Position numbers and translations under genes: made by a program
Shown: positions 1 to 64,000 of the stretch, one piece after another
Layout of the letters: each line of letters starts with the position of its first letter
How positions within the stretch are numbered: the stretch's first letter is position 1
NCBI RefSeq assembly: GCF_009765755.1
Contig: NZ_LMUV01000011.1
Location: 329,964-393,963 of the forward strand
Reading direction: 5' to 3'
Length of the DNA: 64,000 nucleotides
From: Rhodanobacter sp. L36
GTDB lineage: Bacteria; Pseudomonadota; Gammaproteobacteria; Xanthomonadales; Rhodanobacteraceae
The notes under the pieces: model-generated
The model's input: the letters and a program-made list of their open reading frames with translations, nothing else
What the model was told of the DNA's origin: nothing
Databases searched by the model: none

Positions 1-136
1 CGTTTCGGAAGGGATGTTGCAGTCATGAACTTGCGTCTCGTGGCTCATGCCGCAGGACAACACGCGGTGTGCTGCGGCGAACGATAGGTATGCGGAGATG
101 TTGCGAGCGGCGCGCTGCGACGCCGCTGCCGGGAAA

Positions 137-637
137 TCAGCCGGATTTCTTGCCGCGACCGCTGGCGGTCGACGTCGGGGTCGGAATCACCTGCGCGGCG
201 GTATCGATGATGCCGCGTTGCATGGCCTTGAAGGCAGCCATGTTGCGCTCGGTCAAATCGTTCAGCGTGTTCCAGGGCGTTTGGCCCATCAAGCTGTTGA
301 GCTGGCTGCGGAACTGCGTCTGCTGATCCAGGAACACCTGCAGGCTGCGCTCCAGGTATGGCCCCATGAAGCCCTGCAGCGAATCGCCATAGAACCGGAT
401 GATCTGGCTGAGCAACTGCGGCGACAGCATCGGCTGTCCCTTGTCTTCGTGCTCGGAGATGATCTGCAGCAAGACCGAACGGGTCAGGTCTTCACCGCTC
501 TTGGCGTCGCGGACTTCGAAATTCTCGTTGTCCAGGACCAGTTGCCGGACTTCTTCCAGCGTGATGTAGCTGGAGATTTCCGTATCGTAGAGACGACGGT
601 TCGGATACTTCTTGATGGTGCGTTTAGTCTGTGCCAT
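137..637 (-). CDS. phaR: PhaR, polyhydroxyalkanoate synthesis repressor
   Basis: A 166-residue regulator of polyhydroxyalkanoate (PHA) storage. In characterised relatives PhaR binds DNA and the polymer and represses phasin and PHA genes. The N-terminal DNA-binding domain is unmistakable: KKYPNRRLYDTE near residue 10 and YITLEEVRQLV after it, followed by the PHB_acc region containing LQIISEHE and FYGDSLQ. The C-terminus is a low-complexity Thr/Ser/Gly/Lys tail. I start at the ATG giving MAQTKRT, because the 15 residues upstream lack family character. No PHA synthase or phasin gene is in the window. Confidence 0.93.
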   Translation of the reverse strand: MAQTKRTIKKYPNRRLYDTEISSYITLEEVRQLVLDNENFEVRDAKSGEDLTRSVLLQIISEHEDKGQPMLSPQLLSQIIRFYGDSLQGFMGPYLERSLQVFLDQQTQFRSQLNSLMGQTPWNTLNDLTERNMAAFKAMQRGIIDTAAQVIPTPTSTASGRGKKSG

Positions 638-687
638 GCGGCGCACGCTAACAGAAGATATTGCGCCGCACCAGTCGCGCAAGGCCG

Positions 688-718
688 GAATTGCTGCAAC
701 CGCTCAGCGCAGCAATTC
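688..718. repeat. Inverted repeat after the emrB stop codon
   Basis: A perfect 9-bp inverted repeat (GAATTGCTG at 688-696, CAGCAATTC at 710-718) with a 13-nt spacer, abutting the emrB stop at 719. It could form an RNA hairpin ending the pump operon. No T-run follows on either strand, so it is not a classical intrinsic terminator; it may protect the 3' end. Confidence 0.5.
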
Positions 719-2287
719 TCAGTGGCCCGCTGCGCCGCCAGCGCTGCCAAACGGCGGTCGAGCGAACCAGAGCACAGGAATCAGAAGCACGAACAAGACT
801 GCGCAGCCCAGGAATACATCGTTTACCGCCAGCGTCAACGCCTCACGCGTCAGCAGCTGATCGATCAGGGCAAGGCTGCGCTGATGCGAAAATCCCGCGT
901 GCGAAAGTTGCTGCAGAAAACTGGTAGTGGCCGGGTGGGCGAGCGTGACGTTTTCGGTCAGCGTCGCGTGATGCTCTTCACCTCGATGCTGCCACAGCGT
1001 CACCGTGATCGCCGTGGACATGCTTGAGCCCATCGTGCGGAAAAAATTGGATAGCCCCGAGGCGCTGGCAATTTCCGACGCCGGCAATCCGGAAAGGTAG
1101 ATCTGGTTCAACGGAATGAAGAAGCACGGAATCGCCAGGCCCATGACGAAGCGCGGCAGGATCAGGCTGGAGAACGACGCCGAACTGTCGAACGTGGAAA
1201 ACCAGTACGCGGTGCCGGCGAACACCACGAAGGCAAACGTCACCACGGCGCGCAAATCCAGCTTGCCTATGTTGCGGCCAAGGATCGGCGCTATGAGAAA
1301 TGCGAGCACGCCTACGGGCGCGGTTGCCAGGCCGGCCGATGTCGCGGTGTAGCCCAGCGTGGTCTGCAGCCACAACGGAAACACCACGTTGATACCGAAG
1401 AACGCGAACATGCCCAGCGACAGCGAGATCACCCCGACGGTGAAATTACGCTCCTTGAACAGCGAGAGATCGACCACGGGATGTTTTGCGTACAGCTCCC
1501 ACACCACCAGAAACGTAAGGCACAAGGCTGCGACGATGCCGAGCGTGGTGATCATCGGCGAGGCGAACCAGTCGTTATCGTTGCCGTTGTCGAGCATGAA
1601 TTGCAGCGCCCCGACGCCGGCGACCAGTAGCACCAGACCGATCACGTCGATCGGCGACTGGAAGATTTTCGTCTCGCGTTTGCGCAGCAGCGACCAGGTG
1701 ATGACGGCAGCCGCGAGGCCGACCGGAAGGTTGATGTAGAAGATCCACGGCCACGAGAAATTGTCGGTAATCCAGCCGCCGAGGATCGGGCCGAAAATCG
1801 GCGCGACCACGACGGTCATCGCCCACAAGGCGAGCGCGATGCCCTGTTTCTCCTTCGGATAACTCGACAGCAGCAAGGTCAGCGACAGCGCCACCATCGG
1901 ACCAGAGCCCGCGCCTTGCATCAGCCGGCAGAGCACCAGCATCGGCATCGAGGTCGCCAGGCCGCACAGCATCGAAAACACCACGAACAGCAACACGGAT
2001 ACGACGAACGTCTTGACCTCGCCGAAGCGTTTGGCGATCCATCCGGTCAGCGGCTGCATGATCGCGCTGGCGAGTGCATACGAACTGATCGTCCACGTGC
2101 CCTCGCTCGGGCTCACGCCAAGGCTGCCGGCAATGTGCGGCACGGCGACGTTGACGATCGTCATGTCCAGCACTTCCATGAAGGTGCTGAATGCAACGGC
2201 GATTGTCAGCAGCGCGAGCGGTGCGCCATGCAGAGGCTCGCGCTTCGACGCTTCATCGGTGTGGGCGTCGCTGGGCTTGTCGGCCAT
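719..2287 (-). CDS. emrB: EmrB/QacA-type MFS drug exporter (DHA2 family)
   Basis: A 522-residue inner-membrane proton/drug antiporter of the 14-TM DHA2 group, the motor of a tripartite efflux pump. The opening LDMTIVNVAVPHIAG is the family motif in TM1 with its conserved Asp. GWIAKRFGEVK is the loop 2-3 motif A, and GPILGGWITD matches motif C of exporters. Length is normal for EmrB. It lies 8 bp downstream of emrA and is the last gene of the marR-nodT-emrA-emrB operon. The substrate cannot be read from the sequence; known homologues export hydrophobic drugs, uncouplers or fatty acids. Confidence 0.93.
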   Translation of the reverse strand: MADKPSDAHTDEASKREPLHGAPLALLTIAVAFSTFMEVLDMTIVNVAVPHIAGSLGVSPSEGTWTISSYALASAIMQPLTGWIAKRFGEVKTFVVSVLLFVVFSMLCGLATSMPMLVLCRLMQGAGSGPMVALSLTLLLSSYPKEKQGIALALWAMTVVVAPIFGPILGGWITDNFSWPWIFYINLPVGLAAAVITWSLLRKRETKIFQSPIDVIGLVLLVAGVGALQFMLDNGNDNDWFASPMITTLGIVAALCLTFLVVWELYAKHPVVDLSLFKERNFTVGVISLSLGMFAFFGINVVFPLWLQTTLGYTATSAGLATAPVGVLAFLIAPILGRNIGKLDLRAVVTFAFVVFAGTAYWFSTFDSSASFSSLILPRFVMGLAIPCFFIPLNQIYLSGLPASEIASASGLSNFFRTMGSSMSTAITVTLWQHRGEEHHATLTENVTLAHPATTSFLQQLSHAGFSHQRSLALIDQLLTREALTLAVNDVFLGCAVLFVLLIPVLWFARPPFGSAGGAAGH

Positions 2288-2295
2288 GGCGTGCT

Positions 2296-3531
2296 TCAGT
2301 CCGCGGACGAGGCGAGGTTGGCGCGAATGATCCGTTCGGCTTCCGCGTCGGCCTTGCTCGTCATCTGGTCGTAGACGGTCGTCTGCACCACCGGTTGCTG
2401 CGCCGGCACGGTGGTCAGCACCGCGCCTTTGTCATCCCCGATATCCACGGTGACGTCGGTGGACAGGCCGATGCGCAACGGGTGTTTGTCCAGTTCGTTG
2501 TCGTCCAGGGAAATGCGCACCGGCACGCGCTGCACGACCTTGATCCAGTTGCCGGTCGCATTCTGCGCGGGCAGCAGTGAGAACACGCTGCCGGTTCCAG
2601 CGCCGATGCCGAGCACCTTGCCGTGGTAATCCGCATCGCCGCCGTAGAGATCCGATTCAATCTTTGCTGGCTGGCCGATGCGGATATGGCGTAACTGGCT
2701 TTCCTTGAAGTTGGCCTCGATCCACAGGCCATGCAGTGGAATCACCGTCATCAATTGCTGGCCCGGTTGCACGCTATTGCCGAGCTGCACGCTGCGCTGG
2801 GCCACGTAGCCGGACACCGGCGCGTAGATGGCGTTGCGTTGTGCAGCCACCCACGCAGCGCGGAAGTTGGCGCGTGCCTGCAACACCTTCGGGTTCTGCG
2901 CGACGTCAATGCCTTCGATCGATGCATGCGCGGCATCAGCCTGGGCTTGTGCAGCTGCCACGGCAGCGCGTGCCTGCGCCACTCCATCACGCAGGTGCTG
3001 CACGATCTCCGGCGATTCGGCGCGCGCGGCAAGCAGCGGCAAATGGCGTTTCAGATCGCCCTCCACCTTGGCCAGATCGAGCTTGCTTGAGGTCACCTGC
3101 GCATCGGCGCCACCGGCCGAACTGGTCTGCTGGCGCACGCCGCGAACCGCGTCGGCCAGCGCGCTGCGCGCCTGTTCCATGCGCACGTCGGCGTCGGTGC
3201 CGTCGAGTTTCACCAGCACCTGGCCGGCTTCCACGCGCTGCGTGTCGTCGGCGAGGATCGCCACCACCGTCCCGGGCACCTGCGCGGATATCGCTACCTG
3301 ATTGCCGCCGACATACGCGTTGTCCGTCTTCTCGCGCTTCGAAAATACGAACAGTTCGAGCAACAGCCAGATCAAGCCAGCCAGAACGAACACGCTTGCC
3401 ACGATGATGAGCGCGCGTCGCCGCTTGGCCGGATCCTTCGCGGCCATGCCACTGTCGTTTGCCTTGTCGTTCGGCTTGCCGTCGCCGGCCTTTTCTTTGT
3501 CTTGCGACGTGTCGGACTCAGTGGCGCTCAT
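2296..3531 (-). CDS. emrA: EmrA-type membrane fusion protein (HlyD family)
   Basis: A 411-residue periplasmic adaptor linking the EmrB-like pump to the outer-membrane channel. It has a charged cytoplasmic N-terminus, one TM helix near residues 40-60 (LIIVASVFVLAGLIWLLLEL), the lipoyl half-motif AQVPGTVVAILADDTQRVEAGQ, a long Ala/Gln-rich hairpin, and the returning lipoyl half with APVSGYVAQRSVQLGN. The ATG at 3531 has a GGAG box 9 nt upstream and overlaps the end of the nodT-type gene by 14 bp, indicating translational coupling. A longer reading to 3582 exists but has no family similarity. Confidence 0.93.
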   Translation of the reverse strand: MSATESDTSQDKEKAGDGKPNDKANDSGMAAKDPAKRRRALIIVASVFVLAGLIWLLLELFVFSKREKTDNAYVGGNQVAISAQVPGTVVAILADDTQRVEAGQVLVKLDGTDADVRMEQARSALADAVRGVRQQTSSAGGADAQVTSSKLDLAKVEGDLKRHLPLLAARAESPEIVQHLRDGVAQARAAVAAAQAQADAAHASIEGIDVAQNPKVLQARANFRAAWVAAQRNAIYAPVSGYVAQRSVQLGNSVQPGQQLMTVIPLHGLWIEANFKESQLRHIRIGQPAKIESDLYGGDADYHGKVLGIGAGTGSVFSLLPAQNATGNWIKVVQRVPVRISLDDNELDKHPLRIGLSTDVTVDIGDDKGAVLTTVPAQQPVVQTTVYDQMTSKADAEAERIIRANLASSAD

Positions 3532-5011
3532 GATCGGCGGCTCCGGCGGAAGGTGAGGAAATGGACGAGGTCGACGGCGCATCGCTGCGATATCCGCCGC
3601 CGAGCGCCTTGATCAGGGTGAGGTCGGTGCTCAAAGCTTCTGCCTGCAACTGGGCGGCGGCATCGCGCTGCTGCAGCAACGCAGCTGCGGCAGCGAGACG
3701 TTCGCGGTCGTCGCGTACGCCCTGGCGGGCGCGAGCCTGCGCCGTGGAGAGCAGCTGCATATCGGCGTCGAGTTGTGCGCGTTGCTGGTCGTGACGATCG
3801 GCCAGTTGCTCTGCGCTGAGCGCCTGCGTTGCCACGTCGCGCGCAGCCGTCAGCACAGTGCTGTTGTATTGCGCAACGGCGGCATCGAGCTGCGATTTGC
3901 TCAGCCCGTAATTCGCCTGAAGCTGGCCGCCTTCGAAGATCGGCAGATGCAGCGCCGGCGTCAGCCCGAACACGCGACTGCCGGCGGTGAGCAGCTTGCT
4001 CATGTCGATACTGGACAATCCCGCCATCGCCGAAATGTCGACATCAGGGAAGAATTCGGCGCGCGCCGCATCGGTTTTCTTCAGCGCCGACTCGACCTGC
4101 CAGCGACTGGCGGCGATATCCGGACGGCGCGCGATCAGGTCGAGTCGCGCATTGGCGGGAATGCCGCGTTGCACGCTCGGTAGCGGTCGTGGCTGGAGAG
4201 ACGGCAGTTCTGCCGGCGATACGCCAAGGAGCGATGCGAGTATTACGCGACGGATCTTTGCGGAGCCATCAAGGGCAACGCGCATCTCGCGCACTTGCGC
4301 CAGTTGTGCCTTCGCCGTCTCCACGCTATCGGGCAGATCGACGCCGTGCTTTACGCGCAGCTCGGCGATGTTCAACAGATGTTGTTGCGTGGCGAGCAAC
4401 TGATCGGCCAGTTGCAGCCGTGCCTGATCGGCCTGCCAGCCGAAGTAGGTATCGGCGACGGAATACTGCAGCGCAAGTGCGGCAGCACTGCGCTCGGCTT
4501 GCGCCGCATGTGCCTGGTCGAGCGCGGCCTCCACCGACGCACGCTTCTTGCCCCACCAGTCGAAATCGTATTGAAGTTGCACGCCAAGATCGGCCTGGTT
4601 GTACCAGGTAAAGCCGAGGAACTGGCTCGGGATCAAGCCGTGTTCGCTCATGCGCTGGCGCGCGAATTGCGCGCTGCCATCGATCGTCAGGCCCATCTGC
4701 GCCGCCGCAAGCCGCGCGGACTGTTCAGCGCTGCGCACGCGACTTTGCGCCAGCACCAAATCCGGCGCGTGCTGCATGGCACGATCGACGAGATCGTCAA
4801 GTTGCGGATCGCCATATCCGCGCCACCACTGCGCATCCGGCCACTGATCGCGCGTTGGAGCCTGCAAGCCTGCGAGCGGCACGTCGTCGCGCAATGCAGG
4901 ATGTTCGAGCTTCGCCGGCGCACTCGCGCAGGCGACAAGTGCAAGCATCATCGCCGCCATCAGCATGGTGCGACCGCGGAGCAGGGCGCGCTTCATCGGA
5001 GCCTCGTTCAT
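3518..5011 (-). CDS. NodT-family outer-membrane efflux lipoprotein
   Basis: A 497-residue TolC-like outer-membrane factor completing the tripartite pump. The signal peptide ends in a lipobox (LALVAC, Cys about residue 28), so it is a lipoprotein as in the NodT/OprM group. Two repeated outer-membrane efflux domains are visible, with AQWWRGYGDPQLDDLVDRA near the start, a long Gln/Ala-rich helical part, and ARRPDIAASRWQVESA in the second half. The start overlaps the marR stop by 4 bp. The order regulator-OMF-MFP-MFS resembles emr operons of Burkholderia and xanthomonads. Confidence 0.92.
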   Translation of the reverse strand: MNEAPMKRALLRGRTMLMAAMMLALVACASAPAKLEHPALRDDVPLAGLQAPTRDQWPDAQWWRGYGDPQLDDLVDRAMQHAPDLVLAQSRVRSAEQSARLAAAQMGLTIDGSAQFARQRMSEHGLIPSQFLGFTWYNQADLGVQLQYDFDWWGKKRASVEAALDQAHAAQAERSAAALALQYSVADTYFGWQADQARLQLADQLLATQQHLLNIAELRVKHGVDLPDSVETAKAQLAQVREMRVALDGSAKIRRVILASLLGVSPAELPSLQPRPLPSVQRGIPANARLDLIARRPDIAASRWQVESALKKTDAARAEFFPDVDISAMAGLSSIDMSKLLTAGSRVFGLTPALHLPIFEGGQLQANYGLSKSQLDAAVAQYNSTVLTAARDVATQALSAEQLADRHDQQRAQLDADMQLLSTAQARARQGVRDDRERLAAAAALLQQRDAAAQLQAEALSTDLTLIKALGGGYRSDAPSTSSISSPSAGAADHERH

Positions 5012-5532
5012 GGATGGATGGACTCGTTGAGTTGATCGAGATTCCGCGCGAGCTTCCGTAGCAACCGATCGAGCTGGCGCTTATCGGCAACGCTGAAGCC
5101 GGCGAACATGACGGCGACGCGGGGAAACATCGGCGGCAACATTTTCTGCACGAAACGCTTGCCGGCCGCGGTGATGCGGATCTCGACACGCCGGCGATCT
5201 TCTGTGCTTGCGCCACGGGTAATCAGTCCGCGCTTGACCAGCGCGTTGGCGATGCGCGTCATGTTGGTCGCGCCCTGCGTGGCGTACTCGCATAGCTCAC
5301 CTGGCGTCGAGCTGCCATCCGGACGGCTATAGAGAATCATCAACGTGAGGAATTCGCTGTGGTTGAGCTTGTGCGGCTTGAGCTTGAATTCGAGCTCTTC
5401 CTCGAGGCTGGTGCCGACCATCAGCATGAGTCGGCACAGCCTGGCCTCGGGTGCCGGCATCTCCGGAATGATCTGACTCACCCGGCCGATGCCTTCGTCC
5501 ATCATCTCGATACAGCTGGTCAGTTGCGCCAT
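5008..5532 (-). CDS. MarR-family repressor of the pump operon
   Basis: A 174-residue winged-helix regulator. The core runs from about residue 55 to 140: NHSEFLTLMILYSRPDGS, then TPGELCEYATQGATNMTRIANALVKRGLI (recognition helix) and the wing STEDRRRVEIRITAAG, whose DRR motif is a MarR signature. It is the first gene of the operon and overlaps the next gene by ATGA. Such repressors (EmrR/MprA, FarR) usually bind their own promoter and release on binding a phenolic or amphipathic ligand; a palindrome just upstream fits autoregulation. The ligand is unknown. Confidence 0.9.
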   Translation of the reverse strand: MAQLTSCIEMMDEGIGRVSQIIPEMPAPEARLCRLMLMVGTSLEEELEFKLKPHKLNHSEFLTLMILYSRPDGSSTPGELCEYATQGATNMTRIANALVKRGLITRGASTEDRRRVEIRITAAGKRFVQKMLPPMFPRVAVMFAGFSVADKRQLDRLLRKLARNLDQLNESIHP

Positions 5533-5544
5533 TTCACTGATTCA

Positions 5545-5562
5545 TATTTCACTGGTGAAGTA
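5545..5562. promoter_or_regulatory. Candidate MarR-type operator
   Basis: An 18-bp imperfect palindrome, TATTTCACTGGTGAAGTA, with 8 of 9 positions symmetric, centred about 20 bp upstream of the marR-family start codon. Its core is TTCAC-2-GTGAA. Size and place match MarR-family operators. I infer autorepression of the pump operon. A promoter -10/-35 could not be assigned with confidence. Confidence 0.6.
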
Positions 5563-5613
5563 AAATAGCAGCGCGGCATCGCCTAAGCAACCGCCTGCGT
5601 TTATTTCATGATT

Positions 5614-6402
5614 TCAGTGGACGTGACGATCCAGCCCGAACAGGCGCACTGCGTTCGCCGTGGTCACGGTAGCAATCATTGCCTCCGTTTCTCCGCGTAG
5701 CATTGCGATCGTCCGGAGCACTTCGACAATACGCGCGGGCTCGTTGCGTTTCCCGCGGTGTAAAGAATCCGGCTGATCGGGGGCATCGCTTTCAAGCAGC
5801 AGGAATTCGAGTGGCATGTTCGTCACGATGCGACGAAGGCGTTGCGCCCTCTCGTAGGTGACAGGACCGCCGATGCCGATGAGGAAGCCCATTTTCCACA
5901 GCTGTTCCGCCTGTTGTTCGCTGCCGGAAAAACTGTGCACGACGCCCCGGAGATCACCGCTTCGACGCAAGGTGAGGATGACCTGATCCATCGCGCCGCG
6001 TGCGTGCACGATAACGGGAAGCCCGCGTTCGACCGCGAGGTCAAGTTGACGCTGGAAATATTGCTGCTGAAGCTGCCGGTCGAGGCCGTCGATGTGGAAA
6101 TCCAGACCGATTTCTCCTATCGCGACTGCATGGCCATCGTCGAGCCAGGTCGCCAGCGCGTCCGCATGTTCAGGCGCGTGGTTTGCAAGGAACATCGGAT
6201 GCAGGCCGAACGCCGCATGCAGGCGATTGTGATGGGCGCACAACTCGCGGATACGCGACCAGCTTTCCATGTCGACGGCTGGTATCACCATGGTGTCGAC
6301 GCCCGCGTTACTCGCGCAATCGATCACTGCATCGCGATCGTCGTCGAATGCGTCATCGTCGAGGTGGACGTGACTATCGATCAGTCTGAGCATGTTTCGC
6401 AT
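5614..6402 (-). CDS. TatD-family metal-dependent deoxyribonuclease
   Basis: A 262-residue TIM-barrel hydrolase of the TatD family, which in characterised members acts as a 3'-5' exonuclease on DNA or RNA. Metal ligands are visible in order: DSHVHL near the N-terminus, GEIGLDFH, VHARG, HSFSGS and LESDAPDQ. Length is typical (about 260). Two starts are possible, at 6402 and at 6393 (MLRLIDSHVHL); neither has a strong ribosome site. The gene is monocistronic, between the marR operon and the divergent glycine-zipper genes. Confidence 0.9.
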   Translation of the reverse strand: MRNMLRLIDSHVHLDDDAFDDDRDAVIDCASNAGVDTMVIPAVDMESWSRIRELCAHHNRLHAAFGLHPMFLANHAPEHADALATWLDDGHAVAIGEIGLDFHIDGLDRQLQQQYFQRQLDLAVERGLPVIVHARGAMDQVILTLRRSGDLRGVVHSFSGSEQQAEQLWKMGFLIGIGGPVTYERAQRLRRIVTNMPLEFLLLESDAPDQPDSLHRGKRNEPARIVEVLRTIAMLRGETEAMIATVTTANAVRLFGLDRHVH

Positions 6403-6564
6403 CTCGCAGGAAAAACCAATTGCACGACGTCATGCGCATGTGAAGACGACGTCACGATGGCGAGCTAAGTCCGATTCAGTCGTATAACAGTTCAATGGCT
6501 CGCAGGTATTTGCGTCGAGGCCATCATGCCATCGACGGGTGGATCAACAAATGAGGAAACAATC

Positions 6565-7158
6565 ATGACGCGATTGGCGATCAGTGCAGCCCACATCATG
6601 ATGACGGCGACTTTTGCAGTTGTGATTGCGGGCTGCAATCGCGTTGCGGATACCGGAACCACGCAAGGTGCTTCGGCGATGTCGTCGGCTGCAGCCACCA
6701 CAAGCAACGGCGATACGGTGAAGTATGCCAAGGTTGTTAGCGTTGATCCTGTGCGTGATCCAGGCGGTCCGCACCAGGTTTGTCGCGACGAAACAGTTAC
6801 CCGTACATTGCCGCCAAGGGATGAGCATCGCGTGCTGGGTACGGCCATCGGTGCGGTCGCCGGAGGCTTGCTCGGAAACCAGGTTGGTCACGGGCGTGGC
6901 CGCACGTTGGCGACGGTGGCGGGTGCGGTAGGTGGCGGTTATGCCGGCAACCGCATCCAGGCGAATCGTCAGCATGGGCAAGTGGTGCAGTCGGTGCAGC
7001 ACCGCTGCAGCACGGTCAACGACACGAGCAATCAGATCGTTGGTTACGACGTGCATTATCTCTATAACGGCGTCACCCGCACAGTGCGCATGGACCACGA
7101 TCCAGGCGACCGCGTGCAGATACAGGAAGGCGTCACTGCGGTATCGGATGTCCGTTAG
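6565..7158 (+). CDS. Glycine-zipper 2TM lipoprotein
   Basis: A 197-residue predicted lipoprotein. The signal sequence ends in a lipobox VVIAGC. A glycine-zipper 2TM domain follows in the middle: GTAIGAVAGGLLGNQVGHGRGR, then a second G-rich helix, as in the 17-kDa antigen/SlyB-like family. The C-terminal third (IVGYDVHYLYNGVTRTVRM) is a small beta-rich domain often found in these proteins. The ATG at 6565 is preceded by AGGAAAC. A paralogue follows 33 bp downstream, so the two are probably co-transcribed. The likely role is envelope structure or stress; no enzymatic function is evident. Confidence 0.85.
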   Translation: MTRLAISAAHIMMTATFAVVIAGCNRVADTGTTQGASAMSSAAATTSNGDTVKYAKVVSVDPVRDPGGPHQVCRDETVTRTLPPRDEHRVLGTAIGAVAGGLLGNQVGHGRGRTLATVAGAVGGGYAGNRIQANRQHGQVVQSVQHRCSTVNDTSNQIVGYDVHYLYNGVTRTVRMDHDPGDRVQIQEGVTAVSDVR

Positions 7159-7191
7159 ATCTATTCCATCAACATCAACCAGGAAGCGACC

Positions 7192-7674
7192 ATGAACGCA
7201 TCACTGAGCAAGCTCGTTTTCGCCGCCGTTGTGACCACCGGCCTCGCACTGTCGGGCTGTGTCACCGAGCCGTACGGCAATGGCTACCACCGTGGCTATG
7301 CGGACCAGGGATATCGTCAACGTCCGTATCGTTGCCAGGTGTGCGGCGTGGTGCAGGATGTGCAGCAGGTCTACACCGATCGTGGTAACGGCAATGGCAC
7401 GCTGGGCGCGATCATTGGTGCTGTCGCAGGCGGCGTGCTGGGAAGCACCATCGGCAAGGGTGACGGTCGCACAGCGGCGACAGTGGGTGGTGCCGTGGCG
7501 GGCGGCGTAGTCGGCAACCAGGTTGGTCAGCGAAGCGGTGGCGGTGGAACTGCGTGGCGCATCGTGGTGAGGCTCGATAACGGCCAGTACGCGACGGTGA
7601 CGCAGCGTGACAATCCGGGCGTGCGCAATGGCGATTACGTCGAAGTGCGCGACGGGCAGGTCTACGGTCGCTGA
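7192..7674 (+). CDS. Second glycine-zipper 2TM lipoprotein
   Basis: A 160-residue paralogue of the preceding gene, with lipobox LALSGC and the zipper GAIIGAVAGGVLGSTIGKGDGR followed by AATVGGAVAGGVVGNQVGQ. The first third is rich in Tyr, Gly and Arg (YHRGYADQGYRQRPYRC). The C-terminus (VRLDNGQYATVTQRDNPGVRNGDYVEV) is the conserved surface domain of SlyB/Rick_17kDa-type proteins. It is the last gene of the pair and is followed by a strong terminator. Confidence 0.86.
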   Translation: MNASLSKLVFAAVVTTGLALSGCVTEPYGNGYHRGYADQGYRQRPYRCQVCGVVQDVQQVYTDRGNGNGTLGAIIGAVAGGVLGSTIGKGDGRTAATVGGAVAGGVVGNQVGQRSGGGGTAWRIVVRLDNGQYATVTQRDNPGVRNGDYVEVRDGQVYGR

Positions 7675-7687
7675 TCGAGATGTAAAT

Positions 7688-7741
7688 TTTTTTGGACGTC
7701 CAGACGTCCAAAAGAAAAGGCCCTCGAAAGAGGGCCTTTTT
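7688..7741. terminator. Double hairpin terminator, likely bidirectional
   Basis: Two consecutive hairpins sit between convergent genes. The first is TTTGGACGTC, a CA loop and GACGTCCAAA (about 7691-7712). The second has stem GGCCCTC (7719-7725), a GAAA tetraloop and GAGGGCC (7730-7736), flanked by AAAA and TTTTT. The second is a textbook intrinsic terminator in both directions and would end both the glycine-zipper operon and the convergent hydrolase gene. Confidence 0.9.
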
Positions 7742-7759
7742 GTCGATGTCTGCCGAAAA

Positions 7760-8194
7760 TCAGTTCACGGCGTAGAACGCGTGTTCGCCGATGGTGACAC
7801 GCGGACGGTTGTGCGACCACGCCGGCGCGACTGCAACCGTCGCGAAATGATCCGCGTGCGGCACCAGCATGCGACGCTGCGCCAGCGGCAACTGCCAGTT
7901 CTGAATCGAACGACCTGCAACCATCCACGCCTTGTGAAATGCATCGAGATTGTTGATGTCGAACGAACCGGATGTGGTGGTGGTCGCGAACTGGTGCGGG
8001 GCCGTTACGACTTTGCAGACGGTGGTTCCCCACTGCCCGCGATCGCGACGACGCATGGCCACTTCTGCAACAGCCATCTGGCCGTTCATCGGTTCACTGC
8101 GTGCTTCGAGATAGACGGTGGTGGCCAGGCAAGCCTGGTCCGCGACGGGTTGTGGCATCAATGACGTCAGCCACAACAGCATGGAAAGTTTCAT
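7760..8194 (-). CDS. SleB-type cell wall hydrolase, short
   Basis: A 144-residue secreted protein with a short hydrophobic N-terminus and the Hydrolase_2 (SleB/CwlJ) fold: CLATTVYLEARSEPMNGQMAVAEVAMRR carries the conserved catalytic-type Glu of this family, followed by VCKVVTAPHQFA and AWMVAGRS. Members cleave peptidoglycan. The ATG at 8194 has a GGAGG box 11 nt upstream, so the upstream 36 in-frame codons are excluded. Outside spore formers these proteins are thought to act in wall remodelling. The gene converges on the terminator at 7719-7741. Confidence 0.82.
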   Translation of the reverse strand: MKLSMLLWLTSLMPQPVADQACLATTVYLEARSEPMNGQMAVAEVAMRRRDRGQWGTTVCKVVTAPHQFATTTTSGSFDINNLDAFHKAWMVAGRSIQNWQLPLAQRRMLVPHADHFATVAVAPAWSHNRPRVTIGEHAFYAVN

Positions 8195-8649
8195 TTTTGT
8201 TTCTGCCTCCAACGTGCTGTACGCGCAAAGCAGAGTGCAGCTTTGTGCGCCATTGCGGTGGACGGGCGGGCAGGCCGTTCCACCTGGATCAATCGCCGCC
8301 ACCGAAACGTGTGGTCGGGCGCTTTGCCACGGGATTGTGGCGGTCGACCGGCGATGTCATTGCCGATCGGGGGATTGATGTTGCATAGGTGTCGCACCTG
8401 CCGCGTCGACGGTGCTTCTAAGCAACTGCTCCGCACTCTTACTGTGAGGCGGCGTGCCATCCGGTTTGTTCCCCGGGTCGCGCCGATTCGGATTCATCCG
8501 ATTCGTCGCGTCAATCGACACCCCGTATTCCGGATGTCGCGATATTCGATCGGCGGAGCCTAGTGGTCGCTTTCCACTATGACAAGTGCCAGGGGTCGAG
8601 AGTTCATCCCTCGCTCACATTTCAATTCATGAAAACGGGATGACGTGTT
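8195..8649. other. Intergenic stretch without a recognised gene
   Basis: About 455 bp between the wall hydrolase and ygfZ, both on the minus strand. It must hold the hydrolase promoter. I see no convincing gene, RNA or repeat; a 106-codon open frame on plus has no family features and no good start. Confidence 0.6.
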
Positions 8650-9453
8650 TCACGCAGGCCATGATGCGCGCAGTTGCATCACGACTTTGTTGTCGAACGA
8701 AGTCAGTTGATTGTCCGCATGTTGCGTGACGAATTCGTCGTTCAACACCACGAGCGCTTGCACCTCGTCATTCGATGTCACCACATCGAGTACATGTCCG
8801 ACGTCGCGTTCATCCACGCGCAACACTTCACCATTGGTGATCGGCTGCGACAATACGACGCTGTGCATATGTCGTTTGTGCCCGCCGCGAAAATGCATGC
8901 GTGCGACGATTTCCTGACCGGGATAACAACCTTTGTCGATCACCACGGCGCGCAGTCGCTGCAACGACAATGCCGATGGAAGCACTTCGTTCAACGCTGA
9001 TTTGGGCAGCCACGCCCAGCCGTCGCGCCACTGTTTTGTTCGCCACTCGCCATCGCCGTTGCTGGCGGAATCGATGAGCAGACTGTGATCGCCGCAGCCA
9101 AGTGCGACGACGTCATTTTCGTTGCGCGTCGCATGCATCGTCATCGCATCGCCGGTGCTCAGTGTGCGAACGGGATGCGCAGTCAAAATCACCTTCGATC
9201 GAAACACGAAACGCCGCAACGCATTGACCATCGACATTGCGCTGCCGCCGCGCAACAGAAGAAGCAACGCGTTGTCGGACATTCTGATGAGATGAAACAG
9301 TGCAAGCACTCGACCTTGCGAATTGAGCCACGCACTGAACTCCCATTCGTCGGCGGCGAGCGATTTGACGTTGCTGCTGAACTGCGCGTGCGCGAAGGCG
9401 ACCGCGTCGGGTCCTTCGATCGTCAGTGTTTCAGCGGGATGGGAATCGATCAT
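8650..9453 (-). CDS. ygfZ: YgfZ/GcvT-domain folate-binding protein
   Basis: A 267-residue tetrahydrofolate-dependent protein supporting repair and maturation of some Fe-S enzymes. The diagnostic signature KGCYPGQEIVARMHFRGG, including the conserved Cys, lies near residue 195. The N-terminal part (AFAHAQFSSNVKSL, WLNSQGRVLALF) follows the GcvT-like fold. I use the start MIDSHPAE at 9453. It is divergent from the succinate dehydrogenase operon, whose SdhB is an Fe-S protein, a plausible but unproven functional link. Confidence 0.92.
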   Translation of the reverse strand: MIDSHPAETLTIEGPDAVAFAHAQFSSNVKSLAADEWEFSAWLNSQGRVLALFHLIRMSDNALLLLLRGGSAMSMVNALRRFVFRSKVILTAHPVRTLSTGDAMTMHATRNENDVVALGCGDHSLLIDSASNGDGEWRTKQWRDGWAWLPKSALNEVLPSALSLQRLRAVVIDKGCYPGQEIVARMHFRGGHKRHMHSVVLSQPITNGEVLRVDERDVGHVLDVVTSNDEVQALVVLNDEFVTQHADNQLTSFDNKVVMQLRASWPA

Positions 9454-9582
9454 TGAACGACAAGGGTGGGGGCGAGCCAATGCCGCCGCAAGTCTTGTGC
9501 GCCTTTTGATGCGCTTTGATCGCAAGTTGTCGAGGTTGTGCTGCTTTGCCGCAGGTATTAACCTTTGCCGGCTTACAAAACC

Positions 9583-9750
9583 ATGTCCGATACCACTTCC
9601 CCAACCAAGTCTCAGCCTGTTTCCGTTCCGACGGAGCCGGCAGCCGTGCCCGCCGGGCCGGTCACGGACAAAGTGTCGACGGAGCGACCGGCTTTGGATC
9701 CCACGCGTTATGGCGACTGGGAAAAGAACGGGCGCTGCATCGACTTCTGA
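9583..9750 (+). CDS. SdhAF4-like complex II assembly factor (DUF1674)
   Basis: A 55-residue protein whose C-terminus DPTRYGDWEKNGRCIDF is the hallmark of DUF1674, the bacterial relatives of eukaryotic SDHAF4/Sdh8. In eukaryotes that factor binds flavinylated SdhA before it joins SdhB. The N-terminal half is a Pro/Thr/Val-rich disordered stretch. It sits 81 bp upstream of sdhC on the same strand, so it is probably the first gene of the sdh operon. The family match is confident; the assembly role is inferred from eukaryotic work and the context. Confidence 0.82.
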   Translation: MSDTTSPTKSQPVSVPTEPAAVPAGPVTDKVSTERPALDPTRYGDWEKNGRCIDF

Positions 9751-9831
9751 ATGATGCCGACGCTTGTCGTCGGCGATGTTCGGAAGCGGAGTGTGGTGCG
9801 GACATCAGCGATTCCACACAGGATAGCCACC

Positions 9832-10227
9832 ATGGCAGACACGCGACGACCGCTCTCTCCGCATCTACAGGTCTACCGCTGGCAAGTGCAGATGGTGAGT
9901 TCCATCCTGCATCGCGCCACCGGCATCGCGTTGGCGATCGGCAGCTTGCTGGTGGTGTGGGGTTTGCTGGCACTGGCCGGCGGTGAAGAAGGCTTCGCTC
10001 AATACAGAACCATTGTGGGCAGTCCGATCGGCATCGTGTTGCTGATCGGCTGGAGCTGGGCGCTGTTCTATCACCTGTGCAACGGCATTCGCCACCTGGT
10101 CCAGGATGCCGGCGCGGGTTATGCGATCAACCAGTTCATTCGTTCCAGCTGGCTGTCGGTCGCGGTCAGCGTCGTGTTGACGGCACTGGTCTGGATCTAC
10201 GTGTTCAAGACCGGAGGTGCGGCATGA
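9832..10227 (+). CDS. sdhC: Succinate dehydrogenase cytochrome b556 subunit
   Basis: A 131-residue membrane anchor of complex II with three TM helices. Family motifs are RPLSPHLQVYRWQ at the N-terminus, SSILHRATGIAL in TM1 (quinone-site Ser/Arg region) and FYHLCNGIRHLVQDAG in TM2, which carries the haem-ligand-type His. I choose the ATG at 9832 (MADTRRPLSP) because similarity begins there; 27 upstream codons are open. The stop overlaps sdhD by ATGA. Confidence 0.95.
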   Translation: MADTRRPLSPHLQVYRWQVQMVSSILHRATGIALAIGSLLVVWGLLALAGGEEGFAQYRTIVGSPIGIVLLIGWSWALFYHLCNGIRHLVQDAGAGYAINQFIRSSWLSVAVSVVLTALVWIYVFKTGGAA

Positions 10228-10613
10228 CCGCGAAAGATCTCCGCAACCCGATCAAGGTCGCGCGCGGGCTCGGCTCGTCGCAGTCCGGCGTGGGGCACTG
10301 GTGGACACAGCGTGTGACGGCCGTTGCGCTGATTCCCCTCGGCATCTGGTTCGTGTTCGTCGTGGTTTCGCTGGCGCATTCGGATTTTGCCCACGCGCAT
10401 GCGGTTGTGGCGCGGCCGTGGAATGCGCTGCTGCTGATCGCGTTCGTGCTCACCATGTTCTGGCATGCCGTGCTCGGCCTGCAGGTGGTGGTCGAGGATT
10501 ACGTGCATGTTCGCTGGAAGGCGGTCGCGTGGCTGCTCGCGATCAAGTTTCTCGCCGTGCTGGGCGCGCTGGCTGGCGTGCTGGCCGTGCTGCGCATTGC
10601 GCTGACCCCCTAA
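10224..10613 (+). CDS. sdhD: Succinate dehydrogenase hydrophobic anchor subunit
   Basis: A 129-residue, three-helix second anchor of complex [28 protein letters not shown] is the typical N-terminal part with helix I, and [15 protein letters not shown] in helix II carries the conserved His and the Asp-Tyr pair of the quinone/haem region. The start overlaps the sdhC stop by 4 bp, so translation is coupled. sdhA follows after 19 bp. Confidence 0.93.
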
Positions 10614-10632
10614 GACGCGAGGAAGAAGTTTC

Positions 10633-12420
10633 ATGGAAAGCTACAAGGTCCAGCAGCATCTTTATGATGTGATCGTGGTCGGCGCCGGCGGCGCGGGTTT
10701 GCGCGCCACGTTCGGTCTCGCCGAGAAAGGTTTGAAGGCTGCGTGCATTACCAAGGTGTTTCCGACGCGTTCGCATACGGTCGCTGCGCAGGGTGGCATT
10801 TCCGCCGCACTCGGCAACATGGGCGAGGATGACTGGCGCTTCCATTTCTACGACACCGTAAAGGGTTCCGACTGGCTGGGCGACCAGGACGCGATCGAGT
10901 ACATGTGCCGCGAGGCGGTGCCATCGATCATCGAGCTGGAGCACTACGGCGTACCGTTCTCGCGCACCGAGGAAGGCAAGATCTACCAGCGCCCGTTCGG
11001 CGGTATGACCACGCATTACGGCAAGGGCACGGCGCAACGCACCTGCGCCGCGGCCGACCGCACCGGTCACGCGATCCTGCACACGCTGTACCAGCAGGCG
11101 CTGGCGCATGACGCCGCGTTCTTCATCGAATATTTCGCCATTGATCTGATCTTCGACGACGCGGGTGTCTGTCGCGGTGTGCTCGCGCTCGACATGAACG
11201 AGGGTACGTTGCACTTCTTCCGCGGCCATGCCGTGGTGATGGCCACCGGCGGCTACGGCCGCGCCTATTTCAGCGCGACCTCGGCACACACATGCACCGG
11301 CGACGGCGGCGGCATGGTGCTGCGCGCAGGTCTCGCGTTGCAGGACATGGAGTTCGTGCAGTTCCACCCCACTGGCATCTACGGTGCTGGTTGCCTGATC
11401 ACCGAGGGCGTTCGTGGCGAAGGTGGTTATCTGACCAACTCCGAAGGCGAGCGTTTCATGGAGCGCTACGCACCCAACGCGAAGGATCTCGCATCGCGCG
11501 ACGTGGTCAGTCGCGCCATGACGATGGAAATTCGCGAAGGTCGCGGCGTCGGCGAGCACAAGGATCACATCTTCATCAATCTGATGCACCTCGGGCCGGA
11601 GGTCATCAATGAGCGCCTGCCCGGCATCGCCGAAAGTGCGCGCATTTTCGCCGGCGTGGACGTGACCAAGGAGCCGATTCCGGTCATCCCGACGGTGCAC
11701 TACAACATGGGCGGCATCCCGACCAACTATCACGGCGAAGTCGTGCAGAAGCGCGGCGACGATGTCGACGCGATCGTGCCGGGTCTGTTCGCCATCGGCG
11801 AAGCCGCGTGCGTGTCCGTGCATGGTGCCAATCGACTCGGTTCCAACTCGCTGCTCGATCTGGTGGTGTTCGGTCGCGCCGTGGCGCATCGCTGCGCCGA
11901 GTTGATCAAGCCCGAAACGGCGCATCAGGATCTGCCGACCAACGTGCTCGACAAGGCACTGGCGCGCTTCGACGGTCTGCGCAACGCAAATGGCAGCAAG
12001 CCGACCGCGCAGATCCGCCTGGAAATGCAGCGCATCATGCAAAGCGATGCGGCGGTATTCCGCACCGGCAGCACGCTGAAGGAAGGTTCCGAAAAAATCT
12101 CTGCCGTGCGCGCCTCGTTCAAGGACGTGCGCGTCAGCGATCGTTCGATGGTGTGGAATTCCGATCTGATCGAAACACTGGAACTGGCCAACCTGCTGGA
12201 TCAGGCCGTTGCCACCATGCACTCGGCGCAGCAGCGTCCGGAAAGCCGCGGCGGACATGCGCGCGAAGACTTCCCGGATCGCGACGACGCCAACTGGCAG
12301 AAACACACGCTAGTCAAAGTGGACGAAGCCGGCAACAGCAGCTTCGATTTCCGTCCGGTGCACATGTACACGTTGACGGACGAGGTCAAGGTGGTTCCGC
12401 CAGCGAAACGCGTCTACTGA
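10633..12420 (+). CDS. sdhA: Succinate dehydrogenase flavoprotein subunit
   Basis: A 595-residue catalytic subunit that oxidises succinate to fumarate. Dinucleotide motif [14 protein letters not shown] is at residue 13-26. The [17 protein letters not shown] segment holds the His that covalently binds [24 protein letters not shown] and DVVSRAM carry catalytic Arg and substrate-site residues, and [19 protein letters not shown] is the conserved C-terminal FAD region. Full length for the family. The window also encodes two helper factors (SdhE and an SdhAF4-like protein) expected to serve this subunit. Confidence 0.98.
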
Positions 12421-12515
12421 TATTGCGATGCGGCTGCGGCCGCGAAAGCTCCACATCATCAGGTTGTGCGGTCGGGGCCGATGCCCCTCCAACAGAAGAC
12501 TGAAAGGTTCAGGAC

Positions 12516-13295
12516 ATGGCAGAGTTTTCGCTACCCAAGAATTCGAAGATCCAGCCGGGCAAGCATTACCCGGCGAAGGGTGCCAAGAATCCACGCACGT
12601 TCCGAATCTATCGCTGGTCGCCGGATGACGGCAAGAATCCGCGCATCGACACCTACGAGGTCGATATGGCCGCTTGCGGCCCGATGGTTCTGGACGCGCT
12701 GCTGAAGATCAAGAACGAGATCGACCCCACGCTCACGTTGCGCCGCTCATGCCGCGAAGGCATCTGCGGTTCGTGTGCGATGAATATCGACGGTACCAAC
12801 ACGCTGGCATGCACGCGCGCCATCGATGAATGCGCTTCGGGCGACGTGAAGATCTATCCGTTGCCGCATATGCCGGTGGTGAAGGATCTGGTGCCCGACC
12901 TCTCGCACTTCTACGCGCAGTTCGCCTCGATCAAGCCATGGCTGCGCACGCAGAGCCCGGCGCCGGATCGCGAGCGCCTGCAGTCGCCGGAAGAGCGCAA
13001 GAAGATCGACGGCCTGTACGAATGCATCCTCTGCGCCTGCTGCTCGACCAGCTGCCCAAGCTATTGGTGGAATGGCGAGAAATACCTCGGCCCGGCGATC
13101 CTGCTGCAGGCCTATCGCTGGATCGTCGACTCGCGCGACGAGGACACCGGTGCGCGCCTGGACGATCTCGAAGATCCGTTCAAGCTGTATCGCTGCCACA
13201 CCATCATGAACTGCACGCGCACCTGCCCGAAAGGTCTCAACCCGGCCAAGGCGATCGCGGAAATCAAGAAGCTGATGGTGGAACGTCGCGGCTGA
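12516..13295 (+). CDS. sdhB: Succinate dehydrogenase iron-sulfur subunit
   Basis: A 259-residue electron-transfer subunit. The 2Fe-2S motif [21 protein letters not shown] and the 4Fe-4S/3Fe-4S motifs [17 protein letters not shown] and [11 protein letters not shown] are all present and intact. It lies 95 bp after sdhA, a wider gap than elsewhere in the operon. The ATG ([12 protein letters not shown]) is preceded by AGGTTCAGGAC. Confidence 0.97.
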
Positions 13296-13404
13296 TCAGA
13301 GTTGTGATCGTTCATGACGCCGTTGGCCGATAGGCTTAGCGGCGCGCGTAGATTCGACGTCTTTGCGGTAGCCTGCTTCATTCGCGACATCACAGGGATG
13401 CGTC

Positions 13405-14442
13405 ATGAACGAGGCCAGCATCGATCCGCCGCCCTACGAAAAATACCCCGGGCGCCGTCGCAGCTACTGGTTCGCGCTGGCCGTCGGCATTGCCTATGGC
13501 TTGGGGGTGAGACTTCTTTTCGGATCCCGGATGCTGGCCGGCCCTGCCTTGGGACACACCGGCGGCGCCATGCTGGTGTCGTTTCTTTTTCTCACGCCGC
13601 TTGTCGTCGGTGCAATCACTGTCTACTTGCGTCGCGACCTGATCGGTGTCGGTGGTGCGATCCTCGGACCGTGGCTTCCGATGCTGGTCGTGCTCGGCCT
13701 CTCGGCGCTGTTCAATATCGAGGGCAGTATCTGCATTGCGCTGGCGGCGCCGATTTTTCTGATTGTCAGCTCGGTCGGCGGTCTGCTCATGCTCGGCGCG
13801 TTGGCGATGTTCAAGCCACGCCCGGGAATATTGTCGGTCGCGTTGCTGGTGCCGCTGCTGCTGGGCTACGGCGAGCGCTATCTGCGGACCACTGATGCGA
13901 TTCGTCAGTCCGATGAATCCGTGCACATCAACGCGTCGCCCGCGGCGATCTGGGCGTTGATCAACGCCGCGCGCGCGATCACTCCTTCGGAGATGGATCG
14001 CGGCTTGGCCTGGCGTATCGGTGTGCCGTATCCGATGGAAGCAGTCACCGTGGATACGCCGCAGGGCAGGGTGCGAAAATTGCGCTGGCAGCATGGCGTG
14101 CATTTCGACGAACCGATCGTGGCGTGGGACGAAAATCGCTTCATCCAGTGGCACTATCGCTTTGCTGCCGACTCGATTCCCGCCGGCGCGCTCGACGAAC
14201 ATGTGCGCGTGGGCGGGCAGTATTTCGATCTGCTGGACACGTCGTACACGCTCGACCCCGAGGCCGGCGGCACCCGCCTCGATATCCACGTCACCTATCG
14301 CGTCAGCACTCATTTCAACTGGTACGCGGGTGGATTGGCCCGCGTGCTGGTGGACGATTCGGCGCGAACGATTCTGGATTTCTACAAACGTCGCAGTGAA
14401 CGCAGCGCGGTGATGTCCGACGCGCCCGTGGCCTCACGCTAG
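13405..14442 (+). CDS. Membrane protein with C-terminal SRPBCC-like domain
   Basis: A 345-residue protein of uncertain function. Residues 20-160 form four or five hydrophobic helices (for example WFALAVGIAYGLGVRLLF, GGAMLVSFLFLTPLVVGAITVYL, and VALLVPLLLGYGERYL). From about 170 the soluble part DESVHINASPAAIWALINAARAI looks like the start of a START/polyketide-cyclase (SRPBCC) domain, ending near YAGGLARVLVDDSARTILDFY. It sits between sdhB and sdhE on the same strand, 2 bp before sdhE. A role in complex II biogenesis is possible only by context; lipid or hydrophobic-ligand binding is equally possible. Confidence 0.75.
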   Translation: MNEASIDPPPYEKYPGRRRSYWFALAVGIAYGLGVRLLFGSRMLAGPALGHTGGAMLVSFLFLTPLVVGAITVYLRRDLIGVGGAILGPWLPMLVVLGLSALFNIEGSICIALAAPIFLIVSSVGGLLMLGALAMFKPRPGILSVALLVPLLLGYGERYLRTTDAIRQSDESVHINASPAAIWALINAARAITPSEMDRGLAWRIGVPYPMEAVTVDTPQGRVRKLRWQHGVHFDEPIVAWDENRFIQWHYRFAADSIPAGALDEHVRVGGQYFDLLDTSYTLDPEAGGTRLDIHVTYRVSTHFNWYAGGLARVLVDDSARTILDFYKRRSERSAVMSDAPVASR

Positions 14443-14444
14443 CC

Positions 14445-14708
14445 ATGGCGGACACGACGCCCGACGATCCAAGATTCAAGCGACTATCGTGGCGCGCGCG
14501 CCGCGGTACGCGCGAACTCGATGCGTTGTTCGGCGGGTGGCTGGCAGAGCGATACGCAATATCGAATGACATGCAGCGCCAGGCATTCGACGAATTGCTG
14601 GACGCACAGGACCCCGATCTCTGGGATTGGGTGATGGGACACGGTCGTCCCGAACGGAAGGATTGGCAGGCCATCATCGATGACATCCGCGCCCGCCATC
14701 GGCTTTGA
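14445..14708 (+). CDS. sdhE: SdhE, FAD assembly factor of complex II
   Basis: An 87-residue all-helical factor promoting covalent flavinylation of SdhA. The conserved RGxxE motif is seen in RRGTRELDALFGGW, followed by the acidic C-terminal part FDELLDAQDPDLWDWVMG. Length and pattern match E. coli SdhE (YgfY). It is followed by an overlapping ygfX-like gene, the same pairing as in enterobacteria. Confidence 0.93.
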   Translation: MADTTPDDPRFKRLSWRARRGTRELDALFGGWLAERYAISNDMQRQAFDELLDAQDPDLWDWVMGHGRPERKDWQAIIDDIRARHRL

Positions 14709-15117
14709 ATATCGCGTTTCGCGATGGGCGGCTCGGCTGTCGATCGTCGTGGCCGTGCTGGCGGTGCTCGCCGTCGCGTCGTGCGCGTTGCCGCTCTGGC
14801 TGAAGTTCCTGTCGATCGCGATCGTGTTGATCGCCACCTGGCGTTCGCTATCCGGAACCTCTCGTTCATCCGTAGCGGCGGTCGGACTGAGCCACGACAA
14901 CGCGTGGACCGTGCGGCTGGCAGATCACGAAGACATGCCTGCCACGTTGGCGTCGTTTCGCGTGATGGCGGGTGTCGTTTTGTTGCGCTTGAGGTTGGCG
15001 CGCGGCGGCGTACAGATCGTGGTGCTGGCGCCGGACAACAGTGATGCGGATATCCGTCGGCGGCTGCGCATGCGATTGGCGACGCTGCAACTGGACGCTT
15101 CAGCGCAGCGCGTTTGA
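14680..15117 (+). CDS. ygfX: YgfX-like membrane protein (CptA-type)
   Basis: A 145-residue protein with two adjacent TM helices near residues 16-52, then a soluble part FRVMAGVVLLRLRLARGG, as in the YgfX family. In E. coli the sdhE-ygfX pair was proposed as a toxin-antitoxin system (CptBA), while SdhE is now known as an assembly factor. The frame overlaps the end of sdhE by 29 bp, so translation is probably coupled. Identification rests on layout and topology more than on sharp motifs. Confidence 0.72.
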   Translation: MTSAPAIGFEYRVSRWAARLSIVVAVLAVLAVASCALPLWLKFLSIAIVLIATWRSLSGTSRSSVAAVGLSHDNAWTVRLADHEDMPATLASFRVMAGVVLLRLRLARGGVQIVVLAPDNSDADIRRRLRMRLATLQLDASAQRV

Positions 15118-15215
15118 TCTGCACGGCAACTTCGATCGCGAAGCGCGGTCTGAGCGAATGCCTGATAATGCGCGTTCGGGCGGCCCGCCCTGCGATCCCC
15201 ACAAGCGAACCCTCC

Positions 15216-16457
15216 ATGTTCCGACCGCTCGAACTTTTCATCGGCCTGCGCTACACCCGCGCCAAGCGACGCAATCAGTTCATATCCTTCATTTCTACCG
15301 TCTCGATCGTATGCATCGCGATCAGCGTGATCGCACTGATCACCGTGATGTCAGTGATGAACGGTTTTGACTATCAGATGAAGTCGCGCATTCTCGGCGC
15401 GATCTCGCACGCGACCGTTTCAGGCATCGACGAGAGCGTGCAGGACTGGCCGCGCGCACTACAGATCGCGCAAGCCAATCCGCATGTGCTGGGCGCCGCA
15501 CCCTATGTGGAAGCGGAGGCCTATCTCAATGCACGTCATGCGAATGGTGCGTTGCTGCGAGGCATCGAGCCGTCGCAGGAATCGAAGGTGGTGGACATCG
15601 GTCAGCACATGGTCGAGGGCAGCCTCGCGGATCTCACGCCGGATAGCTGGAACGTGGTGCTCGGTCGGGATCTCGCGATGTCGCTCGGCGTCGGCGTGGG
15701 CGATCGCGTCACCGTGATCGTGCAGAAAATGCGCGGCACACCGTTCGGCGGCGTGCCCAAGGTGCGCAGCTTTCATGTGGTCGGCACTTTCGAGATGGGC
15801 ATGGAGCAGTTCGATTCCGGGCTCGCCGTGATCAACATGAGCGATGCCGAAAAGCTCAACGACCTCAGCGGGCCCACCGGCATTCGCCTGAAACTGGACG
15901 ACCTGTTCAACGCCGGCCCGGTAGCGAGGGAGCTGGCGGACAAACTCGGTGGTGTCTATCGCGTGCAGACGTGGATGGACACCAACGCCAATCTCTTCCA
16001 CGCATTGTCGATGGAAAAGCTGGTGATGTTCATCATTCTTTCGCTGATCATCCTGGTGGCGGTGATCAACCTGATCTCGATGCTGATGATGCTGGTGACC
16101 GACAAGCAGGCAGACATCGCGATCCTGCGCACGCTCGGCGCGACGCCGCGCAGCATCATGGGCACGTTCATGGTGCAAGGCATCCTGGTGGGCTTCGTCG
16201 GCATCGGTTTCGGCGTGGGGCTTGGCGCGCTTCTGTCGTGGAAACTGCCGGGTATCGTCAAGTGGATCGAGCATACGTTCCACGTCACGTTCCTCTCGCC
16301 GGATGTCTATTACATCAGCGAGGTGCCGAGTCGATTGGACTGGCACGACGTCGGCTGGGTCGCGCTGCTGACTTTCACGTTCTCGTTGCTGGCCACCCTC
16401 TATCCCGCGTGGCGCGCGTCGCGCACGCAGCCGGCGCAGGCATTGCGCTATGAATAA
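15216..16457 (+). CDS. lolC: LolC/LolE-type lipoprotein-releasing permease
   Basis: A 413-residue inner-membrane permease of the Lol system, which releases mature lipoproteins to Lol[28 protein letters not shown] is the family N-terminus, followed by TM1; a large periplasmic MacB-like domain spans residues about 50-260; three C-terminal TM helices form the FtsX domain, with [13 protein letters not shown] in the coupling region. I start at MFRPLEL (15216); 34 upstream codons lack similarity. Only one permease is present, so the transporter may be a homodimer or pair with a distant LolE/F. Confidence 0.92.
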
Positions 16458-17178
16458 GACCGCCATGAATCCGACACCCAGCATCAAATCCAGCGAAAAC
16501 GTGCTGCGCGCCAGCCACGTCGCCAAGACCTACGACGAAGGCGGCTTGCGTACCGAGGTGCTGAGCGATGTCAGCTTCACCCTCAAGCGCGGCGAGACCA
16601 TGGCCATCGTCGGCGCGTCGGGTTCGGGCAAGAGCACGCTGCTGCACATCATCGGCGGGCTGGACACCCTGACCCAGGGTGAAGTGGAAGTGGATGGCCG
16701 CGTGCTGTCGACACTTTCCGATGCCGAACGTGGCCGTGTGCGCAATCGCTCGCTGGGTTTCATCTATCAGTTCCATCACCTGTTGCCCGAATTCACCGCG
16801 CTGGAAAATGTGTGCATGCCGCTGTTGATCCGCGGCACGTCGATTGGCGAAGCGCAGAAGCAGGCGATGGTGCTGCTCGATCGCGTGGGCCTCGGATCAC
16901 GCACGCATCACAAGCCATCCGAGTTGTCCGGCGGTGAACGTCAGCGCTGCGCCGTGGCGCGGGCGCTGGTCACCAAACCTCCGTGCGTGCTCGGCGACGA
17001 ACCCACCGGCAACCTCGACGAAGCCAACGCCGCACAGGTCTACGCGCTGATGCTGGAGCTCAATCAGGAGATTGGCACCAGCTTCATCCTGGTCACGCAC
17101 GACACCCGGCTTGCCGCGCGCATGGATCGCACGCTGGTACTGCACAACGGCGTGTTGCAGGAATCGCCGAAACCCTGA
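16450..17178 (+). CDS. lolD: LolD, lipoprotein-releasing ABC ATPase
   Basis: A 242-residue ATPase energising lipoprotein release. Walker [10 protein letters not shown], the Q-loop region [17 protein letters not shown] (typical of the LolD/MacB class), signature [15 protein letters not shown], Walker [13 protein letters not shown] and the H-loop THD are intact. It overlaps the permease gene by 8 bp. The first 15 residues are a poorly conserved extension; MNPTPSIKS is an alternative start. Confidence 0.95.
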
Positions 17179-17306
17179 TCGTGCATGTGCATGTGAGCCG
17201 GTACCAACGCAGGTTCACATGCGGGCGACGGCCCACCCGCTTTTCAGCCAAGTCCCGATCGCCGCTGCGCTAGGCTCGACTCCTTCCAGGATGGAACGGA
17301 CGAATC

Positions 17307-19619
17307 ATGGTGCAAGTGGCACGCATGCCAACGGCGATCAGCACGGCGCTGGCCTTTCTGGCTGGTGTATTGCTGGTGCAGTGGTTGCCCGCACTGCCGC
17401 CGCTCATGGTTCTTGGCGCGTTGCTGCTGTCGGCGATCGGATGCGCGTGGCGATGGCCACGCCTGCGCTGGGTTGCCTGCCTGCCGCTTGGTTTTGTCTG
17501 GGCTGCGTGGTGCGGAAAGATGGCGATGGATGCGCGTCTTCCGCGCGCGCTCGAAGGTCAGGATGTGGTCGTCGTCGGCACGGTCACGGGTCTGCCCGCA
17601 TTGCGCGAAGGCGCAACCACGTTCGAGTTCGAAACGACGCAAGCCACGATCGATGGAAAGCGGATTGCGTTGCATGGTCGCATAAGCGTCGCGTGGTACG
17701 ACGGTGCGCCCATCGTGCCAGCGTGTTCGCACTGGCAACTGCTGCTTCGATTGAAACGGCCGCGCGGATTGATTGATCCGGGCGGTGCCGACAGCGAACG
17801 CTCGGCGCTCGAACGCGGCATCGTCGCCACCGGGTATGTGCGCGAAGACGATGGCAACGCGAAGCTTCCGGGGTCGCGCTGGTGCATCGATGGCGTGCGC
17901 GATGCGATATCACGCGGCATCGCGGCGCGCGTGCACGATCCGCATGACGCAGCCTTGCTGCAGGCGTTTTCCATCGGCGATACGCGCGGGCTCGATCAGC
18001 AGGATTGGGAAATCGCCCGGGCCAACGGCGTTTCCCATCTGATCGCGATTTCGGGCTTTCATGTCGGCGTCGCCGCTGTGTTTGGCGTGTGGCTGATACT
18101 GATCGTCTACGCACTGTGGCCTCGGCTCGCAGTGAGGATTCCGCGCATACAGTCGCAGGCGGCGTCGGCCTTGCTGGTCGCCAGCATCTACAGCGCATTG
18201 GCAGGTTTTGGTCTGCCAACGGTTCGAACGTTGCTGATGATAGCGGTAGTGGCACTGGCACGCTGCAGCCGGCGTGGTGGCAGCGGTTCCATGTCGCTGG
18301 CATTGGCGATGATCGCAACGCTGCTCGTTGATCCGCTGGCGGTACTTTCCGCGGGTTTCTGGTTGTCGTTTGTCGGCGTGTCGTTTCTGATGCTGTGCCT
18401 GCCATCGCGTGGACGCGGATGGCGCGCTTTCATCCACGAACTTTCAACAGGTCAGCTGGTGATGACCGTGGCGCTGCTGCCGTTGAGCCTGTGGTTTTTC
18501 GGCGAGGCATCGCTGGTCGGTGCGCTCTCGAATCTGATCGCGGTTCCGGTGATCAGTTTCGTGATCGTGCCGCTCGCATTGTTGGGAACGTTGCTGCTCG
18601 GCGTGTTTCCACCGGCGGCTGCGCCGGTGTTTTGGCTCGCTGCGAAACTCGCGCACGCGCAATGGTGGTTGCTCGAACGCATGGCCACCTGGCCGGGTGC
18701 GCATTGGTATTTGCCGACGGTCAGTGCGTGGTCATTGCTGCTCGCACTGTGTGGCGCGCTATGGCTGTTCATGCCGCGCGGCGTTCCTTTGCGCTGGCTC
18801 GGCTTGTTGATGTTTCTGCCGCTGTTGCTGCCGATGCGTACGCTACCGGCGAACGGTGCGTACGAGGTCTGGGTGCTCGATGTGGGGCAGGGTCTTTCGG
18901 TATTGCTCCGCACGCGCGATCACGCGTTGCTCTATGACGCCGGCGCGCGCTATCCATCCGGTTTCGATCTGGGCGAGGCGGTGGTGCTGCCTTCGATTCA
19001 TGCGTTGGGCATCACGCGACTGGACGTGTTGATGATCAGTCATGGCGACAATGACCACGCCGGCGGCGCTACGGTCGTGGCCGATGCATTCCCTCAGGCC
19101 AGACGCTACGCCGGCGAGCCTGCGCGGATGCACAAGCCGATGGAACAGTGTGTCGCAGGTCAGTCGTGGCAGTGGGATGGCGTGCGCTTTCGCGTGCTGA
19201 GTCCGGCCGCCGACGGCACCGGGCGCGACAACGACAGCTCCTGCGTGCTGCTGGTCGAGAGCGCTGGCGGTCGCCTGCTGCTGACCGGCGACATCAGTTC
19301 GAAGATCGAGCCGCAGGTGGCCGAGGCCATCGGTACGGGTGCGCCGCCGGTGTTGCTCGTACCGCATCACGGCAGCAAGACTTCTTCCAGCGGAACGTTC
19401 ATTGCGGCGGTGAATCCGCCGCTGGCGCTGGTGTCGGCCGGCTGGCACAACCGGTTTGGCCATCCAAAGCCGGAAGTAGTCGAGCGTTACCGCTTGGCCC
19501 GCGTGCCGTTGTTGAACACAGCCGACGAGGGCGCGATGGAGTTGGTGTTCATGCCGGGCCAGCCGCCACGCGTGGTCACTCGCTGGCGCCTTGAGAGCCG
19601 ACGCTACTGGCGCGAATAA
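17307..19619 (+). CDS. comEC: ComEC/Rec2 DNA-uptake channel
   Basis: A 770-residue inner-membrane channel for single-stranded DNA during natural transformation. It has an N-terminal hydrophobic part, an OB-like DUF4131 region (about 60-200), the Competence domain with AFSIGDTRGLDQQDWEIARANGVSHLIAISGFHVG followed by many TM helices, and a C-terminal metallo-beta-lactamase domain (about 505-760) with VLDVGQGLSVLL, SHGDNDHAGG and VPHHGSKTSS. All domains look intact, so the strain may be transformable. It is monocistronic, 128 bp after lolD. Confidence 0.94.
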   Translation: MVQVARMPTAISTALAFLAGVLLVQWLPALPPLMVLGALLLSAIGCAWRWPRLRWVACLPLGFVWAAWCGKMAMDARLPRALEGQDVVVVGTVTGLPALREGATTFEFETTQATIDGKRIALHGRISVAWYDGAPIVPACSHWQLLLRLKRPRGLIDPGGADSERSALERGIVATGYVREDDGNAKLPGSRWCIDGVRDAISRGIAARVHDPHDAALLQAFSIGDTRGLDQQDWEIARANGVSHLIAISGFHVGVAAVFGVWLILIVYALWPRLAVRIPRIQSQAASALLVASIYSALAGFGLPTVRTLLMIAVVALARCSRRGGSGSMSLALAMIATLLVDPLAVLSAGFWLSFVGVSFLMLCLPSRGRGWRAFIHELSTGQLVMTVALLPLSLWFFGEASLVGALSNLIAVPVISFVIVPLALLGTLLLGVFPPAAAPVFWLAAKLAHAQWWLLERMATWPGAHWYLPTVSAWSLLLALCGALWLFMPRGVPLRWLGLLMFLPLLLPMRTLPANGAYEVWVLDVGQGLSVLLRTRDHALLYDAGARYPSGFDLGEAVVLPSIHALGITRLDVLMISHGDNDHAGGATVVADAFPQARRYAGEPARMHKPMEQCVAGQSWQWDGVRFRVLSPAADGTGRDNDSSCVLLVESAGGRLLLTGDISSKIEPQVAEAIGTGAPPVLLVPHHGSKTSSSGTFIAAVNPPLALVSAGWHNRFGHPKPEVVERYRLARVPLLNTADEGAMELVFMPGQPPRVVTRWRLESRRYWRE

Positions 19620-19634
19620 ACCGTTGCGATCGGC

Positions 19635-21215
19635 TCAGCCCGGCGTGAGGAAGGCCCCGCGCTCGGCCAGTCGTTTCAACACCGCATCGATGTGCTCGAC
19701 AGCGGCACGTTCGATGTCTTTTTCTTCAGTGAGTGGCTGCCCGTCCTGCATGAATTTCAATTGGCCGTTCTTCACGCTCTCACGCATGGCAGCCATCAGC
19801 GCAGCGTGATCATGCTCGCCGTCGAGCAGTGGCAACAGCACGGTTTCGACCACGTCCGGATTCGGCATGGTGTCGTGCCACGCGTTGTACAGGGAGATCG
19901 GGAGTTTCTCGCCCTGTTGCGCTTTGGCCAGATGGCGTAGCGGTTCGGGCAGGTGGGGCGCACCGCTCGTTGGGTTCGCGGGCTTGACCTCATCAAGGCG
20001 TACGCGCACCGCACCGGTGATGATCAGCTGCTCGATCAGCTGCAGCAGTTCGGCTTCGGCTGCATCTGCGTGGTTGGCGTCGCCAGCGCGTGCATCGGCA
20101 ATCAGCGTGGACACGGCAATCGTTGCTGGCCAGGCCGCACCGAGGCGAGGGATTACTTCGCGAGGAATCGGGCGGCCGTAGAAGAGATGGGTGTCGTTGC
20201 TCGTTCGCCAGGTGCTTTGTTCGCCTTCGACGAGGGTGAAAAACCCGGCGACGTGCATGTCCTTGAAGCGGCTGTTATCCAGCTGGTAGCGGATGCTGCT
20301 CGCGCGATCGGCATGCACCAGCAAGGTCTGCCGGAAGGTGCGGTTGTTGAGGAAATCCAGCAGTTGCTCCAGCACCACCTGGCTGCCGTTGCATTCACGC
20401 AGCAGCGGTTCGGCGGCCTGGCTGCCGTAGTTGTACGCGAACATGCGTGGAACTTCCGACTCGGCGAGAAAGTCAAGCCCGTGCCGTCCGGCGGCGTCGA
20501 GGAAATCGCGGAAATAACACGGCGCGTTGCACAGCTCGAGAAATTCATGGGCCAGGTAACTCTCGTTGCCGTGGCGGATCATCTCGATGTTGTCCTGCAT
20601 GATTTTCTTCAGCACGCTGCCATCGCGCGCCATGTCGTGCAGAAAATCCACCATGCCGCGCGCATACCGCAACTTCTCGCTCTGCGTTTTCAGCGGACCG
20701 GCGCGCAGCAGCATCGCATCGCGAACCACCTCCTTTGCTTTCCAGCCGGGGTAGGTGTTGTAGCTGATATAGACCACACCATCGACGCTGAGATTTTCGC
20801 GGCTGACCCGCAGGATCGCCTCGCGTACATCCTCCGGCACCCAGCTGTAGACGCCGTGGCAGATGATGTAATCGAACTCGCCCAGATCCTTGCCGAGGTC
20901 GGGAATGCTGGCCTGCTTCAGCTGGATGTTCTTCAGTCCCATCGCGCGGACGGCGCGTTGCCCCGCGTCGATCTGCACGCCCGACAAATCCACACCGACG
21001 GCATGCCCTTGGGGATGGTGCGCGGCAAACGGAATCAGGTTGCCTCCTGCTGCGCAGCCCAATTCAAGGACGCGGGCACGCGCGGGTGGTGGCGTTTTCA
21101 GCCCGAACAAATGAGCGACGGCGTGCAGATGTTCCGGCGCGCTTTGCGCGAAGGCGCTGGAGTTGTATGGCAGTTCGTCATACGTACCGGCAATGCGTTC
21201 GATCAACTCGGACAT
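19635..21215 (-). CDS. Class I SAM methyltransferase with regulatory domain
   Basis: A 526-residue protein. The N-terminal class I methyltransferase domain shows VLELGCAAGGNLIPFA (motif I), VGVDLSGVQIDAG and FDYIICHGVYSWVP. The middle (about 220-310) carries the MethyTransf_Reg-type region (IRHGNESYLAHEFLE, PCYFRDFLDAAGRHGLDFLAESEVP), and a winged-helix-like C-terminus follows. The pattern is common in proteobacteria, but the substrate is unknown. I place the start at MSELIERI (21215), where similarity begins. It is convergent with comEC and divergent from exbB. Confidence 0.85.
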   Translation of the reverse strand: MSELIERIAGTYDELPYNSSAFAQSAPEHLHAVAHLFGLKTPPPARARVLELGCAAGGNLIPFAAHHPQGHAVGVDLSGVQIDAGQRAVRAMGLKNIQLKQASIPDLGKDLGEFDYIICHGVYSWVPEDVREAILRVSRENLSVDGVVYISYNTYPGWKAKEVVRDAMLLRAGPLKTQSEKLRYARGMVDFLHDMARDGSVLKKIMQDNIEMIRHGNESYLAHEFLELCNAPCYFRDFLDAAGRHGLDFLAESEVPRMFAYNYGSQAAEPLLRECNGSQVVLEQLLDFLNNRTFRQTLLVHADRASSIRYQLDNSRFKDMHVAGFFTLVEGEQSTWRTSNDTHLFYGRPIPREVIPRLGAAWPATIAVSTLIADARAGDANHADAAEAELLQLIEQLIITGAVRVRLDEVKPANPTSGAPHLPEPLRHLAKAQQGEKLPISLYNAWHDTMPNPDVVETVLLPLLDGEHDHAALMAAMRESVKNGQLKFMQDGQPLTEEKDIERAAVEHIDAVLKRLAERGAFLTPG

Positions 21216-21342
21216 GATGTTTCCCTTCGTAGTAGCTCCCGCGCGGATGATCGCGCGCACTGGCGCGAATGCCAAGCGCCTCGCGGAACCGCTGGATGGG
21301 GCTGGTATGATGCGTCTCCCGTGATCCGAGGGTGGAGTCGAC

Positions 21343-22008
21343 GTGCTGGAAATCCTGATGGCTGGCGGCTGGGCGATGGTGCCCATCCTGATCTGTTCCG
21401 CACTCGCGCTCGCCATCGTGCTGGAACGCTGCTGGACGTTGCGCCGAAAGGCGGTGTTGCCGCCGGGCCTGATCGACGAAGTGCGCGAATGGGCACGCAG
21501 CGGTCAATTGCAGCAGTCGCATTTGGACGCATTGACCAACGGCTCGCCGCTGGGCGAGCTGTTGGCCTCGGCGCTGGCCGTGCGCAACCAGCCGCGCGAG
21601 TTGATCAAGGAGCGCATCGAGGACACCGGCCGGCACGTCGTGCATCGCATGGAGCGCTATCTCAATACGCTGGGCACGATCGCATTGATCGGTCCGCTGC
21701 TCGGTCTGTTCGGCACCGTGATCGGCCTGATCCGCATGTTCATGGAAGTGATGGCCGGCGGCATCGGCGATCCGGCGAAGATGGCAGGTGGTATCGGCGA
21801 GGCATTGATCTGTACCGCGTCCGGTCTCACCGTGGCGATTCCCGCGTATGTGCTGCACCGCTATTTCCGTTCGCGCGTGGCCGGTTATTGCGTGGCGATG
21901 GAAAAGCAGGCCACTGCCTTGCTGGATGATTTGACGTTGCGCCCCACGGCAACACCTGCACGTGCTCCCCGTCGCGTGCCGGCGCCCAACGCACCGGCGG
22001 CAGGTTGA
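21343..22008 (+). CDS. exbB: ExbB/TolQ-type proton channel subunit
   Basis: A 221-residue inner-membrane protein of the MotA/TolQ/ExbB family. The first TM is MAGGWAMVPILICSALALAIVLER, and the conserved second and third helices are LGTIALIGPLLGLFGTVIGLIRMF and GGIGEALICTASGLTVAIPAYVLHRYF. It starts with GTG at 21343, preceded by GGTGGAG. With ExbD it would energise an outer-membrane receptor; in xanthomonads this pair commonly precedes msbA and lpxK. A Pro/Ala-rich tail ends the protein. Confidence 0.92.
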   Translation: MLEILMAGGWAMVPILICSALALAIVLERCWTLRRKAVLPPGLIDEVREWARSGQLQQSHLDALTNGSPLGELLASALAVRNQPRELIKERIEDTGRHVVHRMERYLNTLGTIALIGPLLGLFGTVIGLIRMFMEVMAGGIGDPAKMAGGIGEALICTASGLTVAIPAYVLHRYFRSRVAGYCVAMEKQATALLDDLTLRPTATPARAPRRVPAPNAPAAG

Positions 22009-22015
22009 GCGCACG

Positions 22016-22447
22016 ATGCGTATCGGCAACGATCGTCGCGGCGACAACTTCGAGATCAACGTGATTCCGTTGATCGACGTGCTGCTCACGCTGCTGATGT
22101 TTTTCGTGCTGACCAGCACCTTCGTGCAGCATTCACGCCTGCAGGTGACACTGCCCAAGGCCAGCACGCAGGATCGCGACATGAACGCGCCCGCGTTCAC
22201 CGTGATGATCGATCGCGACGGCCGCTTCTACGTGGGCAGTGATGAAGTGATGGGTGAAGGCATCGAACCGCTGAAGCAGGCCATCAGCCGCGTCGCCGGC
22301 ACCGATCGCGATCGCCAGGTCACCATCCGCGCCGATGCCATGACGCCGCACCAGGACGTGGTGACGGCCATGGACGCGCTCGGCCAGGTCGGCTTCAGCC
22401 GATTGTCGATAGCGACCACGCCGACGAAGTCGGACAGCGCGCAGTGA
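22016..22447 (+). CDS. exbD: ExbD/TolR-type energy transducer subunit
   Basis: A 143-residue single-TM protein: a basic N-terminus, then FEINVIPLIDVLLTLLMFFVLTSTFV with the conserved proton-path Asp, and a periplasmic TolR-like domain ending VGFSRLSIATT. It lies 7 bp after exbB, and its stop overlaps the GTG start of msbA by 4 bp, so the three genes are tightly coupled. Confidence 0.92.
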   Translation: MRIGNDRRGDNFEINVIPLIDVLLTLLMFFVLTSTFVQHSRLQVTLPKASTQDRDMNAPAFTVMIDRDGRFYVGSDEVMGEGIEPLKQAISRVAGTDRDRQVTIRADAMTPHQDVVTAMDALGQVGFSRLSIATTPTKSDSAQ

Positions 22448-24225
22448 GCAACAACAGCGGCGGCGTTTGGGATGCCAAAAGCCGCCAGGTGTACCGGCGA
22501 TTGCTAGGCTATTCGGCGCGTTACTGGCCGATCGGATTGATTGCCATTGTCGGCATGCTGATCGATGGCGGCGGCCTGGCACTGTTCAACCAGATGCTCA
22601 AGATCCTGGTCGACAAACTTTTTCGGGACAAGGACGCCTACTGGATTTTCTGGATGCCGATCTGGATCATCGGCATCTTCTATGTGCGCGCGCTTGGCAC
22701 CTTTGCCAGTGACTATGGCATTTCCTACATCGGGCGCCATGTGGTGCAGGTGATGCAGCGCGATGTGTTTTCGGCGTATCTCAAATTGCCCGCTGCGTAT
22801 TTCGGCAACGAGCCTTCCGGTCAGCAGGTTTCGCGCGTCACCTACACCAGCGAGCAGGTGGCCTCCGCGTCCAGCGATGCGCTGAAGATCGCGGTGACCG
22901 ACGGCTTCACGGTGATCGCGATGTTCGCCGTCATGCTCTACAACAATGCGTACCTCACGCTGTCGTTGCTGATCATGGTGCCGGCCATCGCGCTGGTCGC
23001 CACGGTGGTGAGCCGACGCTATCGCCGGATCAGCCGACGCATCCAGGGCACGATGGGCTCGGTGGCGGGCACGGTCGAGGAATCGGTCGGTGCGCATCGC
23101 GAAGTGCGCATTTATGGAGGCCAGGCACATGAAAGCGCTCGCTTCGGCGCGGTCACCCAGCAAACTCGCCGACTCAACCTGAAGATCGCCGCAACCAACG
23201 CCGCGTCCGGTTCGACCGTGCAGATCATCGCCTCGACGGCGATGGCGGCACTGGTTTATCTCGGCACGCGACCGCAGGTAATCAACCAGATATCGCCGGG
23301 GATTTTTCTCACCGTTCTTATTGCGATGGGCACCATGCTGGCATCGCTGAAGCGACTGACCACGGTGCAGTCGAACATTCAGCGCGGCCTGTCCGCGGCC
23401 GAGGATATTTTCGAAGTCATCGATCTGCCGGCGGAGGTCGATACAGGTACAAGCGTGTTGACGCGCACGCGCGGCGATCTACGTTTCGAGGACGTTCGGC
23501 TCACCTATCCACGCAACAATTTCGAGGCGCTTCGCGGACTCGACCTGCATTGCGCACCGGGCACAGTGACTGCGCTGGTGGGGCGTTCGGGTAGCGGCAA
23601 GAGCAGCCTTGTGAGCTTGTTGCCGCGCTTCGTCGCGCCGACACAAGGGCGCATCGTGCTGGACGGCAACGATTATCAGAACTACACGCTCGCATCGTTG
23701 CGAAAGCAGATTGCCTGGGTCGGACAGAACGTGATGCTGTTCGATGACACCGTCGGCAACAACATCGCGTATGGCGAGCTCGCCGGTGCGAGCGAGGCGG
23801 ACATCGTCGCAGCCGCGGAGGCGGCCAACGCGATGGAGTTCATCGCGCGCATGCCGCAGGGCTTGCACACGCCGATCGGGCAGAGTGGCAACACGCTTTC
23901 GGGTGGCCAGCGCCAGCGCATCGCGATCGCGCGCGCGATTTTGAAGAACGCGCCGATCCTCGTGCTCGACGAAGCCACCAGTGCGCTGGATACGGAATCC
24001 GAGCGGCTGATCCAGCAGGCACTTCAGCGTTTGATGAAGGACCGCACGACGCTGGTGATCGCGCATCGCCTTTCGACTATCGAGCACGCCAACCTCATCG
24101 CGGTGTTGGATCAGGGACGCATCGTGGAGCGTGGCACGCATGCCGAGTTGATCGCACTGGGCGGACATTACGCTGCGCTGCACCGGATGCAGTTCAACGA
24201 TTCGCCCGGTCAGGTTCGCGGCTGA
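22444..24225 (+). CDS. msbA: MsbA, lipid A flippase
   Basis: A 593-residue half-ABC exporter that flips lipid A-core across the inner membrane. Six TM helices occupy the first 320 residues. The nucleotide-binding domain has Walker A VGRSGSGKSS, signature LSGGQRQRIAIARA, Walker B ILVLDEATSALD and the H-loop IAHRLST. The start is GTG, overlapping the exbD stop. Its position directly before lpxK is the conserved msbA-lpxK pairing of lipid A export and synthesis. Confidence 0.95.
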   Translation: MSNNSGGVWDAKSRQVYRRLLGYSARYWPIGLIAIVGMLIDGGGLALFNQMLKILVDKLFRDKDAYWIFWMPIWIIGIFYVRALGTFASDYGISYIGRHVVQVMQRDVFSAYLKLPAAYFGNEPSGQQVSRVTYTSEQVASASSDALKIAVTDGFTVIAMFAVMLYNNAYLTLSLLIMVPAIALVATVVSRRYRRISRRIQGTMGSVAGTVEESVGAHREVRIYGGQAHESARFGAVTQQTRRLNLKIAATNAASGSTVQIIASTAMAALVYLGTRPQVINQISPGIFLTVLIAMGTMLASLKRLTTVQSNIQRGLSAAEDIFEVIDLPAEVDTGTSVLTRTRGDLRFEDVRLTYPRNNFEALRGLDLHCAPGTVTALVGRSGSGKSSLVSLLPRFVAPTQGRIVLDGNDYQNYTLASLRKQIAWVGQNVMLFDDTVGNNIAYGELAGASEADIVAAAEAANAMEFIARMPQGLHTPIGQSGNTLSGGQRQRIAIARAILKNAPILVLDEATSALDTESERLIQQALQRLMKDRTTLVIAHRLSTIEHANLIAVLDQGRIVERGTHAELIALGGHYAALHRMQFNDSPGQVRG

Positions 24226-24233
24226 GACTGGCC

Positions 24234-25217
24234 ATGACGCTGGTCGGCCGACTCGAATCAGCGTGGTATGGCGGCGCGTCCGCGCCTTGGTGGACGTGGC
24301 CGCTGGCAAAACTTTACGGCGGTGTCACTGCGCTGCGGCGTGCGCTTTATCGATCCAATGTGTTGAAGCGCGAACGCCTGGATGTGCCGGTGATCGTCGT
24401 CGGCAACATCAGTGTCGGCGGCACCGGCAAGACGCCGTTGACCATCGCGATCTGCAGCGAGTTGAGCGCACGCGGATGGCGGCCGGGCGTGGTCAGCCGT
24501 GGCCATGGCGGCACGCAACGGGAGCCGTTGTTGCTGGGTCACACGCCCGATCCGGTGCAGGTGGGCGACGAGTCGTGCCTGATCCGCGCCGGTGGCGTGC
24601 CGGTTGCGGTGGGTCGGGATCGTCCTGCGGCAGCGCGCCTGCTGCTCGCCGCCGGATGCAACGTGGTGATTGCCGACGATGGCCTGCAGCACTACAGGCT
24701 TCAACGCGACATCGAGATATGCGTGATCGATGGCGTTCGCCGTTTCGGAAATCGCCGCTTGTTGCCGGCCGGTCCATTGCGCGAACCGGTGAGTCGGCTT
24801 GTCGATGTGGATTTTCGCGTTTGCAATGGCGACACTGCAGACGCAGATGAATTCGCCATGACATTGCGCGGTGGCGATGTGGTGAATCTGCTCGATGGAC
24901 GCACGCAACGGCTCGAAGATTTTGTCGGGCAGAGCGTGCATGCGGTCGCGGCCATCGGCCATCCGAAACGGTTTTTCGACAGCCTGCGCGCTGCCGGTAT
25001 CGAGCCGGTCGAGCACACGTTCGTCGATCACCATGCGTTCGTCGCGAGCGATCTTGATTTTGCGGATGATCTGCCCGTATGGATGACCGACAAGGACGCG
25101 GTGAAATGCCGGCGCTTCGCCAAGTCAAACTGGTGGCGCGTGCCGGTCCGCGCCGAACTGTCGTCGTCGTTTCACGACGCAGTGGCAGCACGTTTGCAGG
25201 CGCTGCGTATCATCTGA
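24234..25217 (+). CDS. lpxK: LpxK, tetraacyldisaccharide 4'-kinase
   Basis: A 327-residue membrane-associated kinase that phosphorylates the 4' position of the lipid A disaccharide precursor. P-loop region VVGNISVGGTGKTPLTIAI, the RGHGG segment and VIADDGLQHYRLQRDIEICVID with its conserved DDGLQH motif are diagnostic. A hydrophobic N-terminal segment fits membrane association. It is the last gene of the exbB-exbD-msbA-lpxK operon, 8 bp after msbA. Confidence 0.95.
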   Translation: MTLVGRLESAWYGGASAPWWTWPLAKLYGGVTALRRALYRSNVLKRERLDVPVIVVGNISVGGTGKTPLTIAICSELSARGWRPGVVSRGHGGTQREPLLLGHTPDPVQVGDESCLIRAGGVPVAVGRDRPAAARLLLAAGCNVVIADDGLQHYRLQRDIEICVIDGVRRFGNRRLLPAGPLREPVSRLVDVDFRVCNGDTADADEFAMTLRGGDVVNLLDGRTQRLEDFVGQSVHAVAAIGHPKRFFDSLRAAGIEPVEHTFVDHHAFVASDLDFADDLPVWMTDKDAVKCRRFAKSNWWRVPVRAELSSSFHDAVAARLQALRII

Positions 25218-25281
25218 CTGCCATGTCTCTGCGTCGATCTGGCTTGCTTCGACGCTTGCAGTTGCACGACGGAAAACGAAC

Positions 25282-26514
25282 TCAGGCGGCGAGTACCTGT
25301 TCGCCGTTGAGCCACACCTGTTGCAACAATTGCCCGCCGATCCAGTAGCAGAGTTCCGCGGGCTTGCGCGCATCCCATACCAGCAGGTCGCCACGCTGGC
25401 CCGGCGCGAGTGTGCCGCGGTCGGCAAATCCCAGTGCGCGCGCTGCATGGACGGTGACGCCGCGCAGTGCTTCTTCCGGCGTCAGGCGAAACAGCGTGCA
25501 GGCCATGCTGGCCGCAAGGCGCAGCGACAGCAACGGCGACGTACCCGGATTGCAGTCGGTGGCCACGGCCATCGGTACACCCGCCTTGCGAAGTTGTTCC
25601 ACCGGCGGCAATTTCGTTTCGCGCAATGCGTAGAACGCTCCGGGCAACAGCACGGCTACCGTGCCGGCCGCAGCCATCGCGCCGATGCCCGATTCGCTGA
25701 GGTATTCGAGGTGATCCGCCGAAAGCCCCTGGTATTCGGCCACCAGCGCGGCGCCATCGAGATCGGACAACTGCTCCGCGTGCAGCTTTACCGGAATGCC
25801 GAGTTGCGTGGCGCGCTCGAACACGCGTCGCGTTTCGTCAAGAGTGAACCCGATGTTTTCGCAGAACGCATCTACCGCATCGACCAGGCCTTCGGCCGCA
25901 AGCGTCGGCAGCATCGTGTCGCAAACCAGCGTGACGTAATCGTCGCGGCGCTCGCGGTATTCCGGCGGCAACGCATGCAGGCCGAGAAAGGTCGTACGCA
26001 CGCCGACGCCAAGCTCGCGTCCGATGCGACGTGCCACGCGCAGCATGCGGCGCTCGCCTTCCAGGTCGAGTCCGTAGCCGGATTTGATTTCGAGCGTGGT
26101 GACGCCGTCGGCCAATAGTGCCTGTGCGCGGATCAGCGACTGCACGAAGAGTTGATCTTCACCAGCCATGCGCGTTGCTGCCACGGTGGAGACGATGCCG
26201 CCGCCACCGCGCGCGATGTCTTCATATGACGCGCCGTTCAAGCGCAGATCGAATTCATGCGAACGATCGCCGGCAAACACGAGGTGCGTGTGGCAGTCGA
26301 TCATGCCGGGCGTGACCAGCGCGCCGTCCAGCGATTCGACTTTCGCCGCCAGCGCATGCGGTGCGTCAGGCAAAGCATCCATGCGGCCGACCCAGGCGAT
26401 GCGTCCCTGATGCAGCCCGATCGCGCCGCGTTCGATCAGGCCATACGCCGCGTCACCGGTGAAGGTTGCCAGCGTGGCATTCAGCAGCAGTCGATCCCAA
26501 CGCGTGTCGCTCAT
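25282..26514 (-). CDS. hutI: HutI, imidazolonepropionase
   Basis: A 410-residue metal-dependent amidohydrolase converting imidazolone-5-propionate to N-formimino-glutamate in histidine degradation. [20 protein letters not shown] carries the metal-binding HxH motif; [37 protein letters not shown] and [10 protein letters not shown] are family blocks. Start at 26514 ([11 protein letters not shown]). It lies 25 bp downstream of the chloride-channel gene, which seems an unrelated passenger of the same transcript. Confidence 0.95.
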
Positions 26515-26539
26515 GGCGGTGCCGGCTCCGTGGTGATGT

Positions 26540-27997
26540 TTACGATGGCTTGGCTGGATCTTTGCCGGAAAACGGCGCGCCGCCGAGTTCATCGCTGCGC
26601 TCTGCGTGCGACAGTTTGCCGGGTTCATCGGTCTCCGGCGAGACCTCCACGACGCTTCGATGCTGCCGCTCGAAATCCTGCACCATGCGCTCGGCAAAAG
26701 CGCGATAGACCGGCGTCGGGCTGAGCAGCGAAGCCGTGGCGCGCGCCAGCAGGCAGGTGGCCATGATCGGGATGGCCATGGCGTGGTTGTCGGTCAGTTC
26801 CATCGCGATCACGGTGGACGTCAGCGGCGCGCCGGTGACGGCGGCGAGGTAGGCACTCATGCCAAGCAGCACGACCGACGCGGGCGGTACGTCCGGCAGG
26901 AGGTAAGCGATGTTGTGGCCGAGTCCGGCGCCGACGGCCAGCGCCGGCGAAAAAATGCCGCCGGGAATGCCGGCCCAGTACGACACCACGTTGGCCAGCA
27001 ACTTGGCGACGCCGAAACTCTCGCCGGGAGTTGTCGTCGCGTTCTGCACGAAAGCGCGCGCTTGCTCGTAGCCCGTGCCGTAAACGCTGTTGTGCGAAAG
27101 CAGCCCGATCAGTGCCAGCACGAGTCCGCAGCCCGCGGCAAACAGCACCGGGCCCCGTGCGCGCCAACGACTGATGTGTGACAACGGGCCTTTCGGACCG
27201 AGCAGGATCAGCCGCACAAACAGGCCACCACACAAACCGCAGATCGCGCCGGTCAGCAGCACGGCGAGCCAGGCGCGTCCCAACGGCAAATCCGCCTGCA
27301 CGTTCCCGAAATACGCGTAGTTGCCCATGATGCCCAGCGTCACCACGCCGCCAATGATCACCGCCGTGAGCAGCAGCCCGCTGAGGCGATGCTCGAAACT
27401 TCCGGCCAGTTCTTCGATGGCGAACATCACGCCGGCCAGCGGCGTGTTGAATGCAGCGGCGATGCCCGCGGCACCCCCGGCAAGGATGAAACGCGATGCG
27501 GCCTTGGCATCGGTGAAACCGAAACGTCGGCCGAGCGAATAGAACAATCCCGCGCCCACGTGCACGGTGGGCCCTTCGCGTCCGATCGATGCCCCGACCG
27601 CCAGTGCGACCAGCGTCAACAGCATCTTGCCGGCGGCGATCGGCAAGGCAAGCATGCGCGCGCGAAAGTTTTCGTCCTCGATATGCAGCGTCGCGATGAC
27701 CTGCGGAATGCCACTGCCGCGCGTGGCGCGCAAGCGTCCTTCCGTGGCCCACGCCAGCAGCCCAAACACCACCGGCGTGATGAGCAACGGCAGCCATGCA
27801 CCGTGTGAAAGCAGTAGCTGGAAAAGTCGGTACGCCCAGTTGCTCGCCTTGGCGAACAGGATCGCCGCGAGCGCCACGAGCACCGCGCCACTCCACAACA
27901 CCAGGCGGCGCTTCCAGTGATGCGCGGCGAAGAACTCGTGTCCGAGCAACGCCTGCAGGCGTGGATTAGATGACGCGGACTTGGGCGAATCGGTCAT
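26540..27997 (-). CDS. ClC-type chloride channel or Cl-/H+ antiporter
   Basis: A 485-residue polytopic protein of the ClC family. The three selectivity-filter blocks are present: [19 protein letters not shown] (with the gating Glu) and [18 protein letters not shown] core of about 430 residues is followed by a short charged tail without CBS domains. The gating Glu makes a proton-coupled antiporter possible, but the function of the individual protein cannot be settled from sequence. It sits between the GNAT-nitrilase gene (45 bp) and hutI (25 bp) on the same strand. Confidence 0.93.
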
Positions 27998-28042
27998 CGC
28001 CGGATTATTGCAGACGATGAGTAGCGCACGCTGCGTGGTGAA

Positions 28043-29602
28043 TCACCGCGGACGCCAGCGTGTTTCGTACAGGTCGAAGCGGCGATCCTTCAGGTTCTGC
28101 ACCGCGCCGGCGTTGCGTGCGCGAGCGAGGCTCTCCAGGCGCAGATCGGCGAACAGTACCGTCTCGATGTTCGGCGTCGAATCCGCCGCGATGCCATCAC
28201 GCGCGAACGGAAAATCGCTCGGCGTGAGGATGCAGCTCTGTCCGTACTGGATGTCGAAGTTGTTGACGCCGGGAAGGTTGCCGACGTTGCCTGACAGCAC
28301 CACGTAGCACTGATTTTCGATCGCGCGCGCCTGCGAGCAATAACGAACGCGAAGATAACCCTCGCGCACGTCGGTGCAGAACGGCACGAACAAGATCAGC
28401 GCGCCCTGGTCGACCAGATGCCGCGCGACCTCAGGGAACTCCGAGTCATAGCAGATCATCACGCCGATCGGACCGCAGTCGGTTTGCACGGTGGCTGCGC
28501 TATCGCCGCCGGTGATGTTCCACACGTTGCGTTCGCTCGGCGTCGGGTGAAGTTTTTCGCGCTCGTGGATCGAGCCATCGCGCAGGCATACGTAACAGAC
28601 GTTGTGGATGTCGCCGTTTTCCTGCTCGGTCGGATGCGAGCCGGCGATGATGTTGATGTTGTAGTGCACGGCGAGCCGGCTGAAGAGTTCCTTCACCTGC
28701 GGGGTGTACTGGCTGAGCTTGCGGATCGCATCGACCGGCGAGAGTTCGGAGTTTTCGATCGACAGCAACTGCAGCGTGATCAGTTCCGGAAAGGTAACGA
28801 AGTCGGCGCTGTAGTCGGCGGCGATGTCGGTGAAATATTCGACGTGGCTGGCGAATTCCTCGAACGACTGGATGCGTCGCTGCTGGTATTGCACCGACGC
28901 CACGCGCACCAGATCGGGCAGGCGTTGCGGCGAGGGAATCGACGGCATGTCCGGGTGATCGAGCAGACGCGGGTTGCGCCACACCAGATGCACCGCGTAG
29001 CCGAGCGAGTCGTAGTCGGAGGGCACGTATCCGCGCAGCAGGCCGATCGCCTCGAAGTCGTTGGAAAGCTGGAAACTCAGCGTGAGGTCGCGGCGTTTCC
29101 CCTCGACCACCGCCTGCACGTAAGCCTCGGCGCTGCCGTAGCGCTGCATGTTTTTCGAGAGGCCGGGAATGCGTCCGCCGAACACGATGCCGCGCAGCTT
29201 GAGGTCCATGCACAGCCGCTTGCGCGCGTGGTAAAGGCGCTTGCCGATGCGCATGCCGCGATAGTCCGGGTGCACCACCACTTCCATGCCGTACAGCCAG
29301 TTGCCGTCGGGCTTGTGGCGCGAGCCCATGCCGCCGCCGGTGATCTGCATCCAGGTATGCGGCGACAGCGCCGTCGCTTCGTCGATGCGGAAGGTGGCGC
29401 AGTAGCCGACGAGCTTGTCCTCGTACTCGACCACGAACTGGCCTTCGGGGAAATGCGTCTGCTGAGAGCGCAGCATTTCGGCTGAGTGGCCCCACTCGGA
29501 GGTGTAGATGCGGCCGGTGAGTTCGACCAGCGCCGGTACGTCGGCCGGCGTCGCGTGGCGCAGCAGCAGCTTGGGATTCAGTTCATCAGTTTTCTTGACC
29601 AT
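28043..29602 (-). CDS. GNAT acetyltransferase-nitrilase fusion protein
   Basis: A 519-residue two-domain enzyme. Residues 10-165 form a GNAT domain (VVHPDYRGMRIGKRLYHARKRL is the acetyl-CoA motif). From about 225 to 500 follows a carbon-nitrogen hydrolase with its Glu-Lys-Cys triad visible in FVTFPELITL, EREKLHPTPSE and MICYDSEFPEVARHLVDQGA. This architecture is widespread in proteobacteria, but the substrate is not established; an amide or N-acyl compound is likely. It is divergent from hutF with an 88-bp spacer and probably heads the transcript with clc and hutI. Confidence 0.9.
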   Translation of the reverse strand: MVKKTDELNPKLLLRHATPADVPALVELTGRIYTSEWGHSAEMLRSQQTHFPEGQFVVEYEDKLVGYCATFRIDEATALSPHTWMQITGGGMGSRHKPDGNWLYGMEVVVHPDYRGMRIGKRLYHARKRLCMDLKLRGIVFGGRIPGLSKNMQRYGSAEAYVQAVVEGKRRDLTLSFQLSNDFEAIGLLRGYVPSDYDSLGYAVHLVWRNPRLLDHPDMPSIPSPQRLPDLVRVASVQYQQRRIQSFEEFASHVEYFTDIAADYSADFVTFPELITLQLLSIENSELSPVDAIRKLSQYTPQVKELFSRLAVHYNINIIAGSHPTEQENGDIHNVCYVCLRDGSIHEREKLHPTPSERNVWNITGGDSAATVQTDCGPIGVMICYDSEFPEVARHLVDQGALILFVPFCTDVREGYLRVRYCSQARAIENQCYVVLSGNVGNLPGVNNFDIQYGQSCILTPSDFPFARDGIAADSTPNIETVLFADLRLESLARARNAGAVQNLKDRRFDLYETRWRPR

Positions 29603-29690
29603 CGCACGATTATGCCCAGCGCCGCGGACGATCGAGTGAAGGCGATGTTGCCGACGCGGCTACAATGCTGCGCAAGTACGGGAGCGATTC

Positions 29691-31058
29691 ATGAGCGACA
29701 ACGCAGTGGTTGATGGCATCAAGGCAACACATCTGTGGCAGCGCGACGGCTGGCAGGCCGATGCAACGCTCGGCATCACGGCCGATGGATATCTGTCCGA
29801 AGCGACGAAAGCGGATGCTTCGAGTGGCGCATGGGTTCTGCCCGGCATGCCCAACCTGCACTCGCATGCATTCCAGCGCGCGATGGCCGGGCTGGCCGAA
29901 CGCAAGGGACGCAGCGACGACAGTTTCTGGAGTTGGCGCGAGACGATGTATGCGTTCGCCGCATCCATCGGCCCGGAAGAATTGAAGGCCATCGCTGCGC
30001 AACTCTATGTCGAAATGCTCAAGGCCGGTTACACGCAGGTCTGCGAATTTCATTACCTGCATCACCAGCCCGACGGCACGCCCTACGCGCAACCGGAAGC
30101 AATGTCGCTGGCGTTGATCGAAGCGGCGCGCGAAACCGGCATCGCGATGACGTTGCTGCCGGTGCTGTATATCAGCGGAGGTTTCGACGGGCGCGCGCTT
30201 GCCGCGCGTCAGCGGCGTTTCGGCCACGATGTGGACGGCTATCTGCGATTGCTGGAAGCATTGCGCGCACACGAACACGCCGGCCTGCGTGTCGGCATCG
30301 CGCTGCATTCGCTGCGCGCCGTGCCGCAGCAAGCCATGGATGCCGTGCTTGCCAGCGACATCGCGAAGGATCGCCCGATCCATATCCACATCGCCGAGCA
30401 GATTGGCGAAGTGCAGGACTGCCTGGCTGTGCGCGGTGCGCGCCCGGTGGAGTGGTTGTTCGATCACGCCGATGTCGACGCACGCTGGTGTCTGGTACAC
30501 GCCACGCACCTCACCGACGCCGAGATGCTGCAGGTCGCACGCAGCGGTGCGGTGGCAGGGCTGTGCCCGACGACGGAAGCAAATCTTGGCGATGGACTTT
30601 TTCCTTTGGCCGCCTATCTGGATGCGCACGGTGCGCTTGGCATCGGTTCGGATTCGCATATCTCGATCTCGCCGGTGGAGGAATTGCGCTGGCTGGAATA
30701 CGGCCAGCGGCTGACCAGCGGACATCGCAACATCGCCGCGCGCGGGCAAGGGGTGAGCGTCGGCGAAACCTTGTGGCGTGCTGCGTTGCTTGGCGGAGCG
30801 CAGGCATCCGGCCTGCCGGTCGGTACGTTGCAGGCTGGTGCGCGCGCGGATCTCGTCGTGCTGGACGAAAACTCTCCGCTGCTCGCGGCGCGCGACACGC
30901 GTTCGATGCTCGACAGTTTCGTGTTCGCAGGCAACACGCCGCTGGTGCGCGACGTGATGTGCGGCGGGAAGTGGCTGGTGCGCGATTTCCATCATCACGA
31001 CGAAGTGCGCATCGCGGTGCGTTACCGCAAAGTGGTCGAGGCGCTTGCTGCGCGCTGA
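29691..31058 (+). CDS. hutF: HutF, formimidoylglutamate deiminase
   Basis: A 455-residue amidohydrolase converting N-formimino-L-glutamate to N-formyl-L-glutamate, the step used in the five-enzyme histidine pathway. PGMPNLHSHAFQRAMAGLAER has the metal-binding HxH, CEFHYLHHQPDGTPY is specific to HutF, and HIHIAEQ, VHATHLTD and GIGSDSHISISPVEELRWLEY follow. It is preceded by GGGAG and divergent from the hutI transcript. Its presence predicts a HutG-type formylglutamate deformylase elsewhere. Confidence 0.94.
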   Translation: MSDNAVVDGIKATHLWQRDGWQADATLGITADGYLSEATKADASSGAWVLPGMPNLHSHAFQRAMAGLAERKGRSDDSFWSWRETMYAFAASIGPEELKAIAAQLYVEMLKAGYTQVCEFHYLHHQPDGTPYAQPEAMSLALIEAARETGIAMTLLPVLYISGGFDGRALAARQRRFGHDVDGYLRLLEALRAHEHAGLRVGIALHSLRAVPQQAMDAVLASDIAKDRPIHIHIAEQIGEVQDCLAVRGARPVEWLFDHADVDARWCLVHATHLTDAEMLQVARSGAVAGLCPTTEANLGDGLFPLAAYLDAHGALGIGSDSHISISPVEELRWLEYGQRLTSGHRNIAARGQGVSVGETLWRAALLGGAQASGLPVGTLQAGARADLVVLDENSPLLAARDTRSMLDSFVFAGNTPLVRDVMCGGKWLVRDFHHHDEVRIAVRYRKVVEALAAR

Positions 31059-31167
31059 ACGGTCGCCGTGTTTTTGATGAACGCCAACCATCGCCGGCGT
31101 CGAACGCGGTCATCGTCCGCGCTGCATGCGACGTTTTCCATGGCACGTCCCCAATGAGGAATGTGCC

Positions 31168-31332
31168 ATGCGTCGTTTCATGTCTTCGTGTCTTCTCGCC
31201 GTCGCGCTGCTCGGCGGCGCCGTATCAATGACGGGCTGTGTCGTTGTGCCGCCGCGTCATGCCCGCGTCTGGGTGCCCGGGTACTGGGGCCGCGGTCACG
31301 TCTGGGTGGGCCCGCACTGGCGTGATCGTTGA
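31168..31332 (+). CDS. Small lipoprotein with WVPGYW motif
   Basis: A 54-residue predicted lipoprotein. The lipobox SMTGC precedes a very short mature part with HARVWVPGYWGRGHVWVGPHW, the YXWXXGHW-type repeat found in small envelope proteins of proteobacteria. GAGGA lies upstream of the ATG at 31168. Function is unknown. It lies close to the Cpx-like locus but converges on its Spy/CpxP-type gene. Confidence 0.7.
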   Translation: MRRFMSSCLLAVALLGGAVSMTGCVVVPPRHARVWVPGYWGRGHVWVGPHWRDR

Positions 31333-31360
31333 GTCGTGTCCGCGCTCGAAACCTTGGTGA

Positions 31361-31391
31361 GGAAAACGGCGCCAGCATGATCGCTGGCGCC
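31361..31391 (-). terminator. Intrinsic terminator of the Spy-like gene
   Basis: A perfect 9-bp stem, GGCGCCAGC (31368-31376) with GCTGGCGCC (31383-31391) and a 6-nt loop, lies 14 bp beyond the Spy-like stop. Reading leftward it is followed by GTTTTCC, a short T-run, so it suits the minus strand best. Confidence 0.75.
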
Positions 31392-31404
31392 ATTCCCTTG
31401 CTGC

Positions 31405-31911
31405 TTACTGCGCGGCCTGCGGCGTGGTGCCGGCGGCGGCTTTCTGCTGTGCGCGCAATTGTTGCCACTGCTGGCGACGTGCATCCTGCTGCGCCTTCAT
31501 GGTGGCGAGCTGCGCTTTCTGCGGGGCGGTCAGCACGGCGTAGATCTGCGCGCGGATAGTCGCCTGCTGCTGCACGCGAACCTGGGTCGCGGCACCTTCG
31601 GCCTGGGCGAGGCGCGAAGCAGTTGCGGTGTAGCCGACCTGATCCGGCGTCATCGATTCGAAGGCGCTGCGCTGCTGGCGAAGTGCCGTACGCTGCGTCT
31701 TGTTCTGCGCGAAGCTGGCCTGCACGATCTGCTTGATGCTTGCACGCTGTGCGTCCGTGAGGTCGAGCTTTTTCAACGCCATGAACTGGCCGCCGTGATG
31801 ACCGTGTCCGCCGTGCCAGCCACCTTCACCACCGGCAGGGCCGGCGACGGCAAACGTGGAGAGGGCAACGGCCGATGCCAAAGTCAGGCCGAGAAGGAGA
31901 GTCTTGCGCAT
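31405..31911 (-). CDS. Spy/CpxP-family periplasmic chaperone
   Basis: A 168-residue secreted protein with a clear signal peptide (about residues 1-23, cleavage after AVA). A His/Gly-rich stretch (GGWHGGHGHHGGQ) could bind metals. The mature part is helical and Gln/Arg/Ala-rich, with two LTxxQ-type motifs, LDLTDAQRASIKQ and VLTAPQKAQL, that define the Spy/CpxP family. Members protect periplasmic proteins, and CpxP also dampens the CpxA kinase. Divergence from a CpxRA-like pair and the intervening CpxR box support a CpxP-like role. Confidence 0.88.
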   Translation of the reverse strand: MRKTLLLGLTLASAVALSTFAVAGPAGGEGGWHGGHGHHGGQFMALKKLDLTDAQRASIKQIVQASFAQNKTQRTALRQQRSAFESMTPDQVGYTATASRLAQAEGAATQVRVQQQATIRAQIYAVLTAPQKAQLATMKAQQDARRQQWQQLRAQQKAAAGTTPQAAQ

Positions 31912-31989
31912 GGGTAGTACCTTCGTCTGTGGGGGAGTGGTGTTGCAGACATTAGACGACGCCACTGCGTGTATGTTCGTTGCGGGAGG

Positions 31990-32004
31990 GTAAAGATGGG
32001 TAAA
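31990..32004. promoter_or_regulatory. CpxR box, GTAAA-N5-GTAAA
   Basis: The sequence GTAAA-GATGG-GTAAA matches exactly the E. coli CpxR consensus (GTAAA, five bases, GTAAA). It lies in the 130-bp region between the Spy/CpxP-like gene and the response-regulator gene, about 80 bp upstream of the chaperone start. It suits divergent activation of cpxP-like and autoregulation of cpxRA-like genes. Confidence 0.75.
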
Positions 32005-32042
32005 GACCATGGAGTTCACGCGCGCGCACAGGTTGAATGGGC

Positions 32043-32747
32043 ATGAACCCAACGGTTGCCATGTCCAGAATCCTGATCGTCGACGATGACCGCGCGCTCT
32101 GCAGCCTGCTGGCCGAGTACCTCCAGCGTGAAGGTTTCATCGTGAGCGTCGCCCACGATGCGGACGAAGCCCTTGCCGTGCTGCATTCCCCGACGCATCG
32201 ACCGGACCTGATGATTCTCGACGTGATGATGCCGGGCCGCGACGGCCTTGAAACCCTGCGAGAAGTTCGCCAGCAATACCGCTTCCCGGTGATCATGCTG
32301 TCCGCGCGCGGCGAAGCGGTGGATCGCGTGATCGGCCTCGAACTCGGTGCGGACGATTACCTCGCCAAGCCCTGCCTGCCGCGCGAGTTGCTGGCGCGCG
32401 TGCGTGCGCAGCTGCGCCGACATGCACCGACCGTTGGCGGCGCGTTGCAAGTGGGCTCGCTTCGCCTGCTGCCGGCCGAGCGACGCGCGCAGGTCGGCGG
32501 CGCCGAGCTCACGCTGACCGGCGCGGAATTCATGCTGCTGCTCGCGCTGGCGCAACGCGCGGGCGAACTCATCGACAAGGCGGCATTGACACGCGTGGCC
32601 CTGGGCCGCGAACTGGAGCGTTTCGATCGCAGTGTCGACGTGCACGTCAGCCGGCTTCGCCACAAACTGGGCGAAGCATCGCCATCGGCTCCACGCATCG
32701 ACTCCGTTCGCGGCGCCGGTTATGTACTCATCGCGGGTGGGCCATGA
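32043..32747 (+). CDS. CpxR-like OmpR-family response regulator
   Basis: A 234-residue regulator: receiver domain with the acidic pair DDD and the phosphoacceptor Asp in LMILDVMMPGRDG, Lys in LAKPCLPREL, and a C-terminal winged helix from about 135 (ELTLTGAEFMLLLALAQRAGE, DVHVSRLRHKLGE, IDSVRGAGYVL). Similarity to CpxR plus the neighbours points to envelope stress. Three nearby ATGs exist (32037, 32043, 32061); 32043 has the best-placed AGG, but MSRILIV at 32061 is where similarity begins. It overlaps the kinase gene by 4 bp. Confidence 0.9.
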   Translation: MNPTVAMSRILIVDDDRALCSLLAEYLQREGFIVSVAHDADEALAVLHSPTHRPDLMILDVMMPGRDGLETLREVRQQYRFPVIMLSARGEAVDRVIGLELGADDYLAKPCLPRELLARVRAQLRRHAPTVGGALQVGSLRLLPAERRAQVGGAELTLTGAEFMLLLALAQRAGELIDKAALTRVALGRELERFDRSVDVHVSRLRHKLGEASPSAPRIDSVRGAGYVLIAGGP

Positions 32748-34108
32748 ATCCGTTCAAGAGTTCACTCTATTGGCGACTGCTGATCTGGTTCTGCGTCGCC
32801 AATGTGCTGGTGCTTTTTCTCGGCGGCTTCCTGACGCGCGGCTTCATCGAATACAGCACGGCCAGGGATATCAACTGGTCGGCGATTGCGCAGGAAGCCG
32901 ACCAGGTTTACGAAAACGGTGGTGCGCAGGCGCTTGCGGACTGGTCCCGACAGCAGCAGCACGATGGCATTCAGGCCACGCTGTATCAGCATGGCGAAGC
33001 GTTGTATCCGATCCGCCTGCACGAGCTGATCGAGCGACGCTTGCCGAACCTGCTCGCCGCCGATGGCGACACCGTGCTGCAACCCTGGCCGGGCGTTTAC
33101 GTGGCCGTGGAGCAGGTCGTGGGCAATGACGGACAGACACGCCAGCTGGTGGCGATGAGCCGAACCCACACGCGCCTGCGGCCGCAGACACGCCAGACGA
33201 TTCTACTCAGCGTGCAGCTTGTGCTGTCGCTGCTGTGCATCGGCCTGCTTGGCTGGTGGGTTGCGCGCAGCGTGGCCAAGCCGGTCGAAGCATTGCGCGA
33301 TGCGACGCATCGCATGGCGGCGGGCGAATTGTCGACGCGCGTCGGCCGGCAGGGCGGACTGGCACACGACGAAATCGCGCAGCTCGCCTACGACTTCGAT
33401 GCCATGGCCGAGCGCATCGAAGCATTGGTCGCGCACGGTCGCAGCGTGCTGCAGGATCTCTCGCACGAATTGCGTTCGCCGCTCGCGCGACTGCACCTGA
33501 TCCTCGACCTTGCCCGGCGCAGCAACTCGCCGGACGAGGCCGCGGGTTATTTCACGCAGGCCGAGCAGGAAATCGATCGACTCGACCGCATGACCGGCGA
33601 AATGCTCACGCTGTCACGGCTGGAAAGCGGCATTCCTGGCATGAGCCGCGAGCATCTGGATCTGGTCGATCTGGCGCACGGCTGCATGGCGCAGGCGGAG
33701 CTCGAAGCCGGCGCACGCAACATCCGCTTGCAGCTTGCGTCGAGTGGCCCGGTCGCCGTGCTCGGCAGCCCGTTGCTGCTGGAGCGTGCGCTGGACAACC
33801 TGATTGCCAACGCGATCAAGTTCAGTCCCGAAGGCGCCACCGTCGAACTCGATGTCACGGCGGATACGGAGCTCGCCAAGATCTCGGTGAGCGATCACGG
33901 TCCGGGCGTGCCGGAGGGCGAGCTGGAATTTCTGTTTCGCCCGTTCTTTCGTGGCAGCAACGCCGCGCGTGCCGATGGACACGGCATGGGCCTGGCGATC
34001 GTGCAGCGCGTGGTGCAGGTCCATGGCGGCGACATTCGCGCGATCAACGCCTCAGGCGGCGGACTCCAAGTGCAGTTGCAGTTGCCGTTGGCGCCAGCGA
34101 TTACCTGA
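32744..34108 (+). CDS. CpxA-like sensor histidine kinase
   Basis: A 454-residue membrane kinase. TM1 is near residues 10-30, a periplasmic sensor region spans about 30-150, and TM2 is near 155-175 (LSVQLVLSLLCIGLLGWWVA). HAMP follows (RSVAKPVEALRDATHRMAAGELSTRV), then the phosphoacceptor His in LQDLSHELRSPLARLHLILDLARR, and the ATPase N, G1 and G2 boxes (LIANAIKF, SDHGPGVP, GHGMGLAI). The HELRSPLARL box is CpxA-like. It is coupled to the regulator gene by an overlap. Confidence 0.92.
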   Translation: MNPFKSSLYWRLLIWFCVANVLVLFLGGFLTRGFIEYSTARDINWSAIAQEADQVYENGGAQALADWSRQQQHDGIQATLYQHGEALYPIRLHELIERRLPNLLAADGDTVLQPWPGVYVAVEQVVGNDGQTRQLVAMSRTHTRLRPQTRQTILLSVQLVLSLLCIGLLGWWVARSVAKPVEALRDATHRMAAGELSTRVGRQGGLAHDEIAQLAYDFDAMAERIEALVAHGRSVLQDLSHELRSPLARLHLILDLARRSNSPDEAAGYFTQAEQEIDRLDRMTGEMLTLSRLESGIPGMSREHLDLVDLAHGCMAQAELEAGARNIRLQLASSGPVAVLGSPLLLERALDNLIANAIKFSPEGATVELDVTADTELAKISVSDHGPGVPEGELEFLFRPFFRGSNAARADGHGMGLAIVQRVVQVHGGDIRAINASGGGLQVQLQLPLAPAIT

Positions 34109-34111
34109 GCA

Positions 34112-34867
34112 TCAGCGCGTCGGTCGATCTGCGTCGCGCGCGAGATGCAGGTCGTTGAACTTGCGCCGCTCGATCACCTCGATCACTTTTCCGTGGCTGT
34201 CGCGACGGAAAATCAGCAGGCTGCGTTCGTCGTCGGTGCTCGTGAAGATATCCGGCGCGATCGGGTCCAACGCGTTGAATGGACGTCCAGCCTTGCTCAC
34301 GTAACCGACCACACCATCCTTCACGCTGAAAATCCACGCGCGATCCGGCGCGTAGCGATAGGTGCCCACGTAATCGGCCGGTTTCAATCCATCGACTTTC
34401 AGCTTCGGCGGCGCGGTCGGCATCGTGACGTCTTCATAGGCAGCGATTTTCCACTGGCCGCTCTGCTTCACGAAAGTCAGCAGCGATTGGTAGCGCACCA
34501 CGAACTGTTGCCCGAACACGGTTTCGCGTTCGTATTCTTCCGCCTGCAGCACGACGCTGTCGCCGTACTGCGTGGCGTGCGGATCGCGCAACTCGATGCT
34601 GCCGGAAAACCCTGCGGGAAATGTCTGCAGCGAATCCACCGCGTCCTTCTTGTGCTGGATGTGACCGAATTCGTCGATGAGGATCGCGTCGTCGGTCAGC
34701 GTTTTCTGCCACACGCTCTTGTCGCCCTGCGGAATCGCATCGACCCACGCCTGCGTGATGGCGACCAGCTGGTCGCGCAACGCAGGTGTCGCTTCCGCAG
34801 CGCGTGCCGAAGCGGCATGAAGAAATCCTGCGCAGACCAGCGCCGCAGCGATTGCCGTCGTCCGCAT
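34112..34867 (-). CDS. Secreted DUF4440/NTF2-like protein
   Basis: A 251-residue protein with a signal peptide (MRTTAIAAALVCAGFLHAASARA). A DUF4440-type NTF2-like domain follows (LVAITQAWVDAIPQGDKSVWQKTLTDDAILID, YQSLLTFVKQSGQWKIAAYEDV), and an extra C-terminal domain runs from about residue 155 (PADYVGTYRYAP to the end) that looks like a short beta domain. AGGAGAAACC precedes the ATG. Function is unknown; members bind small ligands or act as isomerase-like proteins. It converges on the Cpx-like kinase with only 3 bp between stops. Confidence 0.78.
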   Translation of the reverse strand: MRTTAIAAALVCAGFLHAASARAAEATPALRDQLVAITQAWVDAIPQGDKSVWQKTLTDDAILIDEFGHIQHKKDAVDSLQTFPAGFSGSIELRDPHATQYGDSVVLQAEEYERETVFGQQFVVRYQSLLTFVKQSGQWKIAAYEDVTMPTAPPKLKVDGLKPADYVGTYRYAPDRAWIFSVKDGVVGYVSKAGRPFNALDPIAPDIFTSTDDERSLLIFRRDSHGKVIEVIERRKFNDLHLARDADRPTR

Positions 34868-35031
34868 GATGGTTTCTCCTCGAGTTGCAACCGTGATGCG
34901 GGCGAGTCTGCGCGCACTGGCGCGACCGGCAACCGTGCATGAAGTCATGTCGCGAGAAGATCCTCGAATTCCTGCGTTTCGCATCGAGCGCCGATTTGCA
35001 ACACTGACAGTCGCCTCTCGAACGGATTCCC

Positions 35032-36018
35032 ATGCGCTCCTCTTCGCTCGCCGCCGTTGGTCTCGCGCTTTGCTCGGCGCTGTTTTTCACGCTGACGTAC
35101 GTGCTCAACCGCAGCCTCGTTGCGGGTGGCGGACATTGGGCATGGGCGGTGATCCTGCGCTATCTGATCACGCTGCCTCTGCTGGCGATGGTGCTGCCGT
35201 TTCAGGGCAGGCTCGGTGAATTGCCGCGCGAATTGAAACACCACGCGCGTACATGGCTCACCTGGAGCAGTGTCGGTTTCGTGCTGTTCGGCATCCCGCT
35301 GACCTGGGCGGCGAGCAGTGGACCGTCGTGGCTGATCGCCGGCAGCTTCCAGACCACCGTGCTAGCCGGTCCGCTGCTGGCGCCGCTGATCTATCGCGAC
35401 GAACGCCGCACGCTCGCCTGGCGCACGCTGGCGATCGGCGTGCTGATCGTCATCGGCGTGTTCACCCTGCAATGGGGCCACGCGCACGGGCAGCTGCATG
35501 CGAACGACTGGCTGGCGATCGGCGCGGTGGTGCTTTCCGCGTTCGCGTATCCGCTGGGCAACCGCAAGGTTCTCTTGCATCTCGAACATTGCGGCTGTCG
35601 GCTCAATGCGGTGCAGCGCGTGTTCGGCATGACACTGTGCAGTTGGCCGCTGTGGCTGGTACTCGCCGTGATCGCATGGATCACCGTCGGCCCGCCGACG
35701 CTGCGCGAAGCGCTGCTCGCCGGTGGCGTGGCGTTGTCGTCCGGCACGATCGCCACCGTGATGTTTTTCCGCGCCACCGACATGGTGCGCCGCGAACCGA
35801 CCGCACTTGCCGCGGTGGAAGCGATGCAGGCGGCGGAACTGTTGTTCGCCACATGGCTCGGCGTGCTGTTTCTCGGTGAGGCATGGCCAACCGGCTATGC
35901 GGCATGCGGCGCGCTGGCGATCATCATCGGCATCGCCTTGTTCGGATGGGTCAGCGGCCGCGGCGCAGGGACCAACCACGACGCAAGCGATGCACTGGAA
36001 GGTGATCGCGGCGCCTAG
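35032..36018 (+). CDS. EmrE/EamA-type drug-metabolite exporter
   Basis: A 328-residue protein with ten predicted TM helices, of the DMT superfamily (the multidrug resistance efflux transporter group). Typical blocks are ALCSALFFTLTYVLNRSL in TM1, WLIAGSFQTTVLAGPLLAPLIY in the first repeat, and MQAAELLFATWLGVLFLGEAWP in the second. Its stop codon shares the bases CTAG with the stop of the convergent antiporter gene. Substrate unknown. Confidence 0.85.
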   Translation: MRSSSLAAVGLALCSALFFTLTYVLNRSLVAGGGHWAWAVILRYLITLPLLAMVLPFQGRLGELPRELKHHARTWLTWSSVGFVLFGIPLTWAASSGPSWLIAGSFQTTVLAGPLLAPLIYRDERRTLAWRTLAIGVLIVIGVFTLQWGHAHGQLHANDWLAIGAVVLSAFAYPLGNRKVLLHLEHCGCRLNAVQRVFGMTLCSWPLWLVLAVIAWITVGPPTLREALLAGGVALSSGTIATVMFFRATDMVRREPTALAAVEAMQAAELLFATWLGVLFLGEAWPTGYAACGALAIIIGIALFGWVSGRGAGTNHDASDALEGDRGA

Positions 36019-37151
36019 CCTTCGAAAGTGAAAAACAGGTACGCGACGAACAACACCAGATGCACGCCACCTTGCAGCACGTTGGTGCGGCCGCTGGAAA
36101 ACGTCACCAGGCAAAGTGCCAGCGTGAGCACGAACAGCATCAGATCGGTGTGTTGCAGGCCGAGGATGATCGGGTGATGGGTGAGATGGCTGACGATCAG
36201 GATCGCCGGGATCGTCAGCCCGATCGTCGCCAGCACCGAGCCGAGAAAGATATTCACCGAACGCTGCAGATGATTGCTCGCTGCGGCACGCACCGCACCG
36301 ATCGCCTCCGGCGCCGCCACGAGAATCGCCAGCGTCAGGCCCGCCAGCGCGGCCGGTGCGTGCACGGTTTCGACGACGTAATCCACCGGTACGCCGATCT
36401 GTTCGGCAAGATAGATGATCGGCACCATGTACGCGATCAGCAGCACCGTGTGGCGCAACACGCTCTTGCCTTGCGGCGCATGGGCTGCGTGCGCATTCGT
36501 CTTTTTCGGCGCGTGCGCGACCAGCTGTTCGCCTTCGACGAAATAGCCGCGATGCCGATGCGTCTGCAACAACAGGAAAGCTGCATACAGAACTACCGAC
36601 ACCGTGGCGAGAAACATTTCCTGCGGAAACGACATCGTTGGCCCGGAGGTCGACACGGTGAAATCCGGCATGACCAGGCACAGCACGCCCAGCGGAATGA
36701 TCACGCCGAGATACGCGTTCGCGCCCTGCAGGTTGTATTGCTGTTCGCGATGACGCCAGCCGCCCATCAACAGCGAAAGCCCGACCATGCCGTTGAGGAT
36801 GACCATGCTCACCGCGAACAACGTGTCGCGCGCGAGCGTCGGGTTGTTGTCTCCGTGCAGCATCACCGCCGTGATGCTCATGACCTCGATCGAGGTGATC
36901 GACAAGGTCAGGATAAGCGTGCCGTACGGTTCACCAAGTCGTTCGGCGAGACAGTCGGCGTGCTGCACGACCGCGACAGCGGAACCCAGGATGGTGAGGA
37001 ACAGCCAGAAGAAAACCGTCACCAGCCACAACGGGCTGACAAAGCCGTCCATGAGGCGATGCCCGAACCAGAGAAAAAGGCCGCTGGTCAGCGCGCTGAA
37101 TGCGAGAAACCATTCCTTGCGCAACAGCGTGCGTAATTGCCGATTGCCCAT
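36015..37151 (-). CDS. ChaA-type Ca2+(Na+)/H+ antiporter
   Basis: A 378-residue cation/proton antiporter of the CaCA superfamily with about eleven TM helices. The two alpha-repeats are visible: LTLSITSIEVMSITAVMLHG with its acidic residue, and LAILVAAPEAIGAVRAAASNHLQRSVNIFLGSVLATIGLTIP, which carries the conserved Glu, Asn and Ser pattern. A His-rich loop (HAPKKTNAHAAHAP) lies between the halves. Start at 37151 (MGNRQLRT). Confidence 0.9.
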   Translation of the reverse strand: MGNRQLRTLLRKEWFLAFSALTSGLFLWFGHRLMDGFVSPLWLVTVFFWLFLTILGSAVAVVQHADCLAERLGEPYGTLILTLSITSIEVMSITAVMLHGDNNPTLARDTLFAVSMVILNGMVGLSLLMGGWRHREQQYNLQGANAYLGVIIPLGVLCLVMPDFTVSTSGPTMSFPQEMFLATVSVVLYAAFLLLQTHRHRGYFVEGEQLVAHAPKKTNAHAAHAPQGKSVLRHTVLLIAYMVPIIYLAEQIGVPVDYVVETVHAPAALAGLTLAILVAAPEAIGAVRAAASNHLQRSVNIFLGSVLATIGLTIPAILIVSHLTHHPIILGLQHTDLMLFVLTLALCLVTFSSGRTNVLQGGVHLVLFVAYLFFTFEG

Positions 37152-37269
37152 GATGCGTCCCCTTGGCCACGCGCCGCGACGATGCATTCGCGCGAGCCAT
37201 CGCCTGATGCCACGCCGAACCATCTCCCGGCATTGATCGTAGTCCTGCGGGGCGCTCCTGCAAACTGCG

Positions 37270-38553
37270 TCAACGCGCGGACGGCTTGAGCATGTCCTTC
37301 ACCGCGTCATAGTCGCCATCGTTGGCTGCTGGCGGAATACCGAGCAGATGCGTCATCAGCGGATAGACGTCTACATTCGGGAACGCGTCCACTTTTGCAT
37401 CGACACGAAATGCAGGCCCGTGCGCCACGAACAATGCCTGCATGGCGGGGGTGCTGTTGTCGTAACCGTGCTCGCCGAGATTGGGTTTTTTCTCCGCGAG
37501 TTTCGATGCGGTGGTGATGTGCCAGCCCGCATCGGCAAGGCACAGCAATTGCGGCACGCGCGGGTTGTGGCCGTAGATGAAGCGCGCCGGCACACGTGTC
37601 TTGTCCCAGCACTGCATGTGCTGCTGCGGCCGTGCCATGGTCCGTTCGATCGCGGCGAACTTCATCATTGCGTCGGTGCTCTGGTTTTTCGGATTGAATC
37701 CCGCCAGCACGCCGGTCGCCACCATCTCGACCTCGTCCAGCGGCAGCAGTTTGTCGATGACGATGAGGTGCGATGGCGCAACTGCCGCCATGCCATGGTC
37801 GGACAGCACAATCATGTTCATGCGCTCGAACAGCCCGCGCTGTTTCAGGCCCTGCACCAGCCGAGCGATCGCTGCATCGGTCTCGCGCAGCGCATTGTTC
37901 ACTTGCACCGAATCCGGTCCGAATTCGTGGCCGGCGTGATCGACCGCATCGAAATACAACGTGGTGAAATCCGGCCGTCCATCTGCCGGCCGATCGAACC
38001 ACGCCAGCACCTGATCCACACGCTGGTCGGCGGTTTCCTGGATATCGAAAGGCTTCCATTCGTCCGGATGGTGACCGTGGATGTCGGCCTCGGTGCCGGG
38101 CCAGAACATCGTCGCCGTGCGCAGGCCGTGCGCATCGGCGGTCTCCCAGATCGGCGTGCCTTGCGCCCACCAGCGTCCGTCGCTCACCGCTTTGCGGTTG
38201 CCCATCGAGAAACTGCCGAGTACCGGGTCGGTCATCATGTTGTTGACCACGCCGTGGTGGTCGGGGCGCAGGCCGGTGACGATGGTGTAGTGGTTCGGAA
38301 ACGTCAGCGATGGAAACGATGGCTGCATCGACGCAGCCCGCACGCCGGTGTTCGCGAGCATCGCCAGCGTCGGGCTGAGGCCGCGGTCGATATAGTCGTG
38401 GCGATAGGCGTCGATCGAAATCAGCAGCAGCGGTACGGGGCGCTTTGCATGTTCACTTGCATCGCTTGCATGGGGCACCGAAAGTTTTTGCGTGGCGCAG
38501 CCGGCGGTCAATGCTGCCGTCAAACAGAGCAGCAGGCGGAACGGGTTTTTCAT
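37270..38553 (-). CDS. Nucleotide pyrophosphatase/phosphodiesterase-like lipoprotein
   Basis: A 427-residue exported enzyme of the alkaline phosphatase superfamily (NPP group). Lipobox LTAGC follows the signal peptide. LLISIDAYRHDYI gives the first metal Asp, PSFPSLTFPNHYTIVTGL contains the nucleophile Thr in the NPP context, and DAVDHAGHEFGP, VLSDHGMA and the C-terminal GEHGYDN supply further metal ligands. Homologues cleave nucleotide pyrophosphates or phosphodiesters. I place the start at 38553 (MKNPFRLLL). Confidence 0.9.
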   Translation of the reverse strand: MKNPFRLLLCLTAALTAGCATQKLSVPHASDASEHAKRPVPLLLISIDAYRHDYIDRGLSPTLAMLANTGVRAASMQPSFPSLTFPNHYTIVTGLRPDHHGVVNNMMTDPVLGSFSMGNRKAVSDGRWWAQGTPIWETADAHGLRTATMFWPGTEADIHGHHPDEWKPFDIQETADQRVDQVLAWFDRPADGRPDFTTLYFDAVDHAGHEFGPDSVQVNNALRETDAAIARLVQGLKQRGLFERMNMIVLSDHGMAAVAPSHLIVIDKLLPLDEVEMVATGVLAGFNPKNQSTDAMMKFAAIERTMARPQQHMQCWDKTRVPARFIYGHNPRVPQLLCLADAGWHITTASKLAEKKPNLGEHGYDNSTPAMQALFVAHGPAFRVDAKVDAFPNVDVYPLMTHLLGIPPAANDGDYDAVKDMLKPSAR

Positions 38554-38603
38554 GCATGAAGTCCTACAATGCGAATGCCATCCCTGCATGATCGCGCATC
38601 GAC

Positions 38604-38981
38604 ATGACCAATACACGCACAACAAAGACACGGACCACGACATCACGCACGACGACATTGCGCATCGCGTTTGCATTCGCATTGCCTGGTTCGATGCTGC
38701 TGGTGCCGCTTGCATGCAACGCGCAATCGCGCGCGCAGGCCCAGCAGAACGTGCAACAACAGCAGACGCAGAATCAGTTGCAGCAGAGCCAACAGCAACA
38801 GCAGTTGCATCAGGGCGTGTCGGATAACGCCAAGGCGCCCAACGCCAACAATCCGCAAGCGACACAGCAAAGCGACCAGGCTGATCAGGCGCGTCAGCAG
38901 CAGGAACGCGCGCAGCAGCAGAACATGGTTCGCGACGCCGACGCGGCACAGAATCAGCCGGCATCCGCGCGCAGCAGCTGA
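38604..38981 (+). CDS. Small Gln-rich exported protein, unknown function
   Basis: A 125-residue protein with a Thr/Arg-rich N-terminus (MTNTRTTKTRTTTSRTTTLR), a hydrophobic segment (IAFAFALPGSMLLVPLACNAQ) that looks like a signal peptide, and a mature part made almost entirely of Gln, Ala, Asn and Ser. It could be a secreted low-complexity protein. No domain is recognised, and the ATG lacks a clear ribosome site. It is divergent from the pyrophosphatase-like gene by 50 bp. Confidence 0.5.
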   Translation: MTNTRTTKTRTTTSRTTTLRIAFAFALPGSMLLVPLACNAQSRAQAQQNVQQQQTQNQLQQSQQQQQLHQGVSDNAKAPNANNPQATQQSDQADQARQQQERAQQQNMVRDADAAQNQPASARSS

Positions 38982-39002
38982 GTCATCGCGCGCGCCGGCG
39001 AC

Positions 39003-39509
39003 TCAGGCGAACAGATCGCCGTGCGCCACGCGTTCTTCCATCGAGAGCAGAAATCGTTTTGTCGGCAGGCCGCCGCCGAAGCCGGTAAGGCTGCCGTTGC
39101 TGCCGATCACGCGATGGCAGGGGATCACGATCGGCAACGGGTTGCTGCCGTTCGCGGCACCGGCCGCGCGCACCGCTTGCGGTTGTTCGATGCGCCGCGC
39201 CAGTTCGCCGTAGCTGATGGTGACGCCGTAAGGAATGATTTCCAGCGCTCGCCACACGGCCATTTGAAAGGGCGTGCCCAGCGGATGCAACGGCAGATCG
39301 AACACCCGCCGCGCGCCCGCGAAATATTCGTCCAGCTGCGTGCGCGCCAACGCGAGTGCTTTCGGCGAGTGCACCCAGTTGGGGGATGGCTTCTGCGGGC
39401 GACGCGCAGTCTCGAACCACACGCAGCGCAGTCCTTCGTGATCTGCAGCAAGCAGCAGCTGGCCGATCGGCGTCTGCATGATGTCGTAGTGAATTGTTTC
39501 GTTGCTCAT
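39003..39509 (-). CDS. ogt: Methylated-DNA-protein-cysteine methyltransferase
   Basis: A 168-residue suicide repair enzyme that removes alkyl groups from O6-alkylguanine. The acceptor motif [18 protein letters not shown] and the preceding helix-turn-helix region [24 protein letters not shown] are intact. It overlaps the Ada/AlkA gene upstream by ATGA, so the two repair activities are made together. Length matches Ogt. Confidence 0.94.
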
Positions 39510-41017
39510 CGCGTACTCGCTTTCTTCTTCGCCGCAGTCGCAGGCGCGACATCGCCGGCGGCACGCCACAGGTGCATCACGGCATAGGCGCGCCACGGGC
39601 GCCACGCTTCGGCCAGTTCCTTCAATGCCCGCGTGCTGAGCTCAGGCGCGTTGCCGGCAGCGACGCGGCGCAGAATCAGGTCCGCGGCGGGGAATGCATC
39701 CGGATGACTGAGTGCGCGCATCGCCATGTAATGCGCGGTCCACTCGCCGATGCCGGGCAGGGCGACCCAGCGCTCGACGAATTCCTCCAGCGATTGCTCC
39801 GCGCGAAAGTCGACGCGACCATCGAGCAGCGCGCTGGCAATGCCGCGAATCGTCGCGGCGCGCGCCGTGGTCACGCCGATCTCGCGCAGGTCGGCATCGA
39901 CGAGTTGCGCTGGCGTGGGAAACAGCCGGTCGAGTCCTGGTGCCATCGGCACGGCCAGCGGTTTGCCGTAACGATGCACGATGCGCGTCGCCAGCGTGCG
40001 GGCGGCAGCCACGCTCACCTGTTGCCCAAGTACGGCGCGCACCGCGACTTCGAAACCATCCCAGCCGCCCGGCAGGCGCAGGCCCGGACGCTTGCGCAGC
40101 ATCGGCTTCAGCACGCCACCGATGCCGAGCGTGGCGGTGATCACTTGCGGATCGGCATCGAGATCGAACATGCGCCGCAGTCGCGTCACTATCGGAAGCA
40201 GTTGTGCGGGTTGCGGGCTGTGCAGCTCGAGTTTCAGCGCGTGCTCGCCATTCGGCCATGCGCTCAGACGCAGCCAGCCCGGCGCATCCGCCGGCCCGCA
40301 TACGCGCATGTAACTTTGCTCGTCGACCCATTCCACGCCGGGCAGCGAACGCCCGCGAAGAAACGCGAGGATCGCCTCGAAATCGTAGGGCGGCCGATAG
40401 CCGAGCCGCAGCACCAGCGCGTCGCCGATGGTCGCGCGCGGATGCCGGCGAAGTTCGCGCGGCTGGATGCGGTTCGCCTGCGCGAACGCGGCGTTGAACC
40501 GGCGCAGGCTGCCGAAGCCGGACGCAAGCGCGACTTCGGTCACCGGCATCGCGGTTTCCGTGAGCAGTTGTTTCGCGAACAGCAGGCGACGCGTCGTATG
40601 GACGTCCATCGGTGGTGCACCGAGATGTTCGACGAACAATCGGCGCAGCTGCCGCGCACCGATTGTCACGCGCGCTGCCAGTTCTTCCAGCGAATGATCG
40701 GCGAGGAAACCTGCGTCGATCAGTTTGAGTGCACGCGCTACCACGTGCTCGCCGCGCTGCCAGATCGCATTGCCCGGCGCGAGTTCGGGCCGGCAGCGCA
40801 GACACGGCCGGAATCCTGCCGCTTCCGCTGCGGCGGCGCTGGTGTAGTAGCGAATGTTCTGCGATTTCGGCGAGGGTGCGGGGCACACCGGCCGACAATA
40901 AATGCGCGTGCTGGTGACGGCGGTAAAGAACAATCCGTCGAAGCGCGCATCGCGACTGCGACGCGCCTGCTCGCAGATCTTGAAATCGGGAAGGGTCGTG
41001 TTGAAGGTCTCGGACAT
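39506..41017 (-). CDS. Ada-type regulator fused to AlkA DNA glycosylase
   Basis: A 503-residue multi-domain protein. Residues 10-75 are the Ada zinc/methyl-phosphotriester domain with Cys in [12 protein letters not shown] and CLRCRPE. Residues 85-190 are an AraC-type helix-turn-helix ([44 protein letters not shown]). The rest is AlkA: an N-terminal domain ([14 protein letters not shown]) and the HhH-GPD glycosylase with [17 protein letters not shown] and a catalytic-type Asp ([10 protein letters not shown]). This is the mycobacterial AdaA-AlkA-like arrangement, so the protein may both regulate and perform base excision. The separate Ogt supplies the methyltransferase. Confidence 0.92.
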
Positions 41018-41194
41018 GCACGCAGGCTAGCACTGCGCATACGCCATGACTCGCCGTTTTCGGACATCAATGTGAGGAGCGAATCCGGCCATCGAATGCC
41101 AGCGACTGCGTAGACGTTTCGCCACGCCTGCATGCCAAGCGAATGCACGACGCGCTGTGGAATGTGCTCGCGATACAGACTCAGGGTTGCAACT

Positions 41195-41608
41195 TCAGGA
41201 TTCGCTGGTCTGCGGCGGCCGGATGGACGAAACATTCGCTCGCGGAAGCAGGGTCGCCGATGCAAGCATCACCGCCTGCCGGAGCTCACCGATGTCGTAC
41301 GGCTTGGACACGCACGGCGCGCACGCATAACGCGCATCGATATCCCTGCGTGTCAGCGCCGTGGCGATGATGAAAGGAATGCCTCGTTGCATCAGCCGAT
41401 CGAGAATCGGATACGCCGCCATGCCGCGAAGGTCGAGATCCACCACAGCCAGGTCGCAGCTCTCATCGAGCGCAGCTTCCATCGCCTGGTCGAACGATCC
41501 GATGCAAGGTCCCGCTTTGCAGCCCAACCGGGTCAACACATCGGCAAGCGTGCCCGCGAGGAGAAAATCATCCTCGATCACCATCACCCGGATGGCTGTG
41601 CTGTGCAT
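41195..41608 (-). CDS. Single-domain response regulator (first)
   Basis: A 137-residue stand-alone receiver without output domain: acidic pair in VMVIEDDFLLA, phosphoacceptor in DLAVVDLDLRG, Thr in IATALT and Lys in CVSKPYD. A poorly conserved tail of about 20 residues follows. It is typical of receivers paired with HWE/HisKA_2 kinases. It is the third gene of the minus-strand signalling cluster, 128 bp after the next receiver. Probable role: phosphate sink or output adaptor. Confidence 0.85.
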   Translation of the reverse strand: MHSTAIRVMVIEDDFLLAGTLADVLTRLGCKAGPCIGSFDQAMEAALDESCDLAVVDLDLRGMAAYPILDRLMQRGIPFIIATALTRRDIDARYACAPCVSKPYDIGELRQAVMLASATLLPRANVSSIRPPQTSES

Positions 41609-41736
41609 GGTGGAACCCCCTGACGATCCGGTCGCTCTTGCTTCCTGTTGCAGCGAGCATACGCAGGCATGTTATGTGGCGCCAGACAAGATTGGCGATC
41701 GCCATGAAAAGCTGCAGTAATACGCCGTAGCGGGCC

Positions 41737-42108
41737 TCAAGCGGCCCGAAGATGCTCGAGCGCGGTGAGCAGTGTCTTCAGTCGGAAGGGTTTTTCGAGC
41801 ACCGTGAGATGGTCGTATGCCGTGGGTAGCTGGCTCGGCGCGTAGCCGGTCAGCACGCAAACCGGGATGCGGTTTTCCTTCAGCGCAGGAATCAGCGCCT
41901 CGGTAGTGGTGGTGGCAAGCCGGTAGTCGATCACGGCCATATCGGGGCAGGGCGAGTTCTCCAACAGTGCCAATGCTGCGTCTACCGTGGCCACCGGCCC
42001 GAGAATGCGATAGCCCTTCGCTTCCAGCGCCATCTCGAGTGAGGCGGCGATCAGCAGCTCGTCCTCGACAACCATCACAAGGGGCCCATCTGGCGGCTTA
42101 CTGTTCAT
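41737..42108 (-). CDS. Single-domain response regulator (second)
   Basis: A 123-residue receiver: VMVVEDELLIAASLEMALEAKG, Asp in DMAVIDYRLATTTT, CVLTGYA and LEKPFRLKTL. The start overlaps the end of the hybrid kinase gene by 11 bp, so it is the likely phospho-acceptor of that kinase. Similar to the first receiver in pattern but clearly diverged. Confidence 0.88.
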   Translation of the reverse strand: MNSKPPDGPLVMVVEDELLIAASLEMALEAKGYRILGPVATVDAALALLENSPCPDMAVIDYRLATTTTEALIPALKENRIPVCVLTGYAPSQLPTAYDHLTVLEKPFRLKTLLTALEHLRAA

Positions 42109-45100
42109 CAGCTATTTTCGTTTCACTCTTCTGAAGTCGGGGAACCCGCAACGTCAGCTGCAATCCTTCCGCAGCGTAGGTGATGTCGCTGTGACCATTG
42201 AGTTCATAGGCGAGCTGTCGGTCCACCAGCAGCGTGCCGAATCCACGATGTGACGGTGGCCCCACGGGTGGCCCCCCTGTTTCACTCCAGTGAATCTCCA
42301 TCGTTTTTGCCGAATCATCGATGCACGCCCATGTGATGTTGATGTGTCCGTCCTGATTGGACAGCGCACCGTATTTCAATGCATTCGTGGCCAGCTCGTG
42401 GATAACCATGCCCAGTGCCAATGCTTCGCGCGGATGAAGTTTCAGCGGAGGTCCGTCGAGGGAATAACGCGTCGATCCGGCGATCACTCCCAGTTCTTCC
42501 TTCAGCAGCCCGCGGAACGACATGTAGGACCAGTCGGTTTCCGTCAGCAGCTTGTACGTCCGCGCCATGGCGTGCAGGCGATTGAGGAACGCATCGAACG
42601 CTTCGGCCTCCACATGATCGGCAAGCGTCTGGCTGGCCATGGCGCTCACCACCGCCAGCATGTTGCGCACGCGATGGTTGAGTTCGCCGATCATCGTCTT
42701 GTGCCGCGCATCTGCGCTGATCAACGCGGTGACCTCGACGAAAGTCATCACCACGCCGCCGGTTTCTTCCGCCTCACCCGCATAAGGCAGGATGCACATC
42801 AGGTAATGCTTCTGCCCGTCGCGACGGCTTACCGCGATTTCCATGGCCGTGCGCCGTACCAGTGTGTTCTCCAGGTTCTGGCGCAAGTCGATCGCATCGA
42901 GTTGATGCGCCAGGTCGGTGATGAGCCGCCCGCGATCCGACGGAATCAGAGTGAACAATTCGGTGGCCGCCTGCGTGTAGCTGCGGATGCCCAGGTCGCG
43001 GTCGAGGAAGATCGTCGCGATGCCGGTGTTTTCGAGCAGCCCCTGCAGATCCGCGTTGGCCTGGTCCAGCGCCTCCACGTTATGCGTCATCTCGCTATTG
43101 ACCGTCTGCAGCTCCTCGTTGACGGATTGCAGTTCTTCCTTCGAGGTTTCGAGTTCTTCGTTGGAGGATTGCAGCTCCTCGTTGAGCGACATCAGCTCTT
43201 CATTGGCAACGCGCAATTCCTCGATCGCCGTTTCGAATTCCTCGTAGGTCGATTGCAATTGCTCGCGTGTGTCGCGCAGTTCGCGATCCAGATGCTCCAC
43301 TGTCTGGATGTCGGCCGGTTGCGAAACCAAGGGCAGCTTGGGGGCCACGCCGTGGTCGTTGAATACTACGAGGTACAACGGCGTTTCGCCGTCGTCGAAC
43401 GGTTCGATGGTCACCTGCACACGATGCGGAACGTCATCGCGCGGCATGACGACTTCGGGCAGTTCCACTTTCAGCTGCGTGTTCACTACCTCCTGCAGCG
43501 CGTGGCGTAAACCAAGGCGAAGCTCCTTGCGCGCGTTGGATAGCAGGTGCCGACTCGGCGCACCGGAAGGAAACTCCAGGTAATTGCCGGTACGCGCGGA
43601 GTAGAACAATGCATCGCTGCGACCATTCACCAACACGTAGGGCGGCGTATGCGCCTGCAGCATGCGCGCCTCGATCTGTCGGCGCATCGCGTTGCTCGAC
43701 GACGCCGCGACGCTCGCTTCGAACGAACGTGTGATGGCCGGCTTGCCACTCTTCGTCAGCAGCGGCAGCGACAGCCCGGCGGTGACATTGGGAAGCCGCT
43801 GGTAGATGCGGTGTTCCTTGCTCACCGGCGTGAACAACGTGCCGTGGCGCGACGCGCCCTCGGCGATGCCGACAAACAGGAAGCCATCCGGTCGCAATGC
43901 GTAATGCAGGATCGGCAGGATGCGATCCTGGAATTCCGGCCCGAGATAAATCAGCAGGTTCCGGCAGGACACCAGGTCGATGCGTGAGAACGGCGGATCG
44001 CGCAACGCGTTATGCGGCGAAAACGTGCAGATGTCGCGCAACCTTTTCCGCACGGTGAAATGGCCACGGTCCTCGTCGAAAAACCGTTTGCGGCGTTCGT
44101 CGGATACATCTTCCAGCAGCACGGAGGGATAGCGCGCCTTGCGCGCGATGCTCAACGCGTGTTCGTCGATATCGGTCGCGAAAATGCGTACCTCCGGCGC
44201 GTTGCCGCCGAGCTTGTCCAGGCATTCCAGCAGCAGGATGCCGAGTGAATAGGCTTCTTCGCCGGTGGCACAGCCGGGTACCCACACGCGAATTTCGGCC
44301 TGTGAATCCTTGCCCTTGAACAACGCCGGCATGACCTGCTGTTCAAGCAACGCGAACGCGGCGATGTCGCGGAAGAAGCTGGTCACGCTGATCAGCAGAT
44401 CGCGGAACAGCATGGTCACTTCCCCGGGCGTGTGCCGCAGGCGTTCCAGGTACTTGTCCATCGTCGCCAGCTGCAACACGTGCATGCGGCGGTACATGCG
44501 GCGGTAGAAGGTACTTGGCTTGTAGCCGCTGAAGTCGTGCCCGGTCTGTGTGAGTAGGAGGGCGCAGATCGCCAGGCGCGATTCCTCTCGATGCCTGGCC
44601 ACTTCGTCGTGCTGTTTCTGCCCGGCATCGTTGGTTGCGAGGATCATTTCGGCGATGCGCGCGGGGATTTTCTCCACCGGCAATTGCAGGTCGATCACGC
44701 CTGCGGCGATCGCGCTTCGCGGCATGCCGGAAAAAAGCGGCGTCGAACCATCTTCGCCTTGCGCGATGGTCAGGCCGCCACGCTCCTTGATCGCCTTCAG
44801 GCCCAATGCGCCATCTGCACCCGTGCCGGACAGCACCACGCCGATAGCGTGTTCGCCGTACGCCTCGGCCATCGAGTTGAACATCCGGTCGATCACCGTC
44901 GGCACGCGTTCCATCGGGTTGATCGGCGCGATGTCCAGCATCCCGTTCTGCACGGTCATCACCTGACCGGGCGGAATCACGTAGATCGTCCGTTCTTCGA
45001 CGGGCATGCCGTTTTCCGCGAGCAACAGACGCATGCCGGTATGACGGGAAAGGATCTCCGGCAGGTGGCTGGGTCGTTCCCGCGCCAGGTGCATCGCTAC

Positions 45101-45229
45101 CAGATATGCCGCGCGCGGCTGCTCGGTTTCATGATCGAAAAACGCGCTCAGCGCTTCCACGCCCCCTGCGGATGCGCCAATGCCCACGACCGTCACCGCC
45201 GGCTGATTTGATAGTTCCGACTGCGTCAT
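42098..45229 (-). CDS. CheB-CheR-PAS-HWE hybrid sensor kinase
   Basis: A 1043-residue cytoplasmic signalling protein. Domains in order: CheB methylesterase (about 10-190) with catalytic blocks VGIGASAGGVEAL, HLARERPSHLPEIL and GTGADGALGL; CheR methyltransferase (about 215-480) with WVPGCATGEEAYSLGILLLECL; a Glu/Leu-rich coiled coil (about 650-730); a PAS domain near 740-850; and a HisKA_2/HWE-type kinase with MIGELNHRVRNMLAVVSAMASQ and GHINITWA. I start at the ATG at 45229, which has AAGGGTG upstream. No chemoreceptor gene is nearby. Such fusions are thought to work independently of chemotaxis. Confidence 0.93.
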   Translation of the reverse strand: MTQSELSNQPAVTVVGIGASAGGVEALSAFFDHETEQPRAAYLVAMHLARERPSHLPEILSRHTGMRLLLAENGMPVEERTIYVIPPGQVMTVQNGMLDIAPINPMERVPTVIDRMFNSMAEAYGEHAIGVVLSGTGADGALGLKAIKERGGLTIAQGEDGSTPLFSGMPRSAIAAGVIDLQLPVEKIPARIAEMILATNDAGQKQHDEVARHREESRLAICALLLTQTGHDFSGYKPSTFYRRMYRRMHVLQLATMDKYLERLRHTPGEVTMLFRDLLISVTSFFRDIAAFALLEQQVMPALFKGKDSQAEIRVWVPGCATGEEAYSLGILLLECLDKLGGNAPEVRIFATDIDEHALSIARKARYPSVLLEDVSDERRKRFFDEDRGHFTVRKRLRDICTFSPHNALRDPPFSRIDLVSCRNLLIYLGPEFQDRILPILHYALRPDGFLFVGIAEGASRHGTLFTPVSKEHRIYQRLPNVTAGLSLPLLTKSGKPAITRSFEASVAASSSNAMRRQIEARMLQAHTPPYVLVNGRSDALFYSARTGNYLEFPSGAPSRHLLSNARKELRLGLRHALQEVVNTQLKVELPEVVMPRDDVPHRVQVTIEPFDDGETPLYLVVFNDHGVAPKLPLVSQPADIQTVEHLDRELRDTREQLQSTYEEFETAIEELRVANEELMSLNEELQSSNEELETSKEELQSVNEELQTVNSEMTHNVEALDQANADLQGLLENTGIATIFLDRDLGIRSYTQAATELFTLIPSDRGRLITDLAHQLDAIDLRQNLENTLVRRTAMEIAVSRRDGQKHYLMCILPYAGEAEETGGVVMTFVEVTALISADARHKTMIGELNHRVRNMLAVVSAMASQTLADHVEAEAFDAFLNRLHAMARTYKLLTETDWSYMSFRGLLKEELGVIAGSTRYSLDGPPLKLHPREALALGMVIHELATNALKYGALSNQDGHINITWACIDDSAKTMEIHWSETGGPPVGPPSHRGFGTLLVDRQLAYELNGHSDITYAAEGLQLTLRVPRLQKSETKIADEQ

Positions 45230-45434
45230 GAACACCCTTGGGTTGTGTCACCGCCGCCTGGACCGTGAGCCTAGCCAACAACTATCCGCCACGGATTGTA
45301 CACATGGCGAGAAAACCCGCGACGGCGCGCTCACGCCTGGAAACAGCTGCGGTAATTGCCCCTATGCAACCGGAAAGGCCGGCGAAACGCCGACCCGATA
45401 CTATCCGCGCGGCAACCGCTAAACTTTCATACCT

Positions 45435-46685
45435 ATGCGCACCCCGGGACCGCCACCAACTTCCACACGAACGGTCGACGACGACATCCGTGCGGTGTCG
45501 CGCATCGATGCCGTGCCGACGATCCTGCAGACGGTCGCGCACACCACCGGCATGCGTTTCACCGCCGTCGCGCGCGTTACCGACACGCACTGGACCGCCT
45601 GCGCCGTTTACGACCATATCGATTTCGGCCTGGGCGTCGGCAGCGAACTGGTGCTCGAATCCACCATCTGCAACGAAATACGCCAGCACCACCAGGCGGT
45701 GGTGTTCAACCAAGCCAGCAAGCATCCGTATTTCTCCACCCATCACACGCCGAAAATGTACGGTTTCGAGAGCTACGTCTCGATCCCGATCTTTCTCGCC
45801 AACGGCGATTTCTTCGGCACGCTGTGCGCCATCGATCCGCTGCCGGCCAAGCTCGATGATCCCAATATCGTCAGGACGCTGGAGTTGTTCGCGCAGCTGA
45901 TCGGCGCCGAGCTCGATGCGCAGGACCGTATGGAAATCAGCGCGAACGCATTGCTTGATGCACAGCAAACGGCCAAGTTGCGCGAGCAGTTCATCGCCGT
46001 GCTCGGCCACGATCTGCGCAACCCGCTGATGGCGATCCAGGCGGGTGCCGAAGCCTTGCAGTTGAAAGTCTCTGACGAACGGTCACTGACCATCCTGCAG
46101 CACATGCTCCGCAGTGGCGACCGCATGGGCGGCCTCATCAACGACATCCTCGATTTCGCGCGGGGCCGCTTGGGTAGTGGCATTCCCGTGGTGCTTGAAA
46201 CACAACATGATCTGGCCGATCAGCTGCGCAATGTCATCGCCGAAGTGCAGCAGGCCAACCCGGGCCGGGCCGTGGACGCCGCCATTGCCATCGACATGCC
46301 CGTCGCGTGCGACCCGGGCCGGCTTGCGCAGTTGCTGGTCAACCTCCTTTCCAACGCGCTCACGCACGGCGCCGACGATCAACCCGTGCTCGTTGTCGCC
46401 CGTAGCGACAACACCACGTTCGAACTCACCGTCGTCAACGGTGGCCAGCCGATTGCTGCCGACAAGCTCGATCGCCTGTTCGAGCCGTTCACCCGCGGTG
46501 ACGAGCAACTGCCTTCCGGCCTCGGCCTGGGTCTGTATATCTCGATGGAAATCGCCAAGGCACATGGCGGCACGTTGCAGGTCTCGTCGACCGAAGCGGA
46601 AACCTGCTTTGTGTTTCGCATGCCGGTGCAAGGCATGCAACGGCAGCACCACGAAAGTCGTGAAGAGCGCGCGCTGAATCGCTGA
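45435..46685 (+). CDS. GAF-domain histidine kinase
   Basis: A 416-residue soluble kinase. A GAF domain spans about residues 25-170 (TILQTVAHTTGMRFTAVARVTD, YGFESYVSIPIFLANGDFFGTLCAID). The HisKA box is FIAVLGHDLRNPLMAIQAGAEAL, and the ATPase has LLVNLLSNALTHG and SGLGLGLYISMEIAKAHGG. No TM helix. It is divergent from the hybrid kinase across a 205-bp spacer. No cognate regulator is adjacent on its strand, so the stand-alone receivers across the gap are possible partners. Confidence 0.9.
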   Translation: MRTPGPPPTSTRTVDDDIRAVSRIDAVPTILQTVAHTTGMRFTAVARVTDTHWTACAVYDHIDFGLGVGSELVLESTICNEIRQHHQAVVFNQASKHPYFSTHHTPKMYGFESYVSIPIFLANGDFFGTLCAIDPLPAKLDDPNIVRTLELFAQLIGAELDAQDRMEISANALLDAQQTAKLREQFIAVLGHDLRNPLMAIQAGAEALQLKVSDERSLTILQHMLRSGDRMGGLINDILDFARGRLGSGIPVVLETQHDLADQLRNVIAEVQQANPGRAVDAAIAIDMPVACDPGRLAQLLVNLLSNALTHGADDQPVLVVARSDNTTFELTVVNGGQPIAADKLDRLFEPFTRGDEQLPSGLGLGLYISMEIAKAHGGTLQVSSTEAETCFVFRMPVQGMQRQHHESREERALNR

Positions 46686-46709
46686 ATTCCGCCAGCGTCG
46701 CTCACCGCT

Positions 46710-47321
46710 TCAACGCAACAGTGAATCCTCCGAATCGTCCGGCGGCTCGTCGATCAAACCCAGTTCTTCGCCGAGTTCCGGCACGCGCTCGCCGTGCGCC
46801 ATGCTCGAGAAAACACCGTCGCGACGAATCAGTCCGTGGTACAGCGCAGCGCCCATGTGCGCGAGAAACGTCAGCAGCAACGCTGCGGCAAACCACGCAT
46901 GCATGTGACGCAGCACCGCGAACGCGGTCGGGCTCACCGGAAAGATCGGCGGCAATCGCAGCGTGTCGCTCAGCATCACCGGATAACCGCCGGCCGAAAG
47001 CATTGCCCAGCCGATCAGCGGCATCGCCACCATCAGGATGTACAGCAGCCAGTGCGACGCAAGCGCCGCCAGCTTCTGCAACGCAGGCAGGTCGGCGGGC
47101 AACGGCGGCGGCGGATTTCGCACGCGCACCACGATGCGCACGATCGCCAGTATCAATATCGCAATGCCCAGCGGCTTGTGGATGCGCAGCAACAGATCGT
47201 GTCGCTCCGACACCGACGCCACCATGCCCACGCCGATGAAAAGCATCGACACGATCAGGATCGCCATCAGCCAGTGCAGCGTGCGCGCCGCGCGCGTGAA
47301 ATGCGGGATCTGCGAACTCAT
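46710..47321 (-). CDS. Cytochrome b561-type membrane protein
   Basis: A 203-residue four-helix dihaem protein of the bacterial b561 family. Haem-ligand-type His appear in ARTLHWLMA, IHKPLG, ALASHWLLYILMVAMPLIGW and HAWFAAALLLTFLAHMGAALYH. An acidic C-terminal tail of about 30 residues is unusual. It overlaps the preceding peroxidase gene by 4 bp, so it probably passes electrons from quinol or another donor to that enzyme. Confidence 0.88.
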   Translation of the reverse strand: MSSQIPHFTRAARTLHWLMAILIVSMLFIGVGMVASVSERHDLLLRIHKPLGIAILILAIVRIVVRVRNPPPPLPADLPALQKLAALASHWLLYILMVAMPLIGWAMLSAGGYPVMLSDTLRLPPIFPVSPTAFAVLRHMHAWFAAALLLTFLAHMGAALYHGLIRRDGVFSSMAHGERVPELGEELGLIDEPPDDSEDSLLR

Positions 47322-48406
47322 GGCGTGCCCTCCGGTTTTGCATGCGCCGCGGCGGTGCCGGGCAGGTGGGCTTCCTCGCTGGTGCGGCGCAGGTACGAAT
47401 CGGCATACGCGGCAGAACGCGCCGGCAGCAAGGGATCGTCCGACGCCTCGATGCCTGCGGGCAGCACCAGCGGGTCGTAATTGATGTCGCGGCATGGGCC
47501 GCTGTCCTGCGGTTCGGCGCGATCGATCACCAGCGTGCCGGCCTCGATCGTCTTGCGTGTCGCCGGCCACACCTTCGTCGCGTCGTTGGTCGGGTCGCTT
47601 GCGTCGGCCAGCGTCAACTGCAAGGTCCAGCGCAAGGGCGACTGGCGCAACCGCTGCGTGAGATCGGCGGCGAGATAATCCGCGTCGCCGGCCTTGCCCG
47701 TGTCGACAGTCGCATCGCTGGCCTGCGGCACCATGCGCCAGCGCACCGGCTGGCGCAGGCCGTTCGCATCCACCAGCACGAACGCGTTGAGGCTGTCGTA
47801 ATACTCGGTGGCAAAACTTGCCGATGGCTTCGCCGTTTTCACCCACGCGAGAAACGCGGCGGTTTCCGGATGCGACGCGAAAAACGCGCCGATCTTTGCG
47901 GCATCCGGTTTGCCCGTCGCGGGGTCCGGCTGCTGCGCCTGCAGCTGTTCGAAAAACGCCTGTGGCGTCGCCACCGGAAACACCGGCATCGAGTTCATGC
48001 CCGTGCGCCACTGCTGTCCGTTCGCCAATGCAAACCGCAACGCCATGCTGCGTATCGGCACGCTGCCATCGGGCGCATACGGGTTGCTGCCCGGTATCGC
48101 AAAACGCCCGACCACCGGCGTGCGGCCTTGCGCAAACACCTTCGCGATGGACAACGGCTGCGCCTGTCCATTGCTGTCGAAATAGCCGCCCACGCAAACA
48201 CCCTTCGCGTGATTGCGACGAAATCCGGGAAACGTCCCCGCGTCTTTCTGAAACTGATCCACCAGTTTTTTCGGCGTCAGCCGCTGCGGCGACAACCAGC
48301 CACCGACATAGGCGAAAGCCGCGACTGTCATGGCCAGCACGGCGATGATCACTACCCACAAAACAATCGGTCGTGATCGACCTTCGCGTATCGATGGTTC
48401 TGGCAT
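47318..48406 (-). CDS. Catalase-like (SrpA-type) peroxidase, membrane-anchored
   Basis: A 362-residue protein of the catalase-related peroxidase group. The N-terminal TM helix (PIVLWVVIIAVLAMTVAAFAYVGGWL) anchors or exports it. Catalase-fold blocks follow: FRRNHAKGVCVGGYF with the distal His region, RFAIPGSNPYAPDG, and near the end DINYDPLVLPAGIEASDDPLLPARSAAYADSYLRR with the Arg-x3-Tyr haem ligand pattern. It lacks the C-terminal half of true catalases. Coupled to cytochrome b561, suggesting a membrane peroxidase with an electron donor. Confidence 0.88.
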   Translation of the reverse strand: MPEPSIREGRSRPIVLWVVIIAVLAMTVAAFAYVGGWLSPQRLTPKKLVDQFQKDAGTFPGFRRNHAKGVCVGGYFDSNGQAQPLSIAKVFAQGRTPVVGRFAIPGSNPYAPDGSVPIRSMALRFALANGQQWRTGMNSMPVFPVATPQAFFEQLQAQQPDPATGKPDAAKIGAFFASHPETAAFLAWVKTAKPSASFATEYYDSLNAFVLVDANGLRQPVRWRMVPQASDATVDTGKAGDADYLAADLTQRLRQSPLRWTLQLTLADASDPTNDATKVWPATRKTIEAGTLVIDRAEPQDSGPCRDINYDPLVLPAGIEASDDPLLPARSAAYADSYLRRTSEEAHLPGTAAAHAKPEGTP

Positions 48407-48615
48407 GGTTGGCTCCTGGGCAATCGAGTAGTGGCGTGCAGCGACGAGTTCGTGTCGACATCCATGCCGCGAATCTTTCGTCCCCCCCCGTGACCCGAGG
48501 TTACACGCGTTGCCTAAAGCTTTCGTGATGCGGGGCGCATGATCAGTCGCACGACTGACAAGCGTTGCTATGCGGTGCTACTGTCGCGCCCATCGTGCTT
48601 TTGGGGGAGCAGGTT

Positions 48616-50244
48616 ATGACGTCGCATGGACGCGTGGTTCTGATCACGGGCCTGGTTATCCTGGGTATCGTCGGGTGCTGCTGGATCGTCTCCGACATCG
48701 CATGGCGAACCTCCCAGGCAACGCACGTCGCGCAGGCGCAACGCGCCGGGCAAGCCGCTCGTTCATGGCCTCCACCTCGGCCTGCATTCACCCCCGACGA
48801 GGTGCGTGCCTTTCTCGCCAAGGTCAGGAGCGCCGAGGCCATCGCCGATCCGTTGCAGCGGTGCGTCAGTTATCCCGATCCGCCACGCAGTCACTGGTCA
48901 CCGGAATCGGCAAAGGCGTATTGCCTTTATTACCTGCAACAAACCATCACATTCGACGAGGCTGAAAAACTCATCGAGCACGGGCAGGCTGCCGAGCTGG
49001 ATCGCCGACTTGCACAGGAGCTGCAGGCGCAACTCACTCGCCCGGACTCGCACGGCTTGCTTGACCACACGTATTTCGCCTCGTTCAACGATGGCTCGTT
49101 CGACGTGCGTGAGACACTGGACGCATGGAAGCGCGCATCGCCCTCCAGCGCCTTTGCCTTCGCCGCAAGTGGTTCGGCCTATGTGGCGATGGCTTCCAAA
49201 GCGCGCGGTGGCGCCTACATAAACGAAACGCCACAAAGCAACATCGACGCCATGGACCGCCTGCTGCAACAGGCCGATACCGACCTGCAGCGCGCAGCCA
49301 AACTCGACCCCAAGGTCACGCCCACCTACGTCGCCATGATCAACGCCGGTTCGATGAGCCTGGGCGGCGATTACCTCCGGCGCGCCGCACAAGCCGGCCT
49401 GGCCGCGGCACCCGACAACTACGCCATCTACGGCACCCTCAGTGGCGCGACAGAGCCACGATGGGGTGGTTCGCTCGCCGCCATGGATCACATGGCCAGG
49501 CAGGCGCAGGCGTACGTGAAACAGAATCCGCTGCTGGCGATCCTGCTTTCCGCCGAGCCGGCTTATCGTTATGACGTGTGCAACTGCCGGTCTTCGGCCG
49601 ACTGGTCCATGTTCCCCACGGTATTCGACAACGTCTCCAGCGTGTCGTTGCTGTCCTATGCCGGTGGCGCGGCCAGCGAGCAGAACCACTTCGACCTCGC
49701 AGCGATCTATCTGTCCGAAGTGTTGCGCTTTCAGCCCGGCGCCGAAGGCGCGCGCCGGCAGCGTGACGTCAGTTTGCCCGCCTTTGGCGAAACCGCCATG
49801 GCGCTGGACGATGCCAGTCGCCTCATCGCCGCCGACCCGTTGCCGTCTCGCAATTTTCGGGCGCGCGCCGATATCTATATGTCGATGGGGAAAGTTGCGC
49901 TTGCCGAAAAGGATCTCGAGCAGGCACTGGCGATCGACCCGGACGACATCGATGTGCTCGTGCCGCTGGGCGACCTCTATGCCAACCAGACGTACGAGTG
50001 GGACAAGGCCTGGCATATCGCCGATCGCATCATCCAGAAATATCCAAACAGCCCCGCTGGATGGATGACGCGGGCGACCATCCAGGAAAACCAGCCGCGC
50101 GCGGGCCTGGCCGACACCCTGCAGCACGTCGTCGAACATTTTGGCCATGACCCTTCCATGCAATGGCAGATCAACCGTATGCGCGAAGTGCTCGCGAGGG
50201 GGCCGAGAAGCGCGCCGAGTTTCCGGGCGTCGAAAAATCACTAG
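48616..50244 (+). CDS. TPR-containing membrane-anchored protein
   Basis: A 542-residue protein with one N-terminal TM helix (VVLITGLVILGIVGCCWIV), a middle part with Cys pairs (YDVCNCRSSADW) and a DUF4034-like look, and C-terminal tetratricopeptide-like repeats (MGKVALAEKDLEQALAIDPDDIDVLVPLGDLY). No enzymatic motif. Likely a scaffold at the membrane, facing the periplasm. GGGGGAG precedes the ATG at 48616. It is monocistronic, upstream of hutU. Confidence 0.75.
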   Translation: MTSHGRVVLITGLVILGIVGCCWIVSDIAWRTSQATHVAQAQRAGQAARSWPPPRPAFTPDEVRAFLAKVRSAEAIADPLQRCVSYPDPPRSHWSPESAKAYCLYYLQQTITFDEAEKLIEHGQAAELDRRLAQELQAQLTRPDSHGLLDHTYFASFNDGSFDVRETLDAWKRASPSSAFAFAASGSAYVAMASKARGGAYINETPQSNIDAMDRLLQQADTDLQRAAKLDPKVTPTYVAMINAGSMSLGGDYLRRAAQAGLAAAPDNYAIYGTLSGATEPRWGGSLAAMDHMARQAQAYVKQNPLLAILLSAEPAYRYDVCNCRSSADWSMFPTVFDNVSSVSLLSYAGGAASEQNHFDLAAIYLSEVLRFQPGAEGARRQRDVSLPAFGETAMALDDASRLIAADPLPSRNFRARADIYMSMGKVALAEKDLEQALAIDPDDIDVLVPLGDLYANQTYEWDKAWHIADRIIQKYPNSPAGWMTRATIQENQPRAGLADTLQHVVEHFGHDPSMQWQINRMREVLARGPRSAPSFRASKNH

Positions 50245-50340
50245 GCCTGCGGTCGATCCGAGCCGCTGCGGCAAGCGTCCGGCGTCCGTTTTTTGCCTCG
50301 CCTATACTCGATCGTCTGTCCCGTCCAAGAGCCTCGACGC

Positions 50341-52011
<1,671 letters not shown>

Positions 52012-52118
52012 GGATGCTTCGATAGCACACTTGAGCGTGCACTACCTCAATCGAGGTTTTGGAAGAGTAGAGTCATCTTCAAAAACCACATGTGCGAGAC
52101 AGTGAGGGTAAGAACAAA

Positions 52119-53078
52119 ATGGATGCTGAGTTCCACTATCCGCCGGATGTCTTCGATTTACTAATTGAGACCATTTCGCGCTTAAGTCGGGGCAAAAAAG
52201 GTGTCGTTCTGTTTCTTCAAGGCGCTGGAGTTGCGCATGACGACCTTGCTGAGGTCAACGAAATCGTTCGTACTAACCCCAAGTCTATTACTAAGTTTGA
52301 AATCGTACGTAAGGTACTTACGAAGGTAAATGCGCGTGGAGACAGTGGCCTTCGCCCGCGCCGCGAGATCATAAAGCGCGTCACTGAATTTGAAAGTTTT
52401 GATACCTGTTGGCCAGAGGATCGGCTCGAAGCGAAAGGACTCGTGGCCAGTGTTCGTGAAGCGGTAAATGCCAAAGACTCGTTCACGAGGATGAAGCGAG
52501 AGCGCGATGTGGAGCGCGAGCAAGTGCTTTCTCGTCAACGGCGTGAGCAGGTGGCTGCTGCCCTTAAACGAGCAAACATCGAAGACGTAAGCAGGCGGCT
52601 ATTCGCCTTGTTTTCAATGGACAAAGAACCTCAAGAGCGGGGTAGGCTGCTCGAAGCCGTGCTAAACGACCTCTTCAAAGTCTATGGCATCCTTGTTCGT
52701 GAGGATTTTCGCAGGAGGGAGCCGGATAGTGGCGTAGTTCTTGAACAGATTGATGGTGTAATTGAACTCGACGGCACGATTCATCTTGTTGAAATGAAGT
52801 GGCTAAATTCACCTGTAGGAATGGGGGAGTTTTCACCGCATCTCAGTCGACTATTTATGCGTGCTAACGCACACGGAATTTTCATTGCCACAAATGGATA
52901 CACGCAGCCGGTCATCACCGAATGCGCGAACGCGCTAAGTCTTAAGACTATGTTTCTGTGTTCGTTGCAAGAGTTTGTGTTGCTGCTTCAGCGACAGGGT
53001 GATCTTGTGGAATTTCTCAAGGAAAAGTCTCGCGCCGCCATTGTTGATAAGAAGCCATACTTGGAAATTCTCGGCTAA
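52119..53078 (+). CDS. Mrr-like restriction endonuclease
   Basis: A 319-residue protein. The C-terminal half (about 170-300) has the PD-(D/E)xK nuclease pattern of the Mrr_cat type: GRLLEAVLNDLFKVYGI, an Asp in LEQIDGVIELDG and the Glu-Met-Lys triplet in IHLVEMKWLNSP (D212, E225, K227), then FIATNGYTQPVI. The N-terminal 100 residues have no recognised domain, and a charged helical linker joins them. Codon use and base composition are AT-richer than the neighbours, suggesting acquisition. Probably a DNA-targeting defence nuclease; no methylase accompanies it, as expected for a type IV-like enzyme. Confidence 0.8.
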   Translation: MDAEFHYPPDVFDLLIETISRLSRGKKGVVLFLQGAGVAHDDLAEVNEIVRTNPKSITKFEIVRKVLTKVNARGDSGLRPRREIIKRVTEFESFDTCWPEDRLEAKGLVASVREAVNAKDSFTRMKRERDVEREQVLSRQRREQVAAALKRANIEDVSRRLFALFSMDKEPQERGRLLEAVLNDLFKVYGILVREDFRRREPDSGVVLEQIDGVIELDGTIHLVEMKWLNSPVGMGEFSPHLSRLFMRANAHGIFIATNGYTQPVITECANALSLKTMFLCSLQEFVLLLQRQGDLVEFLKEKSRAAIVDKKPYLEILG

Positions 53079-53093
53079 CTTGAGGGGACAGAT

Positions 53094-53441
53094 ATGCGCG
53101 GATACCTACCCGTCTTTGCAGCTGTGATCGGACTGGCCGGGTGCGGAGGCAAGGTTCAATCGCCGGGCCCGATTATTGGAGCGGGGACATTGAAGTGCTT
53201 GGAATGGACGCAAGCCCGCTCGACCTACGATTCTTCAAGGGACAGCGCGTTGCTCGTTGGCATGGCGACAAGTTGGCTCACGGGTGATGTTTCCGGCCGC
53301 TCGCAGGGGATGGAGCACGAAGACCTAACCATCGCGACACTACAAAAGCGCCTCGACGCTCAGTGCCAGCGGAGTCCTTCAGTGACGATTGCTGAGGGTG
53401 CTGACTCATTGATTCACGAACTAGACATGGATCGTCAGTAG
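53094..53441 (+). CDS. Small predicted lipoprotein, unknown function
   Basis: A 115-residue protein with signal peptide and lipobox IGLAGC. The mature part has three Cys (including the lipidated one) and no recognised domain. GAGGGGAC lies upstream of the start, and it follows the endonuclease gene by 15 bp, so the two may be co-transcribed although a functional link is not obvious. Confidence 0.65.
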   Translation: MRGYLPVFAAVIGLAGCGGKVQSPGPIIGAGTLKCLEWTQARSTYDSSRDSALLVGMATSWLTGDVSGRSQGMEHEDLTIATLQKRLDAQCQRSPSVTIAEGADSLIHELDMDRQ

Positions 53442-53470
53442 CAACCAGAACGTCTACATCGGAGCTGAAT

Positions 53471-53519
53471 AAAGGTCAGGTTCATTTAATTCGGCTTGAT
53501 AAATGAATCTGACCCCTTT
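53471..53519. repeat. GGTCAG-type inverted repeat
   Basis: A long imperfect inverted repeat between the lipoprotein and radical SAM genes. The left arm (53471-53488) runs AAAGGTCAG..TTCATTTA, the right arm (53500-53519) TAAATGAA..CTGACCCCTTT. They pair over about 17 positions with one G.U and a 2-nt bulge, around an 11-nt loop. The T-run CCTTTG is short, so termination is possible but not sure. The same GGGTCAG core recurs at five other places up to 59.9 kb. Confidence 0.75.
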
Positions 53520-53582
53520 GTTCACTGATCCAACTTCTTCAAAAACTGATGTACGTCGTAGTTGAATCCGCTAAGGATGTCT

Positions 53583-53600
53583 GCGACTCGAATGAGTCGC
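53583..53600. promoter_or_regulatory. Hairpin just before the radical SAM ribosome site
   Basis: A perfect 7-bp stem GCGACTC / GAGTCGC with a GAAT loop, directly followed by TAGGAGCC, the likely Shine-Dalgarno region, and the ATG at 53614. No T-run, so not a terminator. It might influence translation or act as a protein-binding site. Confidence 0.5.
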
Positions 53601-53613
53601 TAGGAGCCCAGCA

Positions 53614-54750
53614 ATGGATAAGCACGTTGCCATCATTGGAACCGCACAGTTGTCACAGGTCAATCCGAGCCTTAAGAACCCTGTCGAATACCGCAAAAGC
53701 GGGCTGAGCCTCAACCATATCATCGGTTGTCCTTTGGATTGCAGCTACTGCGTAAGGCACTTGTTCGGTAATTTCGATCAGCGTAAGCCTCTAGCGTTGA
53801 TGACTGACGAGCAAGCTTTTGAGCAGCTGATCTCACATCGCTACTTCCAGCCTCACATCACACCAATTCAGTTGTTCAATCGGGCAACCGATCCGATGCT
53901 TCCTGAGGTGAAAAATCATACTCATAAGATATTGCGATTGCTGGATCAATCCGGACTGACCAACAACGTCCTCGTCATTACCCGCTGGCGCGTGACGCCA
54001 GAGGACTGCGTGCGATTCAATGCCTTGAGCAATATCAAGCTGACCATATTGGTAACGTACTCGGGCATCGACGACCCTGAGGTCGAGCCGATCAAGTCAT
54101 CAATTGCTGCCAGCAGTCTAGGCGTCCTGTTCAAGCATGCGCAGCGGTACAGGACGTTGCTTTATTGGCGACCTATCGTTCCAGGACTCAATGACTCGGT
54201 GCAGCACATTGATCGGGCGGCGCAATTAGCGAGACACGCTCACGCGACGGTTTTTAGCGGATTGTTCTATCGTAAAGAGATTGCGCAGTATTACCAAAGC
54301 CAGGGTATTCCCGAACCCTATAGCTCGACCGCGAGGCGCAAGCTTCTGCCGCTGGAGGACGAAAAGCGGTTGATCAGGATTTACCAAACGCACACCTCGA
54401 GCGCTCCCATCTTTCGCAAGACATCCTGTGGTGTGGCCTATGCTCACCAACAACCCGATTACAATGGTCATTTCGGCATCACGGAAATCTGTGACATTTG
54501 CCCGTCCACGCAGTTCTCGACGTGCAAAGCCGCTTGGAAAAAACCTGATGACGCGCTTCTTAGCAGCTTGTGCAAGAGCCTAGGAGTCCAGGGTGAGCCC
54601 GTGATTACAGATCGTTCCATCGTTGTTCGCGGCCTGGATGAACAGCGGCGATATTTCCTACAGCACACGCTTGGATATCAAGTACATGATATCGACAAGC
54701 CGCATCACTATGAGCGCCATGGCCGCTCGGAAGCTGAGAGGAATACCTGA
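53614..54750 (+). CDS. Radical SAM enzyme with C-terminal Cys cluster
   Basis: A 378-residue radical SAM protein. The CxxxCxxC motif for the SAM-binding 4Fe-4S cluster is C39-C43-C46 in IGCPLDCSYCVRH. The core shows IQLFNRATDPMLPEV and VLVITRWRVTPED, reminiscent of the spore-photoproduct-lyase-like branch, though I cannot assign a subfamily. Four further Cys (C272, C293, C296, C304, in TSCG and EICDICPSTQFSTC) may bind an auxiliary cluster. The stop overlaps the next start by one base (TGATG). First gene of a three-gene operon; AGGAG is 8 nt upstream. The substrate is unknown; nucleic acid or a nucleotide is a guess from the neighbours. Confidence 0.85.
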   Translation: MDKHVAIIGTAQLSQVNPSLKNPVEYRKSGLSLNHIIGCPLDCSYCVRHLFGNFDQRKPLALMTDEQAFEQLISHRYFQPHITPIQLFNRATDPMLPEVKNHTHKILRLLDQSGLTNNVLVITRWRVTPEDCVRFNALSNIKLTILVTYSGIDDPEVEPIKSSIAASSLGVLFKHAQRYRTLLYWRPIVPGLNDSVQHIDRAAQLARHAHATVFSGLFYRKEIAQYYQSQGIPEPYSSTARRKLLPLEDEKRLIRIYQTHTSSAPIFRKTSCGVAYAHQQPDYNGHFGITEICDICPSTQFSTCKAAWKKPDDALLSSLCKSLGVQGEPVITDRSIVVRGLDEQRRYFLQHTLGYQVHDIDKPHHYERHGRSEAERNT

Positions 54751-55364
54751 TGATGGAAATGAAGTTTCAGTGGCCATCCGAGCCCATCGTAATCGTCGAC
54801 GTCGAAGGCAATGGCCATTCTCCGCCTGATCTTGTGGAACTTGCCATTTCCTCATTTCCAATTGTCGAGGGCATTGGTCCATCGAGTTGGCTCATCAAGC
54901 CTCCCAACCCGATTACCTGGCAAGCGAAACAAGTGCATGGCATCGGTAATTCGGATATAAAAAGCTCCCCTACTTGGAATGAGATAGAAGGCGATGTAGA
55001 ACGGCGTTTACGAGGTAAATGGTTTGTCGCCCACAACGCCTCCGTGGACTATGGCGTGATCAAACGCCATCTACCGGAATGGGTTCCCATCGGCGTGATA
55101 GACACATTGAAGCTTGCTCGTCATGTTTATCCAAATGCTCAGAGCCATGGCCTCTCGGCACTGCTGGCTTTGACTGGCTTGGAAACAGAGGTGTCAGGTG
55201 AGCTGCACCGTGCCGGTGAGGATTCTCGGGTGACGGCACTCCTCCTAGGCCGCCTGATCACAGACTCGCTTTGCAAGAGCTGGATCGAGATATGCAAGAT
55301 CGCCCAGCTCAAAACGCAAATACAAAAAAAGCCAGTTGCGCCGGATCAAGGGGACCTATGGTGA
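54750..55364 (+). CDS. DEDDh-family 3'-5' exonuclease
   Basis: A 204-residue exonuclease of the DnaQ-like superfamily. The acidic residues are in place: D17 and E19 in IVIVDVEGNG, D100 in FVAHNASVDYGVIK, and H153/D158 in ELHRAGEDSRVTALLL, the Exo III motif of the DEDDh type. There is no polymerase or helicase partner domain. It is translationally coupled on both sides: it starts at the last base of the radical SAM stop and overlaps the next gene by 7 bp. The substrate (DNA, RNA or dinucleotides) is not evident. Confidence 0.88.
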   Translation: MMEMKFQWPSEPIVIVDVEGNGHSPPDLVELAISSFPIVEGIGPSSWLIKPPNPITWQAKQVHGIGNSDIKSSPTWNEIEGDVERRLRGKWFVAHNASVDYGVIKRHLPEWVPIGVIDTLKLARHVYPNAQSHGLSALLALTGLETEVSGELHRAGEDSRVTALLLGRLITDSLCKSWIEICKIAQLKTQIQKKPVAPDQGDLW

Positions 55365-55927
55365 GCGCCATTGTTATCGGTGTGGCCGGCACTCATTCGA
55401 CCGGCAAGTCCACGTTCTGTCGTGACCTGAAAGCTTGCATTGAGTTGAAGGGTATTCGCGTGGTGACCATTCCGTCCTTCGGCGCGCGCGCGGTTCTGGA
55501 AAAAATTCCAGTGTTAACCCACCATACCTACGATTCCACGATGTGGTTTATTGAAAGAACGCTTGAAGCGGAACAAGCAGCTCGCGCCAATGCTGAGGTC
55601 GTGCTTGTCGATCGTCCTGTCATCGATGCGGTGGCTTACTGGAACGCGGCCCTTGCGTATCGAGGCGCCAGCGCCGTTGCGTGTGAGGCGAAAGCGGTAA
55701 ACGAGCTCATGCTCAACCACTGCTCAAACTGCGCGACTGTTATTGCTACAAAGCTTGATACGTCCGTCGTTCTTGGCCCTGGGCGAGACATTGACGCCGT
55801 CTTCAGGGAATTGGTGGACTCGCACTTGCACGAGCTTCTCGGCCGCTATTCGATTCATCACCGGGTGCTTGCTCCAGCGGTGCGAGAAGTGCTTCTCGGA
55901 GAGCTCACCGCTGAGCTATCGAGTTAA
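55358..55927 (+). CDS. Small P-loop ATPase/kinase-like protein
   Basis: A 189-residue protein with an N-terminal Walker A motif GTHSTGKST (residues 11-19) and the segment VVLVDRPVIDAVAYWN, where the Asp-Arg pair recalls the DR motif of nucleoside/NadR-type kinases (AAA_28-like group). The small size argues against an oligomeric AAA+ remodeller. The ATG at 55358 is preceded by AAGGGGACC and overlaps the exonuclease stop; an upstream in-frame ATG at 55271 lies deep within that gene. It is the last gene of the radical SAM operon. Possible role: phosphorylation of a nucleoside made or modified by the first enzyme. Confidence 0.78.
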   Translation: MVSAIVIGVAGTHSTGKSTFCRDLKACIELKGIRVVTIPSFGARAVLEKIPVLTHHTYDSTMWFIERTLEAEQAARANAEVVLVDRPVIDAVAYWNAALAYRGASAVACEAKAVNELMLNHCSNCATVIATKLDTSVVLGPGRDIDAVFRELVDSHLHELLGRYSIHHRVLAPAVREVLLGELTAELSS

Positions 55928-56361
55928 TTCAATCGTCCCGGGTTCCGCGAAAAAGGGGACGGAGGCTGAGGTTTCCCCACGAATCTCCTCGCTCAATCAA
56001 AACGTTGCGTGCGTTCTGAAGGAACAGTGCGCGCATGATGCGGTCATTCCTCACGGGTTACGAAGCCAGAGGAGACCACACCATGCGCGTGACCAAAGTA
56101 TTGCAAAAACGAAATAGGGGTCAGAGTGCGCTTTTCAGTCGGTCGGCATTTTGCGGGGTCGCCCGATCCTGAGTGGTCCGACCGAGCGCGCCAGCTGGGC
56201 TTCGATGTCGGAACGAAAGCGATCTGAGCCAAGCGCATGTTGGCGTTGAAAAACAGGGTCAGTGCGCCTTTCACTCGTTCGAAAGTTGTAGGGGCCGCCC
56301 GAACAGGTTTGCCGCGCCCATACTGACGCCGCATTGAAGATCGCAACTCGGGGGGTGATCC
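55928..56361. other. Intergenic repeat remnants, no gene recognised
   Basis: About 434 bp between the kinase-like gene and the 2-TM gene. It contains a phrase AAAAAGGGGACGGAGGCTGA (from about 55949) and two related GGGTCAG units at 56116 and 56255. I see no convincing coding region; a short frame ending at the first unit (RVTKVLQKRN) could be a remnant of a lost gene. The composition returns to higher GC across this stretch. Confidence 0.6.
56116..56311. repeat. Two diverged direct repeats with GGGTCAG heads
   Basis: Unit A (56116-56175) and unit B (56255-56311) align along their length: a GGGTCAG head, GTGCGC, a CTTTTCA or CTTTCA tract, a TCG-rich part, then GGGG(T/C)CGCCCGA. They are offset by about 139 bp and have diverged, with small gaps. 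They look like the ends of a decayed mobile repeat. Confidence 0.6.
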
Positions 56362-56700
56362 ATGAGCCGACTCCTCAACGAGGTCGATGCGGCCATTGCC
56401 CGCATGCCTTGGAGTGAAGACGAGAAATCGCAGGTGCGCAGGCGCGCACGACGGTATGACCACGCATGCGGCTGCGGCTTCGGTGGTGCGTTTCTTGTGC
56501 TTGCGATCCTGGCCTGCTTGGCCCGCCTCGTTTTGGCCGATCCTTTCTCCTGGAGCCTGATCCCCCTTGGTGTGATCGGCGTTTTCTGCGCCGGGCTCGC
56601 GGGCAAGGCGATCGGAGTCGGCTGGGCGAAGGTGAGGCTGCTGTTCCTGCACCGTTCGCTGATTCGCCTCATGCCGGCATCAAGGGGAGTGCTTCCATGA
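56362..56700 (+). CDS. Small two-helix membrane protein, unknown
   Basis: A 112-residue protein with an acidic-basic N-terminus (MSRLLNEVDAAIARMPWSEDEK), a Cys pair (ACGCG) and two TM helices (GGAFLVLAILACLARLVL and LIPLGVIGVFCAGLAGKAIG), then a basic tail. GGGGGGTGA lies upstream of the ATG. The stop overlaps the phosphoesterase start (ATGA), so the two proteins are made together; it may serve as membrane partner or immunity-like factor. No family recognised. Confidence 0.72.
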   Translation: MSRLLNEVDAAIARMPWSEDEKSQVRRRARRYDHACGCGFGGAFLVLAILACLARLVLADPFSWSLIPLGVIGVFCAGLAGKAIGVGWAKVRLLFLHRSLIRLMPASRGVLP

Positions 56701-58736
56701 CAACTTGCACGAAATGGGTCACCAAGGCCGTTATTACCTGCAAGAACTGGTCGTCGAAGACCGATTACGAATGCACGAACTGGGCGGATGAGGGCTCCGA
56801 CCAATGTTCGGCATGGGCCGACGAAGGCTCCAGTCAATGCACCTCGTGGAGCAAATGCCATTGGTACACGCCGTGGGACTGCATCGCCGGCTTTTTCTGT
56901 CGCGCCTGGTACTGGGTGGCGAAGTGGGTCTGCAAGGGCTGGTATTGGGTGGCGAAATGGGTCTGCAAAGGTTTCGCCTGGGTGGTGGAGAAGTTCTGTG
57001 TCCTGTTCGGATGGATCCTTCAACTCGTCTGCCTCGCCTGGGATACGCTCCGGTGCGCGCTGCTCGGCTTCTGGCACTGGCTCACATCACTGTTCGGCCG
57101 CGGCGGCGGAAAGAGCGGACCGCAGATCGAGCATGTCTTCGTACTCATGCTGGAAAACCGTTCTTTCGATCACATGCTGGGCCTCAGCGAGCTGACCGGC
57201 GTGGATATCGATGGCAACCCCGTCGCCGCCAATGGCGTGGCCGTGAACGTCAACACGAATTTCGATGCCAGTACCGGCACCGACGTATCGGTTGGCTCCC
57301 CCGCCGAGTACTACCTCTCGGACGCGGAAAAAGGCCCCGGCCACGAATTCGAGAACGTGCTCGCGCAGCTTTGCGGCACCGCATACACCCCGGGCGCTCC
57401 GTACCCTGCCATCAACAACCTGGGCTTCATCGCCGACTATTTCGCCGGTGATGCGCCCGATCCGGCGCGCATCATGCGTTGCTACAGCCGCGAGCAATTG
57501 CCGGTCATGAACCAGCTCGCCCGGGAATTCGCCGTCTGCGACAGCTGGTTCTCCTCCTTGCCGGGTCCCACGTTTCCGAACCGCTTCTTTGCGATGGCGG
57601 CCACCTCGGGTGGACTCGACGGCAGTCCCAGCGATCCCGATACCGTCATTGCGACGGGCTTCGAGGGCTATCGTTTCGAGAACGGCAGCATCTTCGACCA
57701 GCTTGACCAGTATTGCCTGCCGTGGCGGATCTATCGCGGTGACGATTTCCCCGCGGCGTACCTGCTGAGCGGCATGAACCTCAACGAGCTTCAGGGGCGC
57801 CTGACCGGTTTCGAAAATTTCGAGAGCGAAGTCAACGACCCGGGCTTCGACAAGAAGTTTGTCTGGATCGAGCCGAAATATGGCGCCGACAAGTTCGATA
57901 TCACCGGCCCCGGCAGTTTCACTTGCGGCAACTCCATGCATCCACTCGATGACGTGAGGCGCGGCGAAAAGCTGATCAAGAATGTCTACGAGGTGATCCG
58001 CAATTCGCCGCATTGGGAGAACAGCGTGCTGATCGTGACGTTCGACGAGCATGGCGGCTTCTACGATCACGTCGCACCACCGGCCGCCACACCGCCCGGC
58101 GACGAGTTCACCGAGGCGTACATCCAGCATCACTTCCAGTTCGATCGATACGGCGTCCGCGTGCCGACGCTGGTGATCTCGCCCCTGATCCGCAAAGGCC
58201 TGATCGACCAGACGGAACGTGATCACACGTCAACGCTGGCGACGTTGCAGAGATTGTTCGGGATGGGTCACCTGACTGCGCGGGATGCCCATGCCGCCGA
58301 CCTGCTGCCGCTCTTTTCGCTGGCGACCCCGCGAACCGATGCACCGCTCACACTATTGCCGGTGGCCGACGATCTCCCGCCACTCCCATGCGGCGACGAG
58401 GATGACGGATCGGGCGTGCGTCTCAGGGAAGAGCTTGCCGAGTTGCGGGCTGCCAGGGTCGACGGCATCTATCGCCGCAAGCAAGTTCGCGAGGCGCCTG
58501 TGGATCCGTCCCAGATCGGATTCCTCCAGGTCGCGTTGCTGCGCGTGTTGCAGGACGCTCCCTATCCCGACAGGCAGCAATGGATCGAGGACTATCGTCG
58601 GATCCGGAACAATCTCGACGCAGCTATCTTCATGACGGAAGCGAAACTGAAGCTCCGCTATGGCGCCGATGTAAAGAGGGAGGCGCGCCTGAATTCGAAG
58701 CGGTTGGCGCGGGCGCAGCGCCACAGGTCCGCCTAG
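56697..58736 (+). CDS. Phosphoesterase with N-terminal Cys/Trp 11-residue repeats
   Basis: A 679-residue protein. Residues 140-580 are a phospholipase C/acid phosphatase-type phosphoesterase (PF04185-like): HVFVLMLENRSFDHMLGL, CDSWFSSLPGPTFPNRFFAMA, and LIVTFDEHGGFYDHVAPP. A basic helical tail follows. The first 120 residues are unusual: array 1 has Cys at 4, 15, 26, 37 and 48 with Trp three residues after each; array 2 has Cys at 68, 79, 90, 101 and 112 with Trp at 73, 84, 95 and 106, both at an exact period of 11. No ordinary signal peptide. Array 2 is strongly hydrophobic/aromatic and may contact membranes. Confidence 0.87.
   Translation: MTTCTKWVTKAVITCKNWSSKTDYECTNWADEGSDQCSAWADEGSSQCTSWSKCHWYTPWDCIAGFFCRAWYWVAKWVCKGWYWVAKWVCKGFAWVVEKFCVLFGWILQLVCLAWDTLRCALLGFWHWLTSLFGRGGGKSGPQIEHVFVLMLENRSFDHMLGLSELTGVDIDGNPVAANGVAVNVNTNFDASTGTDVSVGSPAEYYLSDAEKGPGHEFENVLAQLCGTAYTPGAPYPAINNLGFIADYFAGDAPDPARIMRCYSREQLPVMNQLAREFAVCDSWFSSLPGPTFPNRFFAMAATSGGLDGSPSDPDTVIATGFEGYRFENGSIFDQLDQYCLPWRIYRGDDFPAAYLLSGMNLNELQGRLTGFENFESEVNDPGFDKKFVWIEPKYGADKFDITGPGSFTCGNSMHPLDDVRRGEKLIKNVYEVIRNSPHWENSVLIVTFDEHGGFYDHVAPPAATPPGDEFTEAYIQHHFQFDRYGVRVPTLVISPLIRKGLIDQTERDHTSTLATLQRLFGMGHLTARDAHAADLLPLFSLATPRTDAPLTLLPVADDLPPLPCGDEDDGSGVRLREELAELRAARVDGIYRRKQVREAPVDPSQIGFLQVALLRVLQDAPYPDRQQWIEDYRRIRNNLDAAIFMTEAKLKLRYGADVKREARLNSKRLARAQRHRSA
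56706..57062 (+). repeat. 33-bp coding repeats (two arrays)
   Basis: The DNA behind the 11-residue repeats. Array 1 covers about 56706-56870 (five units). Array 2 covers about 56898-57062 (five units); its second and third units are nearly identical (WYWVAKWVCKG twice, 56907-56972), which points to recent slippage or duplication. Confidence 0.85.
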
Positions 58737-58767
58737 TTCCTCTTTATGTTTCTCCGGTTCCTCCGTC

Positions 58768-58811
58768 CCGTTGAGGTGATACGTCGCCGAGGCGAGACGC
58801 GGTTCATGGCG
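58768..58811 (-). pseudogene. Chimeric remnant of the Sbal_3080-type lipoprotein gene
   Basis: Bases 58768-58795 are identical to 59982-60009 (28 bp), and 58795-58811 are identical to 60222-60238 (17 bp). Both targets lie inside the lipoprotein gene at 59891-60319 and in the same orientation, about 212 bp apart there but joined here. So this is a fragment of a second copy with an internal deletion. The intact copy and this remnant flank the serine protease gene. Confidence 0.8.
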
Positions 58812-58855
58812 CCGCCGCCGCCATATTCGCGCGAGTGCATGCGGCGGAAAACCGC

Positions 58856-58905
58856 GGGTCAGCACGGAGTTTTTTTTGAGACACTTTTGAAAATCGGATC
58901 TGACC
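58856..58905. repeat. GGGTCAG/CTGACC inverted pair
   Basis: GGTCAG at 58857-58862 and CTGACC at 58900-58905 face each other across 37 bp holding an eight-T run and GAGACACTTTTGAAAA. It resembles the ends of the repeat seen at 53471 and 59851. It lies just upstream of the serine protease gene. Confidence 0.5.
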
Positions 58906-58966
58906 TGTTTCAGCTGATATCGAGAACAGAGAACTTTCTCCATCCCCTTACTGCCTGAGAACACGC

Positions 58967-59842
58967 ATGTTGTCGAAGTCGCTTTGCCTTGTGCTGCTGG
59001 TTCTTTCATTTTCCGCTGGTGCGGTTGTCATCCGAGACGACGTCAGTGACGCGAAGTATCGGGTGCCCGATTCCGAACTGCCTGCACTGGCCGATATACC
59101 GATGGAAGGCCAAGGCGTGTTGATCGATCCGCAGTGGGTCGCCACTGCCGCGCATGCGGTGACATGGCAATCCGGCGGCGTGAACGAGGTGACCATCAAC
59201 CATGTTCCCCGGCATGTCGAACGTGTTGTGCTTTATCCGGGATACCAGAAACTTCCTCAACCGCTGATCGACAAGGCCGTTAAAACCGGTGACGCGACTC
59301 AGATCATCGCGTTTCTCTCGGCATCAAACGACGTCGCTTTGTTGAAATTGAGCGAGCCGGTCACCGATGTTGCCCCGATCGCCATGTACAGAAGCGGCGA
59401 CGAAATGGGAAAGACCATCAAGATCGTGGGTAAGGGGGCGACCGGAACGGGATCTCGCGGGCAGGATGTCCCCGGTGGCCATCGCACGGCGCTCCGTCGC
59501 GCATTCAACAAGATCACCGGTGTTCAAGACCAATGGCTCAGCTACACATTCCATAAGCCACCGTCAGCGTTGCCACTTGAGGGCATATCGGGCGATGGTG
59601 ACAGCGGCGGCCCCGCGCTCATCCAGGTCAAAGGCCAGTGGCAAGTGGCTGGACTGGTTTCCTGGAAACGTGGGAAAGACAACGCCATTCTTCTTCACCC
59701 AGGCTCCTACGGCCAAACCAACTACAACGTCCGCCTGAGCCACTATGCGAATTGGATTGATAACGTCATTCTTGCCGAAAAAACACACGGTGGAGGTAGC
59801 ACGGTGGATGGCAAGAACGTACAAGACAGGGCCGAAAAGTAA
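58967..59842 (+). CDS. Secreted trypsin-like serine protease
   Basis: A 291-residue exported protease. Signal peptide MLSKSLCLVLLVLSFSAGAV. The S1 catalytic triad is complete: H63 in WVATAAHAV, D122 in ASNDVALLKL, and S213 in SGDGDSGGPAL. No PDZ or other accessory domain. The mature N-terminus is not a typical zymogen cleavage site. The substrate is unknown. It is flanked by a duplicated gene remnant upstream and a repeat downstream, suggesting that it was brought in by recombination. Confidence 0.88.
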   Translation: MLSKSLCLVLLVLSFSAGAVVIRDDVSDAKYRVPDSELPALADIPMEGQGVLIDPQWVATAAHAVTWQSGGVNEVTINHVPRHVERVVLYPGYQKLPQPLIDKAVKTGDATQIIAFLSASNDVALLKLSEPVTDVAPIAMYRSGDEMGKTIKIVGKGATGTGSRGQDVPGGHRTALRRAFNKITGVQDQWLSYTFHKPPSALPLEGISGDGDSGGPALIQVKGQWQVAGLVSWKRGKDNAILLHPGSYGQTNYNVRLSHYANWIDNVILAEKTHGGGSTVDGKNVQDRAEK

Positions 59843-59845
59843 CGA

Positions 59846-59886
59846 AGATGTCAGAGACATCTCACAACTGAGTGTCTCTGACCCTC
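59846..59886. repeat. Overlapping hairpins after the protease gene
   Basis: AGATGTC-AGA-GACATCT (59846-59862) forms a 7-bp stem, while TCAGAGACA (59851-59859) also pairs perfectly with TGTCTCTGA (59873-59881) over 9 bp. The two folds exclude each other. The right end reads GGGTCAGAGACA on the minus strand, the GGGTCAG motif again. There is no T-run, so termination of the protease transcript is uncertain. Confidence 0.6.
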
Positions 59887-59890
59887 ACTG

Positions 59891-60319
59891 CTACGAATGA
59901 ACCCCCGCCAGCAGCTCGTCCATCACCGGGTCCATCTTCGCTTTCGTCCCACGCCACTTGCCCATGTCGAAGCCGCCTTTGCCGTTGAGGTGATACGTCG
60001 CCGAGGCGACGAGGCGGCCGTGTTCGGTGATGCGGATTTCGGCGTGGGAGAGGTAGGGTTTGAAATCCCACGAACGCAGCGCCGTGTAATCGACCAGGTA
60101 CTCGCAGGAGGCGGGCAGGTCGCGGTCATAGACTTCCGCCGCGATGCCGTGCCGCTGGAAGCCATCCTGCATCACCAGCACAAAGTCGGCGACGGCCACC
60201 GCCGGGTTGGTGCGGATGCAGACGCGGTTCATGGCGACGCCGCGATCCACCGGTTTCACTTTCACGCTCGTGCACGCCGCCAGCGCCAGCACCGACAACG
60301 CCAGAATCCGAAGCTTCAT
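59891..60319 (-). CDS. Sbal_3080-type lipoprotein
   Basis: A 142-residue lipoprotein (signal MKLRILALSVLALAAC, lipobox LALAAC). The mature part RVCIRTNPAVAVADFVLVMQDGF and a Tyr/Asp-rich middle (CEYLVDYTALRSWDF) followed by ASATYHLNGKGGFDMGKW match, from memory, a family called Sbal_3080 lipoproteins. Function is not known. A broken relative lies at 58768-58811 on the same strand. Confidence 0.78.
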   Translation of the reverse strand: MKLRILALSVLALAACTSVKVKPVDRGVAMNRVCIRTNPAVAVADFVLVMQDGFQRHGIAAEVYDRDLPASCEYLVDYTALRSWDFKPYLSHAEIRITEHGRLVASATYHLNGKGGFDMGKWRGTKAKMDPVMDELLAGVHS

Positions 60320-60803
60320 GTTGTTCCCCTGTGGCTGGCGACCCCGTCACCCCTGCGGCGAGCTTACCGAATCAGCAACGCCGCGCCACTGGTACTTCCT
60401 ACCGTGGTGACCATCCGCCAAACGGCTGATGCACAGGCCTTCTCGCTCAATCTCAAAGCTGCACCAACTGGCCGTTGAGTCTTTTGCCTCATCGATGAGC
60501 CAAAAACACTCACGCATGAGTCTCCAGGGGTCAACGATGAGTCTTTTTGCTTCATCGCCGAGGCAAAAAAACTCACGCCTGAAGCTTCCGAACCTCAACG
60601 ATGAGGCTGTTGTGCCTCACGCATGAGGCTGTTGAAAAGCTTTTCCGGCCTTCGCCGGAATGAATCCCTACTAAGCGAGGGAGGAAGTCTCAGCCGTCTA
60701 TTTGTAGTATCAATACCGCACCGCCGAGAAGCGCGAAGTTGCCGTGGCATACGCCCGCGCTCGTGCCCGCAAAACCGGCGAACCCAGTGCGGAGACAAAA
60801 GGC
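60320..60803. other. Intergenic region with tandem repeats
   Basis: About 484 bp between divergent genes, holding the lipoprotein promoter, the tandem repeat at 60472-60640 and a hairpin at 60643-60660 (TTCCGGC, CTTC loop, GCCGGAA). The start region of the glycosidase follows. No further gene is apparent. Confidence 0.6.
60472..60640. repeat. 62-64 bp imperfect tandem repeat, about 2.7 copies
   Basis: Units begin at about 60472, 60534 and 60598. Each starts (A/C)CG(A/T)TGAG, the first two continue TCTTTT.GC.TCATCG..GAG.CAAAAA and ACTCACGC.TGA, and the third is shortened with GGCTGTTGTGCCTCACGCATGAGGC. Units are themselves partly self-complementary. No spacer/repeat alternation typical of CRISPR. 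Confidence 0.7.
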
Positions 60804-62888
60804 ATGACCGAGCGCAACCCCTTCCAGGCCAGACGCGATTTTCTGCGCGCGTCCGGTGCGCTGGGCCTGGCGACGATGTTGCCCGCAGCGGTGCGTGCCG
60901 CCATCACCGATACCAGGTCTGCGACGACGAACAAGGTCGGCGCTGCCTCCAACACAGCAACGCCATCTCTCGCCCCACTGGCCCCACAACCCTTCCATCG
61001 GCTGCCCGCAGGCGCCATCCAGCCCGCCGGCTGGTTGCATCGTCAGCTGGAGATCCAGGCCTCGGGGCTCGGCGGACATCTGGATGAAACCTGGGCCGAT
61101 GTCGGGCCTGACAGCGGCTGGCTCGGCGGCAGTGGTGAATCCTGGGAACGCGGCCCGTATTTTCTCGACGGCCTGCTTCCGTTGGCGTGGCAATTGGATT
61201 CGGCGCCGCTGAAGGCGAAGGCGCAGAAGTTCATCGACTGGACGCTGGATCATCCCTGGCCCAACGGCATGTTCGGTCCGCGCAGCAATGACGACTGGTG
61301 GCCGCGCATGGTCATGCTCAAGGTGCTCACGCAGTACCACGAGCTCACCGGCGATGCACGGGTGATGCCGCTGATGACGAATTATTTCGTCTACCAGCTG
61401 GGCGCACTGCCGGCGCGGCCGCTGCGCGACTGGGGTCGCTCGCGCTGGCAGGACGAGTTGCTGTCGGTGGTGTGGCTGTACAACCGCACGGCCGATCCGC
61501 GCCTGTTGCAACTGGCGGCGTTGCTGCACAAGCAGGGCTTCGACTGGCAGGGCATGTTTGCCGACTTCCCGTTCAAGCAGAAAGTCGATGTCGCCAAGCT
61601 CAAGGCGGAAGGCGGCGGCGATGATGTCTTCATGGAAGACCTCGGCCAGCGCGTGCACGGCGTCAACATCGCCATGGCGCTGAAATCCTCACCGGTGTGG
61701 TCGCAGCTGTCGGGCCATGCGAGCGATCGCGATGCGGTGCATCACCAGCTGTCGATGCTGGACACGTATCACGGCCTGCCGAACGGCATGTTCTCGGCCG
61801 ACGAGCATCTGGCCGGGCGCAATCCATCTCAGGGCACCGAGTTGTGCACGGTGGTGGAGACGATGTTTTCGCTGGAGGTGGCGCTGGCGATCACCGGCGA
61901 TCCGGCGCTGGCCGACCGGCTGGAGACGATTGCGTACAACGCGCTGCCGGGCACGTTCACCGACGACATGTGGGCGCATCAGTACGATCAGGAACCGAAC
62001 CAGGTGGAGTGCAGCCTGCATCGGCGGCCCTGGACCACCAATGGTCCGGAGTCGAACCTGTTCGGACTCGAGCCGCACTTCGGCTGCTGCACCGCCAACT
62101 TCCATCAGGGCTGGCCCAAGCTCACGCAAAGTCTGTGGATGGCCACCGAGGACGGCGGCATGGCGGCGATGGTGTATGCGCCATGCAGCGTGCAAACGGT
62201 GGTGCAGGGTGCGCCGCTGCGCATCGAACAAAGCACCGATTATCCGTTTCGCTCGCGCGTGGAGATCGTGCTGCATCCGGCGCGGGCCGTCGCGTTCGCA
62301 CTGAAGTTGCGCATTCCCGGCTGGGCCACCGGCTCGACGTTGTCGGTGAATGGACACGCGCAACCAACGGAAAAAGCCGGGCGTTTCGTGACGCTGCAAC
62401 GTGAGTGGCGACCGGGCGACACGATCGCGCTGAGTTTTGCGAGCGCGCCGATCACCGTGTCCGGTTTCAATGATTCAGTGAGCGTGCGCGATGGCGCGCT
62501 GGTGTTTGCATTGCCGATCGCGGAGTCGTGGATCAAGTGGCGCCCGCGTGGATTGACCGCCGACTGGCAGGTGTATCCCGCGTCGCGCTGGAACATGGGC
62601 CTGCCGGAAAACCCGAGCTTTCACAGGGCCGAACATCCGGTCGGGCCGATACCGTTCTCGCGCAAGCAGCCGCCGGTGACGCTCACTGTGCAAGGCCGCC
62701 CGGTGGCGAGCTGGAAAACGGAAGAGGGCGCTGCCGACCCGGTGCCCAAACGGCCACAAGCCGATGCCGCCGACGCGCCCGTGATGCTCACGCTGATGCC
62801 GTACGCGGCGCCCAAGCTGCGCATCACGGCGTTCCCGCTGCTGGCGCCGGGAAGCAACGATCATCCCAAGGACGACCATCTGGTTTGA
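60804..62888 (+). CDS. Tat-exported GH127-type glycosidase (DUF1680)
   Basis: A 694-residue enzyme of the beta-L-arabinofuranosidase-type family (GH127/DUF1680). The N-terminus has a twin-arginine signal, RRDFLRASGALGLATM. The conserved catalytic block HQYDQEPNQVECSLHRRP followed by LEPHFGCCTANFHQGWPK has the Cys pair that in HypBA1-type enzymes binds zinc and forms the catalytic centre. An alpha/alpha barrel occupies about 80-480, with a beta-sandwich C-terminal. The linkage hydrolysed cannot be fixed from sequence. ATG at 60804 has GGAG 9 nt upstream. Confidence 0.87.
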   Translation: MTERNPFQARRDFLRASGALGLATMLPAAVRAAITDTRSATTNKVGAASNTATPSLAPLAPQPFHRLPAGAIQPAGWLHRQLEIQASGLGGHLDETWADVGPDSGWLGGSGESWERGPYFLDGLLPLAWQLDSAPLKAKAQKFIDWTLDHPWPNGMFGPRSNDDWWPRMVMLKVLTQYHELTGDARVMPLMTNYFVYQLGALPARPLRDWGRSRWQDELLSVVWLYNRTADPRLLQLAALLHKQGFDWQGMFADFPFKQKVDVAKLKAEGGGDDVFMEDLGQRVHGVNIAMALKSSPVWSQLSGHASDRDAVHHQLSMLDTYHGLPNGMFSADEHLAGRNPSQGTELCTVVETMFSLEVALAITGDPALADRLETIAYNALPGTFTDDMWAHQYDQEPNQVECSLHRRPWTTNGPESNLFGLEPHFGCCTANFHQGWPKLTQSLWMATEDGGMAAMVYAPCSVQTVVQGAPLRIEQSTDYPFRSRVEIVLHPARAVAFALKLRIPGWATGSTLSVNGHAQPTEKAGRFVTLQREWRPGDTIALSFASAPITVSGFNDSVSVRDGALVFALPIAESWIKWRPRGLTADWQVYPASRWNMGLPENPSFHRAEHPVGPIPFSRKQPPVTLTVQGRPVASWKTEEGAADPVPKRPQADAADAPVMLTLMPYAAPKLRITAFPLLAPGSNDHPKDDHLV

Positions 62889-63031
62889 GGGACGCAGGGC
62901 GTGGAAACACTCGGTCCGATGGCATGGCCTGTTCGTCCTGTATTGCATTGCCGGGCGATCCGCTAGCCTTTGCTGCGTTGCCAACGCTCGCCCGACTTTC
63001 GCGTCACCACCTTTCATCAGGAGAACGTTTC

Positions 63032-63802
63032 ATGCAGACCCGTATCCAGGGCACGGTGATGCCCGTGCTGGAAGTGCAGCTTGATCCGAACGACAGCGTG
63101 TACGCCGAGAGCGGCGAGCTTTCGTGGATGACATCGTCGATCCAGATGACCACGCACACGCAGATGGGCGGCGGTGGCGGGTTGCTCGGCATGTTCAAGC
63201 GCGTGGTCGGTGGCGGCAGTTTTTTCATGACCGAATATCGCGCTGTGGGTACGCAAGGCGAAGTGGCGTTTGCGACCAAGGTGCCCGGCCATATCGTGCC
63301 GGTGCCGGTGAGCCCGGGTAACGAATACATGGTGCATCGGCATGGGTTTCTGTGCGCCACACCGCAGGTGACCCTGGGCGTGGGCTTTCAGCAATCGCTG
63401 GGCGCGGGCATCTTCGGTGGCGACGGTTTCCTGCTGCAGAAAATCGGCGGCAACGGCACGGCGTGGCTGGAACTCTCCGGCGAACTCATCGAGAAGAACC
63501 TCGCGCCCGGCGAAACGCTGCGCGTGCATCCCGGACACGTCGGCGCGTTCCAGTCGTCGGTGAGTTTCCAGATCACCACCGTGCCCGGCATCAAGAACGC
63601 GATCTTCGGCGGCGACGGCATTTTCCTCGCCGCACTCACCGGCCCCGGCACTGTGTGGCTGCAAACGCTACCCATCTCAAGACTCGCCCACCAGATCGCC
63701 GAATACCTGCCATCCGGCGAAGGCCGCTCCGCATCGATGGGCGTTGGTGGTGGACTGCTCGGCGGCATCGTCGGGTCGATGCTTGATCGGAATAACAATT
63801 GA
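63032..63802 (+). CDS. AIM24-family (TIGR00266) protein
   Basis: A 256-residue beta-rich protein of the AIM24/TIGR00266 family. Typical features are MPVLEVQLDPNDSVYAESGELSWM, Gly-rich loops (GGGGGLLGMFKRVVGGGSFFMTEY), FGGDGFLLQKIGGNGTAWLELSGE and GIKNAIFGGDGIFLAALTGPGTVWLQTLP, ending in GGGLLGGIVGSML. Function is poorly defined; no signal peptide. CAGGAG is 9 nt upstream of the ATG. Confidence 0.88.
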   Translation: MQTRIQGTVMPVLEVQLDPNDSVYAESGELSWMTSSIQMTTHTQMGGGGGLLGMFKRVVGGGSFFMTEYRAVGTQGEVAFATKVPGHIVPVPVSPGNEYMVHRHGFLCATPQVTLGVGFQQSLGAGIFGGDGFLLQKIGGNGTAWLELSGELIEKNLAPGETLRVHPGHVGAFQSSVSFQITTVPGIKNAIFGGDGIFLAALTGPGTVWLQTLPISRLAHQIAEYLPSGEGRSASMGVGGGLLGGIVGSMLDRNNN

Positions 63803-63919
63803 GTGAGTGAAGAGATAAGGGAAAGCTGTGAGCTTTCGGGTGTCACGGATTTGTCTGAGCCATCACGCGCATCAAGTCGACTCGACACGGATTTGTATCT
63901 TTCAGGGCTGGGGGAAACG

Positions 63920-64000
63920 TATGGCTAACCAATTTCACGTCATCGAAATCCATCTTTGGATTCTTACGGGACTGTTGGTGCTGATTCTGGTGTCGACTAA
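63920..64000 (+). CDS. Start of a membrane-protein gene cut by the window end
   Basis: A frame opens at ATG 63920 after GGGGGAAACGT and runs to the window edge without stop (27 codons). It encodes MANQFHVIEIHLWILTGLLVL and so on, a likely N-terminal TM helix. It is too short to name. A 117-bp gap separates it from the AIM24-type gene. Confidence 0.55.

Follow-up and report, generated by a model that had tools for sequence, protein, structure and literature searches.

A three-gene cassette behind hutU

Three genes on the forward strand of the window (the 64,000-nucleotide stretch of Rhodanobacter sp. L36 DNA that was analysed) are packed into positions 53614 to 55927. The first encodes a radical SAM (rSAM) enzyme of 378 residues (53614..54750), in which a barrel like that of spore photoproduct lyase (SPL) is followed by a C-terminal extension. 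The second encodes a DEDDh 3'-5' exonuclease of 204 residues (54750..55364; RNase_T, E 3.2e-12) and the third a P-loop nucleoside or nucleotide kinase of 189 residues (55358..55927), counted from the ATG at 55358; a longer kinase reading frame is possible from the TTG at 55271. As the first-pass annotation had described, the genes are coupled, with an overlap of 1 bp between rSAM and exonuclease and of 7 bp between exonuclease and kinase, and the catalytic motifs that it had listed were all found at the residues given (C39/C43/C46 in the rSAM, D17/E19/D100/H153/D158 in the exonuclease and GTHSTGKST in the kinase). The trio was also correctly described as low in GC, at 52.1% (rSAM), 52.2% (exonuclease) and 55.8% (kinase) against 61.8% for the window. 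A promoter scan returned 0 candidates, below the count for shuffled sequence.

Within the same low-GC stretch lies a further forward-strand gene (52092..53078) whose product had been named Mrr-like. That name found no support: searches of Pfam, NCBIfam and PADLOC were empty at E 0.1, and PHROG gave only a RecE-like match at E 0.067. A D...ExK motif, picked out by eye in the protein sequence, suggests a PD-(D/E)XK fold. The gene is not conserved with the cassette and was ruled out as its fourth component, being without a relative in the 18 other loci compared.

The conserved left edge of the site is formed by the urocanase gene hutU (50293..52011, forward strand), which was matched in 19 of the 21 genomes of the genus, its own included. 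Alignment of the window with the ten sister loci fetched broke off at 52005-52013 in every case, and in none of the ten was an alignment of 150 bp or more found at E 1e-10 across 52014-56466 of the window. Some sister loci carry other cargo behind hutU: L101 has the PADLOC candidate pair PDC-M61A/B and L105 a match to the OLD family, and Pfam matched HSDR_N_2 at cut-off (L102), NACHT below cut-off (L104) and an MvdD-type pre-ATP-grasp domain (L106). Seven proteins from five of the ten sister loci were submitted to PADLOC, which matched three of them, in two of the five loci. The site behind hutU is thus variable and its cargo is in part defence-like; in this genome that cargo is the trio. A second hutU copy was sought as an attachment-site scar; there was none in the host genome, and the window and the 39.8 kb beyond it held only short matches of chance size.

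Families of the three proteins

The rSAM enzyme has the CxxxCxxC motif (codons at 53728..53751, forward strand) and the barrel fold of the radical SAM superfamily. C39, C43 and C46 were invariant across 15 aligned rSAMs and were cysteine in 36, 37 and 37 rows, respectively, of a 37-row alignment (window included in both). Four extra cysteines in the C-terminal part, C272, C293, C296 and C304 (54427..54525, forward strand), were retained in 37, 35, 37 and 37 of the same 37 rows, and are a candidate auxiliary Fe-S site. No family model in Pfam, NCBIfam or PADLOC names the enzyme confidently: Pfam Radical_SAM matched at E 0.024, below its cut-off, NCBIfam gave only weak matches (E up to 0.1) to NF033719 and NF040899, and a search of the PDB sequences with the rSAM profile gave no relative at E 1.

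By predicted structure, the closest fold is that of SPL. The two structures align at 12-13% identity, and the alignments end before the residues beyond about 270, where the four extra cysteines lie; SPL was also not matched by profile, whether against NCBIfam (E 0.1) or in the search of PDB sequences (E 1). The likeness to SPL would fit an enzyme that acts on nucleic acid, in which case a DNA or RNA base would be marked or repaired, the exonuclease would degrade or resect ends, and the kinase would recycle or phosphorylate the released nucleotide. However, pyruvate-formate-lyase (PFL) activating enzyme ties with SPL in structural Z (17.1), and the rSAM fold therefore does not give the substrate. 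The kinase is of a nucleotide type, and the CMP-hydroxymethylase relative and NDK found with the actinobacterial cassettes (described below) point to free nucleotides. A nucleic-acid substrate is accordingly considered unlikely, and a free nucleotide seems a fairly good candidate for the substrate of the rSAM.

Viperin makes the ddh chain terminator and is also a radical SAM enzyme, with relatives in prokaryotes (pVips). No viperin model was among the NCBIfam matches of the window rSAM, which was not recognised as a member of the viperin family, and it differs from the pVips in its C-terminal extension with four extra conserved cysteines and in its exonuclease partner. In the rSAM tree, the window protein grouped with the Pseudomonas and Halopseudomonas copies (support 100/98).

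The exonuclease has the D-E-D-H-D residues of the DEDDh group. When the profile of its family was compared with the PDB, the PolC exonuclease domain and ExoX were nearest (E about 1e-24). Across 26 aligned exonucleases D17, E19, H153 and D158 were invariant, and D100 was replaced by E in eight. The kinase combines a P-loop (GxxxxGKS/T) and a DR motif with a fold of the NadR/thymidylate kinase type, one of the TMPK/NadR/dNK folds, and G16, K17, D85 and R86 were invariant across 15 sequences. PADLOC matched the window exonuclease only to DEDDh and PDC-S48; PADLOC-DB 2.0.0 has no system model for the trio, and neither the rSAM nor the kinase had a match in it.

Conservation, spread and neighbours of the cassette

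Forty-seven fetched loci carry a relative of the rSAM, of which 10 came from genome_contigs, 11 from plasmids, 10 from viral_contigs and 16 from the Actinomycetes sample; not all are independent (L070 is from the same genome as L007, L015 and L016 are near-identical, and L060 and L061 are two copies in one genome). The exonuclease adjoins the rSAM in 44 of the 47 and the kinase in 30. In genome_contigs, one scan yielded 10 loci (from Pseudomonas, Halopseudomonas, Pantoea and Nocardia) with rSAM identities of 58-85%, and the gene order was the same in all 10. The overlaps of 1 and 7 bp recur in L001 and L002, with 4 and 7 bp in L003 and L004. The arrangement is thus more than chance, and the kept order and co-occurrence bear out the proposal that the genes act as a set. 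Rare co-occurrence, or a match to a characterised pathway, had been named as grounds for abandoning that proposal; neither was seen.

The kinase was retained in all 10 genome_contigs loci, all 11 plasmid loci, 7 of the 10 viral_contigs loci and 2 of the 16 Actinomycetes loci. As it is missing from 17 of the 47 loci, whereas the exonuclease is present in 44, the rSAM and exonuclease form the tightest core. The three loci that lack the exonuclease are a Nostoc plasmid (L076; rSAM and kinase) and two with distant rSAMs (L029 and L071). Neither kinase nor exonuclease is universally needed, given the 17 loci without the former and the Nostoc plasmid without the latter. Certain copies are disrupted, L010 and L019 having a split rSAM frame.

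Partial sets were also found. L073, with an exonuclease, a partial kinase and no rSAM match, was left out of the 47 loci. In L081 the rSAM is absent, and the exonuclease and kinase have a dioxygenase and a nucleotide sugar dehydrogenase as neighbours; L083 has kinase and aldo/keto reductase without rSAM or exonuclease. On three plasmids (L075, L077 and L086) the exonuclease has no adjoining rSAM or kinase. In L074 and L084 the neighbours of the exonuclease and kinase are MurA and a distant rSAM, an arrangement that was considered as a module reused with another rSAM. Short stretches left over from the close rSAM (43 and 36 bits) were found in these two loci, just upstream of the exonuclease frame or where it begins, which weakens that idea; each locus is probably a decayed trio that adjoins another cluster. 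A link to nikkomycin and polyoxin through L074 was rejected, the enolpyruvyl transferase beside its distant rSAM being MurA-like (E 3.7e-84) and not NikO-like (1.3e-20).

The trio occurs in Pseudomonadota and Actinomycetota, and with the rSAM and kinase of the Nostoc plasmid the family reaches at least three phyla. Its spread within taxa is very patchy. The rSAM profile matched only the host among 97 genomes of the family, the other 96 being without a match. In the remaining samples, where at most 4-6 candidates were scored per genome and the counts are lower bounds, it matched at least 1 of 321 genomes of the class and at least 1 of 299 in the phylum sample (the host in both), and at least 20 of 394 Actinomycetes genomes, centre genome included. 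Eleven of those 20 matched at 364 bits or above, in one the match fell into two pieces, and eight had only short or distant matches; several of the Actinomycetes matches were partial. The kinase profile matched 1 of 247 Enterobacterales genomes, only the Pantoea used as centre.

Thirty-nine plasmid records carried the rSAM, 23 of them predicted to be conjugative or mobilizable. Kinase matches were found in 33 plasmid records, of which 27 were also in the rSAM match list when the two lists were compared by reading; in 4 of the 27 the rSAM is only a distant one, about 25% identical. In one viral contig (L025) the cassette lies about 3 kb away from a terminase gene, and a phage-type integrase fragment lies upstream of the cassette in L005. 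No rSAM was found among 50,697 phage records at E 1e-5. The trio is a real, horizontally mobile cassette.

Accessory genes were examined in 40 clustered loci; gene picking there was greedy and left spurious antisense frames in high-GC loci (e.g., c10, c11 and c14), which were disregarded by eye. An aldo/keto reductase was present in 15 of the 40 and a gene of the thymidylate-synthase fold in 12. The L021 copy of the latter matched the CMP 5-hydroxymethylase of PDB 5jnh at E 3.1e-80 and thymidylate synthase at only 1.2e-11, and so is far closer to the former. Some actinobacterial cassettes thus carry a relative of MilA, the mildiomycin-type CMP hydroxymethylase (PDB 5jnh/5b6d), and none was found in the window or in the named proteobacterial loci clustered. 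An NDK gene lies next to the cassette on two plasmids from Streptomyces and in one or more viral contigs. The Streptomyces versions combine the CMP-hydroxymethylase relative, NDK and aldo/keto reductase with DUF6415/DUF6302 'natural product' proteins. In Labrenzia, Rhizobium and Sinorhizobium (L016, L079 and L080) an HD-domain protein directly follows the trio, that of Sinorhizobium (L080) having weak similarity to dGTPase.

The surroundings of the cassette were compared with defence models by submitting 20 hand-picked neighbours from ten loci (L001-L004, L016-L018, L026, L079 and L080, with L026 a viral contig; L005, L014 and L025 not included) to PADLOC at E 1e-4 in a first run and 1e-10 in a second. 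Seventeen of the 20 proteins matched, and 9 of the 10 loci had a match, these being single-protein matches. SIR2 and HerA lie upstream of the trio in L001, and PDC-S65 (SIR2-like) lies downstream in L002, its L001 counterpart being recognised only from a similar start. TRIP13 and the CD-NTase of CBASS were matched near the trio in L003; a CBASS phospholipase, cyclase and E1-E2 in L080; dGTPase, ThsB and PDC-S57 in L017; and LmuA and a type-IV-like helicase in L079. Matches in L016, L018 and L026 were weaker, to generic helicase or methylase families, and none of the neighbours tested from L004 matched. Several proteobacterial copies therefore lie near CBASS, SIR2-HerA, Lamassu-type or Thoeris-type genes, which is suggestive and, as there was no random-locus control, not quantified.

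These surroundings bear on whether the genes could serve ordinary nucleotide salvage or the sanitising of damaged nucleotides, with no relation to phages. Every enzyme of the set handles nucleotides, and the HD and aldo/keto reductase accessories would suit such a role. The very patchy spread (1 of the 97 family genomes) and the mobile, defence-associated context are unlike housekeeping, and this explanation is judged improbable. A role of the trio in defence is probable. The earlier proposal of a defence or nucleotide-modification module stands as a candidate, upheld by the very strong co-occurrence, by the defence-model neighbours and by the variable slot with defence-like cargo in some sister genomes; such a module may make, phosphorylate or remove a modified nucleotide.

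A possible nucleotide-based function

The trio belongs in kind with the radical-SAM-made antiviral or antibiotic nucleotides. Nearest to it in kind are thmABC, the cluster for 4'-thiothymidine, and the prokaryotic viperins; the trio could be assigned to neither. In Photorhabdus, 4'-thiothymidine is reported to be the product of the rSAM, kinase and NTPase of thmABC; the compound is incorporated into DNA and blocks its replication, and the NTPase by itself confers resistance (PMC12691670). Both sets consist of three adjacent genes, for an rSAM, a nucleoside kinase and a nucleotide-acting protein that in thmABC provides self-resistance. They differ in that the last of these is a nucleoside triphosphatase in thmABC and a DEDDh exonuclease in the window, with no triphosphatase in the trio. 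The thmABC kinase is described as a distant AbmG homologue. The authors of that study report thmABC-like trios only in Enterobacterales and Vibrio, whereas the window family spans at least three phyla. The first-pass annotation had called the set undescribed, and no account of it was found in the open-licence literature, where only the thmABC paper came close; the passages of PMC10853773 that were consulted do not describe the trio. The composition of the trio is new, as would be its mechanism if the exonuclease is an antidote.

The thmABC precedent lends weight to another explanation, in which the trio is a minimal cluster for a nucleoside antibiotic released against other bacteria, with the exonuclease conferring self-resistance and the defence-gene neighbours reflecting shared mobile-element traffic. 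The accessory genes of the Streptomyces versions, and L081 with its dioxygenase and nucleotide sugar dehydrogenase, would fit such a cluster. However, the proteobacterial copies are often near antiphage genes or in a viral contig, no exporter was annotated beside the trio in six alphaproteobacterial loci (L014, L016-L018, L079 and L080), and any support from L074 and L084 is weakened by their close-rSAM remnants. A released antibiotic is therefore thought rather doubtful, if the most serious of the alternatives.

The preferred explanation, which we hold tentatively, is that this horizontally moving cassette makes an unusual nucleotide and protects its own cell from it, most likely acting against phages; it is the simplest account that gives every part a role. 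The rSAM would take hydrogen from a pyrimidine nucleotide or deoxynucleotide and remodel its sugar or base, with C272/C293/C296/C304 possibly helping as an auxiliary Fe-S site. The thymidylate-kinase-like kinase, together with host NDK (or, in some Actinobacteria, the NDK of the cassette), would raise the product toward the triphosphate. An infecting phage, which synthesises DNA intensively, would then incorporate the analogue and its synthesis would stall, while the PolC/ExoX-like exonuclease would clear it from the 3' ends of host DNA. Such an antidote function of the exonuclease is conceivable, and we would put it at somewhat less than an even chance; there is a parallel in ddhCMP, the natural antiviral chain terminator, which is reported to be excised by a 3'-5' exoribonuclease (PMC9415739).

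A bolder form of this proposal, which we regard as speculative, is a new chemical immunity with a built-in antidote. The rSAM and kinase would provide the poison, the proofreading exonuclease would spare the host and not the phage, and in Actinobacteria the same core, joined by NDK and a relative of CMP hydroxymethylase, would have been adapted toward natural products of nucleotide type, which would connect antiviral nucleotides with nucleoside antibiotics. If true, the few known antiviral or antibacterial nucleotides made by radical SAM enzymes would gain a chemically new example, a proofreading exonuclease would be seen to serve as an antidote, and viperin-type defence would have a natural connection to the making of nucleoside antibiotics; the cassettes, being small, clonable and available from many bacteria, could also be screened for new nucleotide analogues. 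Counting against immunity by a nucleotide analogue are the absence of the kinase from 17 of 47 loci, the resemblance of the actinobacterial neighbourhoods to natural-product clusters, and the existence of exonuclease and kinase without rSAM (L081) and of exonucleases alone. The lone exonucleases are compatible with orphan immunity, and also with a general nuclease.

Duplicated 3' ends of hutU

Within the host genus, the 3' flank of the urocanase gene hutU was a variable insertion site, as seen from window position 52011 onward and in the hutU-region loci of sister genomes (L101-L110). In one sister locus (L106, 7943-8456) alignment revealed that the 3' end of hutU was duplicated, the second copy lying approximately 2.6 kb downstream. 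A hutU search across the genus genomes also detected partial second copies in genomes G1353 and G1347, the latter at a contig edge. These second copies give the impression that the 3' end of hutU serves as an integration point for elements.

DNA upstream of the trio

A small lipoprotein-like ORF (window 53094-53441) lies between the low-GC D...ExK gene and the radical SAM (rSAM)/exonuclease/kinase trio, and had no match in family searches (Pfam, NCBIfam and PADLOC). A near inverted repeat, AGGTCAGGTTCATTTA...TAAATGAATCTGACCCC (window 53473-53519), also upstream of the trio, is possibly the remnant of a repeat element.

Relatives of the trio genes in other settings

Viral contig L029 carries two adjoining rSAM-like genes (7986-10015), the second assigned by eye from its motif. 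The first shares the motif FRKTSCGV...DYN.H...C..CP with the window rSAM. No trio-type exonuclease or kinase was found near this first gene.

The exonucleases of three plasmid loci (L075, L077 and L086) clustered with those of Streptomyces cassettes; no trio-type rSAM or kinase was found beside them, and they could be orphan immunity genes. Streptomyces plasmid pFRL3 (L083, 7971-16492) holds a trio-type kinase and an aldo/keto reductase, with neither a trio-type exonuclease nor rSAM found in the locus. The two genes adjoin a QueD/QueE/FolE deazapurine set with a different rSAM and a thymidylate kinase.

A distant rSAM family (~25% identity, with a similar cysteine pattern) occurs in Streptomyces plasmid clusters (L074, 6953-8104; L078, 7049-8188; L084, 5692-6843). 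Its neighbours are either MurA/aldolase/glycosyltransferase genes or dCTP deaminases with a cytidine deaminase. These are possible nucleotide natural-product clusters.
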